Shown here: positions 1 to 64,000 of the stretch, piece by piece
Numbering within the stretch: the first letter of the stretch is position 1
Layout of the letters: each line of letters starts with the position of its first letter
DNA from: Burkholderia sp. Bp8992
GTDB taxonomy: Bacteria; Pseudomonadota; Gammaproteobacteria; Burkholderiales; Burkholderiaceae
Assembly: GCF_003853705.1 (NCBI RefSeq)
Contig: NZ_QTQI01000018.1
Span: 62,001-126,000 of the forward strand
Length of the DNA: 64,000 bases
Direction: 5' to 3'
Program-made: the position numbers and the translations under genes
Notes under the pieces: model-generated
The model's database searches: none
The model's input: the letters and a program-made list of their open reading frames with translations, nothing else
What the model was told of the DNA's origin: nothing

Positions 1-960
1 GCTGGAGCCCGACGACGTGCCGTTCTGGACGGTTGCCGTCGAGCCGCCGACGAGGCTCGTGATCAGGCCGGGGATCGGTGCTGCGCCGTTCGGGCCGTTC
101 GGGTTGACGAGGCCGCCTGCGTTGGTCACGGTGTTGCCGACCGCGGTCACGAGTTGGCCGACGTCGCCGACGAGCGGCTGGCTCGACGTGCCGCCCACCT
201 GCTTGCCTGCCGAGCTGATCGCGCCGCCGATCTGGCCGAGCAGGCCGGAGACGGGTTGGCCGAGGCCGGTCGTCGTGCCGACCTGTTGTGTGACCTGGCC
301 GGCCGTGATCACGAGCGGCGTGATCGCCGAGCTGATCGGTTGCGTGACCTGCTGGACTGCGCCCGACGACAGCGTCGAGCCGATCGTCGTGCCGGCGGCC
401 GTCAGGCCGTTGGCGACCGTGTCGAGCACGGTGCCGACCGGCGTCGTGACCGGAGCGAGCGGCGCGAGCGGGCCCGTGCCGAGCGCCTTCACCGTCGAGC
501 TCAGGCCGGACACTGTGTTGCTCGTCGCGCCGACGACATTGCCGAGGCCGGCAACCGTCGTGCCGACCGGATCCTTCGTCGAGCCGATCTGTCCCAGCCC
601 GTTGCTCACGGCATCGGCGGCTGCGCCGACGATCGTGCCGGTGCTGGAGAGCGTGCTGCCGACTCCCTTCGTCACGCCGTCGCCGAGGCCCGGCAGGCTG
701 ATGTTGCCGACCGTGCTGCCGAGGTCGCTGGCCGTCTGGCCGACCGTGCTGACGACACCCTTGGTGCCGGTCGACGTGCCGCTGGTGCCGCTCGTGCTGG
801 GCGTGCCGCTCGTGCTCGGATTGCTGTTGCTGCTGCTGGACGGCGTCGCGCTGACACCGCCGCCGCCGCAGGCGGCCAGCAGGCAGGCTGCGGCGAAGGC
901 GGTGAGGGGTACGCGCCACTGGCGCAGGGTGACGGTCGTGATGAAACGTTGCTGGGACAT
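1..960 (-). CDS. Collagen-like triple-helix repeat lipoprotein, paralogue 1 (partial, runs off the left edge)
   Basis: The minus-strand frame opens at an ATG at 960 preceded by a GGAG ribosome site and stays open to base 1, so the C-terminus is missing. About the first 30 residues form a lipoprotein signal ending LLAAC-GGGG, followed by a low-complexity S/T/G/N linker with a few TSG triplets. The body is glycine-, threonine- and valine-rich and shares blocks such as [18 protein letters not shown] and SSAITPL with the next gene, so the two are tandem paralogues. It is probably anchored in the outer membrane. The collagen-like name rests mainly on the paralogue; this copy has only a short G-x-y stretch. 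Function is unknown; proximity to the Tad locus suggests a surface or adhesion role. Confidence 0.75.
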   Translation of the reverse strand, partial: MSQQRFITTVTLRQWRVPLTAFAAACLLAACGGGGVSATPSSSSNSNPSTSGTPSTSGTSGTSTGTKGVVSTVGQTASDLGSTVGNISLPGLGDGVTKGVGSTLSSTGTIVGAAADAVSNGLGQIGSTKDPVGTTVAGLGNVVGATSNTVSGLSSTVKALGTGPLAPLAPVTTPVGTVLDTVANGLTAAGTTIGSTLSSGAVQQVTQPISSAITPLVITAGQVTQQVGTTTGLGQPVSGLLGQIGGAISSAGKQVGGTSSQPLVGDVGQLVTAVGNTVTNAGGLVNPNGPNGAAPIPGLITSLVGGSTATVQNGTSSGSS

Positions 961-1000
961 GATGGACTCCTCGCTGTCTTTTCGATGAATGGATGCCGGA

Positions 1001-2731
1001 TTACTTGCCGTGCGTGCCGCCGAGCAGGCCGCCGATCAGCGACGTGACAGGCGCGAGCGGGTTCGACGTCGAGCCCGAGTTCGTGACGGCGCCCGTGCCG
1101 CCGCTCAGTGCCGGTGCGCCGACCGTGCTGGTGACCGTCGAGACGGCGTTCGTCACCGGGGCGAGCGGGCTGCTGCCGCCTGCGCCGCCCGTCACGCCGC
1201 CGAGGGCACCCGTGACTGCGCCGAGGAGACCTGTGACCGGTGCAAGCGGGCTGCCGCTCGTTCCGCCGGTTGCGCCGCCGAGTGCGCCGGTGACCGTCGA
1301 GACGAGGCCGGTAACCGGTGCGAGCGGGCTGCCGCTGCCGCCTGCTGCGCCACCGAGTGCGCCGGTGACCGTGGAGACGAGGCCGGTGACCGGAGCGAGC
1401 GGGCCGCTGCCGCCGCCTGCTACGCCACCAAGTGCGCCGGTGACCGTGGAGACGAGGCCGGTGACCGGAGCGAGCGGACCGCTGCCGCTGCCTGCTGCGC
1501 CACCAAGTGCGCCGGTCACCGTCGAGACGAGGCCGGTGACCGGAGCGAGCGGGCCACTGCCGCCGCCTGCTGCGCCGCCGAGAGCGCCGGTAACCGTCGA
1601 GACGAGACCGGTGACCGGAGCGAGCGGACCGCTGCCGCCACCCGTTGCGCCGCCGAGAGCGCCCGTGACGGTGGAGACGAGGCCCGTGAGCGGAGCGAGC
1701 GGATTGGTCACGCCGCCGGTGCCGCCCGTGAGCAGGCCGCCGACGGTCTTCACGGTATTGCCCGTGGCCGAGACGGTGTTGCCGAGGCCTGTCGTGACGG
1801 GGTTGCCGCCTGTCGACGCGAGCAGCGCGCCGGCCTGGTTCAGTCCGTTGCCGACCGTGCCGAGCAGCGTGTTGACGGGGGCGCCGAGGCCGGTCGCCGT
1901 ACCGATCGTCTGGGTCGTCTGGCCGACCATCGTCGTGATCGGCGTGATGGCCGAGCTGACCGTCTGCGTGACTTGCTGGATCGGGCCGGTCGACAGCGCA
2001 TTGCCAAGGGTCGTGCCGCCGTTCGACACGGCGCCGCCGAGTGTCGACACGAGGCCGCCGACGGCCCCCGTGACCGGAGCAAGCGGCGACAGCGGGCCGC
2101 TGCCGAGGCTCGTGACCAGCGCGCCGGTCTGCGTGACGGCGCCGCCGAGCTGGTTGACTACGCCGCCCGTGCTGGCGAGCGTGGTGCCGACCGGATCCTT
2201 CGTTGCGCCGAGCTGGCCGAGACCGTTGCCGAGGCCGTTGCCGAGTGCGGTCACCGCGCCGCCGACGCTTTGCACGATGCCACCTGCGGCTTGCGTCGTG
2301 GCAGGATTGACGCCCGGCAGCGTTTGGCTGCCGAGGGCGGAGCCGAGATTGGAGACGGCGCCGCCGGCAGTCGTGACGATATTGCTGGTGCTTGCGAGGA
2401 CAGTTCCCACTGGGTTCGCCGACACACCGGAGGTGCCGGACGTACCGCTCGTGCCCGAGGTTCCGCTGGTACCGGACGTGCCGCTCGTGCCCGACGTGCC
2501 GCTGGTGCCGGACGTGCCGCTCGTACCCGAGGTGCCGCTCGTGCCGGACGTACCGCTCGTGCCCGAGCTGCCGCTGGTGCCGGAGGTGCCGCCGCCCGAG
2601 CTCGAGCCGCCGCCGATGCCGTGGCTGATGGAACCGGAGCCGCCACACGCGGAGAGGGAGAGCATGGCTGCAACGGTGGCCGCGATCAGAGTCGTCCGGA
2701 ACACGCCATGAGGGATAACCTTAATGTCCAT
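1001..2731 (-). CDS. Collagen-like triple-helix repeat lipoprotein, paralogue 2
   Basis: A 576-residue protein starting at an ATG with a GAGGAAG ribosome site. Residues 1-29 are a lipoprotein signal with lipobox LSLSAC. Residues about 45-105 are an almost uninterrupted run of Gly-Thr-Ser triplets (G-x-y periodicity, hence collagen-like). A central domain of about 200 residues resembles the neighbouring paralogue. The C-terminal third holds seven or eight tandem repeats of about 25 residues beginning [18 protein letters not shown]. It is probably an outer-membrane-anchored stalk. The triplets and the long repeats are both nearly identical at DNA level, so length variation by recombination or slippage is expected. 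It is transcribed away from flp. Confidence 0.85.
1130..1706 (-). repeat. Tandem repeats of about 75 bp encoding 25-residue units
   Basis: Successive units encode [18 protein letters not shown] followed by a short Gly/Ala/Ser spacer. The middle units differ by only a few substitutions, while the outer units are more diverged and run on in degenerate form to the stop codon. Such similarity makes in-frame gain or loss of units likely. Confidence 0.85.
2431..2597 (-). repeat. Gly-Thr-Ser triplet repeat tract (9-bp periodicity)
   Basis: About eighteen consecutive 9-bp units encode Gly-Thr-Ser, with one Gly-Ser-Ser. Third positions vary (GTG/GTA, CTC/CTG), so the tract is not perfectly homogeneous. 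The G-x-y periodicity is what earns the collagen-like label; proline is absent, so a bacterial threonine-type triple helix would have to be assumed. Confidence 0.85.
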
Positions 2732-3409
2732 TTCTTCCTCGCATTAAAAATGTGTTGTGAACTGCGTTGTGTTGAGTGGTGCGAGGACTACTCTGCAACT
2801 GTCGTGCCATTTCGACGCCCGACAGTTCGACAACCGGTTTTAAACGAGGCAATTCCTTGTCGGGAAAGGAAGTGGTGGAAATTGAAAGATTGTTGAATCT
2901 GTTTAAGTGCGGGCGAATGAGAACGATTTCGGCCGTTTCGTAACGTAACGTCACAACATTGGCGTTACGGGTGCGGCGTAACGTGGGCGGAGAGCCGGCT
3001 TGGTGGACAAGGCAATTGTTTTACTGGTGGATTAGGTGTGCACATCTAACCTATCGTAAATCCTATGTGTAAGTCGTACCGAAACGCCGTACAAATACGT
3101 TGTGCTCCTGAAGACTTTTTTTCCGGTGGGGTCGTTAAAAGAGGTTGGAAACTAAATCGGATCGGATATAGAATCGGGAGCAGATGTAAGCAAATGTACG
3201 GTTCGGTACACAACGTTCGAGGAGGGTCACTATCGCGAATGTTAACTTGCATCAAATCGTGAGCAATGCCCTTCGGGGCGACCTATAAAGAAAGCGCACC
3301 CGGTTGTCGCTGCAGCAGATGTGGTGAACGGCGTGGGGCAAGGGCCAGATATGCGGGGACGTATACGTATAAAAGGCCAAAGATCGTAAATACAGGCACG
3401 AGGAATAAA
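2732..3409. promoter_or_regulatory. 678-bp intergenic region between the collagen-like gene and flp
   Basis: No convincing gene is present; short frames here lack Burkholderia codon bias. The region is AT-richer than its surroundings. At 2938-2985 it carries clustered CGTAACG/CGTTACG words, and just upstream of flp (about 3360-3370) a perfect ACGTATACGT palindrome next to a TATAAA-like box. It must hold the divergent promoters of the collagen-like lipoprotein and the tad operon. The length and composition suggest several regulator sites. Confidence 0.6.
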
Positions 3410-3580
3410 ATGAAAGCAATCATCAAGCGTTTCCTTAAGGAAGAAAACGGGGTTACCGCAGTCGAGTACGGACTCATTGCCGGACTTATCGCAGTCGCTC
3501 TCGTCACTGCCATGGGCACGTTGACGGGCGGCATCTCGGGGGCGTTCAGCTACATCGCGAGCAAGTTGCCGGCGGCATAA
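3410..3580 (+). CDS. flp: Flp family type IVb pilin
   Basis: A 56-residue prepilin with a GAGG ribosome site 5' of the ATG. A short basic leader (MKAIIKRFLKEENG) ends in the glycine cleaved by prepilin peptidase. It is followed by VTAVEYGLIAGLIAVALV, the Flp signature with the essential Glu at +5 and adjacent Tyr in a hydrophobic helix. This is the major subunit of the Tad fibre, processed by the peptidase encoded next and assembled by the TadA/B/C machine. An earlier in-frame start (3266) was rejected because its extension is not leader-like. A strong stem-loop follows the gene. Confidence 0.95.
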   Translation: MKAIIKRFLKEENGVTAVEYGLIAGLIAVALVTAMGTLTGGISGAFSYIASKLPAA

Positions 3581-3615
3581 CGAACGAGCTTTCGCTCATT
3601 TCCCTGCTGATAGGG

Positions 3616-3641
3616 GCGCGGATTGCTTTGGCAATCCGCGC
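3616..3641 (+). terminator. Stem-loop between flp and the prepilin peptidase gene
   Basis: An 11-bp perfect stem (GCGCGGATTGC / GCAATCCGCGC) with a TTTG loop lies in the 88-bp gap after flp. There is no run of T immediately after it, so it is more likely a partial terminator or 3' stabiliser. Either role would raise pilin mRNA relative to the assembly genes. Confidence 0.6.
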
Positions 3642-3668
3642 AGGTAAGTTTTGCCGCTCGGGGCGTAA

Positions 3669-4163
3669 ATGATCCTGCTAACTGGCGTCGGGGTTTTCCT
3701 CGCGTGGGCGGTGCTCGTCGCGTTCGAGGACATTCGCCACAGGCGTATACCAAATTCACTGGTGATCGGTGGGCTTGTATCTGCATTTCTGCTCTCCGGA
3801 CACAATCCATTCGGCATATCCGTAAATCAGGCGCTCACCGGCGTACTGATCGGCTTTGTCAGCCTTTTCCCATTTTTCGTGCTGCGCGTAATGGGTGCTG
3901 CGGATGTCAAGGTATTCGCAGTGCTGGGTGCGTGGTGCGGTCCCCATGCGTTGTTGTGGCTCTGGATCGTTGCGAGCCTGCTCGCGTTTGCCCATGTCGG
4001 CACGCTGATCTTCGCCACTCGCACACCGGTGTCCGCGCTGTGGCATCGGCGCGCTCCGACGATGGAGATTGCCGGCTTCCGCGCGTCGCCGTATGCCGCG
4101 TTTCTCGTGATTCCGGCGGCATTGTGGTGCGTGTACCGGATCGCAATTGGGGGAATGCAATGA
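3669..4163 (+). CDS. cpaA: A24 family prepilin peptidase (TadV/CpaA)
   Basis: A 164-residue polytopic inner-membrane protein with about five hydrophobic segments. It contains the two aspartates expected of type IV prepilin peptidases: one in FEDIRHRRIPN near residue 21 and one in the GAADVK motif near residue 78. The short form without an N-terminal methylase domain is typical of Tad systems. It should cleave the leader of Flp and of the TadE/TadG pseudopilins. The stop codon overlaps the next start (ATGA), indicating translational coupling with tadE. Confidence 0.93.
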   Translation: MILLTGVGVFLAWAVLVAFEDIRHRRIPNSLVIGGLVSAFLLSGHNPFGISVNQALTGVLIGFVSLFPFFVLRVMGAADVKVFAVLGAWCGPHALLWLWIVASLLAFAHVGTLIFATRTPVSALWHRRAPTMEIAGFRASPYAAFLVIPAALWCVYRIAIGGMQ

Positions 4164-4654
4164 CGCTCCCTTGTCTTGCATCAGGAATGCGGCGTCGCGA
4201 GCGCGGCGCGACTGCTATTGAATTTGCGTTGATGCTGCCGGTGTTTTTCCTGATCCTGTACGCGATCATCACGTACGGAATGATCTTCGCCGCGCAGCAA
4301 AACCTGACGCTTGCGGCGACAGAGGGCGCCCGTGCTGCGCTGAATTATCAGCAGGTGGGAGCGGCTGCGTCGGTGCAGGCGGCGCAGCAAGCCGCACTTG
4401 CCGCGCGGGCCCAGGCCGCCTGCACGGCCGCAACGAACCTGACCACGTGGCTAAAAGGGTCGACATGCACGCCGACGCAGCAAGGTAGCTGTTCGTACGA
4501 CACGACGATGCTGTGTGTTCAGATCACGCTGACCTATCCGTACTCGCAGAACCCGCTGGTCCCGCCGTTTCCGCTGCTCGGCTCGCTGTTGCCGGTGCCC
4601 TCGGCACTCGTCGGAACTGCGATGGTGCAGATCAGCCCGGTCAACATCATATAG
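4160..4654 (+). CDS. tadE: TadE-family pseudopilin
   Basis: A 164-residue protein whose N-terminus RRRERGATAIEFALMLPVFFLILYAIITYG is a TadE-type prepilin segment: basic leader, Gly, then a hydrophobic helix with Glu near +5. A soluble C-terminal domain with four cysteines follows, two in the ST-C-TPTQQGS-C stretch. TadE-like pseudopilins are minor pilus components processed by the adjacent peptidase. The start is fixed by the 4-bp overlap with the preceding gene. No separate TadF is recognisable in the operon. Confidence 0.88.
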   Translation: MTLPCLASGMRRRERGATAIEFALMLPVFFLILYAIITYGMIFAAQQNLTLAATEGARAALNYQQVGAAASVQAAQQAALAARAQAACTAATNLTTWLKGSTCTPTQQGSCSYDTTMLCVQITLTYPYSQNPLVPPFPLLGSLLPVPSALVGTAMVQISPVNII

Positions 4655-4750
4655 ACGGCAGCAATGGCGTCGTGCCGGGGCGAGGTCGGCCCGGTCGGTC
4701 ACGTTGCGCGAAGAATTCAATCGTGAGTAGCGGGGAAGCGTAAGAACACT

Positions 4751-5653
4751 ATGGCCAACAACCTGACGAAGATCATTGCAGGCTTGCTGATCGCGATCGC
4801 GGTCCTGCTCGGCGTCTATGCGTGGATGCTCGGTCGAAAGCCAGTCGATGTCGCACCGGTTGCCGCGACGGTGGCGACGCAACGCGAGCCGGTTGTCGTG
4901 GCGACCCGGCCATTGCAGGCCGGCCAGCCGATTCCAGCCGATGCGCTGAAGGTTCAGCAGTCGACTGCTGCGCCGAAGGGGGCGTTTGCCGATCCGCTGC
5001 AACTAGTTGGTCGCATCCCAATTGCCGATATTCCCGCTCAAGCGGCCGTCGTCGCAAGCGCACTGTCATCCGGCCTTGCCGAGCAGATCGCGCCGGGCGA
5101 GCGCGCTGTCGCGATCAAGGTGGACGAGACCAACGCAGTCGGCAACCGCGTGCGGCCCGGTAACTATGTGGACGTGTTCCTGAACCTGAAACGCGACGGG
5201 ACTGGCGTGGCGATTGGCGGGACGTCGACAGCCGAGATCGTGAATACCCAGGCGCGATTGCTGATGTCGAAGGTCCGCGTGCTGTCGTTTGGAGATGCCA
5301 CAACCGAGCGAGACAGCTCGAACGGTTCCGTGGTCGGGGTGCGGACTGCCGTGCTGGCAGTGCCGACCGCGCAAGTGGATGCGCTGACGCTCGCCGAGCA
5401 GAGTGGCCGGCTCGTGCTCGCGCTCCGTAGCCCGCGCGACGACGAAGTCGCGACGCAGACCGTCGCGGTTCGTGTGGGCGACGACAAGAGCCCGTCGGCG
5501 CTTGCCGCAACCGGTGTGATGCTGGGCGAGTTGTCGAAGAGTGCGACGGCGCAGGCGCCGGTTCCGCGTGCGGCGGCGCGGGCAGTCACGCGGCATTCAG
5601 GCGGCGGCATCGAGGTGATTCGGGGTGGGCGGACCGAGACGGTCGCTTATTGA
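4751..5653 (+). CDS. cpaB: Flp pilus assembly protein CpaB/RcpC
   Basis: A 300-residue protein with an N-terminal transmembrane segment (LTKIIAGLLIAIAVLLGVYAWML). A SAF-like domain follows (VVVATRPLQAGQPIPADAL, about residues 48-66), and then an RcpC/CpaB domain with IAPGERAVAIKVDETNAVGNRVRPGNYVDVF. This periplasmic protein is thought to link the secretin to the inner-membrane platform. The last codons of cpaB touch the alternative TTG start of the secretin gene downstream, so the two are translated together or nearly so. Confidence 0.93.
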   Translation: MANNLTKIIAGLLIAIAVLLGVYAWMLGRKPVDVAPVAATVATQREPVVVATRPLQAGQPIPADALKVQQSTAAPKGAFADPLQLVGRIPIADIPAQAAVVASALSSGLAEQIAPGERAVAIKVDETNAVGNRVRPGNYVDVFLNLKRDGTGVAIGGTSTAEIVNTQARLLMSKVRVLSFGDATTERDSSNGSVVGVRTAVLAVPTAQVDALTLAEQSGRLVLALRSPRDDEVATQTVAVRVGDDKSPSALAATGVMLGELSKSATAQAPVPRAAARAVTRHSGGGIEVIRGGRTETVAY

Positions 5654-5706
5654 GCGCGACGAAGACGACAACCAGAGAAGGGGGGCGGACCGATGCCTCC
5701 AAAACA

Positions 5707-7038
5707 ATGAAAAAGAAACTGATTGGATTGGCTATTGCATTGAGCGCGCTGGCAATGCCGCCGCTGTCGGACGCGGCCGACACGAGCGGGACGATCAGCC
5801 TTGTGGTCGGCGCGCAACGGCAGCTTGCAACGGGGCGTGCGCTGCAGCGGGTTGCGGTCGGCGACCCGTCGGTCGCCGATGTGCTAGTCGTGAAGGGCGG
5901 GCGCGGCGGCGTGCTGCTCGTCGCGAAGAGTGCCGGGTCGACGAACGTGATGATCTGGGAGCGCGGCCGTGACGAACCGACCGTCTACAACGTGAATGTC
6001 ACGAGCGGTGCCGCGCGTGCGTTGCTTGACGGCGCATCGCCGAGCGTGAATACGTACAGCGGCACAACGGTGATTGGCGGTGCGTCCGGGACGCTCGACG
6101 GGCATCAACGGGCGGTTCATGCAGCGAAGACGATCAGCGGCAAGGACGGGACGACTCTTGATGCGTCGACGATTTCCGGCAAGAACGTCGTGCAGGTTGA
6201 CGTGCGTGTCGTCGAATTCAGCCGTTCGGTGCTGAAGCAGGCGGGTCTCAACTTCTTCAAGCAGAGCAATGGCTTTTCGTTCGGTGCATTCGCGCCGACG
6301 GGTCTGACGTCGATTAGCGGTACGCCGGGCAGTTCGCTGACCTACAACACGAACGTGCCGATTTCATCGGCGTTCAATCTCGTCGTCAATTCTGTGTCGC
6401 ATGGGCTGTTCGCGGATCTGTCGATTCTCGAGGCGAACAATCTTGCCCGCGTGCTTGCACAGCCTACGCTCGTCGCATTGTCCGGCCAAAGTGCGAACTT
6501 CCTCGCAGGCGGCGAAATCCCGGTGCCGGTGCCGCAATCTCTCGGCACGATTTCCATCGAATGGAAACCTTATGGCGTCGGACTCACTGTCACGCCGACC
6601 GTGCTGAATCCGCGGCGGATCGCGCTGAAGGTCGCACCCGAGTCGAGCCAGCTCGACTTCGTGCATTCGATCACGATCAACGGCGTTCAGGTTCCCGCGC
6701 TGACAACGCGGCGCGCGGACACGACGGTCGAACTTGGCGATGGCGAAAGCTTCGTCATCGGTGGCCTGGTCGACCGGGAGACGACGTCCAACGTCAATAA
6801 GGTGCCGTTCCTGGGCGATCTGCCGATCATCGGCGCGTTTTTCAAGAATTTGAGTTACCAGCAGAGCGACAAGGAACTCGTGATCATCGTTACGCCGCAT
6901 CTCGTCGCACCGATCGCGCAAGGCGCGTCGCTGCCGGCAACGCCAGGCGAGCTGTCCGAGCAGCGCGATGCTCCAGTGTGGCGTTCTTATCTGGGCGGCA
7001 TGGCGTCGCCGGACGCAGGACCGGGGTTCTCAAAATGA
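5707..7038 (+). CDS. cpaC: Type II/IV secretion family secretin CpaC/RcpA
   Basis: This forms the outer-membrane pore for the Flp pilus. From the ATG at 5707 the 443-residue product has a clean signal peptide (MKKKLIGLAIALSALAMPPLSDA). Next comes an N-terminal secretin/BON-like region (GDPSVADVLVVKGG, LLVAKSAGSTNVMIWE), and a C-terminal secretin core with VPVPQSLGTISIEWKPYGVGL and VPFLGDLPIIGAFF. A TTG at 5650 could start 19 residues earlier and overlap cpaB, but that extension would precede the signal peptide, so I prefer 5707. The ribosome site for 5707 is weak (AGAAGGGGGG is too far upstream), so the start is not settled. Confidence 0.93.
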   Translation: MKKKLIGLAIALSALAMPPLSDAADTSGTISLVVGAQRQLATGRALQRVAVGDPSVADVLVVKGGRGGVLLVAKSAGSTNVMIWERGRDEPTVYNVNVTSGAARALLDGASPSVNTYSGTTVIGGASGTLDGHQRAVHAAKTISGKDGTTLDASTISGKNVVQVDVRVVEFSRSVLKQAGLNFFKQSNGFSFGAFAPTGLTSISGTPGSSLTYNTNVPISSAFNLVVNSVSHGLFADLSILEANNLARVLAQPTLVALSGQSANFLAGGEIPVPVPQSLGTISIEWKPYGVGLTVTPTVLNPRRIALKVAPESSQLDFVHSITINGVQVPALTTRRADTTVELGDGESFVIGGLVDRETTSNVNKVPFLGDLPIIGAFFKNLSYQQSDKELVIIVTPHLVAPIAQGASLPATPGELSEQRDAPVWRSYLGGMASPDAGPGFSK

Positions 7039-7113
7039 GCGCGCCGATTCAATACGGGGCAGCACAGGCCGTCGCGTGCGACGCGATGCCTTGCTTCATT
7101 GGGAGTATCCAAG

Positions 7114-8352
7114 ATGAATGCGAGAACCTATTCTTTGGCTGAGCTCGCCGTCACCGACCACTTCGTGTGCGCATCCTCGCTTGCGGAGCATGTGCACTGG
7201 CTGTCGCAGTCGCTGGTTTCGGCCGGCGCAGTCGAGGGCGCGCCGCTCGACGGTGCCGCGTTGTCTCAGCGCATCGGCGTGTTGAATCCTGCGCTGGTGT
7301 TCATCGATTTTTCGGGTGATTGCGCGGCGGCGAGCACGGTTGTCGCGGCGGTACGCGTGTCGCATCCGGGGGTGCCGGTCGTCGCGCTGGGTTCGCTCAC
7401 GCAACCGGAGGGGGCACTCGCCGCGCTGCGCGCGGGCGTACGCGATTTCGTCGATTTTTCCGCACCGGCCGACGAGGCGCTGCGGATCACGCGAGTGTTG
7501 CTCGACAACGTCGGCGAGCCTGCGAATCGCCACGGGAAGGTCACCGCGTTGCTGGGCGCCCGCGCCGGAATGGGCGTGAGCACGCTGGCCGCGAACCTGT
7601 CGGTGCTGATGCAGCGGCGGCCCGCCGATCCCGCACTGACGGCGGCGCTCCTCGATCTCGGATTGCCGGCTGGCGACAGTGCATTGTTCCTGAACACGCG
7701 CTGCGAATTCCATTTCGTCGAAGCGGTACGCAACCTGCGTCGAATCGACCGCACTTTCGTGACGACCGCGCTCGCGCGCCATTCAAGCGGTGTTGCACTC
7801 ACGACGCTGCCGCCGAACCTCGCCGATCTGCGCGAGGTTGCAACGGCGTCGTGCTCGGCATTGCTAAATCGGTTGCGGGCGTTCTTTGATCACCAGATTG
7901 TCGATCTCGGTGGTTTCCCGAATCGCGAATTCATCGCACAGGTCGTGAATCTTGCGGACGAAGCATGGCTCGTTTGCGATCAGGGCGTGGCGTCGGTCGT
8001 ATCGGCGGTCGAGATGCTGGACGGGCTACGCGATGCGGGAGCCGCGACCGAACGGATCCGGCTCGTCGTCAACCAGTTCGACGCTGATCTTGGGCTGATG
8101 CCTGCACAGATTGCCGAACGGCTGGAGTTATCGCTGATCGCGACGCTGCCGTCACGGCGCGTGTCGATCGGGCATGCGGCGAACCAGGGCAAGCTGATTG
8201 CAGAAGTCGCGGAACGCGATCCGTACGTCCGTGCGCTCGGACCGTTGGTCGAGCGCCTTGCGGGTGCGCCGGCACCGGGAGCGGCACAGCGTGCGGTTGG
8301 TGGCCTCTCGGCGCTCAGGCGAATCATTCAATCCTCAACGAAGCGGTCGTAA
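7114..8352 (+). CDS. tadZ: TadZ/CpaE-like pilus localisation ATPase
   Basis: A 412-residue protein from the ATG at 7114, which has GGGAG eight bases upstream. Residues about 1-130 form an atypical receiver-like domain; residues about 145-400 form a MinD/ParA-like domain. The Walker A region reads LLGARAGMGVSTLAANL, so the usual deviant GKGGxGKT is degenerate (a serine replaces the second lysine), as is common in TadZ. A downstream IVDLGGFPNREF corresponds to the Walker B area. TadZ proteins mark the polar assembly site. The gene lies 75 bp after the secretin. Confidence 0.88.
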   Translation: MNARTYSLAELAVTDHFVCASSLAEHVHWLSQSLVSAGAVEGAPLDGAALSQRIGVLNPALVFIDFSGDCAAASTVVAAVRVSHPGVPVVALGSLTQPEGALAALRAGVRDFVDFSAPADEALRITRVLLDNVGEPANRHGKVTALLGARAGMGVSTLAANLSVLMQRRPADPALTAALLDLGLPAGDSALFLNTRCEFHFVEAVRNLRRIDRTFVTTALARHSSGVALTTLPPNLADLREVATASCSALLNRLRAFFDHQIVDLGGFPNREFIAQVVNLADEAWLVCDQGVASVVSAVEMLDGLRDAGAATERIRLVVNQFDADLGLMPAQIAERLELSLIATLPSRRVSIGHAANQGKLIAEVAERDPYVRALGPLVERLAGAPAPGAAQRAVGGLSALRRIIQSSTKRS

Positions 8353-8355
8353 GTG

Positions 8356-9699
8356 ATGGCACACGACATTCAATTTGCCGACGGCGCAGCGCCGTTCTCG
8401 CAAACGCAACAGTTCCACGACATCAAGAATGCCGCTCACGAACATCTGCTCACGCGGATTGAAGAACTGGGCGCCGAATTCGGTCGCTGGTCGCGACAGG
8501 CGATCAACCAGTTCGTCGATCTTGAGATCGACAGCTTCGTGCGGCTACGGCGGATCCCGCTCAACGAGAGTGAGGTGCGTGCCGTTGCCGAGGCGCTGAC
8601 GAAGGAGCTCGCCGGTTTCGGGCCGATCGAGGACCTGTTGGCGGACCCGCACGTCGAGGACATCCTGATCAACGGCTACAACGACATCTATGTGTCACGG
8701 CATGGGATCCTGTCGAAGCTGCCGATCCGCTTTACCGATAACGCCCATCTGCTGCGGATCGTGCGACGGATTCTCGCCCCGGTCGGTCGGCGGCTCGATG
8801 AATCGAATCCGATGGTCGATGCGCGGCTGCCCGACGGTGGCCGTGTCAACGTCGTGATCGAACCGCTGTCGATCGATGGTCCGGTCGTGTCGATCCGGAA
8901 GTTCCGGAAGGATCCGCTGAAGCCCGAGGACCTGCTGGGCAATGGCACCTACAACGAAGAAATCGGCCGGTTGCTCGAGGCCGCGGTCGAGGCGCGCTGC
9001 AACGTGCTCGTATCGGGTGGCACCAGTTCGGGCAAGACGTCGCTGCTGAACGCGCTTGCGTTTCATATCCCGATGGCGGAACGCGTCGTGACGATCGAGG
9101 ATACGGCCGAACTGTCGCTGAATCACCCGCACGTCGTGCGGCTTGAGAGCCGTCCAGGCGGATTCGACGGCAGCGGCGTCGTGACGATTCGCGACCTGTT
9201 GCGAAACACGCTGCGGATGCGGCCGGACCGAATCATCGTCGGCGAAGTGCGCGGCGGCGAAGTGCTCGAAATGCTGCAGGCGATGAATACCGGCCACGAC
9301 GGATCGATGGGCACCGTGCACGCGAGTTCGCCGCGCGAGTGCCTTTACCGGCTCGAGATGCTGGCCGGTTTCGCCGGTTTTCAGGGTACCGAAGCGAGTC
9401 TGCGCCGGCAGATCGCCAACGCGATCGATTTCATCGTGCAGATTGGCCGGCTGTCCAACGGTCGCAGGCGCATCCTGTCGATTACCGAAGTCACCGGCAT
9501 GTCGGACAACATCGTATCGACGCAGGAACTGTATCGCTACGAGGCGCGCGTTACGGCTGAGGGTGACGAGATCGATCATTGGGAGTCGCTCGGCATTCAT
9601 CCGCATTCGCCAAAGCTCGCGCGTTTCCGCAACTCGCTGGTGTCGAGCGGAGGTGGGTTCGGCGGCAGCTTCGGGCGAGGCGGAGGCTTCAATGTCTAG
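8356..9699 (+). CDS. tadA: TadA/CpaF secretion ATPase
   Basis: A cytoplasmic hexameric ATPase powering Flp pilus extension and retraction, 447 residues. A helical N-terminus is followed by the CpaF core ([20 protein letters not shown]). Then come Walker [14 protein letters not shown] near residue 221, an Asp box (TIEDTAEL), Walker B-like [16 protein letters not shown], and a His box ([14 protein letters not shown]). A GTG directly before the ATG could add one residue. The C-terminus is glycine-rich and overlaps the start of tadB by 8 bp. Confidence 0.95.
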
Positions 9700-10672
9700 C
9701 GCCACATTGCTCGCGCTGATGTTCGCGCTGATCTGCGCGGCGGCCGGGTTACTGCTGTGGCGCGGAAGCCAGGTGCGGGAAGGGCGCGCGCATACGCAAC
9801 GATTCTTCGACAGCCGAGTGGGCCAAGGTGCGCGTACCGAACTGCCGGCTGGCGACGCACGCACCATGCGTACCGCGGCGGCCGGTACGGTGAACGCGCA
9901 GGAGGCGGCACAGGGTTTGGCGCGTTGGCGCTCGTTGGTGTTCGGCGCGTGGACCGTGCTGTCCGATCGCGCGGGGCTCGATGAAATGCGCGCCGGCCTC
10001 GTGCTGGTGCTCGCTATCGTTGTGCTGCTCGCGCTGTGGGCGGGCATGGCCGGCGGGCTGCTCGCGGCAGCTGCTGCGATCATTGGGTGCGGGGTGCTGG
10101 TTGTGCTGTGGATCACGTCGCGCATCAGCCGGCGCCGCCTGAAGATCGTCCGTCAGTTGCCGTCGTTTCTCGACGGGATCGTTCGGCTCGTGACCCTCGG
10201 GAACAGCGTGCCGGCGGCTTTCCAGTCGGCGCTTCAGACGGCCGAGATGCCGCTGCGCCGCTGCCTCGACGACGTGTCGCGGATGCTGCGCTCGGGTGTC
10301 GAGATCGATCGCGCGATGCTGCACATTGCACACACGTACCGGATCCGCGAATTTGAACTGGTCGGTGCGGTGCTGCGCCTGTCGGTCCGCTACGGTGGGC
10401 GGGCGGACGTGATGCTCGATAGGATGTCTACGTTCATGCGCGACCTCGAGCAGGCCGAACGCGAACTGTCCGCGATGTCGGCCGAGACCCGGCTGTCCGC
10501 ATGGGTGCTGGCGCTGTTGCCGATCGCAGTCGGCAGCTTCGTCATCTCCACGAGCCCGCGCTACTTCACGGCGATGTGGAATGACGACTCCGGGCGCCAG
10601 CTGATTTATCTGGCGTTTGCGCTGCAGGTGGCGGGCGGTTTCTGGCTGTACCGGCTTGCGCGGCTGAGGTGA
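9692..10672 (+). CDS. tadB: Type II secretion F family platform protein TadB
   Basis: A 326-residue inner-membrane platform protein. The start at 9692 overlaps the end of tadA by 8 bp. An N-terminal membrane segment is followed by two central segments (VLVLAIVVLLALWAGMAGGLL and the adjacent helix), a T2SSF cytoplasmic domain (LPSFLDGIVRLVTLGNSVPAAFQSAL region), and C-terminal membrane helices. The long gene continuing upstream in this frame is only tadA read out of frame. It pairs with TadC to form the heteromeric platform that engages TadA. Confidence 0.93.
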   Translation: MSSATLLALMFALICAAAGLLLWRGSQVREGRAHTQRFFDSRVGQGARTELPAGDARTMRTAAAGTVNAQEAAQGLARWRSLVFGAWTVLSDRAGLDEMRAGLVLVLAIVVLLALWAGMAGGLLAAAAAIIGCGVLVVLWITSRISRRRLKIVRQLPSFLDGIVRLVTLGNSVPAAFQSALQTAEMPLRRCLDDVSRMLRSGVEIDRAMLHIAHTYRIREFELVGAVLRLSVRYGGRADVMLDRMSTFMRDLEQAERELSAMSAETRLSAWVLALLPIAVGSFVISTSPRYFTAMWNDDSGRQLIYLAFALQVAGGFWLYRLARLR

Positions 10673-10676
10673 ATCG

Positions 10677-11675
10677 ATGGATGCAAACCGTTTAGGCGCA
10701 CTGGCGCTGGTGCTCGGATCTGTCGGCGTGTTACTGCTTGCCGCGCTCACGATCGTTCGCGTCGTGCTCGTGCAGCGTGCCGAGCGCGCGCTGGTGAATG
10801 CGCTTGACCGCCGGACCGCGGCAATCGAAGCGGCTGCCGCGCGAGCCGGTTCCGCTGAGCCTGCGCGCGATGCGGCTGCACCTGCTGCTGCGCGCGGACG
10901 TTTCGCGGGACTGCGTGAACGCTTCGAAGATGTCGGGATGCGGTGGCTCGAGACCGGCTTCAGCCGATATCTGATTGCCGACGAAGACCGTCAACTGCTG
11001 GAGCAATGCGGTTTCGTCGACATCCGTGCGAGAGCGCTGTTCGTCAGTGCGCGCATCGTTTGCGCCATCCTGCTGCCGGTGCTCGCCGTGTTGATACTGG
11101 TCAGCCGAGGACACGAGGCGCGCTGGCCGCTCTGGATATCCTTCTCGCTCGTGACCGGCTACATGTTGCCGAAAGTATACGTGCGCCGACGAGCCGCCGC
11201 GCGCCGACAGGGCATTGCCGCCGAATTGCCGCTGCTCGTCGACATGCTGAGACTGCTGCAGGGTGTCGGTCTGTCGCTCGACCAGAGCATCCAGATTGTC
11301 ACGCACGATTTTCAGACCATGCTGCCCGTATTGTCGTGGGAGCTCGGAGTTGCGCAACGGCAGTTCGCGGCCGGACGCACGCGTGAACAATCGCTGCAAC
11401 GCCTCACGAACAGCTTCGACAACGAGGATCTGCGAGCTATCGTGCGATTGCTGATTCAGGTGGACAAGCATGGTGGCGCGGTGCAAGAGCCGCTGATGCA
11501 GTTTGGAGACCGGCTACGCGAAGGACGTCGTGCGACGCTGCGCGAGCAGATCGGCCGCCTGACGGTGAAGATGACCGGCGTGATGATCCTCACACTGTTG
11601 CCGGCGCTGTTGATCGTTACCGCGGGGCCCGGGATCATGACCGCGCTGTCCGCGCTTGCTGCGTTTCAGCACTGA
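10677..11675 (+). CDS. tadC: Type II secretion F family platform protein TadC
   Basis: A 332-residue membrane protein, second member of the TadB/TadC pair, starting 4 bp after tadB. It has an N-terminal membrane segment, an alanine-rich linker, two central membrane segments (ARIVCAILLPVLAVLILV and the next), a T2SSF domain (AAELPLLVDMLRLLQGVGLSLDQSIQI), and a C-terminal pair of helices ending MTGVMILTLLPALLIVTAGPG. The tight spacing supports co-translation. Confidence 0.93.
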   Translation: MDANRLGALALVLGSVGVLLLAALTIVRVVLVQRAERALVNALDRRTAAIEAAAARAGSAEPARDAAAPAAARGRFAGLRERFEDVGMRWLETGFSRYLIADEDRQLLEQCGFVDIRARALFVSARIVCAILLPVLAVLILVSRGHEARWPLWISFSLVTGYMLPKVYVRRRAAARRQGIAAELPLLVDMLRLLQGVGLSLDQSIQIVTHDFQTMLPVLSWELGVAQRQFAAGRTREQSLQRLTNSFDNEDLRAIVRLLIQVDKHGGAVQEPLMQFGDRLREGRRATLREQIGRLTVKMTGVMILTLLPALLIVTAGPGIMTALSALAAFQH

Positions 11676-11704
11676 CGCCGCACGAGGGGAAGGAGCGATA
11701 CAAG

Positions 11705-12532
11705 ATGAATCGATTTGGTTGTGTCCGCACGATCGCAGGGGCGACGGCGCTCGCGCTGCTTGCCAGCGGGTGCTCGTTGTTCAAGGAGTCCGGATACGGT
11801 ATCGGTGCGCAAGCCGAGCGCGGTGCGCTGATGCAGGCTGCTGCCGACAAGAGTGCGCCTCCCGATACGCCTGGCATGTACCTGGGCCTGATCGAGCGGA
11901 TGCAGGGTCAGGGGCTGTATTTTGCGTCACTGGCACACATCGATCAGTACGAGAAGCAATATGGCGCATCTCCGGACACGATCCTTCTGCGTGCCGACGC
12001 ATTGCGTGCGACCGGCCAGTACGACGCCGGCGTGGCCGCCTACACGAAGCTGCTGACAACACCGCTTGCCGCACGCGGCTATCGCGGACTGGGTCTGACC
12101 GCCGGCGCCCGCGGCGATTTTGCGCTTGCCGCGCAGCAACTCGAACAAGCGACGGTGCTTGCGCCGACCGACGCGGCGACGCTGTCCGACCTCGCATATT
12201 CGAAAATGCGCGAGGGCGATCTGGCTGGCGCACGCGTGCCGCTGCTGAAGGCAGCCGAACTCGAGCAGAAGAACCCGAAAATCCTCAGCAACTTTGTGCT
12301 CTATCTGCTCGCGAGCGGCCATACGAAGGACGCGCGGCGACTGATGGATCAACAGAAGCTTGCGCCCGCGGTGCGTGGCCAGATTCGCGACGACGAAACG
12401 AAGGTTGAGGCCGCGATGCGAGCAAAGCAACGTGCAGTCGCACACGTGCCGAGCAATGCGTCCGTGCCGTCGGTTGCGAGCAGCGACAACTTCGATCTTG
12501 CGGTGCCGCTGCTGCAGCGTTTCGCGCGATAA
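11705..12532 (+). CDS. tadD: TPR lipoprotein TadD
   Basis: A 275-residue lipoprotein: signal ending LALLASGC (Cys about 23), then helical tetratricopeptide repeats visible as FASLAHIDQYEKQYGASPDT, LRADALRATGQYDAGVAAY and similar units. TadD-type pilotins help the secretin reach or assemble in the outer membrane. The C-terminus is Ala/Val-rich and probably disordered. It sits 29 bp after tadC in the same operon. Confidence 0.9.
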   Translation: MNRFGCVRTIAGATALALLASGCSLFKESGYGIGAQAERGALMQAAADKSAPPDTPGMYLGLIERMQGQGLYFASLAHIDQYEKQYGASPDTILLRADALRATGQYDAGVAAYTKLLTTPLAARGYRGLGLTAGARGDFALAAQQLEQATVLAPTDAATLSDLAYSKMREGDLAGARVPLLKAAELEQKNPKILSNFVLYLLASGHTKDARRLMDQQKLAPAVRGQIRDDETKVEAAMRAKQRAVAHVPSNASVPSVASSDNFDLAVPLLQRFAR

Positions 12533-12555
12533 CGATGATATTCACGGAGGCCATC

Positions 12556-12885
12556 ATGTTTCACCTTTCCTCAATCCGCGTGCGAACCGTGTGCATCGCA
12601 TTCGCGTGTACGCTCGGTGCGGGCGTCGCGCATGCGCAAAGCGACATGCCGGCGTCCGAAATCGGTCATGCGACCAGCACGCTGCTCGACCTGCAGCGTT
12701 CGAATCGCGCGGCCGCCACGCCGCAGCCGATCGACGGCGCTGCCGGCACGTATGCGTATCAGCGCTATATCGACTCTTTCAAGTCACCGATTCCGCAGTG
12801 GTTCGGCACGATGTCGACGTCGGGCGGCGGCAGTGGCGGTGGCAGCGGTAGCGGCGGATTGTCCGGCGGCGATCTCGCGCGCTGA
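12556..12885 (+). CDS. DUF3613 domain-containing secreted protein of the tad locus
   Basis: A 109-residue protein from the ATG at 12556 with GGAGG five bases upstream; an ATG at 12535 is less likely because it lacks a ribosome site. A signal peptide (cut near AHAQ) is followed by a conserved-looking segment (GHATSTLLDLQRSNRAAA, AYQRYIDSFKSPIPQWF) and a glycine/serine-rich tail. This matches my memory of DUF3613 proteins encoded inside Tad loci. The exact role is unknown; it could be a periplasmic accessory or minor fibre component. Confidence 0.75.
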   Translation: MFHLSSIRVRTVCIAFACTLGAGVAHAQSDMPASEIGHATSTLLDLQRSNRAAATPQPIDGAAGTYAYQRYIDSFKSPIPQWFGTMSTSGGGSGGGSGSGGLSGGDLAR

Positions 12886-12898
12886 CGGAGCAAGAACG

Positions 12899-16115
<3,217 letters not shown>

Positions 16116-16169
16116 TTAATGAGATAAAATCGCGCTGAATTACAACGACTCGGGCGGGAATAAAACTTC

Positions 16170-16877
16170 ATGAGCCATATGACGGGGTTGGGGCGGGTGG
16201 GCGTGTTGCTTGCCCTGGTGGGAGGCATGCAGGGCGCGTTCGCGCAGGGGTTGGCCGGCAGCGATTCGTCGGCGGTGCAGCAGGCGTCGGCGCCGGTGGC
16301 GGCGATTCCGGTGATCGATCAGCAGGGCCAGACGTCGGTGCAGCCACAGGCGGGCGAATCGACGGGGCCGAGCACGGTCGACGACCTGCAGCGCCAGATC
16401 CAGGCGCACTCGCTGACGGAAATGCGCACGAGCTACAACGGCAGCTACGGTGCGAGCCTGCTGTTCAACGTGAAGGACGGTGCGTACTTCGTCGCGCTGT
16501 TCCAGCAGAAGGCGTTTTGGCGCGTGATCAAGACGTACGACGAAACGCGCGCGGAAGCGATCTATCGCGATTTCTCGCGTCAGGCGGAGCGGCTGGCCGT
16601 CAACGAACTGCGGGCGGCGAAGCTGGAATCGCAGAAGGCGCAAATGGACAAGCAGATCGAGGTCACGCAGGATCGCGCACGGCGCCTGCAGGCCGATATC
16701 TCGATCGCACGCCAGCAGCAGGCGGCGGTCGCGGATCGCCAGAAGAACGTACGCAACGAGACGGCGGCATTGCAGGCGCAGCAGGCCGAGCTCCAGTCGC
16801 AATTGCGCGCGTTGCAGCAGCAGGTGCGTTCGCTGCAGCGTGAGGCCGACGCGGGCCTGCCGACGACGGCACGCTGA
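16170..16877 (+). CDS. DUF2968 domain-containing secreted coiled-coil protein
   Basis: A 235-residue protein with an N-terminal signal peptide (cut near AFAQG), a proline/serine linker and a domain around residues 75-135 containing MRTSYNGSYGASLLFN and VALFQQKAFWRVIKTYDE. Residues about 140-230 form a long coiled coil (AARLESQKAQ-like heptads, AALQAQQAELQSQLRALQQQ). The domain matches remembered DUF2968 proteins of Burkholderia. Role unknown; periplasmic. It ends 45 bp before a strong bidirectional terminator shared with hfq2. Confidence 0.75.
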   Translation: MSHMTGLGRVGVLLALVGGMQGAFAQGLAGSDSSAVQQASAPVAAIPVIDQQGQTSVQPQAGESTGPSTVDDLQRQIQAHSLTEMRTSYNGSYGASLLFNVKDGAYFVALFQQKAFWRVIKTYDETRAEAIYRDFSRQAERLAVNELRAAKLESQKAQMDKQIEVTQDRARRLQADISIARQQQAAVADRQKNVRNETAALQAQQAELQSQLRALQQQVRSLQREADAGLPTTAR

Positions 16878-16921
16878 ACCCGGCAGCGGTGCGGCGACAT
16901 GCCGCGCCGGCTGCACCAGCA

Positions 16922-16956
16922 AAAAGGGCAAGCCGTTTGGCTTGCCCTTTTGTTTT
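16922..16956. terminator. Bidirectional rho-independent terminator between DUF2968 gene and hfq2
   Basis: A 13-bp stem (AAAAGGGCAAGCC / GGCTTGCCCTTTT) with a GTTT loop serves the convergent genes on both sides: T-tract TGTTTT on the plus strand and A-tract on the other. The last bases reach the hfq2 stop codon. Confidence 0.92.
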
Positions 16957-17509
16957 ACTGGCCGTCCGGCACGATTCGCCGGCGGCGTGTGACGATCACC
17001 GGACCGTTGCCGCCGCGGGAATCCGACGACGACGTGTTGCCGGATGCGTCGCCGCTGTCGCGCGGCGCGCCATAGCTTTCGCGCGGTTCGCGGGGCTCGC
17101 GCGGCGCACCGTAGCCTTCGCGCGGTTCGCGCGAGCCATAGCCTTCACGCGGTTCGCGGGAACCGTAGCCGCCGCCGTCGCCGCGCGATTCGCGCGGGCC
17201 GCCGTGCGAGCCGTACGGGCTGTGACCACCGCCTTCACGGCCGCCGGGGCGACCGCCCGTGCGCGGGCCGCGGGGACCGCCGCCGCCCGGGCGCGAGCCG
17301 CCCGTGTCGAGCTGGATGGTGGAAATCGCGCGCTTGTAGATGCCTTGCAGACCCACGGGGGTGCGCAGCATCACCAGGTACTGGTCGAACGACTCGATGC
17401 ACCCCGTCAGACGAATGCCGTTGACGAGATAGATTTCAACGCGCTTACGTTCCTTGCGCGCCGAATTGATGAAGTCGTTTTGCGGATGGGATTCTGCGGG
17501 ATTGGCCAT
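16955..17509 (-). CDS. hfq2: Hfq2-type RNA chaperone with long repetitive C-terminal tail
   Basis: A 184-residue protein; the Sm fold occupies about residues 8-70, with Sm1 [11 protein letters not shown] and Sm2 IYKRAISTI. Differences from classic Hfq are visible: YKHA becomes YKRA, FDQF becomes FDQY, and rim arginines read RKER. The remaining 110 residues are Gly/Arg/Pro-rich repeats such as EGYGSREPR and GAPREPREP, likely disordered and basic. Burkholderia is known to carry two Hfq proteins, the second of this length. The start at 17509 was chosen because the 21-residue upstream extension does not resemble Hfq. Confidence 0.9.
17040..17200 (-). repeat. Degenerate Gly-Tyr-Gly-Ser-Arg-Glu-Pro-Arg repeat in hfq2
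   Basis: Repeated units of 24-30 bp encode EGYGSREPR and SYGAPREPR variants. The repeats are similar enough at DNA level for repeat-number variation between strains to be plausible. Confidence 0.75.
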
Positions 17510-17694
17510 TGAGGTGCGGCAGGAGCCTGCGTCAGAGAATATGTTGTGCGTGTGTGTGGCGTGTTCGTCCACAAGGCGTTTGGCGGAATTCTACCCTGTT
17601 CGATAGGGAAGCGCGCAGTCGTGATTGTGTCGAACCGTAACCCACTATAGACGTTCCAGCGCATTTTCGCGATTCGGCCGAATAGCTAAAGCCG

Positions 17695-17725
17695 TTTCGT
17701 TACGTCGCGTTACGACTCTCGCAGT
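17695..17725. promoter_or_regulatory. CGTTACG-containing upstream element
   Basis: Upstream of the PXPV gene is GCCGTTTCGTTACGTCGCG followed by TTACGACTC. A closely similar block (GGCCGTTTCGTAACGTAACG) occurs at about 2931-2951 upstream of the pilus genes. The shared word suggests a common regulator site, but this is visual inference only. Confidence 0.35.
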
Positions 17726-17804
17726 GCCGTATCACCTCGCCGCGTGCGGTGCGCTTACATTGAGCGCGCGCGCCGGGCGGGCCGGCGTATCAGGGATGCA
17801 GAAC

Positions 17805-18086
17805 ATGAACATGAGGCAATGGGCAGGGTGGGTCGGCGGCGTGGCGTTGCTGGCTTCCGGCAGTGCAATGGCGCATGTCGACCTGTCGGTCGGCATCGGC
17901 GTACCGGTCGCGCCGGTCTATGTCGAGCCGGCACCGGTCTATGTGGCGCCGCAGCCGGCCGTCGTCGCCTATCCGGGCTACGGATACGGCTACTACGGCG
18001 ATGACGACGACGATCGCTACCGGAAGTGGCGCAAGCACTATTACAAGCATTGGCGCAAGCACCACGGCGACGACGATGACGATTGA
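17805..18086 (+). CDS. PXPV-repeat, Asp/His/Lys-rich secreted protein
   Basis: A 93-residue protein; possible starts lie at 17796, 17805 and 17811, and I prefer 17805 because CAGGGA sits about eight bases upstream. A signal peptide (cut near AMAHV) precedes a short proline/valine repeat (APVYVEPAPVYVAPQPAVV), a Tyr/Gly patch and an acidic run. Then come basic RYRKWRKHYYKHWRKHHG and a final run of Asp. The charge pattern and His clusters hint at metal binding or envelope association; no function is established. It converges on the DUF1571 gene 27 bp away. Confidence 0.75.
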   Translation: MNMRQWAGWVGGVALLASGSAMAHVDLSVGIGVPVAPVYVEPAPVYVAPQPAVVAYPGYGYGYYGDDDDDRYRKWRKHYYKHWRKHHGDDDDD

Positions 18087-18113
18087 TCGCGGCGTCAACC
18101 GCGCCGGCGCGCA

Positions 18114-19031
18114 TCAGAACGCGTAGTCGGGGTTTTTCGGGTCGAATGCGGTGTCGTCGAGTGTGGTCGGCGCGATTTTCTCGATGACGATCCGCTCGAA
18201 GATCTTGCCGTCGTTGTCATAGGACTCGACGGTCCGGAAATAGGGCGCGTGCAGGTCGAGCCCGAGGACTTCCTTCTTCGCGTAGAACTGCGGCCGGCCG
18301 GTCGGCGTCTCGTAGGTGAGCGCGACCACGCGCACGCCGCCGATCGATTTCGCTTCGACCTGGGTCGGCCGCTGCACGCCGGCTTCCAGATACTTCTTCC
18401 CTTCGGTCAGGTACAGGTTCGTGATGAACTCGGTGCCGAGATCCTTCACCTGGTGATTCGACTGCGCACGCGCCAGCGCGCCGTCGAGCGCCGTCCACAG
18501 CGGAATCTTGCCGAGCAGGCCGCCGAGATGGCCGTACATCTCGTCCTTGCGCTGCGTCGTGTCGTAGATCGTCTCCTGTCCCGCATGCGCGCCGCCCGGC
18601 AACCATTTCGCATACACGCGCAGCGGCTCGCGGGTGGTCTTCACCAGCATGCGGTCGGGCGTGTCGGACCATTTCCCGCTGATGCGCTCCTGGCGCACCA
18701 TCGTGAACTGGTACGCCGGATAGCCGTTAGGACCATTGCGGATATAGAGCGGCACGGCGAGCGGGTCGAGCGCCTTGAAGAGCGCGGTGAGCGTCGCGTC
18801 GTCGAGCTGCGCGAGCGTGCCGCGCTGCGCGGCCGTGCGCAGCCAGCCTGCCTGTTGCGCGAGCGGCTCGCGCGTGACTTTCGCGAGGTCCGCCGGCAGC
18901 GCGACCTCGTGTGCCGCACTCGCGGTATCGGCCGTTTCCTGCGCGTGCAGGCCCGCGTGCGCGAGCGACAGCAGGCCTGCGACGGCCGCGGCGGCGGCAT
19001 GCCGTGCGCGGCGCTTCATTCCTTCGTTCAT
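18114..19031 (-). CDS. DUF1571-like periplasmic protein
   Basis: A 305-residue protein with a GGGAG ribosome site nine bases before the ATG at 19031. A signal peptide (cut near LHAQE) is followed by a domain including MVRQERISGKWSDTPDRMLV, LRVYAKWLPGGAHAGQE and YDTTQRKDEMYGHLGGLLG. These resemble the DUF1571 family as I remember it. The gene is 29 bp downstream of fadD and probably co-transcribed, suggesting a link to lipid or envelope metabolism. The much longer ORF containing it reads out of frame through fadD and is not real. Confidence 0.75.
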   Translation of the reverse strand: MNEGMKRRARHAAAAAVAGLLSLAHAGLHAQETADTASAAHEVALPADLAKVTREPLAQQAGWLRTAAQRGTLAQLDDATLTALFKALDPLAVPLYIRNGPNGYPAYQFTMVRQERISGKWSDTPDRMLVKTTREPLRVYAKWLPGGAHAGQETIYDTTQRKDEMYGHLGGLLGKIPLWTALDGALARAQSNHQVKDLGTEFITNLYLTEGKKYLEAGVQRPTQVEAKSIGGVRVVALTYETPTGRPQFYAKKEVLGLDLHAPYFRTVESYDNDGKIFERIVIEKIAPTTLDDTAFDPKNPDYAF

Positions 19032-19060
19032 CGACAGCGTCTCCCGGAGCGATGGTTCGT

Positions 19061-20815
19061 TCAGCCTTGCTTCGCGGCCTTGACTTTGGCGAGCTCCTCG
19101 TCGCGCAGCGCTCGGCGCAGGATCTTGCCGACGTTCGTCTGCGGCAGCGCGTCGCGGAACTCGACGAATTTCGGCATCTTGTAGCCGGTCAGGTTCTTGC
19201 GGCAGTGCGCGAGCACGTCGTCGACGGTCAGCGACGGGTCGCGGCGCACGACGAACACCTTGATCCGTTCGCCCTGTACTTCGTCCGGAATGCCGATCGC
19301 GGCGGCCTCGCTGATGCCCGGATGCATCACGAGCACTTCCTCGATCTCGTTCGGATACACGTTGAAGCCCGACACGAGGATCATGTCCTTCTTGCGGTCG
19401 ATGAGGCGGACGAAACCGCGCTCGTCCATCACGCCGATGTCGCCGGTGCCGAGCCAGCCGTCGGCGTCGATGACCTTGGCCGTCTCGTCCGGGCGCTGCC
19501 AGTAGCCGAGCATCACCTGCGGGCCGTGCACGCACAGCTCGCCCGGCTCGCCGACGGGCGCCCAGGTGCCGTCCTCGCGACGAAAGCGCACGATCGTCGA
19601 CGGCGCGGGCAGGCCGATCGAGCCGCTGAACGCGGCCATGTCGTTCAGGTCCACGGGGTTCATCGTGACGATGGGCGAGCATTCGGTGAGCCCGTAGCCT
19701 TCGACGACCGGTCGCCCCGTCACCTGCTGGAAGCGTTCCGCGACCGCGCGCTGCATCGCCATCCCGCCGGCCATCGCGAGCTTGAGCTTCGAGAAGTCGC
19801 GCTGGCGGAATTCCTCGTTGTCGAGGAACGCGTTGTACAGCGTGTTGATGCCGGTGATGCCCGTGAACGTTTCGTTGCGGATGATCTTCATCACCATCTT
19901 CATGTCGCGCGGGTTCGCGATCAGGATGTTGCGCCCGCCGAGTCCCATGAAGATGAACGCGTTTACCGTCAGCGAATAGATGTGATACAGCGGCAGCGGC
20001 GTGAGCACGGTTTCGACGTCGCCCGACACCTGGTCGGCGATCCACGCCTTCGCCTGCAGCAGGTTCGCGATCAGGTTGCCGTGCGTGAGCATCGCGCCTT
20101 TCGCGACGCCGGTCGTGCCGCCCGTGTACTGCAGGAACGCGAGGTCGTCGCGTGTCGTCTGCACGGGTTGCGGCTTGACGCGCGCGCCGAGCGCGAGGGC
20201 CGAGCGCAGCCGGACGGCCTGCAGCAGGTGGTAGGCCGGCACGAGCTTCTTCACGTGTTTCAGCACGAAATTGATCAGGCGTCCTTTCGCATTGAAACCG
20301 TCGGCGAGCAGGTCGCCGAGCGCGGTGACGACGATGTTCTTCACCTGCGTTTCCGGCAGTGCGTCCTGCAGCGTGCGCGCGAAGTTCTCGAACACGACGA
20401 TCGTCTGCGCGCCGCTGTCCTTCAACTGGTGTGCGAGCTCGCGCACGGTGTAGAGCGGGTTGACGTTGACGACGATCGCGCCGGCCTTCAGCGTGCCGAA
20501 CAGCGCGACCGGGTACTGGAACGTGTTGGGCAGCATGATCGCGACGCGGTCGCCCGGCTTCACGCCGAGGCTTTGCAGATACGACGCGAATGCATCAACT
20601 TTCTGCGCGAGCGTGCGGTAGGTCATCGACGCGCCGGCGCTCACGTAGGCGACGCGATCGGCGAAGCGGGTCGTGCATTCGTCGAAGAACTGCACGAGCG
20701 ACGCGTATTGCGCGACGTCGATTTCGTGCGGGACGCCGGGCGGATATGACGCGTACCAGATGCCGTCGGTGTTCGGCGGGATCTGCGCCGCTGTGGTTGC
20801 TGCGGAAGATGACAT
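19061..20815 (-). CDS. fadD: Long-chain fatty acid--CoA ligase (AMP-binding)
   Basis: A 584-residue acyl-adenylate-forming enzyme that activates fatty acids to acyl-CoA for degradation or lipid synthesis. The start at 20815 has GGAG eight bases upstream; the longer frame adds an unlikely 42 residues. Visible ANL motifs are YTGGTTGVAKGAM near residue 230, EGYGLTECSP, TGDIGVMDERGFVRLIDRKKD, and the C-terminal lysine region KNLTGYKMPKFVEF with GKILRRALR. The TetR gene lies upstream on the same strand and is the likely regulator. Confidence 0.93.
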   Translation of the reverse strand: MSSSAATTAAQIPPNTDGIWYASYPPGVPHEIDVAQYASLVQFFDECTTRFADRVAYVSAGASMTYRTLAQKVDAFASYLQSLGVKPGDRVAIMLPNTFQYPVALFGTLKAGAIVVNVNPLYTVRELAHQLKDSGAQTIVVFENFARTLQDALPETQVKNIVVTALGDLLADGFNAKGRLINFVLKHVKKLVPAYHLLQAVRLRSALALGARVKPQPVQTTRDDLAFLQYTGGTTGVAKGAMLTHGNLIANLLQAKAWIADQVSGDVETVLTPLPLYHIYSLTVNAFIFMGLGGRNILIANPRDMKMVMKIIRNETFTGITGINTLYNAFLDNEEFRQRDFSKLKLAMAGGMAMQRAVAERFQQVTGRPVVEGYGLTECSPIVTMNPVDLNDMAAFSGSIGLPAPSTIVRFRREDGTWAPVGEPGELCVHGPQVMLGYWQRPDETAKVIDADGWLGTGDIGVMDERGFVRLIDRKKDMILVSGFNVYPNEIEEVLVMHPGISEAAAIGIPDEVQGERIKVFVVRRDPSLTVDDVLAHCRKNLTGYKMPKFVEFRDALPQTNVGKILRRALRDEELAKVKAAKQG

Positions 20816-20976
20816 GACGTGTCTCCGGTCTTTGCTCTCGGCGAGGGCGGGCCGGCGCTTCGACGCCTGCCCATGCCCCGTGCTTCGCGGCCGGTCGGTG
20901 CAGGCGCCTCGACGCTCCGCACGACCGCGCGTATCAATCAAATCGTGAACAGGAAGCCGCGCGTGGCCCCGCGCGC

Positions 20977-21798
20977 TCAGTTCGTGGAATGCAGGGTCGC
21001 CGTATCGGTGGCAGCCGCGCTCGAGTGCGGCAGCCCGAACGCTTCGCTGGCGCCTGCGTCGTCGAGCACCGCCGCGAAGATCGACAGCTGCGCGCTATCG
21101 GGCATCGGCGCCTTCAGCGCGGCAACGATCAGCGACGACAGCCGCGCGATCATCTGCACGTCGTTCATCGTGCGGCCTTGCGAGAACTCGTCGATCAGGC
21201 TTTCCGTCTCGGCACCCGCGAGCGCGCCGGACAGTGCGCCGATCGCGAAGTGCAGCCGCCAGCCGAGCTCGGTGCGCGGCAGATGCGGCAACGCGCGCTG
21301 GAACGCGTCGAAGAAGCGGCCGGCGACGCTCGCGTAGTGCGCGGTCAGGAAGTTGCGCACGAACGGCGACGGATCGGTGTAGGCGCGGCCGATCAGCCGG
21401 AGAAACCCGGGGCCGCCGCGTTCGGGATCGCGCGAGGCCTTCAGCGCGGGAATGAACATCGCACCGAGCACGTGCTCGCAGGTGATGTGCGTGCCGAGCT
21501 GCGCATCGAAGCGGTCGAGGATGCCGAGGCGTTCCTGGTTGAGCTGGTCGAGCCGGCGCGACAGCATCGCGTGGATCAGCGCTTCCTTGCTGCCGAAGTG
21601 ATAGTTGACCGCCGCGAGGTTGACCGCCGCGCGCGACGTGATCTGCCGCATCGACATCGCTTCGAAGCCATGCTCGATGAAGAGATCCTCGGCCGCATCG
21701 AGGATGCGCGCCTTCGTCCCGCCGGTCTGCCGAGTGCCGGATGACCGCGCCCCGGACGGCCGTCCCGCGGATGGCCGCCCCTCCTGACTTACTGCCAT
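20977..21798 (-). CDS. TetR/AcrR family transcriptional regulator
   Basis: A 273-residue regulator. After a glycine/serine/arginine-rich N-terminal tail, residues about 28-75 form the TetR helix-turn-helix (ILDAAEDLFIEHGFEAMSM, AVNLAAVNYHFGSKEAL). A long helical ligand-binding domain follows. By its position before fadD it is probably a FadR-like repressor sensing acyl-CoA, but that is inference. A TTTGA/TCAAA dyad lies in its own upstream region. Confidence 0.88.
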   Translation of the reverse strand: MAVSQEGRPSAGRPSGARSSGTRQTGGTKARILDAAEDLFIEHGFEAMSMRQITSRAAVNLAAVNYHFGSKEALIHAMLSRRLDQLNQERLGILDRFDAQLGTHITCEHVLGAMFIPALKASRDPERGGPGFLRLIGRAYTDPSPFVRNFLTAHYASVAGRFFDAFQRALPHLPRTELGWRLHFAIGALSGALAGAETESLIDEFSQGRTMNDVQMIARLSSLIVAALKAPMPDSAQLSIFAAVLDDAGASEAFGLPHSSAAATDTATLHSTN

Positions 21799-21839
21799 GT
21801 TCCGCCTCCCATGCCGGTTTCCCGGCCGCGAACAGGTGA

Positions 21840-21858
21840 TTTGATTATCTGATTCAAA
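21840..21858. promoter_or_regulatory. Candidate TetR operator upstream of the fadD regulator
   Basis: TTTGATTATCTGATTCAAA is an imperfect 19-bp palindrome (outer arms TTTGA and TCAAA match exactly) in an AT-rich stretch 41-60 bp before the TetR start. An autoregulatory operator is plausible. Confidence 0.4.
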
Positions 21859-22013
21859 CAGTCGTTTTTATTAAGATAAAAAATCGCGGGCATGGCGGGC
21901 AAGCGGGGAATCTGGACAAATTCCTCTAGTTCGATGTGCGAATGCGGAAAGTGTGACGCGCGGCCCCGGCCAGCCGGGGCGCGCGCGATGATGCGATGCG
22001 GCAATACGCGGAA

Positions 22014-23234
22014 TCAGCCGACGGTGCTACGCGTATTGACCGATTGCGTCATGTCGATGCCGCGTCGTTCGCGGCTGAACAGGATCAGCACGGCGATCAC
22101 GACGGCAACGGTGCCGGCCACGAGCGCAAGCGCGAGGCCGTAGTTGTTGCCGTGCGATACGGCGAGCGACGCCTGCATCGTCGCGTTGCCGGACGCGATC
22201 AGGTTGCCGAGCTGATAGACGACGCCGGGGAAGGTCGCGCGGATTTCGTCGGGCGAAATCTCGTTCAGGTGGACCGGGATCACGCCCCACGCGCCCTGGA
22301 CCGAGATCTGCATCAGGAACGCGCCGGCGGCGAGGGCAACGGGGCCGCTCGAGAATGCCCACAGCGGCAGCACGGGCAGCGCGATCAGCGCGGCGATGAA
22401 GATCGCGCGGCGCCGGCCGATGCGCTCCGAAATCGAGCCGAACGACAGGCCGCCGACGATCGCGCCGATGTTCAGCACGATCGTGATCCACGACACGGTA
22501 TGCGGATCGAAGTGATGCTGTTCGCGCAGGAAGGTCGGGTAGAGATCCTGCGTGCCGTGCGAGAAGAAGTTGAACGCGGTCATCAGCACGATCGCGTAGA
22601 TCGTGAGCTTCCAGTTCTGCTTGATCGTGGCGCCGAGGCTCGGGCGCGGCTGCTTCTCCATCTGCTTCCACGCAGGCGATTCGGGCACGTGCGTCCGGAC
22701 GTACAGCACGAGCAGCGCGGGCAGCACGCCGACCATGAACATCCCGCGCCAGCCGATGGTCTGGTAGAACAGGCCGAACACGACGGACGCGAGCAGATAG
22801 CCGCTCGGATAGCCGGCCTGCAGCAGCCCCGATACGAAGCCGCGCGCATGGGTCGGCACGGTCTCCATCGTCAGCGCGGAGCCGACGCCCCATTCGCCGC
22901 CCATCGCGATGCCGAACAGCGCGCGCAGCACGAGCAGCGCGGTGAGGCTCGGCGCGAAACCGGACGCGAGCTCGAGCAGGGAATAGCACGCGATGTTGAC
23001 CATCAGCGTCGGGCGTCGGCCGAAGCGATCGGCGAGCCGGCCGAAGATCAGCGCGCCGAGCGGGCGCATCGCAAGCGTCAGCGTGAGCGCGAACGCAACG
23101 GCGGGGATCGTCGACGCGAATTCCGCGGCGATGTCCTTCAGCACGAAAACCATCAGGAAAAAATCGAACGCATCGAGCGTCCACCCCAGATAGGCGGCGA
23201 TCGTGACGTTGCGTTGTTCGCGGGTCCAGCTCAT
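22014..23234 (-). CDS. MFS transporter, carboxylate/sialate-like 12-TM family
   Basis: A 406-residue permease from the ATG at 23234 (GGAG nine bases upstream). Twelve hydrophobic helices are visible, with MFS signatures: GRLADRFGRRPTL between helices 2 and 3, an acidic motif DAFDFFLMVFVL in helix 1, and SERIGRRRAIF between helices 8 and 9. It resembles the NanT/lactate-permease-like branch importing organic acids. The substrate cannot be decided from sequence. The longer frame to 23447 is an unlikely extension. Confidence 0.87.
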   Translation of the reverse strand: MSWTREQRNVTIAAYLGWTLDAFDFFLMVFVLKDIAAEFASTIPAVAFALTLTLAMRPLGALIFGRLADRFGRRPTLMVNIACYSLLELASGFAPSLTALLVLRALFGIAMGGEWGVGSALTMETVPTHARGFVSGLLQAGYPSGYLLASVVFGLFYQTIGWRGMFMVGVLPALLVLYVRTHVPESPAWKQMEKQPRPSLGATIKQNWKLTIYAIVLMTAFNFFSHGTQDLYPTFLREQHHFDPHTVSWITIVLNIGAIVGGLSFGSISERIGRRRAIFIAALIALPVLPLWAFSSGPVALAAGAFLMQISVQGAWGVIPVHLNEISPDEIRATFPGVVYQLGNLIASGNATMQASLAVSHGNNYGLALALVAGTVAVVIAVLILFSRERRGIDMTQSVNTRSTVG

Positions 23235-23515
23235 GTCCGAGGTCTCCACGTTGGCGTGTGCGCACACGATAGGCATGCGGATGCCGGCCCGGCCTGCGCG
23301 CGGTGCGGGGGCATGGATCGAGTGTAGGCCGCGGCGCCGCGCGATGTGGGGCGCGATAACGTCGAATCGGGAATAATCCCTACGAAATGAACTGTTTCGG
23401 AAACGGCAACGGCGCCGCGCGAGCCAGGCGACATGAGTCTGTATCATTCCGGAAGGCTGTTTGTATTTGTTCTGTAATGTGTGCGATGCACATCGTCACC
23501 GAATCAGGAGTCCCG

Positions 23516-24058
23516 ATGACCGAACGTTCCGCCGGCGTGCTGCCCGTGCTCGAAACGGCGAGGTTGTGGCTGCGTCCGCGCGTGCTGGCCGATCTCGATG
23601 CGTGCCTCGCGATGGATCGCGATCCCGAGGTCACGCGGCACATCGCGGGCCCGTGGCACGACCCCGACGAGCATCGCCGCTTCGTCATGCACCGGATCAC
23701 GCGCGACTATCCGCCGGGCCTCGGCTACTGGTCGATCTTCGAGAAAGCCGCGCCCGACGCGTTCATCGGCTGGGTCCTGCTGATTCCCGACTATGCGGAC
23801 GGGGCGCGCGACGTCGAGATCGGCTGGCGGCTCGTGCGCGCGACGTGGGGGCGCGGCATCGCGAGCGAGGCCGCGCAAGCCGTCGTGCGTCACGCGTTCG
23901 ACACCGTGCGACTGCCGCGCGTGATCGCCGATATCGCGGAAGCCAACCATGGCTCGCTGAACGTCGCGCGCAAGCTCGGCATGCATCGCGTGAGCGTCGT
24001 GCACGATGGCATTCCTTACATTCGTCATCGTCTCGAACGCAACGACCTGCGCGCGTAG
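23516..24058 (+). CDS. GNAT family N-acetyltransferase (RimJ-like)
   Basis: A 180-residue acetyltransferase with AGGAG five bases before the ATG. RimJ-type features include ETARLWLRPRVLADLDA at the start, VEIGWRLVRATWGRGIASEA (acetyl-CoA-binding motif A) around residue 100, and the helix ending ANHGSLNVARKLGMHRV. The substrate could be a ribosomal protein N-terminus, another protein or a small molecule. It stands alone, divergent from the MFS gene. Confidence 0.87.
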   Translation: MTERSAGVLPVLETARLWLRPRVLADLDACLAMDRDPEVTRHIAGPWHDPDEHRRFVMHRITRDYPPGLGYWSIFEKAAPDAFIGWVLLIPDYADGARDVEIGWRLVRATWGRGIASEAAQAVVRHAFDTVRLPRVIADIAEANHGSLNVARKLGMHRVSVVHDGIPYIRHRLERNDLRA

Positions 24059-24188
24059 CGCAGCGTCGTGCGCAGGCACGGACGGTTGTCAGAGATCGTC
24101 AATCAGAGGCGCATCGAGGTCATGACGTATTAACGGCTCGCGCGATCAGGAGTATCGTTGCCGGAATTTCGCAACATGGGGTACGACC

Positions 24189-24815
24189 ATGGCACTCGGC
24201 AACGACGTTCATCTCATTCCCGTCCGGCTCGACGCGCTGCGTCCGACGCAGATGACGGTCGGCTATCGCGAGGTCAAGGCGAAGCGCAAGCACTGGAAGG
24301 GGCTCACCAAGCGCGCACGCAAGGCGGCGATCGAATCGCACTGGTTCCCGGCCATCCTCGGCCCGGACGGGCTGCACTACATCACCGATCACCACCATCT
24401 CGGCCTCGCGCTGATCGAGGAGGGCGAGTCGCGCGTGAACGCGATGTTGCTGAAGGATCTGTCGTGGCTCGACGACACGATCTTCTGGCGGATGATGGAG
24501 CACAGCCAGTGGGTGCATCCGTTCGGTGCGGACGGCACGCGCCGCGACTACGCGAATCTGCCGAAGGCGCTGACGGGGCTCGTGGACGATCCGTACCGCA
24601 GCCTGGCCGGCGAACTGCGCACGGCCGGCGGCTATGCGAAGGACGCGACGCCGTTCAGCGAATTCCTGTGGGCCGACTATCTGCGCCAGCACATCACGCT
24701 CGACCAGATCCGCAAGAATTTCGCCAAGGCGCTCGACGTCGCGCTGCACCGCGCACACGACCAGGACGCGCGCTACCTGCCCGGCTGGTCGGGCGTCATC
24801 GCCGTCAAGCCCTGA
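24189..24815 (+). CDS. ParB/Srx-fold protein (ParB-like nuclease family)
   Basis: A 208-residue soluble protein. The N-terminus VHLIPVRLDALRPTQMTVGY and the central GPDGLHYITDHHHLGLALIEEG fit the ParB-like nuclease family, with the DHHH replacing the usual GHHR pocket. No DNA-binding helix-turn-helix or chromosome-partition context is present. Similar stand-alone proteins are often mislabelled as chromosome partitioning. Biochemical role unknown; a nucleotide- or phosphate-binding activity is possible. Confidence 0.7.
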   Translation: MALGNDVHLIPVRLDALRPTQMTVGYREVKAKRKHWKGLTKRARKAAIESHWFPAILGPDGLHYITDHHHLGLALIEEGESRVNAMLLKDLSWLDDTIFWRMMEHSQWVHPFGADGTRRDYANLPKALTGLVDDPYRSLAGELRTAGGYAKDATPFSEFLWADYLRQHITLDQIRKNFAKALDVALHRAHDQDARYLPGWSGVIAVKP

Positions 24816-24839
24816 CCGGCGCACGGCGCCGACCGCCTC

Positions 24840-26579
24840 ATGACGACCGCCCCGATTCGTCCCGACGCCGGCCCGCAGCATGCCGACCATTTCGCTCCGC
24901 TCGATGCCGCTTCGCCGCCGCCCAAGCGGCGCATCGGTCTCGATGCGCTGGCCGGCCTGTCGATCGCCGGGCTGCTGATTCCCGAAGCGGTCGCGTATGC
25001 GGGGCTCGCCAACCTGCCGCCGCAGGCCGGCCTGATCGCGCTGCTGTCGGGGCTCGTCGTCTATGCGCTCACGGGCAGCAGCCGCTTCGCGATCGTGTCG
25101 TCGACGTCGTCGTCGGCCGCGGTGCTCGCGGCAACCGTGCTTGCCGAATCGGGGATGGCGCTGGCCGCGCAGCTCGCGCTCGCGGCGGCGCTCGTCGCGA
25201 TGACGGGCGTGCTGTTCATGCTCGCGGGCGCCGCGCGGCTCGGCGGCATGTCGGATTTCGTCGCACGGCCCGTGCTGCGCGGCTTCACGTTCGGCCTCGC
25301 GCTGACGATCGTCATCAAGCAGTTGCCGAAGATCCTCGCGATCTCCGTGCAGCACAGCGATGCGCCCCATGTCGCGCTTGACCTGATCGCCGGCGCGCCG
25401 CATGCGAACCTCGCGAGCGTCGTGCTCGGTGCGATCGCGCTGGCGCTGCTGTTCGTGCTCGGGCGGAGCTCGCGCGTGCCGGCGACGCTCGTCGTGATCG
25501 TGTTGTCGATCGCGGCCGGCTACGCGATCGACTGGCAGCGATACGGGATCGCGATCGTCGGCCATATTGACTTTCGGCACCTCGAATTCGGCCTGCCGAC
25601 GCTCGACCGCAACGCGTGGATGCAGACGGTCGAGCTCGCGTTCGCGCTGATGCTGATCCTGTACGCGGAGTCGTACGGTTCGATCCGCAATTTCGCGCTC
25701 AAGCATGGCGATACCGTGTCGCCGAACCGCGATCTCGTCGCACTCGGCTGCGCGAACCTGGTGTCGGGCCTGCTGCACGGAATGCCGGTCGGTGCCGGCT
25801 ATTCGGCGACGTCGGCGAACGAGGCGGCCGGCGCGCAGTCGCGCTTTGCCGGCCTGTGGGCGGCCGGCGTGGTCGCGCTGATCGTCTGGCTGCTGCTGCC
25901 GCAGCTCGCGCGCACGCCGGAGCCCGTGCTCGCGGCGATCGTGATCTTCGCGGTCAGCCACTCGTTGCATCCGTCCGTCTTCCGGCCGTACTGGGCGTGG
26001 CATCGCGACCGGCTCGTCGTGATCGCCGCGCTGCTCGCGGTGCTCGTGCTCGGCGTGCTGCACGGCTTGCTCGCGGCCATCGGCGTGAGCCTGTTGCTGA
26101 CGCTGCGCAAGCTGTCCGAGCCGAACGTCAGCGTGCTCGGCCGGCTGCGCGACAGCCACGACTTCGTCGACGTCGCGAGCCATGCCGACGCGAAGCCGGT
26201 GCCGGGCGTGCTGATCGTGCGGCCCGAAGCGCAACTGTTCTTCGCGAATGCGGACCGGATGCTGAATCGCGTGCGCGCGCTGATGAAGGCCGCGCCGGAC
26301 ACGCATACCGTGATGCTGAGCCTCGAGGAAACGCCTGATGTCGACGGTACGACGATCGAATCGTTACGCACCTTTGCGGCCGAATGCGCGGCGCGCGGGT
26401 TGCGGCTCGCGATCGTGCGACTCAAGATGCACGCGCTGCATGCGCTGCGCCGTGCGGCGGACGATACGCTGCACGACGACGCGATGTCGGAATTGAGCGT
26501 CGACGAGAGCCTGCAACTGCTGAAGGCAGGCATGCCGCCGGACGGCAGCGACGGCAGCGACGGCACGACCGCCGCGTGA
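24840..26579 (+). CDS. SulP family anion transporter with STAS domain
   Basis: A 579-residue inner-membrane protein. Residues about 30-430 contain 10-14 hydrophobic helices, including the SulP signature PEAVAYAGLANLPPQAGL near residue 45 and GYSATSANEAAGAQSR. Residues about 440-560 form a cytoplasmic STAS domain (VMLSLEETPDVDGTTIESL). It likely imports sulfate, bicarbonate or a dicarboxylate; substrate is unresolved. It starts 24 bp after the ParB-like gene and may be co-transcribed with it. Confidence 0.9.
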   Translation: MTTAPIRPDAGPQHADHFAPLDAASPPPKRRIGLDALAGLSIAGLLIPEAVAYAGLANLPPQAGLIALLSGLVVYALTGSSRFAIVSSTSSSAAVLAATVLAESGMALAAQLALAAALVAMTGVLFMLAGAARLGGMSDFVARPVLRGFTFGLALTIVIKQLPKILAISVQHSDAPHVALDLIAGAPHANLASVVLGAIALALLFVLGRSSRVPATLVVIVLSIAAGYAIDWQRYGIAIVGHIDFRHLEFGLPTLDRNAWMQTVELAFALMLILYAESYGSIRNFALKHGDTVSPNRDLVALGCANLVSGLLHGMPVGAGYSATSANEAAGAQSRFAGLWAAGVVALIVWLLLPQLARTPEPVLAAIVIFAVSHSLHPSVFRPYWAWHRDRLVVIAALLAVLVLGVLHGLLAAIGVSLLLTLRKLSEPNVSVLGRLRDSHDFVDVASHADAKPVPGVLIVRPEAQLFFANADRMLNRVRALMKAAPDTHTVMLSLEETPDVDGTTIESLRTFAAECAARGLRLAIVRLKMHALHALRRAADDTLHDDAMSELSVDESLQLLKAGMPPDGSDGSDGTTAA

Positions 26580-26606
26580 CGCGGCGGCGCGCGGCGCCGT
26601 CTATTG

Positions 26607-27539
26607 CTAAAGCGCGGCGACGCCGGCCGTGCGATCGATCATGCCGGCCACTTCCTCAGCCGTCGGCGCATAGGCGCCTGCGTGCCCACAGGCCACCGCC
26701 GCGCATGCGGCCGCGTAGCGCAGATGGTCGGCGGCCGTCGCATCGGGGCGCGCAAGCTGGCTCGCGAGCCAGCCGCCGATGCTCGCATCGCCGCAACCGA
26801 CCGTGTCGGCGACTTCGGTCGGGAAGGCGGGCTGGAACAGCTCGGTGTCGCGATGCAGGAGCTGCATGCCCGATGCGCCGCGCGTGACGAGCAGCGTCGC
26901 GTCGGGCGCCCATTCGCGCAGTTGCGCGAGCGCGGCCGCCTCGTCGAGTTCGGGAAACAGCCCGCGCAGATCTTCGTCGGATACCTTGATCCAGTCGGCG
27001 AGCACGGCCAGCCGTTGCAACGTGCCGCGATAAGACGGCGCAGCCATCGGCGCGCGGAAGTTCGGGTCGAACGAAATCCGCTTGCCGGCCGCACGCGCGG
27101 CCTGTGCGACGTCGATCAGGCGCGACGCGAGCGGCTCGCGCACGACACCGAGCGAGCCGACGTGCACGATCTCGGCCGCGTCGAAGGCGCCGGCGGGCAA
27201 GTCGGCCGGATCGAAGGCAAGGTCGGCGCTGTTCTCGCCGATGAAGAAATAGTCGGGTGGCTGCTTCGACACGACCATCGCGAGCAGCGGCGCGCGGTCG
27301 ACCTGCCGGATGAAGCGCATGTCGAGTCCTGCGTCGGCGCTCTTGCGCATCAGCTCGTCGCCGAAGGTGTCGCGGCTGACCGTGCCGGCGAAGGCCGTCG
27401 GCACGCCGAGCCGCGCGCTGACGCGCGCCACGTTCCAGCATGAGCCGCCGGCGACGCTGTGCCAATGCTGCGCGTCGTCGCGGATGAAATCGGTCAGCGC
27501 TTCGCCGAATACGATCAGGCGGGGGAACGTCGTCGTCAT
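26607..27539 (-). CDS. PfkB family carbohydrate kinase (fructokinase-like)
   Basis: A 310-residue ribokinase-fold enzyme. N-terminal FGEALTDFIRD and GGSCWNVARVSARLG form the sugar-binding region. The C-terminal ATP/anion-hole motif reads DTVGCGDASIGGWLAS, so Asp as catalytic base is retained while the usual GAGD is GCGD. It is the last gene of the ROK-ABC operon, separated by a terminator hairpin. The arrangement ATPase-permease-binding protein-kinase recalls rhizobial frcBCAK fructose loci, so fructose or a related ketose is a plausible substrate. Confidence 0.87.
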   Translation of the reverse strand: MTTTFPRLIVFGEALTDFIRDDAQHWHSVAGGSCWNVARVSARLGVPTAFAGTVSRDTFGDELMRKSADAGLDMRFIRQVDRAPLLAMVVSKQPPDYFFIGENSADLAFDPADLPAGAFDAAEIVHVGSLGVVREPLASRLIDVAQAARAAGKRISFDPNFRAPMAAPSYRGTLQRLAVLADWIKVSDEDLRGLFPELDEAAALAQLREWAPDATLLVTRGASGMQLLHRDTELFQPAFPTEVADTVGCGDASIGGWLASQLARPDATAADHLRYAAACAAVACGHAGAYAPTAEEVAGMIDRTAGVAAL

Positions 27540-27588
27540 GTCGAAACCTTGTGCCGCGGCGTTGCGCGCGGCCGTACAGCGGTTGATC

Positions 27589-27643
27589 AAAAAAAGCGGG
27601 CAGTGCGGGCCGTCGCGCATGGCGACGCGGCCCGGCACTGCCC
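27589..27643 (-). terminator. Intra-operon terminator before the sugar kinase
   Basis: On the minus strand a long hairpin with arms GGGCAGTGCCGGGCC and GGCCCGCACTGCCC is followed by a run of seven T. It lies between the binding-protein gene and the kinase, so kinase expression probably depends on read-through or a separate promoter. Confidence 0.8.
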
Positions 27644-27670
27644 GGTTGCGCGGGCGGACGGGCGGCGCGA

Positions 27671-28615
27671 TCAGCGCGGCGTGCTCCAGCCCTTGTAGGT
27701 CTTCACGTTGTCGCGCGTGATGAGCGTCGGCTCGATCAGGATCATCGGATTGGCCGGCTTCTGGCCGTTCATGATCCCGTAGCCGACGTTGACGGCCTGC
27801 TGCGCCATCGCCCACGGATCCTGGCTCGACGACGCCTGCACGAGCGTGTTGGACTTGAGCGCGACTTCGATGTCGGGTGCGCCGTCGACCGACGTGATCA
27901 CGATGCCCGGACGGTTCAGCTGCTTCGCGGCAAGGTCGCTGCCGATCGCCTGCGGGTCGTTGATCGTGAACACCGCGTCGAGCTTCGGAAAGCGCGTCAG
28001 GTAGCCCTGCATCGCGTTCATCCCGCCTTCGCGCGAGCCCTTGCCGTCCTGGTCGCTCGACAGCAGCTTGATGCCGGCGTTTTTCGCGAGCACGGACTTG
28101 CAGCCGTTCACGCGATCGATCACGGCGGACACCTGCGGGCCGTTCTCGATGATCACGTTGCCCTTGCCGTTGAGTTTCTTCGCGATGTAGTCGCACGCGA
28201 GTTCGCCGGCCTTCACGTTGTTGGTCTGCACGGTCGCATTCGCGCCGGCCGCGGCGACGTCGACCGCGACGACCGTGATGCCGGCCGCCTGCGCCTTCCT
28301 CACCGCCGGTTCGATCGCCTTCGGATCGGTCGCGTTGAGCAGGATCATGTCGACGTGCGCGGAGATGAAGTTGTCGATCTGCGTGAACTGCTTGTTCAGG
28401 TCGTAGTCGGCCGAGACGGCCGTGACCTTCGCGTTCGGGTTGAGCTGCTTCGCACGTGCTTCGGCGCCCTTGACGATCGTGACGAAGTACGGATTGCCGA
28501 GCGACCCGACCGTGACGCCGATCGATTTGAGCGGCTTGTCGGCCGCGTGTGCGGCGGAAGCGCCGAAGGCGAGTGCGCAGGCGACGGCGGTCAGGGCGGC
28601 GGTGTGCTTGAACAT
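27671..28615 (-). CDS. Sugar ABC transporter periplasmic binding protein
   Basis: A 314-residue protein: signal peptide (cut near AHAAD), then a periplasmic-binding-protein type 1 fold (IGVTVGSLGNPYFVTIVKGAE, QFTQIDNFISAHVDMILLN, TINDPQAIGSDLAAKQ). It belongs to the RbsB-like cluster 2 family for ribose, fructose, xylose or galactose-type monosaccharides. The permease lies 82 bp upstream in transcription order. Confidence 0.92.
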   Translation of the reverse strand: MFKHTAALTAVACALAFGASAAHAADKPLKSIGVTVGSLGNPYFVTIVKGAEARAKQLNPNAKVTAVSADYDLNKQFTQIDNFISAHVDMILLNATDPKAIEPAVRKAQAAGITVVAVDVAAAGANATVQTNNVKAGELACDYIAKKLNGKGNVIIENGPQVSAVIDRVNGCKSVLAKNAGIKLLSSDQDGKGSREGGMNAMQGYLTRFPKLDAVFTINDPQAIGSDLAAKQLNRPGIVITSVDGAPDIEVALKSNTLVQASSSQDPWAMAQQAVNVGYGIMNGQKPANPMILIEPTLITRDNVKTYKGWSTPR

Positions 28616-28697
28616 GTCGTGGTGTCTCCGTGAGGTCTGTTGGCGAACGGCGCAGGCGGACCAGCCTGCGCCGCGAGGTTGAATCGACGGGAAGGGA

Positions 28698-29735
28698 TCA
28701 GGTGCGCGCCGAGTCGCGCTGGCGGTAACGATCGAGCGCGACGGCGCCGATGATCACGAGCCCCTTGATGATGTATTGCCAGATGTCGGACACGCCGAGC
28801 AGCACGAGGCCGTTCGTCAGGACCGCGATGATCAGCGCACCGATCAGCGTGCCGACGATCGAGCCGACGCCGCCGACGAAGCTCGTGCCGCCGAGGATCA
28901 CCGCGGCGATCGCGTCGAGTTCGTAGGACTGGCCGAGCTGCAGGCCGTTGGCCGCATAGAGCCGGGCGGCCGACATTACCGCGCCGAGGCCTGCCAGCAG
29001 CCCGGACGCCGCATAGACGAACATCTGGATCGCCCGCACGTTGATGCCCGACAGGCGCGCGGCTTCCGGATTGCCGCCGACCGAATAGATCCGCATCCCG
29101 AGCACCGTGCGGCGCAGGATGAACCACGAGATCGCGATCACCGCGCAGGCGATCACGACGAGCCACGGCACGCCGAGAATCGTGCCGTTGCCGATGAACG
29201 CGAACGGCAGTTGCGGGTTGAATACGGTCGTGTCGTTGCCGATCAGGCGTGCGACGCCGCGCACGGCCGTCATCGCGCCGAGCGTGACGATGAACGGCGG
29301 CAGGCGCAGGAACGAGATCAGCCCGCCGTTGATCGCGCCGAACACGAGGCCGACGACGAGTGCGAACGGCACGCCGAGCCAGCCCCAGCCGGGGATCGTC
29401 GAGGCGAGCAGCGCGGCGACGGCCGCGGCGGCGAGCACCGAGCCGACCGACAGGTCGATGCCGCCCGTCAGGATCACGAAGGTCATGCCGGCCGCGAGCA
29501 CGATGTTGATCGATGCCTGCTGCGTGACGATCGACAGGTTCTGCAGCGTGAAGAAGCCGTCGGTCAGGAAGCCGAAGCCGATGCACAGCACCAGCAGCAC
29601 CGGCAGCATGCCGGCTGTGCGGATCAGCGACTGCATGCGGGCGCGTTGATCGGCGCCGCGCAACAGCGGCGTACGGTTGGCCACCGGCTGGGCCGTCGCG
29701 GAAGCGAGGTTCCGCTGCTTGGTCGGGTTGATCAT
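28698..29735 (-). CDS. Sugar ABC transporter permease (RbsC-like)
   Basis: A 345-residue inner-membrane permease of the ribose/galactose class, with 8-10 hydrophobic segments. Motifs include VILTGGIDLSVGSVLA, FAIN-like LVFGAINGGLISFLRLPPFIVTLG, and the EAA-like GINVRAIQMFVYAASGLLAGL. It works with the ATPase upstream and the binding protein downstream. The N-terminal 35 residues are poorly conserved-looking and the true start might be internal. Confidence 0.92.
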   Translation of the reverse strand: MINPTKQRNLASATAQPVANRTPLLRGADQRARMQSLIRTAGMLPVLLVLCIGFGFLTDGFFTLQNLSIVTQQASINIVLAAGMTFVILTGGIDLSVGSVLAAAAVAALLASTIPGWGWLGVPFALVVGLVFGAINGGLISFLRLPPFIVTLGAMTAVRGVARLIGNDTTVFNPQLPFAFIGNGTILGVPWLVVIACAVIAISWFILRRTVLGMRIYSVGGNPEAARLSGINVRAIQMFVYAASGLLAGLGAVMSAARLYAANGLQLGQSYELDAIAAVILGGTSFVGGVGSIVGTLIGALIIAVLTNGLVLLGVSDIWQYIIKGLVIIGAVALDRYRQRDSART

Positions 29736-29775
29736 TTCGGTAACCTGAATGTAAGGGTGGAATGAAAGAGCGGGC

Positions 29776-31329
29776 TCAGTGCGCGTCGGCGAGTTCGGCC
29801 TGCGAGCCGGTGGCGAGCGCGATGATCGCTTCCTGCGTGATGGACGTATGCGTGTGGCCGCCGAGTTCGCCTGCGATCTCGCCTTCGCGCATCACGAGCA
29901 CGCGATCCGCAACGCCGATGATTTCCGGCAGCTCGCTCGAGATCACGATCACGCCCACGCCGGCACGGGCCAGTTCGTTGATGATCCGGTAGATCTCGGA
30001 TTTCGCGCCGATGTCGACGCCGCGGGTCGGTTCGTCGAGGATCAGCACGCGCGGCTTCGTCTCGAGCAGCCGCGACAGCAGCACCTTCTGCTGGTTGCCG
30101 CCCGACAGCGCGCCGACGTTGACGTTCGCGTGGGGCACGCGGATCGACAACGACGCGATCGCGTCGCGCGCGCGCTCGGCGCCGCGTGCGAGGTCGAGCG
30201 CGCCGAGCCGCGCATCGCGGTTGCACACCGAGATGTTGATGTTGTCGCGCACGCTCATGTCGAGGAACAGGCCCTGGCGCTTGCGGTCCTCGGTCAGGTA
30301 CACGAGGCCGGCGTCGATCGAGTCGCGCGGCGAGTGGGCGCCGAACGTGCGGTCGCCCAGCTTCACCTCGCCGCGCACGCGCGCCTCAGCCCCGAAGATC
30401 AGCCGCGCGAGTTCGGTGCGCCCCGCGCCGACGAGGCCTGCGATGCCGAGCACTTCGCCGGCGTGCAGGTCGAGGCTGCAGCCGCGCACGCGCGCGCCGT
30501 CGGCCATGTCGCGGACCGACAGCAGCAGGTGGCCGGGGTCGTACTGCGCGTGTTCCTTCTTGTAAAAGCCGGAGATGTCGCGGCCGACCATCATCGCGAC
30601 GAGCCGCTCGGCCGACAGCGATGCGCGTTCGAGCGTGCCGACGTACGCGCCGTCGCGCAGCACCGACACGCGATCGGACAGTTCGTAGATCTCCGCCATC
30701 CGGTGGCTGATGTAGATGATCGCGAGGCCTTCCTCGCGCAACTGGCGGATCAGGCTGAACAGGTGCTCGGTTTCGCGCGACGACAGCGGCGTCGTCGGCT
30801 CGTCCATCACGAGGATGCGAGCACGCGTATGCACGGCGCGCGCGATCTCGACGAGCTGCTGTTCGGCGATCGACAGCGTGTCGACGAGCGTGTCGGGCCC
30901 GAACGGCGCACCGAGGCGCGCGAGCACGTCCTGGCAGCCGCGCGCCATCGCCGCGCGGTCGATCGTGCCCCAGCGCCGGTTGCCGCGCCGCAGTTCGCGG
31001 CCGATGTAGATGTTCTCGGCAACGGTCAGGTTCGGCGACAGGCACAGCTCCTGGTAGATCACCGCGACGCCCGCATCGCGCGCGGCGAGCGGGCCGTCGA
31101 TCTCGATGCGTTCGCCGTCGATCAGGATTTCGCCGCCGGCGTCGGCGCGGTATGCACCCGACAGAATTTTCATCAGCGTCGATTTGCCCGCGCCGTTCTC
31201 GCCCATCAGCGAGTGGATCTCGCCGGGATAGACGGTCAGGCTGACCTTGTCGAGCGCGCGCACGGCCGGGAACGTCTTGCTGATCCCGCGCATCTCGAGC
31301 AACGGACGGGGCGACTCAGAACGCGACAT
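29776..31329 (-). CDS. Sugar ABC transporter ATP-binding protein (tandem domains)
   Basis: A 517-residue protein with two ABC domains, as in RbsA. Domain 1 has Walker A GENGAGKS, signature LSIAEQQ and Walker B ILVMDEPT. Domain 2 has the degenerate Walker [10 protein letters not shown], signature LSGGNQQK and [18 protein letters not shown] lies five bases before the ATG at 31329, which overlaps the end of the ROK gene by 14 bp, so the two are coupled. The 651-residue frame starts in ROK sequence and is too long. Confidence 0.95.
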
Positions 31330-32563
31330 GGTGGACCTCCTGCGAGTCGGTGCGGGCGCCCTTGAGGATGCCGGCACGCGGAGAGAAGTTGAAGAACATC
31401 GGCAGCGTGGCGGCGCCGATCGCGCCGGCGTCGGCGCCGAACGTGCCGCGCACGAGCGTCGGCGTGCCGCGTGCTTCGGGTGCGGTCGCAACCAGCGCCG
31501 AGCGCAGGCGCGTCGTGACCGCGTCGAGCAGGCCCGCGTCGGTGTCGGCGTCGAGCACGACGACCGGCGCATCGACCACGCACAGCACTGCGCGCAACGC
31601 CGGTGCAAGCGCGTCGACGCAGTCGTCGATCCACTCGTCGACGGCCGGCAGGCCGCGGGCGATGCACGCTTCGAGATCGGCGCGATTCTCGACCGTCTCG
31701 CCGTGATGGCGCAGATGGCGCACGAGTGCATGCAGCGATGCGCGCGCGAGCAGGATGTCCCACGAGCCGCGTGGCGGCGGCGCGGAGGCGAGCCGGCTCG
31801 GCAGCACCGGAATCACGGCGATGTCGCCTGCATTGCCGGTCACGCCGCGCAGGCAGTCGCCGTCGATCGCGATGCCGCCGCCGATCGCCGGTCCGATGAA
31901 CAGGTACACGAAATCGTCGCACTGCCGGCCGTATCCGTAGAACAGTTCGGCGATCGCCGCTGCATTGCCGTCGTTTTCGCCGAAGACGGGCAGCGACAGC
32001 GTGCGGCCGAGATCGGCCGCGAAATCGACGTCTTCCCAGGCGCGAAACGTGTCGGGCGCAAGGCCGAGCTCGCGCATCCACGCGCCGAGGTTGTAGGGCT
32101 GCGCGACGCCGACGCCGGTCAGGCGCGCGCGTTCATGGTCGGGGAGCAGGGCCTGCATCGCGTCGATGTCGTGACGCACGATTTCGAGCACGTCGGCAGG
32201 GGGCGGCAGCAGCGTGTCGTGCGAGCGGCGGCCGAGCACGTCGCCGGCAAAGTTGACGAGCGCGGTCTCGATGCGCATCCGGTCGAGATGGACGCCGATG
32301 CCGAACGCGCCGTGCGGGTCGAGACGGATCAGCGAAGCCGGCTGGCCGCGCTGGCCTTCGGTACGGCCGGCGAATTCGATCAGCTTCGCGTCGGCGAGCG
32401 AGTCGATGATGCTGCCGACCGCCGTGCCTGTCATGTTCGCGAGACGCGCGAGGTCGGCCTTCGACGCGCTGCCAACGCGGCGCAGCGTCTTCAGCAGCAG
32501 GCGCTCGTTGTAACGGCGCACGTTGGCCGAGTTGCTTCCCTGGCCGATGTGCGGGCTTCTCAT
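31316..32563 (-). CDS. ROK family transcriptional regulator
   Basis: A 415-residue repressor from the ATG at 32563 (GGAG six bases upstream; ATG 32578 lacks a ribosome site). Residues about 20-65 form a MarR/ROK-type winged helix ([19 protein letters not shown]). A ROK sugar-binding domain follows ([32 protein letters not shown]). The zinc motif usually built around GHxxx and CxCGxxGC is not evident, so this is a divergent member. It heads the ABC/kinase operon and likely represses it until the sugar is present, through the palindrome just upstream. Confidence 0.9.
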
Positions 32564-32599
32564 GGCGTCTCCTTCCATGTCGCGCCGCTCGGCGGCGCA

Positions 32600-32626
32600 T
32601 TAAATAAATCACGTTGATTTATTTAA
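32600..32626. promoter_or_regulatory. 27-bp ROK repressor operator palindrome
   Basis: Two perfect 12-bp arms (TTAAATAAATCA / TGATTTATTTAA) flank a CGT centre, 37 bp before the ROK start. ROK repressors such as NagC and XylR bind AT-rich palindromes with TTT/AAA wings, so this is the expected autoregulatory site for the whole sugar operon. Confidence 0.8.
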
Positions 32627-32827
32627 CCGCGTGAACGCAGCCCTGTCAGCCTAGGGAAATCCCGGTTGAGTGTGGTGATCGGGGCGAGCAGGCGGAATCG
32701 GGGATGGATCGTGACGACCGTCGCGACTTGTCGTTCGTGAAGGTGACGGTGGATGAAATCCGGCGAGCGGCGCCGATTGGCAGGGTGGTATGCGTCGTGC
32801 GTGGACGTCGCGAGCGCGACGCATCGA

Positions 32828-32841
32828 TTCCGGCGCCGGAA
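32828..32841. repeat. 14-bp perfect palindrome repeated near tRNA-Leu spacers
   Basis: TTCCGGCGCCGGAA at 32828-32841 recurs as TTCCGGTGCCGGAA at 33320-33333. In both places it is preceded by ATCGA and followed directly by the terminator copy. It marks the outer edge of the duplicated tRNA-terminator unit. Confidence 0.6.
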
Positions 32842-32844
32842 ATG

Positions 32845-32874
32845 AAAAAAGGCCGGCTAGAAGCTGACCTTTTT
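32845..32874 (-). terminator. Terminator copy 0 (behind the structured pseudo-tRNA)
   Basis: Minus-strand AAGGTCAGCT / AGCCGGCCTT hairpin with T-run, near-identical to the terminators of the three tRNA-Leu genes. One change (G to A in the 5' arm) and a different flank distinguish it. Confidence 0.85.
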
Positions 32875-32883
32875 AAATACAGA

Positions 32884-32990
32884 TGGTGCCCAGGAGAGGA
32901 CTCGGTCACACGGGCGCGACCCCGGCTGCGCTTGCAAGCGCAGCCTTTCGAGTCCTCACGCAAAGCGCGCAGGCGCTTTGCTTCCTGGGC
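32884..32990 (-). other. Structured pseudo-tRNA-Leu element (tRNA acceptor ends, novel interior)
   Basis: Read on the minus strand, it begins GCCCAGG and ends CGAGTCCTC-TCCTGGGC-ACCA, identical to the tRNA-Leu(CAG) 5' acceptor strand and 3' T-arm/acceptor/CCA. The interior is not tRNA. It folds as closing helix GCCCAGGA/TCCTGGGC, hairpin GCAAAGCGC-CTGC-GCGCTTTGC, helix GAGGACTCG/CGAGTCCTC, and inside this a perfect 22-bp palindrome (32924-32945) and a GGTC...GACC hairpin. Almost every base pairs. It sits where a fourth tRNA should be, between terminator copies 0 and 1, with no promoter of its own. Confidence 0.75.
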
Positions 32991-32997
32991 TGAAAAT

Positions 32998-33030
32998 GAA
33001 AAAAGGCCGGCTAGAAGCCGACCTTTTTTA
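32998..33030 (-). terminator. Terminator copy 1 (tRNA-Leu copy 1)
   Basis: Hairpin GGTCGGCT-TCT-AGCCGGCC followed by TTTTTT on the minus strand, beginning 10 bp after the CCA end of tRNA-Leu copy 1. Confidence 0.9.
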
Positions 33031-33039
33031 TCAATCGAG

Positions 33040-33126
33040 TGGTGCCCAGGAGAGGACTCGAACCTCCACGATGTTGCCACCGCTAGGACCTGAACCTAGT
33101 GCGTCTACCAATTCCGCCACCTGGGC
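33040..33126 (-). tRNA. tRNA-Leu(CAG), copy 1
   Basis: An 87-nt class II tRNA including encoded CCA. Acceptor GCCCAGG/CCTGGGC, D-loop AATTGGTAGAC, anticodon stem-loop CTAGG-TTCAGGT-CCTAG giving CAG, variable arm CGGTGGCAACATCG, T-loop TTCGAGT. It is identical to copies 2 and 3. Confidence 0.97.
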
Positions 33127-33163
33127 ACGTTTTGCAGTGAGCTGCTTGCTGCAAAGAAGCGAA

Positions 33164-33191
33164 ATTATAGCGCGTCTTTCGGGGCTGTCAA
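33164..33191 (-). promoter_or_regulatory. Promoter of tRNA-Leu copy 1
   Basis: Minus-strand TTGACA (33186-33191), 16-bp spacer, TATAAT (33164-33169): near-perfect sigma-70 consensus. The leader between it and the tRNA is identical to that of copy 3. Confidence 0.88.
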
Positions 33192-33335
33192 CACTATTTG
33201 AGGTCGCGAACGAAAATAATTGATCGAGCGTGTTCGGGTGGGGCGGGCAGGGCGCACGAACTCGTTGCGGCGAGCCGAGCGTGAGTCATCGATATCGGTG
33301 TACGTGCTTGCGCAATCGATTCCGGTGCCGGAAAT

Positions 33336-33366
33336 GAAAAAGGCCGGCTAGAAGCCGACCTTTTTT
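33336..33366 (-). terminator. Terminator copy 2 (tRNA-Leu copy 2)
   Basis: Same hairpin and T-run as copies 1 and 3, 10 bp after the CCA end of tRNA-Leu copy 2; beyond it lies the TTCCGG palindrome shared with copy 0. Confidence 0.9.
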
Positions 33367-33376
33367 ATCAATCGAG

Positions 33377-33463
33377 TGGTGCCCAGGAGAGGACTCGAAC
33401 CTCCACGATGTTGCCACCGCTAGGACCTGAACCTAGTGCGTCTACCAATTCCGCCACCTGGGC
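33377..33463 (-). tRNA. tRNA-Leu(CAG), copy 2
   Basis: Identical to copy 1 over all 87 nt including CCA. Its leader differs from copies 1 and 3, and its -10 box is TAGAAT rather than TATAAT. Confidence 0.97.
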
Positions 33464-33494
33464 ACGTTTCGCTTGCTGCAGTGCGAAGACCGCT

Positions 33495-33522
33495 ATTCTA
33501 GCGTGTCGGCGGAGTCTGTCAA
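33495..33522 (-). promoter_or_regulatory. Promoter of tRNA-Leu copy 2
   Basis: TTGACA (33517-33522), 16-bp spacer, TAGAAT (33495-33500) on the minus strand; slightly weaker -10 than copies 1 and 3. Confidence 0.8.
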
Positions 33523-33573
33523 CACAATTTCATCCGAAGTGATAAAAATATTCGCCCCGCGCGTGGCAGGCAC

Positions 33574-34563
33574 TCACGCGCCGACCGGCTCCGCGCGCCT
33601 TGCCGTGAAATTCCAGCGCTGAGCCTGTCCCGTATCGACGCGAGCGGGCAGCAGTCCGGCTGCGAGGAAGGTGTCGGCGATCTTCTGTTGTTCGCCGAAG
33701 TTTTGCGCGACCACGGCGCGGACGAGATAGCTGCGTCGCGCATTCGCACGTGCGATCGTTGTCGCGTCGAGCCCCCAGATCGGCGCAAGCGTGTTCGCGG
33801 CTTCCTGCGGGTGGTCGCGCAGCCACGTGCCGGCTTGCGACAACTGGTCGAACAGGATCTGGACGACGTCGGGTCGCGCGGCGGCGAAACTGCTCGACGC
33901 GAGGTAGTAGCGCTGGTACGACGCGAGTCCGTCGCCGTCGGCCAGAATTCGCACGTCGGGATTCCGGTCGACCGATGCGACATAGGGATCCCACGTGATC
34001 CATGCGTCCACGCTGCCGCGCTCGAATGCGGCACGGCCGTCTGCAGGCGTCAGGTAGTGGATCGCCGCATCGGCGGGCGTGAGCTTCGCGCGTGCGAGTG
34101 CGGCAAGCAGCAGGTAGTGGCTGCCAGCCGCTTTCGTGACCGCGATGCGCTTGCCTTTGAGATCGGCGAGCGTGTGCAGCGCGCTGTCCTGCTTCACGAC
34201 GATCGCCTGCGCTTTCGGTGAAGGCGCTTCCTGCGCGACGTACACGAAGCGCGCATGCGCGGCCTGCGCGAAGACCGGAACCGTATCGGCCACGTCGGCG
34301 CTGAAATCGACGGCGCCGACGTTGAGCGCTTCGGTAAGCGGCAATCCGCTCGCGAATTCATGCCACGATACGAGCAGGCCGAGCGGTGTCAGCGCCTGCT
34401 CGAGCGTGCCGCGCGTCTTCAGCAGCGTGATGAGCGTCGACGACTTCTGGTAACCGATGCGCAGCGTGGCGGGCGCGTTCTCCGCGTGCGCCCGTACGCC
34501 CGCGACAGTGAGGCCTGCGGCCAGCATCGCGCGCGCGAATGCGCGGCGGTTCATCGACGTCAT
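33574..34563 (-). CDS. Orphan aliphatic sulfonate ABC transporter binding protein (SsuA-like)
   Basis: A 329-residue protein with GAGGAG eight bases before the ATG. A Tat-like signal (MNRRAFARAMLAAGLTVAG, cut near RAHAE) is followed by a type 2 periplasmic binding fold with LRIGYQKSSTLITLLKTRG, FASGLPLTEALNVGAVDF and AWITWDPYVAS, all typical of SsuA/TauA. No permease or ATPase adjoins it; it lies between tRNA-Leu copies 2 and 3. The ssuDCB genes 16 kb away lack an ssuA, so this protein may serve them. Confidence 0.88.
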   Translation of the reverse strand: MTSMNRRAFARAMLAAGLTVAGVRAHAENAPATLRIGYQKSSTLITLLKTRGTLEQALTPLGLLVSWHEFASGLPLTEALNVGAVDFSADVADTVPVFAQAAHARFVYVAQEAPSPKAQAIVVKQDSALHTLADLKGKRIAVTKAAGSHYLLLAALARAKLTPADAAIHYLTPADGRAAFERGSVDAWITWDPYVASVDRNPDVRILADGDGLASYQRYYLASSSFAAARPDVVQILFDQLSQAGTWLRDHPQEAANTLAPIWGLDATTIARANARRSYLVRAVVAQNFGEQQKIADTFLAAGLLPARVDTGQAQRWNFTARRAEPVGA

Positions 34564-34717
34564 GAGTCGTGCTCCTCGTTGGATGCGTTGAAAGCAAGGC
34601 GGCTAACGTAGCAACGGGGAGGGCGATTGATAAACGATTAATTCTGCTATCGATCGGAATGGCCGACATAAGGGCCTAAGGGCCGGTGGCCGGCTCCGCG
34701 AGACGGGCGCTGAAAAT

Positions 34718-34750
34718 GAAAAAAGGCCGGCTAGAAGCCGACCTTTTTTA
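34718..34750 (-). terminator. Terminator copy 3 (tRNA-Leu copy 3)
   Basis: Hairpin GGTCGGCT-TCT-AGCCGGCC plus T-run, identical to copy 1 including the flanking TGAAAATGAA. Confidence 0.9.
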
Positions 34751-34759
34751 TCAATCGAG

Positions 34760-34846
34760 TGGTGCCCAGGAGAGGACTCGAACCTCCACGATGTTGCCAC
34801 CGCTAGGACCTGAACCTAGTGCGTCTACCAATTCCGCCACCTGGGC
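34760..34846 (-). tRNA. tRNA-Leu(CAG), copy 3
   Basis: Identical to copies 1 and 2 over 87 nt, CCA encoded. This is the first transcribed copy on the minus strand, separated from copy 2 by the orphan binding-protein gene. Confidence 0.97.
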
Positions 34847-34883
34847 ACGTTTTGCAGTGAGCTGCTTGCTGCAAAGAAGCGAA

Positions 34884-34911
34884 ATTATAGCGCCCCAATT
34901 ATTCGTGTCAA
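34884..34911 (-). promoter_or_regulatory. Promoter of tRNA-Leu copy 3
   Basis: TTGACA (34906-34911), 16-bp spacer, TATAAT (34884-34889) on the minus strand; leader identical to copy 1. Confidence 0.88.
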
Positions 34912-35096
34912 CACTTTTTTGCGATGCATCGCAAACCGGCCGCCGTCGTGCCCGCTCGCGGCATTCCCGTCTTTTGGCGACACAGGCGGGTGATAGAATG
35001 ACCCGCCGCCGTCAATATAGAATTGTCTGACGGACACCTCTATGTTGATGCCGTGCACCATCAGTCAACGCAACGAGAACAATCATCGACAAACCC

Positions 35097-37571
35097 TTGA
35101 GCAAATATCCGTACCCCATTCCGAGCCGTGAAGAAATTCTCGGCGTGCTGCGTACGAGCGACGCGCCGCTGGCTGCCAACGACATCGCCGAAGCCCTGTC
35201 GATCAAGCGTCAGGAGCGCGAGGGGTTCTTCCGGCGAGTCGCCGCGATGGAGCGCGACGGCCAGATCCGCCTCGACAAGCGCGGCCACTACCAGTTGACC
35301 CATCCGTCGAACTTCGTCGCCGGGCGCGTGCAGGGGCATCGCGACGGCTACGGGTTCGTGATCCGCGACGACGGCCAGGACGACCTGTTCTTGCCGAACG
35401 GCGAAATGCAGAAGGTGATGCACAACGATCGCGTGCTCGCGCGGATCGTCGGCTACGATCGCCGCGGCCGTCCCGAAGGGCATGTCGTCGAAGTCACCGA
35501 ACGCGCGAACAAGCGCGTGATCGGCCGCCTGCTCAACGAGAACGGCGCACTGATCGTCGCACCGGAAGACAAGCGCATCGGTCATGACATCCTGATCACG
35601 CAGAACGTGAAGAAGGCGAAGGTCGGGCAGGTCGTCGTCGTCGAACTGACCGACTTCCCGAGCCGTCATTCGCAGCCGCTCGGCCGTGTCGTCGAAGTGC
35701 TCGGCGACATCGACGATCCGGGCATGGAAATCGAGATCGCGGTGCGCAAGTACGGCGTGCCGCACGAATTCAGCCAGCCGGCGCTCGACGAAGCCGCCGC
35801 GCTGCCCGACAAGGTGCGGCCGGCCGACCTGCGTTTCCGCGTCGACCTGCGCGACGTGCCGCTCGTGACGATCGACGGCGAGGACGCCCGCGACTTCGAC
35901 GATGCCGTCTACTGCGAGCCGGTCAAGGTCGGCCGTGGCGACGGTTTCCGGCTGATCGTCGCGATCGCCGACGTGTCGCACTACGTCCAGCCTGGCACCG
36001 GGCTCGATGCCGATGCGCTCGAACGCAGCACGTCGGTGTATTTCCCGCGCCGCGTGATCCCGATGCTGCCGGAGAAACTGTCGAACGGCCTGTGCTCGCT
36101 GAATCCGCACGTCGACCGCTGCGTGCTCGCGTGCGACATGGTGATCACCGCGCGCGGCGAGATCAAGGCGTACCAGTTCTATCCGGCCGTGATCCATTCG
36201 GCTGCGCGCCTCACGTACACCGAAGTCGCGGCCGTGCTGTCGAACACGAAGGGCCCGGAGGCTGCGCGCCGCGCCGATCTGCTGCCGCACCTGCAGGACC
36301 TGTACGGCGTCTACAAGTCGCTGTTCGCTGCCCGCCAGAAGCGCGGCGCGATCGATTTCGACACGACCGAGACCTACATCGTCTGCAACTCGCAGGGCAA
36401 GATCGAGCAGATCGTGCCGCGCCAGCGCAACGATGCGCACAAGCTGATCGAGGAGTGCATGCTGGCTGCGAACGTCTGCGCGGCCGATTTCCTGAAGCGC
36501 CACAAGCATCCGGGCCTGTACCGCGTGCACGCGGGGCCGACGCCGGAGAAGCTCGAGAACCTGCGCGCGTTCCTGCGCGGCATGGGCCTGTCGCTCGGCG
36601 GCGGCGACAAGCCGCATGCGAGCGACTACGCGGCGCTGATGGCGCAGATCCGCGACCGGCCCGATGCGCAGATGCTGCAGCCGATGCTGCTGCGTTCGAT
36701 GCAGCAGGCCGTCTACAGCCCGGACAACATCGGCCACTTCGGTCTCGCCTACGAGGCGTACGCGCACTTCACGAGCCCGATTCGCCGCTATCCCGACCTG
36801 CTCACGCACCGCGCGATCTACGCGATCCTGTCGGGCAAGAAATACACGCCGAAGGCGCCGGAAGGCTTCGAGCTGAATACCGCGCTGTCGCCGCGTGCGC
36901 GCGCCATGCAACAGGCCGACGACGAATCGCGCGGCCGCTCGCGCTCGAACACGGCGATCTGGGAAGAGCTCGGCCTGCACTGCTCGGCGAACGAGCGTCG
37001 CGCGGACGAAGCGTCGCGTGACGTCGAAGCATGGCTCAAGTGCTACTTCATGCGCGACAAGCTCGGCGAGGAGTACGGCGGGATGGTGAACGGCGTTACG
37101 TCGTTCGGCATCTTCGTGCAGCTCGACACGCTGTTCATCGAAGGGCTCGTGCATGTGACGGAACTCGGCTCGGACTACTTCCAGTACGACGAGATCAAGA
37201 ACGAGCTGCGCGGTGAACGGACGGGCATCCGCTATCGCCTGTCGGATCGCGTGCGCGTCCAGGTCAGCCGCGTCGATCTCGACGCGCGCAAGATCGACTT
37301 CCGCCTCGTGCGCGATACGCCGGTGAAGGCGCCGCGTCCGTCGCCGGCGCCGGCTGCCGCCGGTGGCGATCGCAACGGCAACGGTCCGCGCGTGCGTGCG
37401 CTGCCGCAGGCGGAGGAGGCCGCTCCGCGCCGCAAGAAGGCCGCGAGTGCGCCGAGTGTCGCGGTGAAGGACGCGCGCGCCGCGCGTTCCGCAGCGAAGA
37501 AGAAGGGCGGCGGCGGTGGCGCACCGGCGAAGCCGACTGCGAAGAAGACACACGCCCGCAAGAAGTATTGA
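35097..37571 (+). CDS. rnr: Ribonuclease R
   Basis: An 824-residue 3'-5' exoribonuclease that degrades structured RNA and helps mature and quality-control rRNA and tmRNA-tagged messages. Order: N-terminal winged helix (residues 5-65), cold-shock OB domains, RNB catalytic domain with metal-binding GEDARDFDDAV near 260, DVSHYVQPG, and FTSPIRRYPDLLTHR. Then come an S1 domain (GMVNGVTSFGIFVQL) and a lysine/alanine-rich tail. An in-frame stop at 35046 leaves no ATG or GTG upstream, so TTG at 35097 is the best start. Confidence 0.95.
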   Translation: MSKYPYPIPSREEILGVLRTSDAPLAANDIAEALSIKRQEREGFFRRVAAMERDGQIRLDKRGHYQLTHPSNFVAGRVQGHRDGYGFVIRDDGQDDLFLPNGEMQKVMHNDRVLARIVGYDRRGRPEGHVVEVTERANKRVIGRLLNENGALIVAPEDKRIGHDILITQNVKKAKVGQVVVVELTDFPSRHSQPLGRVVEVLGDIDDPGMEIEIAVRKYGVPHEFSQPALDEAAALPDKVRPADLRFRVDLRDVPLVTIDGEDARDFDDAVYCEPVKVGRGDGFRLIVAIADVSHYVQPGTGLDADALERSTSVYFPRRVIPMLPEKLSNGLCSLNPHVDRCVLACDMVITARGEIKAYQFYPAVIHSAARLTYTEVAAVLSNTKGPEAARRADLLPHLQDLYGVYKSLFAARQKRGAIDFDTTETYIVCNSQGKIEQIVPRQRNDAHKLIEECMLAANVCAADFLKRHKHPGLYRVHAGPTPEKLENLRAFLRGMGLSLGGGDKPHASDYAALMAQIRDRPDAQMLQPMLLRSMQQAVYSPDNIGHFGLAYEAYAHFTSPIRRYPDLLTHRAIYAILSGKKYTPKAPEGFELNTALSPRARAMQQADDESRGRSRSNTAIWEELGLHCSANERRADEASRDVEAWLKCYFMRDKLGEEYGGMVNGVTSFGIFVQLDTLFIEGLVHVTELGSDYFQYDEIKNELRGERTGIRYRLSDRVRVQVSRVDLDARKIDFRLVRDTPVKAPRPSPAPAAAGGDRNGNGPRVRALPQAEEAAPRRKKAASAPSVAVKDARAARSAAKKKGGGGGAPAKPTAKKTHARKKY

Positions 37572-37577
37572 GCGTTC

Positions 37578-37655
37578 GGGGCATGCGCACGCGCATGCCC
37601 TGCAGTATCGAGAGACGCCGCGTCACCGGCCATTGGCCGGCAGCGCGGCGCTTTC
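37578..37655 (+). terminator. Two stem-loops between rnr and rlmB
   Basis: GGGCATGCGC/GCGCATGCCC (37578-37600) and a long CGCCGCG...CCGGCC-ATT-GGCCGG...CGCGGCG hairpin (about 37616-37650) lie in the 149-bp gap. Neither is followed by a proper T-run, so they may stabilise or attenuate rather than terminate. Confidence 0.45.
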
Positions 37656-37720
37656 CTTTTCCATGGATCGTGGCTGCGCGCGTCGCGCGGCCGCACGTTT
37701 GATCGAAGGTTGTTCCAGTC

Positions 37721-38464
37721 ATGTCACGTCTGAAGGTTCTTTACGGTTTTCATGCGGTGACCGCACGTTTGCGGCACGATGCATCGACGGTTGCGGAGGT
37801 GCTGTACGACCAGACGCGCCGCGACCGCCGCATGCAGGACTTCCTGCACGCCGCGAAGGAAGCGGGCGTGCGGTTGATTGCAGCCGACGAAACGCGCCTG
37901 TGGGGCCTGGCGCACACCGAGCGCCACCAGGGCGTCGTCGCGCGTGTCGAGGACATGCCGCTCGCGCAGAACCTGTCGGAGCTGCTCGACGGCATCCAGG
38001 GCCCGGCGCTGCTGCTCGTGCTCGACGGCGTCACCGATCCGCACAACCTTGGCGCGTGCCTGCGTGTCGCCGATTCGGCCGGCGCGCATGCGGTGATCGC
38101 GCCGCGCGACCGCGCGGTCGGCCTGAACGCGACGGCGGCCAAGGTGGCGAGCGGCGCGGCCGATACGGTGCCGTACATCACGGTGACGAACCTCGCCCGC
38201 GCGCTGCGCGAGCTGAAGGAAGCCGGCGTGTGGATCATCGGCACGTCGGACGAGGCGCCGGCGACGCTCTACGAAACCAAGCTCGACGGCCCTGTCGCGC
38301 TCGTGATGGGCGCCGAAGGCGAAGGCATGCGCCGGCTCACGCGCGATACCTGCGACGAAGTGATGAGCATCCCGATGGCCGGCAGCGTGGAAAGCCTGAA
38401 CGTGTCGGTCGCCAGCGGCGTGTGCCTGTACGAGGCCGTGCGCCAGCGGCGCGTGAAGGGCTGA
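37721..38464 (+). CDS. rlmB: 23S rRNA (guanosine(2251)-2'-O)-methyltransferase RlmB
   Basis: A 247-residue SPOUT methyltransferase. The N-terminal substrate-binding domain (residues 1-75) includes [12 protein letters not shown]. The knot domain has the TrmH signatures [25 protein letters not shown] near residue 95, [18 protein letters not shown] near 190, and [23 protein letters not shown]. It modifies G2251 in the ribosomal P-loop. Its pairing with rnr is common in proteobacteria. Confidence 0.95.
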
Positions 38465-38567
38465 CGCCGGCCCGTCCCGCGCAATCCGCGCGGGCCTCGA
38501 GTGACCCGAACGACGCGTGCCGTGCCGTGATGCGGTGTGGTGCGCGCCTCTCCGGAACCCGCGACCG

Positions 38568-39440
38568 ATGACCCTGTTCCGTGTTGGCGCCTGCTGCGCC
38601 GTGCTGGGCCTGCTGGCGGCCTGCACGTCGCCGTCGCTCGTCGAACGCGACACCTACTACGCCGACACGAGCCTCCATGCACGCGGCGCCGATTCACGGG
38701 TCCGCTTTCTCGTGATGCACTACACCGAAAGCGACGAGGCGAAGTCGCTGCGCACGCTGACGGGCGATTCGGTCAGCGTGCATTACGTCATCCCGCCGCA
38801 GCCGCGCACCGAACGCGGCATGCCGGTCGTCTACCAGCTCGTTCCGGAAGCGCAGCGCGCATGGCACGCAGGTGTCAGCGAGTGGCAAGGCACGACCGAG
38901 CTGAACGCGGTGTCGATCGGCATCGAGAACGTGAACCGCGGCCCGCTCGATCCACAGCATCGCACCTGGCAGCCGTATCCACCCGAACAGGTCGACGCCT
39001 TGACGCGCCTGTCGAAGGACATCGTCGCGCGCTATGGAATCCCGCCAACGCGCGTGGTCGGGCACAGCGACATCGCGCCGCAACGCAAGATCGATCCGGG
39101 GCCGCTGTTTCCGTGGCATGCGCTGGCGCAGGCCGGTGTCGGTGCGTGGCCGGACGAGGCGACCGTGGCCGCCCGGCTCGGCGGCCGCGATCCACACGCA
39201 CCCGTCGACGTGCGTGAGCTGCAACTCAAGCTCGCGCGCTACGGCTACGACGTGCCGACCGACGGCATGCTCGATGCACGTACGCGGCGCGTGTTCGCGG
39301 CATTCCAGATGCATTTCCGGCCGTCGGACTATGCGGGCAACCCGGACGCCGAAACCGATGCAATCGCGCAGGCGTTGCTCGATAAATACTTCCCCGGCAC
39401 GCAACCGCTGGACAACGCGCCCGCGGCCGGCGCGCCCTGA
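38568..39440 (+). CDS. N-acetylmuramoyl-L-alanine amidase, AmiD/AmpD-like lipoprotein
   Basis: A 290-residue lipoprotein (lipobox LLAAC near residue 18) with an Amidase_2 domain: zinc ligands expected in FLVMHYTES (His about 45) and [21 protein letters not shown] (His about 160). A C-terminal peptidoglycan-binding domain 1 follows ([25 protein letters not shown]). It should cleave the amide bond between MurNAc and the stem peptide, on the outer-membrane side of the cell wall. The start was set at 38568; an upstream ATG gives a leader lacking lipoprotein features. Confidence 0.9.
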
Positions 39441-39531
39441 ATTCGCGGCGCGCCGCGCGCCGAAAATCGCGGGCCGTCATCCGAGTCCGGTAAACTGGCG
39501 GTTTTCCGCAATCCCGCAGCATTCCCACTCC

Positions 39532-40227
39532 ATGACTCAAGACGAACTCAAACGCCTCGTCGGCCAGGCCGCCGCCGACTATGTGATCCAGAACGTGCCG
39601 GAAGGCGCCGTGATCGGCGTCGGCACCGGCTCGACCGCCAACTGCTTCATCGACGCGCTCGCCGTCGTCAAGTCGCGCTATCGCGGCGCCGTGTCGAGCT
39701 CCGTTGCCACGACCGAGCGCCTGAAATCGCATGGCATCAAGGTGTTCGACCTGAACGAGGTCGACTCGCTGCAGGTGTACGTCGACGGCGCCGACGAGAT
39801 CGACGCGGGCGGCGCGATGATCAAGGGCGGCGGCGGTGCGCTGACGCGCGAGAAGATCGTCGCGTCGGTGGCCGACACGTTCGTCTGCATCGCCGATGGC
39901 AGCAAGCGCGTGCCGGTGCTCGGCGAGTTTCCGCTGCCGATCGAGGTCGTGCCGATGGCGCGCACGGCGATCGGCCGGCGCGTGACCGCGCTCGGCGGCG
40001 TGCCCGTGCTGCGCGTGACGAAGGACGGTGCGCCATACATTACCGACAACGGCAACGAAATCATCGACGTGAAGGGGCTGCAGATCGCCGATCCGCGCGG
40101 CTTCGAAGCGCAGGTGAACGCATGGCCGGGCGTCGTGACGGTCGGCCTGTTCGCCGAGCGCGGTGCGAATCTGTGCTTGCTCGGCACGGAAAACGGCGTT
40201 GAAACGATCGTTTATCCGGCTGGCTGA
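39532..40227 (+). CDS. rpiA: Ribose-5-phosphate isomerase A
   Basis: A 231-residue enzyme interconverting ribose 5-phosphate and ribulose 5-phosphate in the pentose phosphate pathway. Motifs include [15 protein letters not shown] (phosphate loop) near residue 27, [27 protein letters not shown] around residue 80 with catalytic Asp and Glu, and [11 protein letters not shown]. Length matches the family. A strong terminator follows. Confidence 0.96.
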
Positions 40228-40303
40228 ATCTGAATGAGAAGCAGTCCGTAATGGCGTGGTATCGCTCGTCACGGACTGAATGGTTAAATCTTGTGGAAAT
40301 CCG

Positions 40304-40342
40304 GACCCGGCAGGCGCGGCGCGCTTTCCGGGTCTTTTTTTT
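40304..40342 (+). terminator. Terminator after rpiA
   Basis: GACCCGG / CCGGGTC stem enclosing a GC-rich loop, followed by a run of eight T; 77 bp past the rpiA stop. Confidence 0.88.
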
Positions 40343-40507
40343 AGACGTATAAATCACCCCGTCAAAAAGAGGGATAACCCTGTCAGGTGTTTACCAGATA
40401 GCGAAATATCCTCGAACTCATCAACTTATAGATCATAAGAACAGTGGTAACCAGGGCCGGCGGAACTGCGGAGCAGGTGTTCGCAAATCGACGCACGGGG
40501 AGGTGTC
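40343..40507. promoter_or_regulatory. Upstream region of the GntR regulator with dyads
   Basis: AT-rich DNA containing GGTGTTTACC (40387-40396), CTTATAGATCATAAG (about 40425-40439) and TGGTAACCA (about 40445-40453). FCD-type GntR regulators often bind TGGT-n-ACCA dyads, so the last is the best operator candidate. None is proven. Confidence 0.4.
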
Positions 40508-41224
40508 ATGGAGCAGGGCAAAGACCGGTCACTGGTCGCCAAAGTGATGGATGGGCTTGTCTCGGGTATTGTCGAAGACAAGTACGGCGGCATCCTGCCG
40601 CCACAGGACGTGCTGTCGAAAGAGTTCGATGTGAGTCGTACGGTGATGCGGGAAGCATTGTCGATGTTGCTTGCGCGCGACATGCTCGACGTGCGTCCTA
40701 AAGTCGGCACGCGTGTGCGGCCGATGCGCGACTGGCGCATGATCGACGAAGACGTCGTGAGCTGGCGATTTCGGGCAAAACCGGATCCGCAGTTCATGCG
40801 CGACGTCATCGAATTCCGGATGCTGATCGAGCCGCGTGCGACCGCGCAGGCGGCCGTGCGAGCGACGGCGGCCGACATCGCGGGCATTCGCGAAGCGTTC
40901 GATGCGTTCAAGGTGCTGCAGCCGGGCGATTCCGGCTACGACACGGCAGACGAGTTGCTCCATACGCGGATCGTGCAGGCAAGCGGCAACCAGTTCTTCC
41001 AGCAGATGGCGGCGATCGTGCGCGGTGCAGTGCGCCTCGTGAATCCGCGTGTCGTGCAGAAGGAGGGGGCGCACGAGATTGCGGTGAAGGCGCATGCGCG
41101 CGTCGTCGATGCGATCGAACGGCGCGACCCGCGCGAAGCCGAGGCGGCATCGCTCGCGCTGATCGATTTCAGCGCCGACGAAATCTCGCGCGATTTCTCG
41201 GTCGACGTGCCGGTACGCGCCTGA
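40508..41224 (+). CDS. GntR/FadR family transcriptional regulator (FCD domain)
   Basis: A 238-residue regulator. Winged helix at residues about 10-75 (GGILPPQDVLSKEFDVSRTVMREALSML), then an all-helical FCD domain with metal/ligand residues in EFRMLIEPRATAQAA, DELLHTRIVQASGNQFF and AHARVVDAIERRD. FCD members sense organic acids or sugar acids. The oxidoreductase 100 bp downstream is the most likely target. Confidence 0.9.
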   Translation: MEQGKDRSLVAKVMDGLVSGIVEDKYGGILPPQDVLSKEFDVSRTVMREALSMLLARDMLDVRPKVGTRVRPMRDWRMIDEDVVSWRFRAKPDPQFMRDVIEFRMLIEPRATAQAAVRATAADIAGIREAFDAFKVLQPGDSGYDTADELLHTRIVQASGNQFFQQMAAIVRGAVRLVNPRVVQKEGAHEIAVKAHARVVDAIERRDPREAEAASLALIDFSADEISRDFSVDVPVRA

Positions 41225-41325
41225 CGTTGTACGTGTCGCTCATCCGTGTGCCGCCGGGCCGTTTATCATGACGGCCGGTCGGCAGCGTGCCGGCCATCGT
41301 CTTACGACCGACACGGAAGATCAGG

Positions 41326-42312
41326 ATGAACGACAACGACCATCGCCCGGTGCGCTTCGGCATCGTCGGTGCAGGCAGCATTGCGCACCGCTTCGCGCAA
41401 AGCCTCGCGCACGTGCCGGGCGCCACGCTCGCCGGTGCCTGGGCCCGCCGCGCCGACGCCACGGCCGCCTTTTGCGGGACGAATGGCGGCACGCCTGCCG
41501 CGAGCCTCGACGCGCTCCTCGCGAGCGATATCGACGCGGTCTACATCGCGACGCTCCATGACAGTCATGCACAGTACACGCTGTCCGCACTGGCCGCCGG
41601 CAAGGCCGTGCTGTGCGAAAAGCCCGCGACGCTGAACGCGGCGCAACTCGACGCCGTACTGCGGGCGGCGCGCGACGCCGGACGGCTGTTCATGGAAGCG
41701 ATGAAGCCGCCGTTCTTTCCGCTGTACCGTCAATTGCGTGCGCACCTCCACGACGACCCGATCGGCGAGATCCGGCTCGTGCGTGCGGGATGCGCATCGT
41801 CGTCGGTACCGGACGACCATCCCGTCTATCGCCTCGATCGCGCGGGCGGCGCGCTGCTCGACATCGGCATCTACGAGGCGTTTCTCGCGGTCGACTGGCT
41901 CGGTGCGGCGCTCGACGTGCAGACGCTCGGCCGCGTCGGCGCAACGGGCGTCGACCTGTTTGCGAGCCTCAACAGCGTGCACGCGAACGGCGGGATCGCG
42001 CAGCTCTTTTGCGGGCTCGACGTGATGGGGCGTGGCGACGCATTGATCGCCGCGGCCGGCGGCCACGTGACGATTCACGAGAAGTGGTGGAATCCTGCGC
42101 GCGCGACGATTCGCTATGCGGACGGGCGTACCGTCGAACTCGACGCACCGCCCGAAGGCGGCGGGTTGAACTACGAGACCGCGCATTTCTGCGACCTGCT
42201 GCGTGCGGGCAAGACGGAAAGCCCGATCATGACGCACGACCATTCGCGGCAGATGATCGCGATGACCGATGCGGCGCGCGCCGCGCTCGGCGTGCGCTAT
42301 TCGGGCGAGTAG
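41326..42312 (+). CDS. Gfo/Idh/MocA family oxidoreductase
   Basis: A 328-residue NAD(P)-dependent dehydrogenase. The N-terminal Rossmann fold has FGIVGAGSIAHRFAQSL, the signature CEKPATLNAAQL near residue 98 (EKP lysine), and a C-terminal GFO/IDH domain with GGALLDIGIYEAFLAVDW. The catalytic His is not obvious: the usual H-D region reads DIGIYE. It likely acts on a sugar or polyol; substrate unknown. An upstream start at 41287 adds 13 residues without a ribosome site. Confidence 0.87.
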   Translation: MNDNDHRPVRFGIVGAGSIAHRFAQSLAHVPGATLAGAWARRADATAAFCGTNGGTPAASLDALLASDIDAVYIATLHDSHAQYTLSALAAGKAVLCEKPATLNAAQLDAVLRAARDAGRLFMEAMKPPFFPLYRQLRAHLHDDPIGEIRLVRAGCASSSVPDDHPVYRLDRAGGALLDIGIYEAFLAVDWLGAALDVQTLGRVGATGVDLFASLNSVHANGGIAQLFCGLDVMGRGDALIAAAGGHVTIHEKWWNPARATIRYADGRTVELDAPPEGGGLNYETAHFCDLLRAGKTESPIMTHDHSRQMIAMTDAARAALGVRYSGE

Positions 42313-42367
42313 GCGGGAAGGAGGGGGCGCCGGGCGCGCGTGCGCCGCCCGGCGAAATGGCGCGCGG

Positions 42368-43060
42368 TCAGTGCCGCGACGGCAGCGACAGGCGCTTTTC
42401 GTACCAGCGCTGCACCCATTCGAGGATCTGGCACAGGATCCAGTACACGGCCGCGGCGGCGAGGTAGAGCGGCAGCGGCTGATAGGTCGCCGCGATCACT
42501 TCCTGCGCGCTGCGCAGCAGTTCGGTCACGGTGATCACGGATACGAGCGACGTGTCCTTGATCAGGCTGATCAGGCTGTTCGACAGGCTCGGCACCGCGA
42601 TGCGCAGCGCCTGCGGGCCGATCACGTAGCGCAGCGTCTGCCCCCACGACAGCCCGAGGCTGTACGCGGCGAGCCATTGGCCGCGCGCGATCCCGTTGAT
42701 GGCACCGCGCATGCTTTCGGACATGTAAGCCGCGACGTTCGCGGACAGCGCGATGACGCCGGCCGGCGTCGGGTCGAGCGAGATGCCGAGGCTCGGCAGC
42801 CCGTAGTAGATGACGAAGATCTGCACGAGCAGCGGCGTGCCGCGCATCAGGCTCACGTACGCGCGCGCGAGCCACGCGAGCGCGTTGACCCAGATGCGCT
42901 CGAAGCCGTCGAGTGCTTCGCTTTGCCGGATGCCCATCATCGCGAGCACGACGGCGCCAAGCAGGCCGAACACCATCGACAGCACGGCGAACTTGACGGT
43001 CAGTACGGCACCCTGGGCGAGCACCGGCAGCGATTGGACGAGCAGGGACGTTGTCGACAT
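42368..43060 (-). CDS. Amino-acid ABC transporter permease (cystine/polar type)
   Basis: A 230-residue HisM/YecS-like permease with about five membrane helices. Visible motifs include LARAYVSLMRGTPLLVQIFVIYYGLP and the EAA loop AAYSLGLSWGQTLRYVIGPQALRIAVPSL. It should pair with the binding protein 123 bp upstream; no ATPase gene is present in the window. A terminator hairpin separates the two genes. Confidence 0.9.
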   Translation of the reverse strand: MSTTSLLVQSLPVLAQGAVLTVKFAVLSMVFGLLGAVVLAMMGIRQSEALDGFERIWVNALAWLARAYVSLMRGTPLLVQIFVIYYGLPSLGISLDPTPAGVIALSANVAAYMSESMRGAINGIARGQWLAAYSLGLSWGQTLRYVIGPQALRIAVPSLSNSLISLIKDTSLVSVITVTELLRSAQEVIAATYQPLPLYLAAAAVYWILCQILEWVQRWYEKRLSLPSRH

Positions 43061-43109
43061 GGAGTACGAATCGAATGCGTGCGCGAAAGCGCAATCATAA
43101 ACCGGGCGA

Positions 43110-43148
43110 ATAAAACAAAGGGCGGCATCGTGACGGATGCCGCCCTTT
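43110..43148 (-). terminator. Terminator between binding-protein and permease genes
   Basis: GGGCGGCATC / GATGCCGCCC stem on the minus strand followed by TTTGTTTTATT. It probably reduces permease expression relative to the abundant binding protein. Confidence 0.85.
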
Positions 43149-43182
43149 CCGGCCCGCCGTCAGGCGGGAAATGCAGGCGTGC

Positions 43183-43977
43183 TTACTTGATCGGCTTGGT
43201 CACGTCGATACCGAACCACTTGTCCGAGATCTTCGTGAACGTGCCGTCGGCCTCGAGTTGCACCATGGCGTCGTCGATAGCCTTCTGGAACTTCGGGTTG
43301 CCCTTCTTGAACGGGATGCCCGACGGGTTCGCCGAGCCGACGTTCGCGCCCGGGCGCAGCGGCAGTTGCGAGTTCTTCGTCAGGTACGCGAGCATCAGGC
43401 GGTCGTTCAGTGCTGCGTCGAGACGGCCGGCCGCGAGATCGCGCAGGTACTCGGGGGCGCCCGGGTACGTCTTCACGTCGATGCCGGGCACCGATTTCGC
43501 CATGTCCATGTAGTTCGTGCCGAGCGCGACGCCGAGCTTCTTGCCTTTCAGGTCGTCCAGCGACTTGAACTCGCGCGTGTCGTCCTTGCGCTGGATCAGC
43601 TGCGCGGACGAGAACGTGTACGCCGGCGAGAAGTCGAGCGTTTCCTTGCGCTTGTCGGTGATGCCGACCTGGTTGGCGATCACGTCGAACTTGCCGGCCT
43701 GCAGGCCGGCGATGATGCCGCTCCATTCGGTCGTCACGAATTCGGCCTTCACGCCGAGCTTCGCGGCGACGGCCTTCGCGATGTCGACGTCGAAGCCGAC
43801 GAGTTCGCCTTGGGGATTCTTCGAGTTGAACGGCGGGAACGTGCCCTCGAGGCCGACGCGCAGCGTGCCGCGCTGCTTGACCTGGTCGAGGAGGTCGGCC
43901 GCATGCGCGGTTGCGGCGGTGAACGACGTGCCGATCAGGCCGGCAACCAGCAGCTTCTTCAGCAGCGAAAATTTCAT
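43183..43977 (-). CDS. Amino-acid ABC transporter binding protein (cystine-like)
   Basis: A 264-residue protein starting at the ATG at 43977 (AAGGA nine bases upstream). Signal peptide cut near AHAAD, then a SBP_bac_3 fold with TLRVGLEGTFPPFN, GFDVDIAKAVAAKLG and TTEWSGIIAGLQAGKFDVIANQVGIT. These resemble FliY/TcyJ cystine-binding proteins. The permease follows; the ATPase must come from elsewhere in the genome. Confidence 0.92.
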   Translation of the reverse strand: MKFSLLKKLLVAGLIGTSFTAATAHAADLLDQVKQRGTLRVGLEGTFPPFNSKNPQGELVGFDVDIAKAVAAKLGVKAEFVTTEWSGIIAGLQAGKFDVIANQVGITDKRKETLDFSPAYTFSSAQLIQRKDDTREFKSLDDLKGKKLGVALGTNYMDMAKSVPGIDVKTYPGAPEYLRDLAAGRLDAALNDRLMLAYLTKNSQLPLRPGANVGSANPSGIPFKKGNPKFQKAIDDAMVQLEADGTFTKISDKWFGIDVTKPIK

Positions 43978-44077
43978 CGTGTGTGTCCTTGCCCTGTCCG
44001 GGTCAATGATTCTGATAGTGCGGTTGATGATAGCAAAAATGCTATCGATCATTAAATACAGTTTGTTTATGTCTATA

Positions 44078-45115
44078 TTACGCGGTGCGCTCGCGGGCGA
44101 TCGCCTTCACGCATTCCGACACGAGCGCCGGGCCGCGGTAGATGAAGCCGGTGTAAAGCTGGACGAGCGCCGCGCCGGCCGCGAGTTTCGCGCGGGCGTC
44201 CTCGCCCGAGAAAATGCCGCCGACGCCGATGATCGGCACGTCGTTGCCGACTTCCGCGTGCAGCTTGCGGATCACTTCGTTCGACGCGTCGAACACCGGG
44301 CGGCCCGACAGGCCGCCGGCTTCGTCCGCATGCGGCAGGCCCTGGACGGCTGCGCGCGACAGCGTCGTGTTGGTGGCGATGACCGCTTCGATCTTGTGGC
44401 GCAGCAGCGTGTCGCCGATTTCCTTGACCTGTTCGTCGTCGAGATCGGGCGCGATCTTCAGCGCGAGCGGCACGAGCTTGCCGTGGAGATCGGCGAGGCG
44501 TTGCTGCTTGTCCTTCAGCGCGGCGAGCAGGGCGTCGAGTTCGCCGGCGCCCTGCAGCTGGCGCAGGTTCTTCGTGTTCGGCGACGAGATGTTGATCGTC
44601 ACGTAGCTCGCGAACGGGTACACGCGCTCGAGGCAGTACAGGTAATCCTCGGCGGCGCGCTCGATCGGCGTGTCGGCGTTCTTGCCGATGTTCAGGCCGA
44701 GGATGCCGCGATAGCGGGCGGCCTGGACGTTCTTCACGAACTGGTCGACGCCGTGGTTGTTGAAACCCATCCGGTTGATCAGCGCTTCGGCCTGCGGCAG
44801 GCGGAACATCCGCGGGCGCGGGTTGCCGGGCTGCGCGCGCGGCGTGACCGTGCCGACCTCGATGAAGCCGAAGCCGAGCGCCGCGAGGCCGTCGATGGCC
44901 GCGCCGTCCTTGTCGAGGCCGGCCGCGAGGCCGACCGGGTTGCGGAACGTGAGCCCCATCACGGTGCGCGGTGCGTCGGGCACGCGCGCCGACAGCGCGC
45001 AGGCGAGGCCCGTGCGGCCGGCCGCGCCGAGCGCGCGCAGCGTGAGGTGGTGAGCGTCTTCCGCATCCATTTTGAACAGGGATGCGCGGGCCAGCGGGTA
45101 GAGGGAACTGAACAC
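44078..45115 (-). CDS. pyrD: Dihydroorotate dehydrogenase (quinone), class 2
   Basis: A 345-residue FMN enzyme of pyrimidine synthesis, membrane-associated and quinone-linked. The N-terminus [22 protein letters not shown] is the class 2 membrane-contacting helix. Core motifs: [46 protein letters not shown] (catalytic Ser) and [21 protein letters not shown] start at 45115 gives the family's normal length; an ATG at 45148 would add 11 residues. Confidence 0.95.
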
Positions 45116-45214
45116 GGGAATTGGGCGGACGGCCGGAATGAATGACAACCCGCTATTTTACCGGGAGTTGCGCGGCAGGGGCGCGCTTCGCTTCGTAGCC
45201 CCCTGCGGCGTGCG

Positions 45215-46045
45215 TCAACCCGAGCCGGAATGCCCGCCCGGCAACGGCGCGCGGGCCAGCGCCGCGTCGACGGGCGGCAGGTCGATCCGCTCCGGGTCGA
45301 GTGTCTTCCAGCGGCCGTCGATCAGCCCCTCGAGCGGGTGGAAGTTCGCCTTGTACGCCATCTTCGGGCTCTCGCGGATCCAGTAGCCGAGGTACACGTA
45401 CGGCAGGCCGAGGCTCTTCGCCTGCTCGATCTGCCACAGGATGTTGTAGGTGCCGTAGCTCGTGTGCCGGTCGTCGGGCTCGAAGAACGTGTAGACCGAC
45501 GACAGCCCGTCGCCGAGGATGTCGATCATGCTGACCATGCGCAGCTTGCCGGGCTCGCCGCCCGGCGCGTCGAGGTCGCGGAATTCGACGAGGCGCGAGT
45601 TGATCCGGCTCTGCAGCAGGAACTGCTCGTACTGGTCGCGGCTGTCGCGATCCATGCCGCCGCCCGCGTGGCGCGCCGACTGGTAGCGCATGTAGAGCGC
45701 GTAGTGCTCTTCGTCGTAGTGCAGCGGCGAAACCGTCGCGATCAGCGCGCGGTGGCGCTTCCACATCCTGCGCTGCGTGCGCGACGGCGCGAACGCGCCC
45801 ACGGGGACGCGCACCGGTACGCATGCGCGGCAGCCGTCGCAGTACGGGCGGTACGTGAACACGCCCGAGCGGCGGAAGCCGGCCTTCACGAGTTCGGTGT
45901 AGATGTCGGAGTTGATCAGGTGGCTCGGCGTCGCGACTTGCGAGCGCGCGATGCGGTCGTCCAGATAGCTGCACGGATAGGGCGCCGTTGCATAGAATTG
46001 CAGCGCCGAAAGCGGTGAAAGCGGCAGCTCAGTCGGGTGAGTCAT
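45215..46045 (-). CDS. bpt: Aspartate/glutamate leucyltransferase (Bpt)
   Basis: A 276-residue aminoacyl-tRNA-protein transferase of the N-degron pathway, adding Leu to proteins with N-terminal Asp or Glu and so marking them for ClpAP. Arginyltransferase-like domains are visible: N-terminal [15 protein letters not shown] and [15 protein letters not shown]-terminal [26 protein letters not shown] and [19 protein letters not shown]. Aat lies directly upstream, so both transferases are in one cluster. Confidence 0.93.
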
Positions 46046-46078
46046 GGGCAGCTCTCGATGCAGGGAAGGAGTGCCGCG

Positions 46079-46843
46079 CTAGCGCTCGCTCCCGGAGGGC
46101 GCCGCCGATTCGGCGGGGCCCGTCAGCGCGGCGAGCACGCGCTTGTCGAACTGCCAAGGAATCGGCGGTTCGGCTACCGCGCTGCGCACGTGAGCGACAA
46201 AGGCCTTGCGTGCGATCTCGCGGCCGCCGAGCGACGCTAGATGCGACGTATTCTGCTGGCAGTCTATCATCTCCAGCCCGTGCTCGCGAAGGTGCGCGAC
46301 GAGCGTGGCCAGCGCGATCTTCGACGCATCGGTCACGTCCGCATACATCGACTCGCCGAAAAACATCCGCCCGAACGACACGCCGTACAGGCCGCCGACA
46401 CGGCGCCCGTCGTGCCACGTCTCGATGCTGTGCGCGTTGCCGGAGCGGTAGAGCGACGTATAGGCGTCGATGATCTCGGCCGTGATCCATGTGCCGCGCT
46501 GCCCGCGGCGCGGCGCCTGCGCGCACGCGCGCATCACGCCCGGAAAGTCGTGGTCGACGCGTACTTCCCATTCGGGCTCGCGCAGCACGCGCTTAAGCGT
46601 CTTGCGCAGAGAAGGCGATACCTTGAATTCGGCCGGCACGAGGATCATGCGCGGGTCGGGGCTCCACCACAGCACGGGCTGGCCGTCCGAGTACCACGGG
46701 AAAATGCCGCGCAGGTACGCGTCGATGAGGCGCGACGGCAGCAGGTCGGTGCTCGCGGCGAGCAGCCCGGGCGCGCCGGTCGCGGGACCGAGCGCGCGCT
46801 CGATGGGCGGAAACGGATCGTCCGGGCCGAGCCAGGGGACCAT
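46079..46843 (-). CDS. aat: Leucyl/phenylalanyl-tRNA--protein transferase
   Basis: A 254-residue enzyme transferring Leu or Phe to proteins with N-terminal Lys or Arg, creating ClpS/ClpAP substrates. Aat motifs: [63 protein letters not shown] and [18 protein letters not shown]. Length is normal. Stops 33 bp before bpt and follows the Nudix gene by 10 bp, so the three likely share a transcript. Confidence 0.95.
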
Positions 46844-46853
46844 GGAGTGCGGC

Positions 46854-47399
46854 TCAGCCGTTGCGCAGCGAGCGGAAGATATCGCCGGTGTGCACGCCGT
46901 AATCGCCGGCGGCGCGATCGGCGAAGAAGAATCGCAGGGTCTGGCTGACGGTCGGGAACGCGATCTCGTCCCACGGGATGTCGGCCTCGTCGAACAGCTT
47001 CACTTCGAGGCTTTCCTCGCCCGCTTCGAAGCCGGGATCGGTGAGCCGCGCGAGGTAGAACAGATGGACCTGGTGCACGTGCGGCACATTGAGCAGCGTG
47101 AACAGGTTCTGCACCTCGACGCGCGCGCCGGCTTCCTCGAGCGTTTCGCGTGCGGCGGCTTCCGCCGTCGTCTCCCCCATTTCCATGAAGCCCGCCGGCA
47201 GCGTCCAGAAGCCGTAGCGCGGTTCGATCGCGCGGCGGCACAGCAGGATCTGATCGCCCCAGACCGGGACCGTGCCGACGACGTTGCGCGGATTCTGGTA
47301 GTGGATCGTGCCGCAGTGATCGCAGATGAAGCGCTCGCGGTTGTCGCCGGGAGGAATGCGCGCGATGACTTCGTGGCCGCAGACGGAGCAGAATTTCAT
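46854..47399 (-). CDS. Nudix hydrolase with N-terminal zinc ribbon
   Basis: A 181-residue pyrophosphatase. An N-terminal zinc ribbon (FCSVCGHEV and [11 protein letters not shown]) precedes the Nudix box [23 protein letters not shown] around residues 75-97. The zinc ribbon plus Nudix layout resembles a shortened NudC or ADP-ribose-type hydrolase; nucleotide diphosphate substrates are likely. Upstream of aat, probably co-transcribed. Confidence 0.9.
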
Positions 47400-47535
47400 G
47401 TCGAGTGGAAGGGACGAGGTGATGCGAGTGTATCACCGGGGCGCGGCATTCTCGAACGCCCGCGCAGGCGGGCGGCAGGTCGTGCGACGCGGAGGCGCGT
47501 GCGCGAGGAGGGCGCTGTTCCGGGCGCGGAAAAAC

Positions 47536-47564
47536 AAAAAGCCCGGCGCTGGGCCGGGCTTTTT
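47536..47564. terminator. Bidirectional terminator between initiator tRNA and the Nudix gene
   Basis: AAAAAGCCCGGC / GCCGGGCTTTTT stem with short loop, about 20 bp past the CCA end of the minus-strand tRNA. Confidence 0.9.
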
Positions 47565-47582
47565 GCGTAATGCTGGACGGGT

Positions 47583-47659
<77 letters not shown>

Positions 47660-47675
47660 TCCGTCGAAGAAATGA

Positions 47676-47704
47676 ATTATATGGGTTATCCCGAATGCGT
47701 GCAA
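47676..47704 (-). promoter_or_regulatory. Promoter of the initiator tRNA
   Basis: Minus-strand TTGCAC (47699-47704), 17-bp spacer, TATAAT (47676-47681), 16 bp before the tRNA. Confidence 0.82.
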
Positions 47705-47856
47705 GCGCTTTCTGACAATTTCTTGTCGTTGCTTGTGGGGCCGGTACCGTGGGTACGTGCGCTAGAATCGGGCGGTTTGTTTCGTCTCCTATTCAGCGGG
47801 GCCGTGCGCGATTGCGCCGGCCCCGGTGCAACGCTCATTACTGCATCGACGGATTC

Positions 47857-48354
47857 ATGGACATCGCTCACGATCTGCAATCGATCGGCGCGCAGGAACA
47901 GGCGCTCGTGTTTCCCCATTTCGACCCGGCCCGCGCGTGGGCGCTCGGCAACCGGATGCATGCGCTCGCGGCGTCGCGTGGCCATGCGGTCGCGCTCGAC
48001 ATCGTCACGTTCGGCCAGCCGCTGTTCTATGCGGCGCTCGCCGGCGCGACGCCCGACAATGCCGACTGGGTGCGCCGCAAGCGCAACGTCGTCGCGCATT
48101 TCCGCCGCAGTTCGTACGCGATTGGCCTGCGCATGCAGCAGGCCGGCGCCACGCTCGCGGACAAGCACGGGCTGCCGATCGCCGAATATGCGCCGCATGG
48201 CGGCTCGTTTCCGCTGACTGTCGCGGGCGCCGGCGTGATCGGCTCGATCACCGCGTCGGGGCTGCCGCAGCGCGCGGATCACGAGTTCGTCGTCGAGGCG
48301 CTGTGCGCGGAGCTCGGCCACGACTACGCCGTGCTGGCCCTCGCAAGGAGCTGA
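47857..48354 (+). CDS. UPF0303/heme-degrading-domain protein
   Basis: A 165-residue soluble protein starting at the ATG at 47857 ([15 protein letters not shown]); the longer frame is not protein-like. Features: [47 protein letters not shown] and [24 protein letters not shown]. These match the UPF0303 family, also called HbpS-like heme-degrading domain. Four bases separate it from the SMR gene. Role unproven; oxidative-stress or heme-related binding is suggested by relatives. Confidence 0.82.
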
Positions 48355-48357
48355 GCG

Positions 48358-48696
48358 ATGCAGCTGCCCGGTTACGCATGGCTCGCGATCGCGATCGTCG
48401 CGGAAGTGGTCGGCACGTCTGCGCTGCGCGCGGCGGACGGCTTCACGCGTTTCTGGCCGTCGACGCTCGTCGTCGCCGGCTACGGCATCGCGTTCTACTG
48501 CCTGTCGCTCACGTTGCGCACGATGCCCGTCGGCATCATCTATGCAGTCTGGTCGGGCGCCGGCATCGTGCTGATCACGCTCGTCGCGATGCTGCTCTAT
48601 CGTCAGGTGCCGGACCTGCCGGCGGTGATCGGCCTCGGGCTGATCATCTCGGGCGTCGTGGTGCTGAACCTGTTCTCGAAGATGCAGGCGCACTGA
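48358..48696 (+). CDS. Small multidrug resistance (SMR) family transporter
   Basis: A 112-residue four-helix protein. The essential membrane-embedded Glu of SMR transporters is in AIVAEVVGTSAL near residue 16. Other signatures are YAVWSGAGIVLITLVA in helix 3 and GLGLIISGVVVLNLF in helix 4. EmrE-like dimers export quaternary cations by proton exchange; guanidinium exporters share this fold, so the substrate is open. Co-transcribed with the UPF0303 gene. Confidence 0.92.
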   Translation: MQLPGYAWLAIAIVAEVVGTSALRAADGFTRFWPSTLVVAGYGIAFYCLSLTLRTMPVGIIYAVWSGAGIVLITLVAMLLYRQVPDLPAVIGLGLIISGVVVLNLFSKMQAH

Positions 48697-48727
48697 GCGT
48701 GCGACTGCTGTTTGCCGGATGACTTTC

Positions 48728-49888
48728 ATGACCGATTCCACTTCCGCTGCTGCTTCCGCTTCCGCCGAATCCACCCGGCCCGATGTCCATGCGTATGTCG
48801 CGAACCGCATCGGCTTTCTCGAACTGAACCGTCCGAAGGCGCTGAATGCGCTGTCGGTCGGCATGATCCGGCTGATGCAGCAGGCGCTCGACGCGTGGCG
48901 TGACGATCCCGAGGTCGTCGCCGTCGTCGTGCACAGCCCGCACCCGCGTGCGTTCTGCGCGGGTGGCGACGTGCGTTTCTTCCACGACGCGTGGCAGCGC
49001 GGCGACCGCGATGCGGTCGACACGTTCTTCATCGAGGAATACACGCTGAATCATGCGATCTTCACTTATCCGAAGCCGTACATCGCGCTGATGCACGGCG
49101 TCGTGATGGGCGGCGGCATGGGCATTTCGCAGGCGGCGCGGCATACGGGCGGCCTGCGCGTCGTGACCGACTCGACGAAGATGGCGATGCCCGAAACGCG
49201 CATCGGCCTGTTTCCGGACGTCGGGATGAGCTGGTTTCTCGCGCGCACGCCCGGCGCGATCGGCCGCTATCTCGCCGTGACCGGTGCGCCGCTCGGCGCG
49301 GCCGATGCGCTGTATGCGCAGCTCGCCGACGTTTATCTGCCCGATGCCGCGCTGCCGGCACTGCTCGATACGCTGCGCAGCGCGCCGATCGAAAGCGGCG
49401 CGCAGGCGGTCGCGTGCGTTGCCGATGCGGCGGCCGCGCACAAGGTCGTGCCGACGCCCGACACGTCGACGCTGGCCGATGCGCGCGCCGGTATCGACCG
49501 GCATTTCGCGCAGCCGGACATCAGCGCGATCCTCGCGTCGCTCGACGCCGAGCAGGATTGCGCGGCCGTCGACGGATGGGTCGAAAAGGCGACTCATGCG
49601 ATGCGCGAGCAGCTGTCCCCGCTGTCGATGGCCGTGTCGCTCGAAGTCGTCGAACGTGCGCATGGCGCGACAATGGCCGATTGTCTGCGACGCGATCTCG
49701 ATCTCACGCGCTCGACGTTCGCGCGCGGCGACGTGATCGAAGGCGTGCGCGCGTTGATCGTCGACAAGGATCACCAGCCGGACTGGCGCTTCAAGTCGGC
49801 CGCCGATGTCGGTCGCGCCGATGTGCTCGCGATGTTCGACAGCCCGTGGACGCCCGACGCGCATCCGCTGCGGAATCTGAAGGACTGA
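48728..49888 (+). CDS. Enoyl-CoA hydratase/isomerase family, 3-hydroxyisobutyryl-CoA hydrolase-like
   Basis: A crotonase-fold enzyme of 386 residues from ATG 48728 (389 from ATG 48719; neither has a strong ribosome site). Motifs are LNRPKALNALSVGMIRLM, HPRAFCAGGDVRFF (oxyanion hole), ALMHGVVMGGGMGISQAARH and MPETRIGLFPDVGMSWFLAR with the glutamate of the hydrolase subgroup. It would act in valine breakdown, releasing 3-hydroxyisobutyrate. The C-terminal 120 residues are longer than in simple hydratases and fit the hydrolase group. Confidence 0.87.
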   Translation: MTDSTSAAASASAESTRPDVHAYVANRIGFLELNRPKALNALSVGMIRLMQQALDAWRDDPEVVAVVVHSPHPRAFCAGGDVRFFHDAWQRGDRDAVDTFFIEEYTLNHAIFTYPKPYIALMHGVVMGGGMGISQAARHTGGLRVVTDSTKMAMPETRIGLFPDVGMSWFLARTPGAIGRYLAVTGAPLGAADALYAQLADVYLPDAALPALLDTLRSAPIESGAQAVACVADAAAAHKVVPTPDTSTLADARAGIDRHFAQPDISAILASLDAEQDCAAVDGWVEKATHAMREQLSPLSMAVSLEVVERAHGATMADCLRRDLDLTRSTFARGDVIEGVRALIVDKDHQPDWRFKSAADVGRADVLAMFDSPWTPDAHPLRNLKD

Positions 49889-49924
49889 CGTCGCGCGGGC
49901 CGGTAGGCACGCGAGACGGAAGCG

Positions 49925-49958
49925 AAAAGGCCGCCTGCATTTGCAGGCGGCCTTTTTT
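49925..49958. terminator. Terminator after the hydrolase gene
   Basis: AAAAGGCCGCCTGCA / TGCAGGCGGCCTTTT stem with a TT loop and T-run; usable from either side. Confidence 0.92.
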
Positions 49959-50010
49959 GCGGATGTCGACCGGTCGGCGGGCGAAGGGCGCCGCGCCCCG
50001 GGGGCGAGCG

Positions 50011-50439
50011 TCAATCGTCGCCCGCGTCGTCCGACATGAATGCGCGCATGAACACGAGCGCGCCGAAGCCCCAGACCGCGTTCGCCGCGAAGCCGGCCGC
50101 GAGCACGGGCATCATGTTGCCCGACGGCCAGATACCGCGCAGCGGATCGATCGCGAACACGCGGGCGGCCGTCAGCACGATGCCGCCGAATACGAGCGCG
50201 CCGATCCACGATGCCTCGCGTTCCGGCGATACGCGCAGCAGCCACGCCATCGGAACCGCACAGCATGCGCTGATCAGCGCATTCGCGACAAATTCAGGAA
50301 TGCCGAGCGGCGCGAACGGCTGTGTCGAGAAGCCGGTTGCGGCGATCAGGTCGGCCGTGTGGAGAAGAGCGAGCGTGGCCTCGCGGAAGAACAGGGCGGC
50401 AAGGAAGCCGGACAGGAACGGCAGGATGACTTTCTGCAT
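50011..50439 (-). CDS. Small integral membrane protein of unknown function
   Basis: A 142-residue protein from ATG 50439; an in-frame GTG at 50451 is possible. Four hydrophobic helices are apparent: LPFLSGFLAALFFREATLAL, VANALISACCAVPMAWLL, WIGALVFGGIVLTAARVF and MPVLAAGFAANAVWGFGALVFM. The C-terminus is acidic. No family recognised. It converges on the hydrolase gene and is divergent from ssuD. Confidence 0.75.
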   Translation of the reverse strand: MQKVILPFLSGFLAALFFREATLALLHTADLIAATGFSTQPFAPLGIPEFVANALISACCAVPMAWLLRVSPEREASWIGALVFGGIVLTAARVFAIDPLRGIWPSGNMMPVLAAGFAANAVWGFGALVFMRAFMSDDAGDD

Positions 50440-50451
50440 CGATGAGTGCAC

Positions 50452-50780
50452 CGCAGGCGCGCACGGCCGGGGCTGTACGCGCGGAGTTATTCGGATAGGT
50501 GCGTCATTATAGGGCCCGCATGCGGCGATATTCGCTCCAGCGTCGTGCTAATCACGAAAGCGGAAAACCTAAGCTCAAAAAAATCGTTCCAAAGCCCCGC
50601 ACCGATCCCTAGACTGATTTCCCAGAAACAGCCGTGCAATCGCGTCCTCGTCCGCTGCACGGCCTGACCGGCGAGCCATCCCGAATCGAACGCACACCAT
50701 GCATGCGTCGCGCATCCGCGACGCGAGCAGGGCGAAGTCTTTTCCAAATTTCGGCAGTGACAGTCAAGCAGGAGCAGCAG
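50452..50780. promoter_or_regulatory. Intergenic region upstream of ssuD
   Basis: A 329-bp stretch with no gene I can support. It is AT-richer around 50560-50600 (CTCAAAAAAATCG) and carries the ssuD ribosome site AGGAGCAGCAG directly before 50781. It should hold the ssu promoter and, by analogy with other proteobacteria, sites for a sulfur-limitation LysR regulator (CysB/SsuR type); I could not pick them out. Confidence 0.4.
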
Positions 50781-51938
50781 ATGAATGTGTTCTGGTTTAT
50801 CCCCACGCATGGCGACAGCCGCTATCTCGGCACGGCCGAAGGTGCGCGCGCCGCGGATTACGATTACTTCAAGCAGGTCGCCGTGGCGGCCGACACGCTC
50901 GGCTACGAAGGCGTGCTGCTGCCGACCGGCCGCTCCTGCGAGGATGCGTGGGTCGTCGCGTCGAGCCTCATCCCGGCGACGCAGCGCCTGAAATTCCTGG
51001 TCGCCGTGCGTCCCGGCATCGCGTCGCCGGGCCTGGCGGCACGGATGGCCGCGACGTTCGACCGCCTGTCGGGCGGCCGCCTGCTGATCAACGTCGTCAC
51101 GGGCGGCGATGCGGCCGAGCTCGAAGGCGATGGCCTCTTTGCCGATCACGATACGCGCTACGAGATCACCGACGAATTCCTGAACATCTGGCGCGGGCTG
51201 CTGACCGCGTCGCACGACAACGGCGGCTTCGACTACGTCGGCAAGCACCTGCAGTCGAAAGGCGGCAAGGCGCTTTATCCGCCCGTGCAGCGCCCGCATC
51301 CGCCGCTGTGGTTCGGCGGTTCGTCGCCGGCTGCTCACGCGATTGCCGCCGATCACATCGATACCTACCTGACCTGGGGCGAGCCGCCCGAGGCCGTCGC
51401 GAAGAAGATCGCCGACATCCGGGCCCGTGCCGAAGCACGCGGCCGCAAGATCAAGTTCGGCATCCGCCTGCACGTGATCGTGCGCGAGACCGAGGATGAA
51501 GCATGGCGTGACGCCGAGCGCCTGATCAGCCGTCTCGACGACGACACGATCGCGCGCGCGCAACAGGCGTTCGCGAACATGGATTCGGAAGGCCAGCGCC
51601 GGATGGCCGCGCTGCATGGCGGCAAGCGCGGCGGCCGCGACGCGCTCGAGGTGTATCCGAACCTGTGGGCCGGCGTCGGCCTCGTGCGCGGCGGCGCGGG
51701 CACGGCGCTCGTCGGCAATCCCGAGCAGGTCGCGGAACGCATGCGCGAATACGCGGATCTCGGTATCGAGACGTTCATCCTGTCCGGCTATCCGCACCTC
51801 GAGGAGTCGTATCGCTTCGCCGAGCTCGTGTTCCCGCTGATCAAGGGCAAGGGCGCAGAGAAGGCGACCGGCCCGCTGTCGGGGCCGTTCGGCGAGATCG
51901 TCGGCAACAACTATCTGCCGAAGGCGAGCCAGAGCTGA
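50781..51938 (+). CDS. ssuD: FMNH2-dependent alkanesulfonate monooxygenase
   Basis: A 385-residue luciferase-like flavoenzyme that desulfonates alkanesulfonates to aldehydes and sulfite during sulfate starvation. Signatures: [36 protein letters not shown] (with the active-site Cys region), [33 protein letters not shown] and [17 protein letters not shown]. The ATG with AGGAG upstream gives the family's normal length. First gene of ssuDCB; ssuA and ssuE are not adjacent. Confidence 0.95.
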
Positions 51939-51955
51939 GCGAGAGGAGGCCTGCG

Positions 51956-52768
51956 ATGACAACGAAAACGTCGACGACGGGCGCCGTCGTGGCCGCCCGC
52001 GCGTGGCGCAGCGTCGCGCCGTGGCTCGTGCCGCTCGCGCTGCTGGTGGCGTGGGAGGTCGGTGCGCGCACCGGCTGGCTGTCGACCCGCGTGCTGCCCG
52101 AGCCAGTGGCGGTCGTCCGCGCGGCCTGGTCGCTCGTGACGTCGGGTGAAATGTGGGCGAACGTGAAGGTCAGCACGTGGCGTGCGCTGTTCGGCTTCGC
52201 GATCGGCGGTGGCGTCGGCCTCGCGCTGGGGCTCGCGACCGGTCTGTCGAAGGCCGCCGAAGTGGCGCTCGATTCGACGATCCAGATGATCCGCAACATC
52301 CCGGCACTCGCGATGATTCCGCTCGTGATCCTGTGGTTCGGCATCGACGAGAAGGCGAAGCTGTTCCTCGTCGCGCTCGGTGTGTTCTTCCCGGTCTACA
52401 TCAACACGTATCACGGGATCCGTTCGGTCGACGCGAACCTGATCGAGATGGCGAAGAGCTATGGCGTGCGCGGTTTCGCGCTGTACCGCGACGTGATCCT
52501 GCCCGGTGCGCTGCCGTCGATCCTCGTCGGCGTGCGTTTCGCGCTGGGGCTGATGTGGGTGATGCTGATCGTCGCGGAAACGATTTCCGCGCAGTCGGGC
52601 ATCGGCTACATGACGATGAACGCACGAGAATTCCTGCAAACCGACGTGGTGGTGGTCGGCATCCTGCTGTACGCGGTGCTCGGCAAGCTGGCCGATGTGC
52701 TGGCGAAATGGCTCGAGCGCGTGACGCTGCGCTGGCACCCCGCTTATCAATCAGGAGCAAAGGCATGA
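51956..52768 (+). CDS. ssuC: Aliphatic sulfonate ABC transporter permease
   Basis: A 270-residue inner-membrane permease starting at ATG 51956 with GAGAGGAGG upstream. Six hydrophobic helices are visible, with the EAA loop [36 protein letters not shown] typical of SsuC/TauC. The stop codon overlaps the ssuB start (ATGA). Substrate delivery needs an SsuA, absent here. Confidence 0.94.
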
Positions 52769-53724
52769 ATGCGACGACTTCGGCGGCCGCCTACGGCCCG
52801 CTCGCCGGCGCAGACCTCGAGGTCGAACTGGCGCAGGCACGTGTCGCGGACGACGACGCGCGCAACGCGGCGATTCTCGATCGTGACGGCGGCGCATCGG
52901 TCGTGCCGCTCGCGCGGCGGCGCGCGGGCAGCCCGGCACCCGACGACGCGGTGACGCTGTCCGGCGTCAGCAAGCGTTTCGGCGCACGCACGGTGCTCGA
53001 CGACGTCGAGCTCGGCATCGCACGCGGCAGCTTCGTCGCGATCGTCGGCCGCAGCGGCTGCGGGAAATCGACGCTGTTGCGCCTCGTCGCGGGACTCGAG
53101 CAGCCCAGCAGCGGCGCGCTCGTGACGCGCGGCGAGGGCGGCGGCGTGCTCGATACGCGGATCATGTACCAGGATGCGCGCCTGTTGCCGTGGAAGACCG
53201 TGCTGCAGAACGTGATGCTGGGGCTCGGGCGCGGTGCGCGCGACCGGGCGCGCGCGGTGCTCGATGAAGTCGGCCTGCTGGAACGGGCCGACGACTGGCC
53301 CGCGCAACTGTCGGGCGGTCAGCGGCAGCGCGTTGCGCTGGCCCGTGCGCTCGTGCACCGGCCGCAGCTGCTGTTGCTCGACGAACCGCTCGGCGCGCTC
53401 GACGCGCTGACCCGCATCGAGATGCATGCGCTGATCGAGCGGTTGTGGCGCGAGCATCGGTTTACCGCGTTGCTCGTCACGCACGATGTGCAGGAGGCCG
53501 TCGCGCTCGGCGACCGCATCCTGCTGATCGAGCAGGGGCGCGTGGCGCTCGACCAGCCCGTGCCGCTCGACCGGCCGCGTGCCCGTGCGTCGGCCGCGTT
53601 TGCGGCGCTGGAAGATCGCGTGCTGAAACGCGTGCTCGCCGGTGGGCCCGGCGCGGCCGATCAGCACGCGGAACATGAGGCAGAAAACGTTCGACCGGTC
53701 GGGCAGATCCGCTGGGCCGTTTAA
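52765..53724 (+). CDS. ssuB: Aliphatic sulfonate ABC transporter ATP-binding protein
   Basis: A 319-residue ATPase. An unusual N-terminal extension of about 65 residues (acidic/alanine-rich) precedes the ABC domain with Walker A GRSGCGKS near residue 93, [11 protein letters not shown]-loop, signature LSGGQRQR, Walker [13 protein letters not shown] and H-loop VTHD. The C-terminus extends past [15 protein letters not shown] with a variable tail. It energises SsuC. Confidence 0.94.
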
Positions 53725-53781
53725 TTCCGGGCGGCTCCGGCCGCCCGTTCTGAGACTTTTTTCTTCGGAGCGATCATCCCG

Positions 53782-53997
53782 ATGAGCATCACTGCAATCA
53801 ACGTACGTAATCAGTTCAAGGGCAAGGTGAAGGAGATCATTCGCGGCTCCGTGGTCTCCGAAGTCGACGTCGAGACGCCGTTCGGCATCGTCACGTCGGT
53901 GATCACGACCCGTTCGGTCGACGAACTCGAACTGAAGGTCGGCGCGGAAGTCGTCGCGCTCGTGAAGTCCACTGAAGTATCGATCGCGCGTCTCTGA
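53782..53997 (+). CDS. Mop/TOBE domain molybdate-binding protein
   Basis: A 71-residue single-domain protein (ISAINVRNQFKGKVKEIIRG-like start, EVVALVKSTEVSIARL end) matching the Mop/TOBE fold that binds molybdate or related oxyanions in oligomers. It lies 57 bp after ssuB and may be co-transcribed with the sulfonate genes. Molybdopterin-binding names are used for such proteins in databases; direct binding of pterin is not implied. Confidence 0.88.
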   Translation: MSITAINVRNQFKGKVKEIIRGSVVSEVDVETPFGIVTSVITTRSVDELELKVGAEVVALVKSTEVSIARL

Positions 53998-54141
53998 ACG
54001 CGCGTGTGTCCTGCGCCGGCGGTGCCGGCGGGCAACGTGCCCGTCGGCGCCGCGTCGGCATTTCCGCAGCGCGTTTGCCTCGGTATTCGACGTCCGGATG
54101 AAGTGCTAGGATGGAAAGAAACCGATGCCGGAGGCCAACGC

Positions 54142-54339
54142 ATGACCCCCATCCTTTCCCCTGAAGCCATCGAGGCGCTGAAATGGATCGACCAGTTTGG
54201 CGAAAGCCGGCCGGTTCCCGCCGCGTTCGACGACGTCGTCTATGCGTTGCTGAACGAGGGGCTGATCTATCAGGCAACGGCTGACCGGGTCGACCTGACG
54301 GCCGACGGCAAATCCTTTTTGTCCAACGAATACGATTGA
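54142..54339 (+). CDS. Small conserved-looking hypothetical protein
   Basis: 65 residues with GGAGG seven bases before the ATG, which favours a real gene. The sequence (ALKWIDQFGESRPVPAAF, DDVVYALLNEGLIYQ, ADRVDLTADGKSFL) resembles a short winged-helix-like fold, ending with an acidic tail. No family recognised. It lies between the mop-like gene and another small gene. Confidence 0.65.
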   Translation: MTPILSPEAIEALKWIDQFGESRPVPAAFDDVVYALLNEGLIYQATADRVDLTADGKSFLSNEYD

Positions 54340-54394
54340 GCGCCCGGCGCTGGCCGCGGGAGCGGCCTGGCGCCGCGTCGCCACGGAGCGTGCG

Positions 54395-54643
54395 ATGGAA
54401 CCGAGAGGCAGCGACCTCGGCGATTTCAGCGAGCCGTACCGCGGCTTCGAGATCGAGGTGAAGACCGAGCAGGTATGGGACGGCGAGCACGCGCACTACC
54501 GCGTGCTGCAAGGCGATGCCGTGCGGATCGACTGGCGGCTCGTCAAGGTCGACGGGGTGCTGCTGACCGAGCGACGCGTGATCGAGCGCGTGTTCGACGA
54601 GGCGCGCCGGGCCGTCGATGCGGAGCTGGGCGAGGGCGGCTAG
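54395..54643 (+). CDS. Small hypothetical protein
   Basis: 82 residues, mixed alpha/beta in character (GFEIEVKTEQVWDGEHAHYRV, IDWRLVKVDGVLLTERRVIER, FDEARRAVDAELG). No membrane segment or signal. Typical Burkholderia codon use supports a real gene; no strong ribosome site was seen. Possibly co-transcribed with the 65-residue gene. Unknown function. Confidence 0.6.
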   Translation: MEPRGSDLGDFSEPYRGFEIEVKTEQVWDGEHAHYRVLQGDAVRIDWRLVKVDGVLLTERRVIERVFDEARRAVDAELGEGG

Positions 54644-54725
54644 CGCGGGTGCCGGGCAGGTACGGCCCGTGTTGCGGTAAAATGCACGGTTGTTCCCGTG
54701 CCGCCTGGCCTGTTGCCCGAATTCC

Positions 54726-55760
54726 ATGTCCGTTTCGTCCTCGCTTCCTCCCCGCCGCGTTTCCGTCGCGCCTATGCTCGACTGGACCGACCGTCATTGC
54801 CGGTCGTTCCACCGTACGCTGACGCGCAACACGTGGCTGTATACGGAGATGATCACGACGGGCGCGCTGCTGTTCGGCGATGCCCAGCGGCATCTCGCGT
54901 TCACGCCGAGCGAATCGCCGATCGCGCTGCAGCTGGGCGGCAGCGAGCGTGACGACCTCGCGCGCGCCGCGAAGCTCGGCGAGCAGTGGGGCTACGACGA
55001 AATCAACCTGAATTGCGGATGTCCGTCCGAGCGCGTGCAGCGAGGCGCGTTCGGCGCGTGCCTGATGAACGAGCCGCAGCTCGTCGCCGACGGCGTGAAG
55101 GCGATGCGCGATGCGGTGTCGGTGCCGGTCACGGTCAAGCACCGGATCGGTGTCGATGCGGTCGAGGACTACGCGTTCGTGCGCGACTTCGTCGGCACGG
55201 TGGCCGAGGCTGGTTGCGAAACGTTCGTCGTGCATGCACGCAACGCGATCCTGAAGGGGTTGTCGCCGAAGGAGAATCGCGAGATCCCGCCGCTCAAGTA
55301 CGACTATGCGTATCAGCTGAAGCGCGATTTCCCGTCGCTGGAGATCGTCATCAACGGCGGCATCACGACGCTCGATGAAGTTGCGCAGCATCTGGAGCAT
55401 GTCGACGGCGTGATGCTGGGCCGCGAGGCGTATCACAACCCGTTTGTGCTGGCCGAAGTCGATGCGCGCTTCTACGGGGCGACCGCAGCGGTACCGACGC
55501 GCGAAGAAGCCGAAGCGCAGTTGATCGAATATTGCGCGGCCGAACTGAAGCGCGGCACCTATCTCGGTGCGATCGTGCGGCACGCGCTTGGGTTGTACCG
55601 CGGCATGCCGGGCGCGCGTGGCTGGCGTCGTGTGCTGTCCGACAACAAGAAGCTCGCACGCGGCGATCTGGCCGTGTTCGACGAGGCGCGCGCGCATCTG
55701 AACGAAGCCGAAGAAATTTTTGAAAAAAAGGCTTTGCAAGATTCAAAAGTCTTCGTATAA
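54726..55760 (+). CDS. dusA: tRNA-dihydrouridine(20/20a) synthase DusA
   Basis: A 344-residue FMN-dependent enzyme reducing uridine 20/20a in the D-loop of tRNA. The start at 54726 gives MSVSSSLPPRRVSVAPMLDW, with the N-terminal FMN motif. Further motifs: YDEINLNCGCPSERVQRGAFG with the catalytic Cys, VTVKHRIGVDAVEDY, FVVHARNAILKGLSPKENREIP, and INGGITTLDEVAQHL. The tRNA-His promoter is embedded at its 3' end, and the gene is intact although dusA is a known prophage target. Confidence 0.95.
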   Translation: MSVSSSLPPRRVSVAPMLDWTDRHCRSFHRTLTRNTWLYTEMITTGALLFGDAQRHLAFTPSESPIALQLGGSERDDLARAAKLGEQWGYDEINLNCGCPSERVQRGAFGACLMNEPQLVADGVKAMRDAVSVPVTVKHRIGVDAVEDYAFVRDFVGTVAEAGCETFVVHARNAILKGLSPKENREIPPLKYDYAYQLKRDFPSLEIVINGGITTLDEVAQHLEHVDGVMLGREAYHNPFVLAEVDARFYGATAAVPTREEAEAQLIEYCAAELKRGTYLGAIVRHALGLYRGMPGARGWRRVLSDNKKLARGDLAVFDEARAHLNEAEEIFEKKALQDSKVFV

Positions 55761-55761
55761 T
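55734..55761 (+). promoter_or_regulatory. Promoter of tRNA-His inside the end of dusA
   Basis: TTGCAA (55734-55739), 16-bp spacer, TATAAT (55756-55761), overlapping the last codons of dusA and 52 bp before the tRNA. Confidence 0.8.
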
Positions 55762-55813
55762 CTTGTTCTTCGCTGCTGAAACAAAACGGCGAAACGAAGT
55801 AAGCAGTATCAGT

Positions 55814-55890
55814 GGTGGCTGTAGCTCAGTTGGTAGAGTCCAGGATTGTGATTCCTGTCGTCGTGGGTTCGAGTCCCATCAGCCACCCCA
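55814..55890 (+). tRNA. tRNA-His(GTG)
   Basis: 77 nt including encoded CCA and the extra 5' G(-1) opposite C73 that identifies tRNA-His. Anticodon loop ATTGTGATT gives GTG. T-loop GTTCGAGTC. Confidence 0.96.
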
Positions 55891-55903
55891 ACAAATTCAA
55901 GCA

Positions 55904-55934
55904 AAAAGCCCGGTTCATTGAACCGGGCTTTTTG
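55904..55934 (+). terminator. Terminator after tRNA-His
   Basis: AAAAAGCCCGGTTCA / TGAACCGGGCTTTTT stem, 14 bp after the CCA end. Confidence 0.92.
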
Positions 55935-56659
55935 CTTTCCGGCGTCGGTGTCAGGCAGTGCAGCCTGCAATCGACAACACCTGGATTGCGAACGGTTCGG
56001 GTCTGTAAAGAAGGAGCCGAATCGACCAGGCGATATGATTTCGACATTGCGTGTGACACCTCGGGCGATGCGAAGTGCGCACGCGTCAAGATTGAGCGCG
56101 CACTTCGTGTTCGGCTACTAACCGATAGCACCGTCGCTGTTGAATTTGCGATGTTGCCGGCGCAAATCGCGAATGCCTTGGAAGGCCCGGGTTCGAATCA
56201 CTTCACGTTTCCCGGTCGTTGCGCTGACAACGTCCACACCTGTTCGCCTGCATTGCTTCCTTTCCCGCCTAAGGTTCGCGCGCGCCGTGCCGTTATCTTT
56301 CCTGGACAGCCCTCGTGCCTCGAATGCTGATCCGTTTCCTTGCCTGCTCGCGTTTCGCTCGAGCAGGCTTTTTTCGTTTACGGCGCGCCGTTGCCGGATG
56401 GGTTGGCGGAATGGAACAGTGACTTGGCGTGACCCGACAAAGCGCAACAGTCTTACATTGGTGTAATGTATCGACTTCCTCGTGCGCGCATGCTTTTCAG
56501 GGCCGTTCGATCCCGACGACCCATGAAGGCGCCGGGATTTTTTTGCATGCGCGCTGAGTCTCCGCGACACGCCATCGAGAAATGCATTCTGCAAAGCACG
56601 GTATATTTTGCGACGAGACATACCGATCGAGAGAACACGCTGCAAGGAGCCGCCACCCC
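55935..56659. other. 725-bp gene-poor stretch after tRNA-His
   Basis: No gene with credible codon bias. Base composition is lower in GC than neighbours. It holds a free-standing terminator (56342-56374) that serves no annotated gene, and the ribosome site AAGGAG of the following GNAT gene. A small RNA or remnant of a lost gene ending at that terminator is possible. Confidence 0.5.
56342..56374 (+). terminator. Orphan terminator
   Basis: GCCTGCTCG / CGAGCAGGC stem, 9-nt loop, then TTTTTT. No coding gene lies upstream within 400 bp on this strand. Confidence 0.85.
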
Positions 56660-57175
56660 ATGCCGGACACCCGGACCACGCTGCGCGCCGCGACGGCGCA
56701 CGACGCGCCCCTCATCGCTCGCCTGCATACGCTTAGCCGGCAGACCGCATACAGCCATATCCTTCCGGCCGCCTATCTGTCCGATGAGGCGCCGACGGAG
56801 CACGCGGTTCGGTGGCGCAAGTATCTCGATCGCAACGAAGGCGAGTGGGGCCTGGTGCTGATCGCCGAGTCGGACGGCGAGCCCGTGGGCTTCGTCAGTG
56901 CGGAACGTCCTGCCGATCCGGCACTCGGCGTGTTGCTCGATTGCCTGCATGTCCATCCTTCGCATCACGGCGGCGGGACGGGCAAGCGCATGATCGAAGC
57001 CGTTCGCGCCTGGGCGCGATCGATCGGCGTGTGCAAGGTCCACCTGCAGGTGCTGGACGACAACGTGCGTGCAATCGGCTTCTACGAGCACAACGGCTGG
57101 CAATTGGCCGGTATCGAAACGAGCCGCATCGGCCAGACGGAGGTCACCGATCGGATCTACGTGATACAGGCCTGA
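56660..57175 (+). CDS. GNAT family N-acetyltransferase
   Basis: A 171-residue acetyltransferase from ATG 56660 with AAGGAG ten bases upstream. Start RTTLRAATAHDAPLIARLH, acetyl-CoA motif A LDCLHVHPSHHGGGTGKRMIEAVRAWAR near residues 95-122, motif B VLDDNVRAIGFYEHNGWQ. Resembles PhnO/RimI-like or toxin-modifying enzymes; substrate unknown. Confidence 0.88.
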   Translation: MPDTRTTLRAATAHDAPLIARLHTLSRQTAYSHILPAAYLSDEAPTEHAVRWRKYLDRNEGEWGLVLIAESDGEPVGFVSAERPADPALGVLLDCLHVHPSHHGGGTGKRMIEAVRAWARSIGVCKVHLQVLDDNVRAIGFYEHNGWQLAGIETSRIGQTEVTDRIYVIQA

Positions 57176-57220
57176 AGGCTTGCCGGCATCCGCTGGGCGA
57201 AAGCCGGACGCGCTTCGCCG

Positions 57221-57685
57221 TTACTCGCCGCAATACCGAACGAGCAAATCGGCTTCGGTCTCGTGGATCTCGACGGGCAGCGCCGTTGCGCCTGCATAGG
57301 CAAGATAGCGCGCGCGATGCTGGCCGTTGCGAAACGACGCGACGCCAATTTTCGACAGGCCGGGAATGCCGAGCAGCGTTCGCGTCCTGGTCTCGCGAAA
57401 CGTGATGAACGGCATGTCGGGAATCCTGTGCTGGTCCGGGGCGAGGAATTCGCGAATTCCCGCGGCTTTCCCCGGCGCCCAGTACTGAACTGACGGCAGC
57501 ACATAGTCCGTGGTGTCGCGGTCAGCGCAGGCCAGCAATTTCTTGAGGTCGATCGTCACGACCCGGTGTCGCGAGTCGTCGGACGAGAACACCCGCTTGA
57601 GTTGCGTATAGGCATACGGGGCATGCCCGGGGAGCTGGACAATCCAGACATCTACGCCGCTCTGTTGTGCGTGGGCGAGTGCCAT
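57221..57685 (-). CDS. ParB-like domain protein, plasmid-fertility-inhibition-like
   Basis: A 154-residue protein. The C-terminal half has IGVASFRNGQHRARYLAYAG and ALPVEIHETEADLL, which fit the ParB/Srx pocket pattern G-x-H-R followed by a-G and ipv-e. I recall a fertility-inhibition-factor family (FiwA/Osa relatives) with this motif, but that identification is tentative. Second ParB-like orphan in the window. Start at 57685 not supported by a strong ribosome site. Confidence 0.6.
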   Translation of the reverse strand: MALAHAQQSGVDVWIVQLPGHAPYAYTQLKRVFSSDDSRHRVVTIDLKKLLACADRDTTDYVLPSVQYWAPGKAAGIREFLAPDQHRIPDMPFITFRETRTRTLLGIPGLSKIGVASFRNGQHRARYLAYAGATALPVEIHETEADLLVRYCGE

Positions 57686-57998
57686 TATTTCCTCTTCTGG
57701 CGCAATCGATCTCTTTGGTTTGAGTTTAACAGCGCGATCACGGCCGCGGAGCAGGCCGATGCCCGGAATGGAAAAACGGAGCGACTCGCCGCGCAGCCGG
57801 AAGCGCAGAACAAACAGGTGGCAAATTAGAGGCGGTCATGCGTCGGCGATCGATATCGACAGGTTGCGAGAATATCGTGATACTGCCAGCCGAAACGACA
57901 CGCTGTGCAACAGTCATGCAAGATTCACGCAGCGACACGAAACGCGGCACGAGCGGATCATCACGAGAGCGGAGAGGGTGGAGTGTCGGGAGCGAACC
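57686..57998. promoter_or_regulatory. Divergent intergenic region
   Basis: 313 bp between two divergent small genes. No gene seen. The right end carries the GGGAG ribosome site of the next gene; it must hold both promoters, but no clear -35/-10 pair was found. Confidence 0.4.
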
Positions 57999-58409
57999 AT
58001 GTCGTCGAAACTTGAGATCGAGTATCTCGATTACTGTTTCACCGCGACGCTCGAAATCAGGGCGTCCGGCCGGACTGCCGTCGTCGACTGGCAACTCGAG
58101 TCCGATACGCGAAGCAAGACACTCGCGTGGATCGTGTTCGATCGCTTTCTCGCGCGGAATGACTTCGCCGATGAAGAAGAGGCGCGTGCCAATATCGTCG
58201 ACTGGCTGGAGCGGCTTGCCGATCCGAGGTCCGGCGCATCTGCCGAGATCGCGAGGGCGGGTGCGGTAGCTCCCAGGGCGGACGCTTCCGGGGCGGTGGC
58301 GACAGACGCATCGGCTGCCGAAATCGTCGGCGAAACCGTCATTGAAATCGTCAGCGACATGGACTGGATCGATATGATTGCCGACTGGTTTTCCAGCGGC
58401 TCGCCTTGA
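57999..58409 (+). CDS. Acidic hypothetical protein
   Basis: 136 residues from the ATG at 57999 (GGGAG upstream). The N-terminal half (EIEYLDYCFTATLEIRASGRT, LAWIVFDRFLARNDFADEEE) looks like a compact alpha/beta domain. An alanine-rich linker follows, and the C-terminus is acidic (VGETVIEIVSDMDWIDMIAD), which could form a binding helix. No family recognised. The strong negative charge would suit an inhibitor or immunity-type protein, but no toxin gene is next to it. Confidence 0.6.
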   Translation: MSSKLEIEYLDYCFTATLEIRASGRTAVVDWQLESDTRSKTLAWIVFDRFLARNDFADEEEARANIVDWLERLADPRSGASAEIARAGAVAPRADASGAVATDASAAEIVGETVIEIVSDMDWIDMIADWFSSGSP

Positions 58410-59073
58410 TGACCAAACCGGATTAACGCGATTTCGGATGATTCCGGCTATTGTGCGCTCGCGAAATGCCGCTTCACAAAACCAGGCACGAGAAAATGCA
58501 GCCGGAATTACGTCACTTAAAAAATAGAATAAACCTGCTTTGACAATACGCGTGACTTAACGGAAACTGCGTCGATTCCGAGAGAGGCCGCTTGAACCAG
58601 AAAAATAGAACTCCAGACATGAAAGGAAAAACGCCGCTGACGGCTGGCGCAATCAAAATCGCTGTCGTCGTGGCAGACCGTACTGTCATGCCGATCGATG
58701 ACGGCAGAAATATCACACCATCTTCGATATGCCCGAGTGTCGCGGCGCGGTATGGGCGTCGTCCTGCCGGCGATCGATCGCGGTGTTGTGATACGGGTTC
58801 GTCACGCTGGGTGGAAAGATCGCGGGCACATTCCATTCGCACTTTACTGCACCGCCATGACCGATTGCCGACCGCGTAATGGCGATCGGGGCGACGATAC
58901 CGATGCCCGTCATCGTCGCGGTGCTCGATCGACCGTGGATCTTGTGTCCGGCCCGTGAGGCTATCGGCCGTCGACGCATTGTCACCAAAGGGTGAGTTGC
59001 CGCACAGACCGTCGTGTGACCCGCGATCACAATTTGGCCGGTTGACCGTTCTTCCCCGGCCCGGTCAACCATT

Positions 59074-59107
59074 TCCCCGCTCGCTCGCGCAGGAGCGGGG
59101 GCTTTTT
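59074..59107 (+). terminator. Orphan terminator A
   Basis: TCCCCGCTC-like arm 59074-59082 pairs with GAGCGGGGG, followed by CTTTTTG. Confidence 0.8.
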
Positions 59108-59279
59108 GCCCACCCGACGCCGGAAGGCTGCGTCGGCGGAACCGGACAGGCGTTCGGCAGGCTGCTCGATGGCACCCACGGCGTGCCTCGGCAACCGTTC
59201 ACCTGATCCGCACGCATCGCTTTCCTCGTGCCTGAGCGAACCCTCAGGCCCATCGCCGGTTTCGGCCGGCGATGCCTTG

Positions 59280-59318
59280 ATCCCGGCGGCGCGTCACAAC
59301 GCTGCCGGGATGTTTTTT
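59280..59318 (+). terminator. Orphan terminator B
   Basis: ATCCCGGC / GCCGGGAT stem with GC-rich loop, then GTTTTTT. Confidence 0.85.
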
Positions 59319-59367
59319 GCGCCGGACGCATCGCGTCAACTCGTGCGCAGCGGCCATGCCGATCGAC

Positions 59368-60111
59368 TTAGCCAGCCTGTTCGACGCTGGTTTCCCATCC
59401 GTCGTATTCCCCGCCGAGCGAACGCACCTCGCGATTGATCGCGATCGTATGGCGCGTGATGTCGGCCAGCGCCATCGTGCCTTCGTGCGAAAACCGTACG
59501 GCCGACTTGCCGTCTTCGGTCGGCGCGACGGATTCGACCGGATAGCCTTTTGCTTCGGCCCAGTCCGCGAACTGGTGCGCGTCGCTCGGGTCGGGGAAGT
59601 ACGCCCAGTGCATCACGCGCCGGCTCACGCCGCTGGCGTCGCCTTTCTCCCGCAGTGCATCCAGTACGCGCATGTCGCGCATCATCTGCCAGTCGTCGTC
59701 GGTCGGGTAAAGGGTCTGCCAGTACGCTTCCTTGTCCGGATCGTCCTGGTGCGCGTACTGAAGCGCATAGGTCGTCTGTTCGTCCAGAGCGTCGACGATC
59801 TCGGCCGCAGCCGCTTCATCGAACGGCACATAGAACAGGAAATCGCGGTTGCCGTCGACGGTAATGCGGCCGACCTGCACGCCGCCTTGTGCGGTGATCG
59901 CCGCGTCCAGCAGGTCCTCGACCTTCGCGAGATCGGCGAATTCGTCGCCGGCCGGCAGGCCTTCGGGCGTCGGGTGCGCGAACGGAACGCGCACGGTGAG
60001 CAGCGACGTGCGCGGATCGCCTTCGGCCATTTCCGCGAAGCTGTGGTTGAAGCTGATGAATGCCTGATGGTCGCCCATTCTGGCAGGGAAGGTTCCCCAG
60101 GCGTCGGTCAT
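59368..60111 (-). CDS. DUF695 plus RraB-like domain protein
   Basis: 247 residues from the ATG at 60111 (GGGAG seven bases upstream). Residues about 1-130 (AWGTFPARMGDHQAFISFNH, TSLLTVRVPFAHPTPEGLP) resemble DUF695. Residues about 145-247 (DWQMMRDMRVLDALREKGDA, RRVMHWAYFPDPSDAHQFADWAEAKGYPVE) resemble RraB, a protein inhibitor of RNase E. The fused layout suggests a regulatory binding role in RNA turnover, by inference. Cytoplasmic. The longer frame to 60399 is an artefact. Confidence 0.75.
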   Translation of the reverse strand: MTDAWGTFPARMGDHQAFISFNHSFAEMAEGDPRTSLLTVRVPFAHPTPEGLPAGDEFADLAKVEDLLDAAITAQGGVQVGRITVDGNRDFLFYVPFDEAAAAEIVDALDEQTTYALQYAHQDDPDKEAYWQTLYPTDDDWQMMRDMRVLDALREKGDASGVSRRVMHWAYFPDPSDAHQFADWAEAKGYPVESVAPTEDGKSAVRFSHEGTMALADITRHTIAINREVRSLGGEYDGWETSVEQAG

Positions 60112-60293
60112 GTGTTTCTCCCGTACACGATCGTCTGTTGACGGTTGCAAAGCGTCCCAATGTATCATCGAAAATCGCGTTGGCAGGGGAAGCGCGCATG
60201 ACGGCGGCCACGCGGGGCGCAAGCGAGATCCGCGCGCGCTCGTGACTCGCCGCAGGTGTGCGACGGGCCGCAAGAAAATCGAAGGAGAATCCG

Positions 60294-60602
60294 ATGTCGA
60301 TGTTTGCGGTGAATGGTGTTCGAATCGACCCGCGCAGTGCGCGCGTGACGCACGTGCGCTGGGCGGCCGTGAATCCGGCCGACCGGTCCTGGGCCGCAAC
60401 GCCGAGCGAGGCGCCGGTGGCCGACGTGGCGCGCGCGCTTGCGTCCGGCAGCGATGTGCGCGCGGTCTTCTCGGCGGCGGACGCTACCGCGATCGGGCCC
60501 AGGCTGAAACGCGTGCTGTATCGCGACGCGTCGGAAGGCATCGAACTCGACATCGATGCAACGAGCGAGTCGCGCACGTTGCGCGATCTTCCGCAGATCT
60601 GA
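60294..60602 (+). CDS. Hypothetical protein, DUF3892-like
   Basis: 102 residues with an excellent ribosome site (GAAGGAG) before the ATG at 60294. Pattern VTHVRW...VADVARALASGSDVRAVF...RTLRDLPQI vaguely matches the DUF3892 style, in which a VtxVrw strand and a dNLxxLP tail are conserved. Unproven. Divergent from the DUF695 gene. Confidence 0.6.
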   Translation: MSMFAVNGVRIDPRSARVTHVRWAAVNPADRSWAATPSEAPVADVARALASGSDVRAVFSAADATAIGPRLKRVLYRDASEGIELDIDATSESRTLRDLPQI

Positions 60603-60774
60603 CCGGAACGGCCCGCGCCGACACGCGCGCGAGTCTGCATCGACTACTGCGCCTGGCCGAACGGTCGACTCGCGCAACGCCGATCGCGACGCGTTGTCGC
60701 GTATCGTCACAGTTTCGACGGCATCGCTTGCCGTCCGCCGGGTGAACGCGAACCGATCAGAGCTGGATGATTCG

Positions 60775-61182
60775 ATGAACAGGTTGTTGTCAAACAAGTG
60801 GCTGGCGAGCGTGATGCTCGCAGCGATTCCCGTTTTGGCGTTTGCACTCGATTGTGACGCGCCGTCAGGCGGCGTCGGTCTCGAGGCCGCGCGCGCGAGT
60901 CTCACGTGCGCTGAACGCGATGCGGCCAGGAACGACAAGGCGCTGAACGAAGCGTATGGGCGCCTGAATGCCTCGCTCGGCAGCCGGCCTGACGAGCGAG
61001 ATGCGTTGCGCACGGCGCAGCGCGCATGGATCGCGTTTCGTGACGCCGAATGCGACCTGCGCGCGATCGATGCCGGCGGTGCGCCGCAATGGGTGCCCGT
61101 CAACCGCATACAGTGCGTGTCGGAGCTGACGGCCGAACGGGCCGCGCAACTGCGCAGTTATCGAGACGGGCATGCCGACTGA
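60775..61182 (+). CDS. LprI-like lysozyme-inhibitor family secreted protein
   Basis: 135 residues from ATG 60775; GTG 60742 is an alternative. Signal peptide to about residue 24, then an LprI-type segment: LTCAERDAARNDKALNEAYGRL (the A-x-n-D-x-x-LN-x-x-Y pattern), LRTAQRAWIAFRDAECDLRA and CVSELTAERAAQLRSY. Four cysteines suggest two disulfides. Proteins of this family can inhibit lysozyme or have unknown envelope roles. Confidence 0.75.
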   Translation: MNRLLSNKWLASVMLAAIPVLAFALDCDAPSGGVGLEAARASLTCAERDAARNDKALNEAYGRLNASLGSRPDERDALRTAQRAWIAFRDAECDLRAIDAGGAPQWVPVNRIQCVSELTAERAAQLRSYRDGHAD

Positions 61183-61213
61183 TGCCGGTGGCCATTGCCG
61201 AGGCGATCGAACG

Positions 61214-61753
61214 ATGAGCGACGAACACGCAGCAAGCGATTCCGGCTTGCATGTCGATCCTGCCGGCGGAACGGTCCTCGGCCCGTTGCCGGTGACGCTG
61301 GCGGTCGACGGCCGGAGCCTAAAAAGAAGGGCGATGGTGTGTGCGGTGCTGGCCGCGGCGAGCCTGTGCGGTTATGCGGCCGATCCGACGCTTTGGCCCG
61401 TGGCGGCGCTGGCCGCGCTGCTGGCGCTGGCCAGTGGGGCCTTCTTCGCCTCGTCGCGGCGCAAGCTGGCGTTGCATATCGACGAGACAGGTTTCAAGCT
61501 GATCGGGGCCGTGCGCGAAAAGCCCGTCACGCCATGGCGCGACGTCACCGAATTCCGGATCATCAGCGTGGCCGGAAATCGCTACATCGGCTACCAGTTC
61601 TCGCCGCATTCGTCGCGCACCAAGGTGCCGGGCGGCGTGATGCTGCCGATCGCGCGGTTTGTCGATCTTCCACTCGACGCGGTGGCCGGATTGCTGGAGG
61701 CATGCCGTCGCCAGTTCGGTGTGCCGGATGATCGGGCCGACCGAATGGAGTGA
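61214..61753 (+). CDS. Two-helix membrane protein of unknown function
   Basis: 179 residues from ATG 61214 (GAGG upstream; start overlaps nothing). Two hydrophobic segments (AMVCAVLAAASLCGYAA and LWPVAALAALLALASGAFFAS, residues about 40-80) form a hairpin. A C-terminal soluble domain with KLALHIDETGFKLIGAVREKP and DVTEFRIISVAGNRYIGYQF looks PH-like (bPH domain). No family assignment made. Starts 31 bp after the LprI gene, possibly one operon. Confidence 0.7.
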   Translation: MSDEHAASDSGLHVDPAGGTVLGPLPVTLAVDGRSLKRRAMVCAVLAAASLCGYAADPTLWPVAALAALLALASGAFFASSRRKLALHIDETGFKLIGAVREKPVTPWRDVTEFRIISVAGNRYIGYQFSPHSSRTKVPGGVMLPIARFVDLPLDAVAGLLEACRRQFGVPDDRADRME

Positions 61754-61908
61754 CGGCAACCGATTCAGGCGCCCGCCGACCGGCGCCTAAAAAAAAGTCG
61801 GGCGTCGTGTCGAATTTCGCTGCGGTCGTCCGTCGTAGCATCGGAGGCGTGCGCATCGCGCGTCCGTCCCGATTTTCGATACGACAACCGACTGAAGGAG
61901 CGACACCC

Positions 61909-62382
61909 ATGTCCACGTCCGTCAAACCGATCCCGGAAGGGATGCGCACGCTGACGCCGCACCTGATCTGCGCCGGCGCGACAGCCGCCATCGACTTCTA
62001 CAAGCGCGCATTCAATGCAATCGAACAGTTTCGCCTGGCAATGCCTGATGGCCGGCTCGCGCACGCGTGCCCCTTGATCGGCGATTCGACGCTGATGCTG
62101 GTGGATGAAATGCCCGAACACGGCGCGCTCGGGCCGAAGGCGCTGAAAGGCACGTCGGTCTGCCTGCATCTGTACGTACCAGACACCGATGCGGCGATCG
62201 CGAAGGCTGTCGCGGCCGGCGCGACGGTCACGATGCCGGCCGCCGACATGTTCTGGGGCGATCGCTATGGCCAGGTCGAGGATCCGTTCGGCCATCGCTG
62301 GTCGCTCGCGACACATCAGCGCGACCTGACGCCCGAGCAGATCGCGGAGGCCATGGCCAGCGCGCCGCCGTGCGGGAACTGA
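61909..62382 (+). CDS. VOC family (PhnB/glyoxalase-like) protein
   Basis: 157 residues with GAAGGAG eight bases before the ATG. Vicinal-oxygen-chelate fold: LTPHLICAGATAAIDFYKRAFNAIEQF at the start and MFWGDRYGQVEDPFGHRWSLAT at the end, the latter being the PhnB-type signature. A small-molecule binding or metal-dependent enzyme; substrate unknown. Confidence 0.88.
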   Translation: MSTSVKPIPEGMRTLTPHLICAGATAAIDFYKRAFNAIEQFRLAMPDGRLAHACPLIGDSTLMLVDEMPEHGALGPKALKGTSVCLHLYVPDTDAAIAKAVAAGATVTMPAADMFWGDRYGQVEDPFGHRWSLATHQRDLTPEQIAEAMASAPPCGN

Positions 62383-62445
62383 TGCAGCGGCGCCACCGCC
62401 GTTGAAAAAGGCGGCGCCAAGTGCCAAAGGCCGGTTCGCGCGTCG

Positions 62446-63417
62446 CTATGTGCCGGCCGTCTTGCCGCGCTGCTTGTCCTCGTACATCAGGTGATCGGCG
62501 GAGGCGAGCAGGTCGGCCACGGCCGGATGGCGGGCGGGATCGTATGCGACGTGGCCGACGCTGAACCGGATTGCATAGCCGCGCGCATCGGCCGCGTTGC
62601 GTACCGCGAGTGCCTGTGTCACGCGTTCGACCGGCTCGGCGACGTCGGCCGGATCGGTGGCGCTCAGCAGCACGACGAACTCGTCGCCGCCGAGCCGGGC
62701 GATCACGTCGCTGTCGCGCAGCGCGCCCGTCAACGTCTCGGCGAATGTCTTGAGCGCACGATCGCCTTCGGCATGGCCGAAGCGATCGTTGATCGCCTTG
62801 AAATCGTTCAGGTCGAAGAACAGCAGCACCGCGTGACGGTCGAGGCGATCGCACAGGCTCAGCACGTGACGGGCGAGGATCTCGAAGCCGCGCCGGTTCG
62901 TCAGTTGCGTGAGTTCGTCGGTGGTCGCGAAATGCAGTGCGGCGATCTCGCGTTCGGTCATGTGCGCGAGATCGCCGAGCAGCGCGAGTTCTTCGGGTTC
63001 GAGCGAACGCGGCCGCGTGTCGATCAGGCACAGTGTGCCGATGGGGGCGCCGTTCGGCGCCGCGAGCGGCCGGCCGGCGTAGAAGCGGATGCCCGGCGTG
63101 CCGGTGACGAGCGGGTTGTCGTGGAAGCGGTTGTCGTTCAGTGCGTCCTGGATGACCATCGTATTGCCCGTGAGCAGCGCGTGCGCGCAGAACGATACGT
63201 CGCGCGATGTCTGCGTGGCGTCGAGGCCCGCGTGGCTCTTGAACCACTGGCGATCCTCGTCGACGAGACTGACGAGTGCGATCGGTACGTCGAACAGCCG
63301 GCGCGCGAGACGCGTCAGGCGGTCGAATCGCTCTTCGGGCGGCGTGTCGAGGATCGAGAGCGAATGAAGCGTGTCGAGTCGGGCCGCCTCGTCGGCCGGT
63401 TTCGGTGCGATTTGCAT
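62446..63417 (-). CDS. GAF-GGDEF diguanylate cyclase
   Basis: 323 residues, soluble. GAF domain about residues 25-160 (LARRLFDVPIALVSLVDEDRQWFKSHAG, SFCAHALLTGNTMVIQDAL), GGDEF domain about 165-320. The active-site motif GGDEF is intact (RLGGDEFVVLL near residue 240), and an RxxD inhibitory site (RDSD) lies five residues before it, so the enzyme should make c-di-GMP with product inhibition. The GAF cysteine-rich pattern could sense redox or a ligand. Adjacent VOC gene is convergent. Confidence 0.92.
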   Translation of the reverse strand: MQIAPKPADEAARLDTLHSLSILDTPPEERFDRLTRLARRLFDVPIALVSLVDEDRQWFKSHAGLDATQTSRDVSFCAHALLTGNTMVIQDALNDNRFHDNPLVTGTPGIRFYAGRPLAAPNGAPIGTLCLIDTRPRSLEPEELALLGDLAHMTEREIAALHFATTDELTQLTNRRGFEILARHVLSLCDRLDRHAVLLFFDLNDFKAINDRFGHAEGDRALKTFAETLTGALRDSDVIARLGGDEFVVLLSATDPADVAEPVERVTQALAVRNAADARGYAIRFSVGHVAYDPARHPAVADLLASADHLMYEDKQRGKTAGT

Positions 63418-63680
63418 GGGCTTCGTCTCTTGTCCGGGCTGAAACGCCGGTCACGGGATCATATGTCGGACAGTATCGCGCATTATTCGGCGCATCGCCA
63501 AGTTGCCAGTCCGGCGACGGGCATTTCGGCGTCGCCCCGATCGATGAAGATGCGGTGAGAAGCAGGTGTCATGAACCTGCGTTGCATCACGATGCGGAAT
63601 CGGATGCGTGACGTCTCAAGGTGCGCGGCGCAATGCCGTAAATAGGGCGAGTCCAATCGTTCATCGCATCCCACCGCACC

Positions 63681-63896
63681 ATGGTTCGAATTCTGTACGC
63701 GGGCTATCTCGCGTTTGCGCTGTATCTTCTGTACCCGATGGTTCAGAACACACTGGCATTCAGCACCGATTGCGTGCGCAATGCACTGCCCGGTTTGTCG
63801 ACGTCTTCGGCAAGCGGCGTGGACGGGCACGCGAACCGCTGTGCGCCGACCACGCAGGCCGGCACCGCGACCGGGCGAACGACCGAAATCCATTGA
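63681..63896 (+). CDS. Short membrane-anchored hypothetical protein
   Basis: 71 residues. An N-terminal helix (VRILYAGYLAFALYLLYPMV) would be an anchor or signal; the rest is Ser/Thr/Gly-rich with two cysteines. No ribosome site is evident, so the call is moderate. No family recognised. Confidence 0.45.
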   Translation: MVRILYAGYLAFALYLLYPMVQNTLAFSTDCVRNALPGLSTSSASGVDGHANRCAPTTQAGTATGRTTEIH

Positions 63897-64000
63897 GTGC
63901 GATGGCCGTTACGTGTCCCGTTCGATGCACGAGGCGGTGTACTGGCCATTCGGCCGAATTGATTGTCGCGCCACACTCGACGATCATCTGCAACACGACG

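Follow-up and report, generated by a model that had tools for sequence, protein, structure and literature searches.

The window, by which we mean the whole stretch of 64,000 nucleotides from Burkholderia sp. Bp8992 that was analysed, contains three tRNA-Leu(CAG) genes, and a structured element is found behind only one of them, the gene at 33040-33126, beginning 49 nt past its end. The initial annotation had the element filling the place of a fourth tRNA-Leu; it is instead an add-on behind an intact tRNA gene, as is the case at 193 of 205 places in relatives. A motif scan of positions 32700-33250 yields a single promoter-like site, located upstream of the host tRNA. Terminator-like hairpins lie on both sides of the element; as the strict terminator scan lists the plus strand only, these two on the minus strand were identified by eye and with a looser rule. 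In detail, the following features were recorded (A4 and A5 are alignments described below):

33164..33191, minus strand: promoter-like site TTGACA-16-TATAAT, 12/12 match, upstream of the host tRNA
33040..33126, minus strand: host gene, tRNA-Leu(CAG) (ARAGORN, Rfam tRNA model)
32999..33030, minus strand: terminator-like hairpin and T run between tRNA and element
32884..32990, minus strand: the element, a 107-nt five-helix tRNA-linked repeat (fold; covariance model R1, 123.4 bits, the element being one of the 16 seed sequences of R1)
32983..32990, minus strand: P1 5' strand, GCCCAGGA, partner strand 32888-32895 (covariation)
32960..32981, minus strand: P2, side hairpin of 9 bp with loop CTGC (both-side changes in 8/9 pairs in A4 and 9/9 in A5)
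32950..32957, minus strand: P3 5' strand, GAGGACTC, partner strand 32896-32903 (covariation)
32924..32945, minus strand: P4, side hairpin, a perfect 22-nt palindrome with apical TGCA (fold; covariation; conserved loop)
32904..32921, minus strand: P5, hairpin with a conserved G-U pair (fold; covariation)
32884..32904, minus strand: tail, 21 nt equal to the 3' end of tRNA-Leu(CAG) including ACCA (repeat family D3)
32845..32875, minus strand: terminator-like hairpin and T run past the element, a near-copy of the terminator of the tRNA (repeat family D2, 85%)
33377..33463, minus strand: second tRNA-Leu(CAG), without an element after it
34760..34846, minus strand: third tRNA-Leu(CAG), without an element after it

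According to Pfam, genes for a ROK-family protein and for sugar-type ABC transport lie to one side, and those to the other side encode an NMT1-like substrate-binding protein, an RNB-domain protein, which we infer to be RNase R, and a SpoU methylase.

Structure of the element

Read along the minus strand, the element starts with P1 (8 bp), an unpaired A, P2 (9 bp), two bases and P3 (8-9 bp); the 5' strand of P3 is followed by P4 (9 bp), P5 (6 bp), the unbroken 3' strands of P3 and P1, and finally ACCA. The first 7 nt of the P1 5' strand equal the acceptor 5' strand of tRNA-Leu, and the tail is made up of the 3' strands of P3 and P1 together with the last base of P5. The nested arms that had been named before, GCCCAGGA/TCCTGGGC, GCAAAGCGC/GCGCTTTGC and GAGGACTCG/CGAGTCCTC, are all found, and the palindrome of 22 bp sits exactly where it had been placed. 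Other details had to be corrected. The element measures 107 nt and not 103, and the identity with the tRNA, given as 17 bp, extends over 21 nt that are common to four places and that equal the end of each tRNA-Leu(CAG) gene in the window. The hairpin of the GGTC...GACC type, said to pair on the minus strand through G-U wobbles only, does contain a G-U there, with A and C mismatched at this position on the plus strand, but this concerns a single pair. The terminator-like hairpin that follows the element is a near-copy of the one behind the tRNA (85%).

The minus strand of the element folds with a minimum free energy of -71.5 kcal/mol, compared with a mean of -45.1 (sd 3.3) for shuffled sequences (z -8.1; 0 of 200 shuffles as low). 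The fold of the plus strand has a z of -6.0, and for comparison that of the adjoining tRNA one of -2.0. The element has neither cloverleaf nor anticodon, and it is passed over by ARAGORN and by the Rfam tRNA model, both of which report the neighbouring tRNAs. At gathering as well as permissive thresholds (E up to 10), Rfam gave no match on the element above any gathering score, the best by bits being sX14 with 20.4 against a cut-off of 80. As rttR of E. coli overlaps tpr, small reading frames were considered as well: closed ones of at least 15 codons occur in 83 of the 209 elements collected below, and the longest in the window element has 17 codons.

Distribution within the Burkholderiales

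BLAST searches with the element (E up to 0.001) gave matches in 42 of 65 genomes of the genus, often several per genome. As some of these matches were short or confined to the tail (the two in G040, for example, cover just the 21-nt tRNA tail and are no evidence of the element), genome counts were taken from a covariance model. In the relatives that were read, the same architecture is seen behind tRNA-Asp(GTC) and tRNA-Ser(GGA), each time with the tail of its own tRNA.

The covariance model R1 was built on 16 sequences and used with a threshold of E up to 1e-4. It matched 115 of 398 genomes of the family (8 of 25 genera), 22 of 399 genomes of the order (15 of 158 genera) and, in a class-wide draw, one of 369 genomes, that one being G001; since 9-10 candidates per genome were scored in these large searches, genomes without a match have to be read as soft negatives. 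Within the genus, 47 genomes had a match and 14 were listed without one, so that the distribution is patchy even there. A pattern scan of named species genomes returned at least 119 stretches with the element pattern, 80 of which entered the follow-up analysis. Judging by name, we take all of these 80 to be Burkholderiales; they include Burkholderia, Paraburkholderia, Trinickia, Cupriavidus, Ralstonia, Pandoraea, Herbaspirillum, Massilia, Pseudoduganella, Herminiimonas, Undibacterium and others, as well as bins named just to order or family. A plasmid collection gave matches in three Cupriavidus replicons, and there was no match among 50,697 phage records.

Of the 24 loci displayed by the order search, 18 entered the hit set; L312, L316, L317, L318, L319 and L320 were left out because of large inserts or because they were partial or degenerate. 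The degenerate copy L320 lies behind a tRNA-Thr(TGT). L312 and L317 carry large inserts in P4 and have kept the remaining helices, indicating that P4 tolerates growth at its tip.

Host tRNAs and the copied tail

The hit set contains 209 distinct hits, which correspond to 205 places, as four minus-strand hits (L148, L156, L157 and L164) are palindromic plus-strand hits read in reverse. At 193 of the 205 places, a tRNA gene of the same orientation lies within 1500 nt upstream, and seven anticodon types are represented among these hosts: Leu-CAG (93), Asp-GTC (66), Ser-GGA (11), Glu-TTC (10), Ser-GCT (6), Ser-CGA (6) and Arg-CCG (1). Among the 12 places with no upstream tRNA, five are so close to the end of the fetched stretch that 0-112 bases precede them, and seven have at least 514 bases; L306, L147, L124, L241, L211 and L184 are examples of a copy with no tRNA gene in at least 514 upstream bases. 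Such places may hold solo copies or copies that have outlived their tRNA.

The gap between tRNA and first copy is 39-53 nt for Leu (with one of 84 nt), 36-46 nt for Ser-GGA, Ser-CGA, Glu and Arg, 35-122 nt for Ser-GCT and 7-123 nt for Asp. Further copies follow at steps of about 150 nt, the extreme being L160 with seven copies in runs of two and five.

This arrangement is also what a small non-autonomous mobile DNA element might leave behind, if it entered at tRNA 3' ends, with core, copied tail and terminator behaving like an attR-type direct repeat and a folded single strand as the recombining form. The direct repeats of tRNA tail and terminator that flank the core, tandem arrays such as L160 with its steps of about 151 bp, the patchy distribution, the several unrelated tRNA hosts and the seven places with no tRNA upstream would all agree with it. 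However, no integrase or transposase was found among 27 proteins (20 of 39 ORFs at the three tRNA-Leu genes of G023 and seven neighbours in the window), the phage records contain no match, and at 193 of 205 places the element follows a tRNA in the same orientation, which speaks against such an origin. Tandem spread can be explained by homologous exchange between tRNA copies. We consider a mobile element, which is the main alternative, unlikely, also in view of the covariation treated below.

When the tail is compared with the host tRNA, at least 18 of 20 positions are identical at 138 of the 193 places (exact identity at 113), and fewer than 14 of 20 at 40. The latter group, which includes the Pandoraea-type elements and seven of the ten Glu-type ones, indicates that the tail is not indispensable. 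At L113, L116 and L119 and at Pandoraea loci such as L177, L212 and L215, all behind tRNA-Leu, P2 to P5 are kept and a GGCGCCG end replaces the tail. These GGCGCCG-ended elements, which occur in several species, are a tail-free subtype.

In the 151 tailed hits, the P1 5' strand pairs at 6.30 of 7 positions with its own tail compared with 3.74 for the tails of other hosts, and its own tail beats that of every other host in 124 hits. Pairing of P1 is poor (fewer than 5 of 7) in 16 of the 151, nine of them being Asp-type elements mostly from Massilia and Pseudoduganella. For P3, the values are 7.10 of 8 with its own tail and 6.00 of 8 with others, a contrast which is weaker because T stems resemble one another. 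Asp-type elements that have GGAGTGG facing CCGCTCC contain G-U intermediates.

A tail that is specific for its tRNA, together with an uninterrupted 3' strand that runs through P5, P3 and P1 to NCCA, much like the acceptor and T stems of a tRNA, could be the mark of a mimic acting in trans as a decoy, one that titrates an enzyme or toxin recognizing the acceptor/T-arm half. Anticodon and D arm are however absent, the Massilia type no longer pairs P1 and the Pandoraea type no longer has the tail, and we regard a mimic or decoy as quite improbable.

Covariation and the selected strand

Conservation of the helices was assessed in three alignments. A2, a plain MAFFT alignment of 16 sequences, has 95.3% of 633 cells paired and both-side changes in 21 of 40 pairs; controls with slid pairing reached 35-46%, and further pair types as numerous were reached by 101 of 500 shuffles. 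A4 consists of the 64 best-scoring hits (52 sources, 59 distinct sequences), with 96.6% of 2358 cells paired and both-side changes in 26 of 40 pairs, and A5 of 107 hits (90 loci, 104 distinct), with 94.8% of 4002 cells paired and both-side changes in 30 of 40; A4 was picked for high scores, and A4 and A5 were both fitted to the model, which favours the model. For A5, none of 500 shuffles reached any of five measures, and slid controls were 37-48% paired. The aligned sequences are related, and the counts are therefore not numbers of independent events.

The helices that have no origin in the tRNA show both-side changes in 9 of 9 pairs for P2, 6 of 9 for P4 and 3 of 6 for P5 (A5). In the same alignment, P2 is the strongest helix with 99.0% of cells paired and P1 the weakest with 85.8%. 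Strong covariation is thus seen in the helices, those not derived from the tRNA among them. Their conservation in relatives, the lack of which would have spoken for a scar according to the initial annotation, is thus clear in A2, A4 and A5.

An inverted duplication or recombination could indeed produce P1 and P3 strands like these, which repeat the tRNA end in inverted and direct orientation, and the element had also been considered as such a scar without function. Conservation throughout the order with compensatory changes contradicts this reading; the covariation already refutes it, and we attach a negligible probability to it. Covariation of the helices over such a long time also exceeds what scars of a mobile DNA element would need.

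Mismatches point to the strand under selection. In A4, G-U occurs in 92 cells and A-C in 15, with 66 cells of other mismatches; when one pair of P5 is left out, G-U still occurs in 36 cells compared with 15 for A-C. The conserved P5 pair is G-U in 56 of 59 rows of A4 and in 102 of 103 of A5. This excess of G-U over A-C indicates that the tRNA-sense strand is the selected one. Although the conserved G-U would be compatible with one chosen DNA strand in a mobile element as well, the selected strand probably acts as an RNA, single-stranded DNA being less likely; the early preference for an RNA of the minus strand over a DNA element is borne out to this extent by the sequences. Outside the helices, GAA before P4 is fixed in 58 of 59 rows of A4, and the apical TGCA of P4 is present in 45 of 59.

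Expression context

Between tRNA and element, a terminator-like hairpin is found in 149 of 156 gaps of at least 25 nt and in none of nine shorter gaps, and a terminator-like site lies within 70 nt past the element in 138 of 192 hits, with none in the other 54; these are raw counts, uncorrected for chance, under a rule looser than the strict scan. Promoter-like sites occur in 0 of 165 gaps compared with 85 of 163 stretches upstream of host tRNAs. In one locus of G457 (L323, L305), the elements begin 7 and 10 nt past tRNA-Asp genes, the second of which begins 16 nt after the first element. The elements of this locus should be part of the tRNA transcript, and elsewhere read-through would be the simplest source of element RNA.

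Terminator-like hairpins before and after many copies would also suit an insulator acting in cis, i.e. a fail-safe double terminator behind very active tRNA genes in which the fold serves as spacer. A spacer, however, has no need for covarying side hairpins, a UGCA loop or a conserved G-U pair, and nine copies lie less than 25 nt from the tRNA with no terminator-like site between, one of them between two tRNA genes. An insulator therefore appears very improbable to us.

Comparison with the E. coli TLRs

The E. coli TLRs have been known since 1978 and are described in the available text of PMC8144298 as being without known function. They comprise rttR/RtT at tyrTV, copies in the arg and lys operons, and RrA/B/F after 5S rRNA. 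In the same text, RrA/B/F are placed in three rRNA operons, in each case between the two terminators; they are produced by read-through and bind CsrA and Hfq, and the authors propose that the copied end of the TLRs is a signal for RNase E.

Like the element, the E. coli TLRs lie downstream of a tRNA gene (in their case also an rRNA gene) on the same strand, and tandem copies occur in E. coli and in the Burkholderiales alike. Each ends in 18-19 nt that repeat the 3' end of the host gene without a change, which compares with 21 of 21 for the window element. In K-12, we found 13 TLR-like copies in four of nine fetched loci (tyrTV, arg, lys and lysV), all with the last 18 nt identical, by a rule of 18 nt that misses the copy after 5S rRNA. 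In six of the 13 (four tyr, one arg, one lys), a strand pairs with the tail over 8-10 bp without a break, and these units fold around an internal helix of strand and tail with hairpins inside; the longest unbroken tail pairing in the other seven is 5-7 bp. Pairing of a strand with the copied tail is a feature that the available text of PMC8144298 does not mention for the E. coli TLRs.

There are also differences. R1 gave no match at E up to 10 in nine E. coli loci (50 kb) containing the 13 TLR-like copies, and the element is therefore classed with the TLRs by construction and not by descent. In the Burkholderiales core, P1 and P3 are separated by a side hairpin, a second hairpin is a palindrome with UGCA, and P5 bears the G-U pair, whereas the E. 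coli arg and lys copies have hairpins of the CGTTGC/GCAACG type and of the GGCCCGAAGGGC type; at L334, L337, L339 and L341, several of these lie inside the copied-tail helix. The host tRNAs differ as well, except for the Arg(CCG) type here and Arg(ACG) there. RtT RNA (RF00391), the Rfam family for the tyrT repeat, is not among the Rfam matches of the element (E up to 10) and has no match in G001, with the E. coli control being positive.

3'ETS-leuZ is another small RNA that is cut out of the primary transcript of a tRNA. It differs from the element in that, according to the available text of PMC8144298, it pairs to other small RNAs, and no copied tRNA tail is named for it there. The element itself is not mentioned in the available text of PMC8144298, PMC5688073, PMC4603805, PMC2864571 and PMC12306157. 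The Burkholderiales-1 motif, listed with no Rfam number in the available table of PMC2864571, might be the same element.

A possible role of the element

Taken together, we think that the element probably represents a new TLR-type family of structured RNAs in the Burkholderiales, which is made with the tRNA transcript, freed by tRNA processing and bound by an RNA-binding regulator. Several observations weigh against this reading, namely the terminator-like hairpin ahead of most elements and its absence behind 54 of them, the 40 poor tails, the 16 poorly pairing P1 strands and P1 as the weakest helix, the seven places lacking a tRNA, the patchy distribution and the seven E. coli copies with short tail pairing. 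Judging by the sequence evidence given above, the element would be co-transcribed with its host tRNA, and folding would hold the copied tail in P1 and P3. The enzymes that mature tRNA 3' ends may treat this copied tail like the end of a tRNA, so that tRNA and element would be separated and an RNA of roughly 107 nt set free, a release predicted from the identity of the tail and the parallel in E. coli. As the initial annotation had proposed, we thus infer a small RNA that is excised by the enzymes of tRNA processing; that it is made with the tRNA is our addition.

The complementary 5' strand would lock the copied tail in a duplex, which, as we propose, prevents it from pairing with the acceptor and T-arm strands of the tRNA itself. 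The amount of free RNA would track transcription of the tRNA and thereby, we suggest, growth. By analogy with RrA/B/F, which bind CsrA and Hfq, the free RNA would most likely bind an RNA-binding regulator.

A much broader interpretation is put forward tentatively and is, in our opinion, rather doubtful as a whole: an order-wide, apparently undescribed family of regulatory RNAs would reside on seven kinds of tRNA genes, its duplex with the tail of the host being kept by compensatory evolution, and this mimic of a tRNA end would report tRNA synthesis to a factor acting in trans, with the enterobacterial TLRs as a device of the same sort that arose independently or goes back very far.

A second TLR-type family in another order, recognizable separately from the first and marked by strong covariation and by a 5' strand that changes along with the host tRNA, shows that selection keeps the RNA fold. 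In addition, the concrete structure, the model R1 and the many natural variants provide a way to test the old question of the TLRs.

Further observations

In G023 (L293-L295), three tRNA-Leu(CAG) genes are present, two with an element and the third with a remnant of 28 nt. They flank blocks of 19 and 25 kb next to a gene of the RNase R type, and the cargo of these blocks comprises siderophore/NRPS genes as well as genes for chitinase and type II secretion. With this spacing, the tRNA-Leu genes resemble the borders of a genomic island, and the locus an insertion hot spot; no recombinase was found in the 20 of 39 ORFs scanned. Finally, elsewhere in the window, at 17531-17667, Rfam reports a match to h2cR with 159.5 bits.
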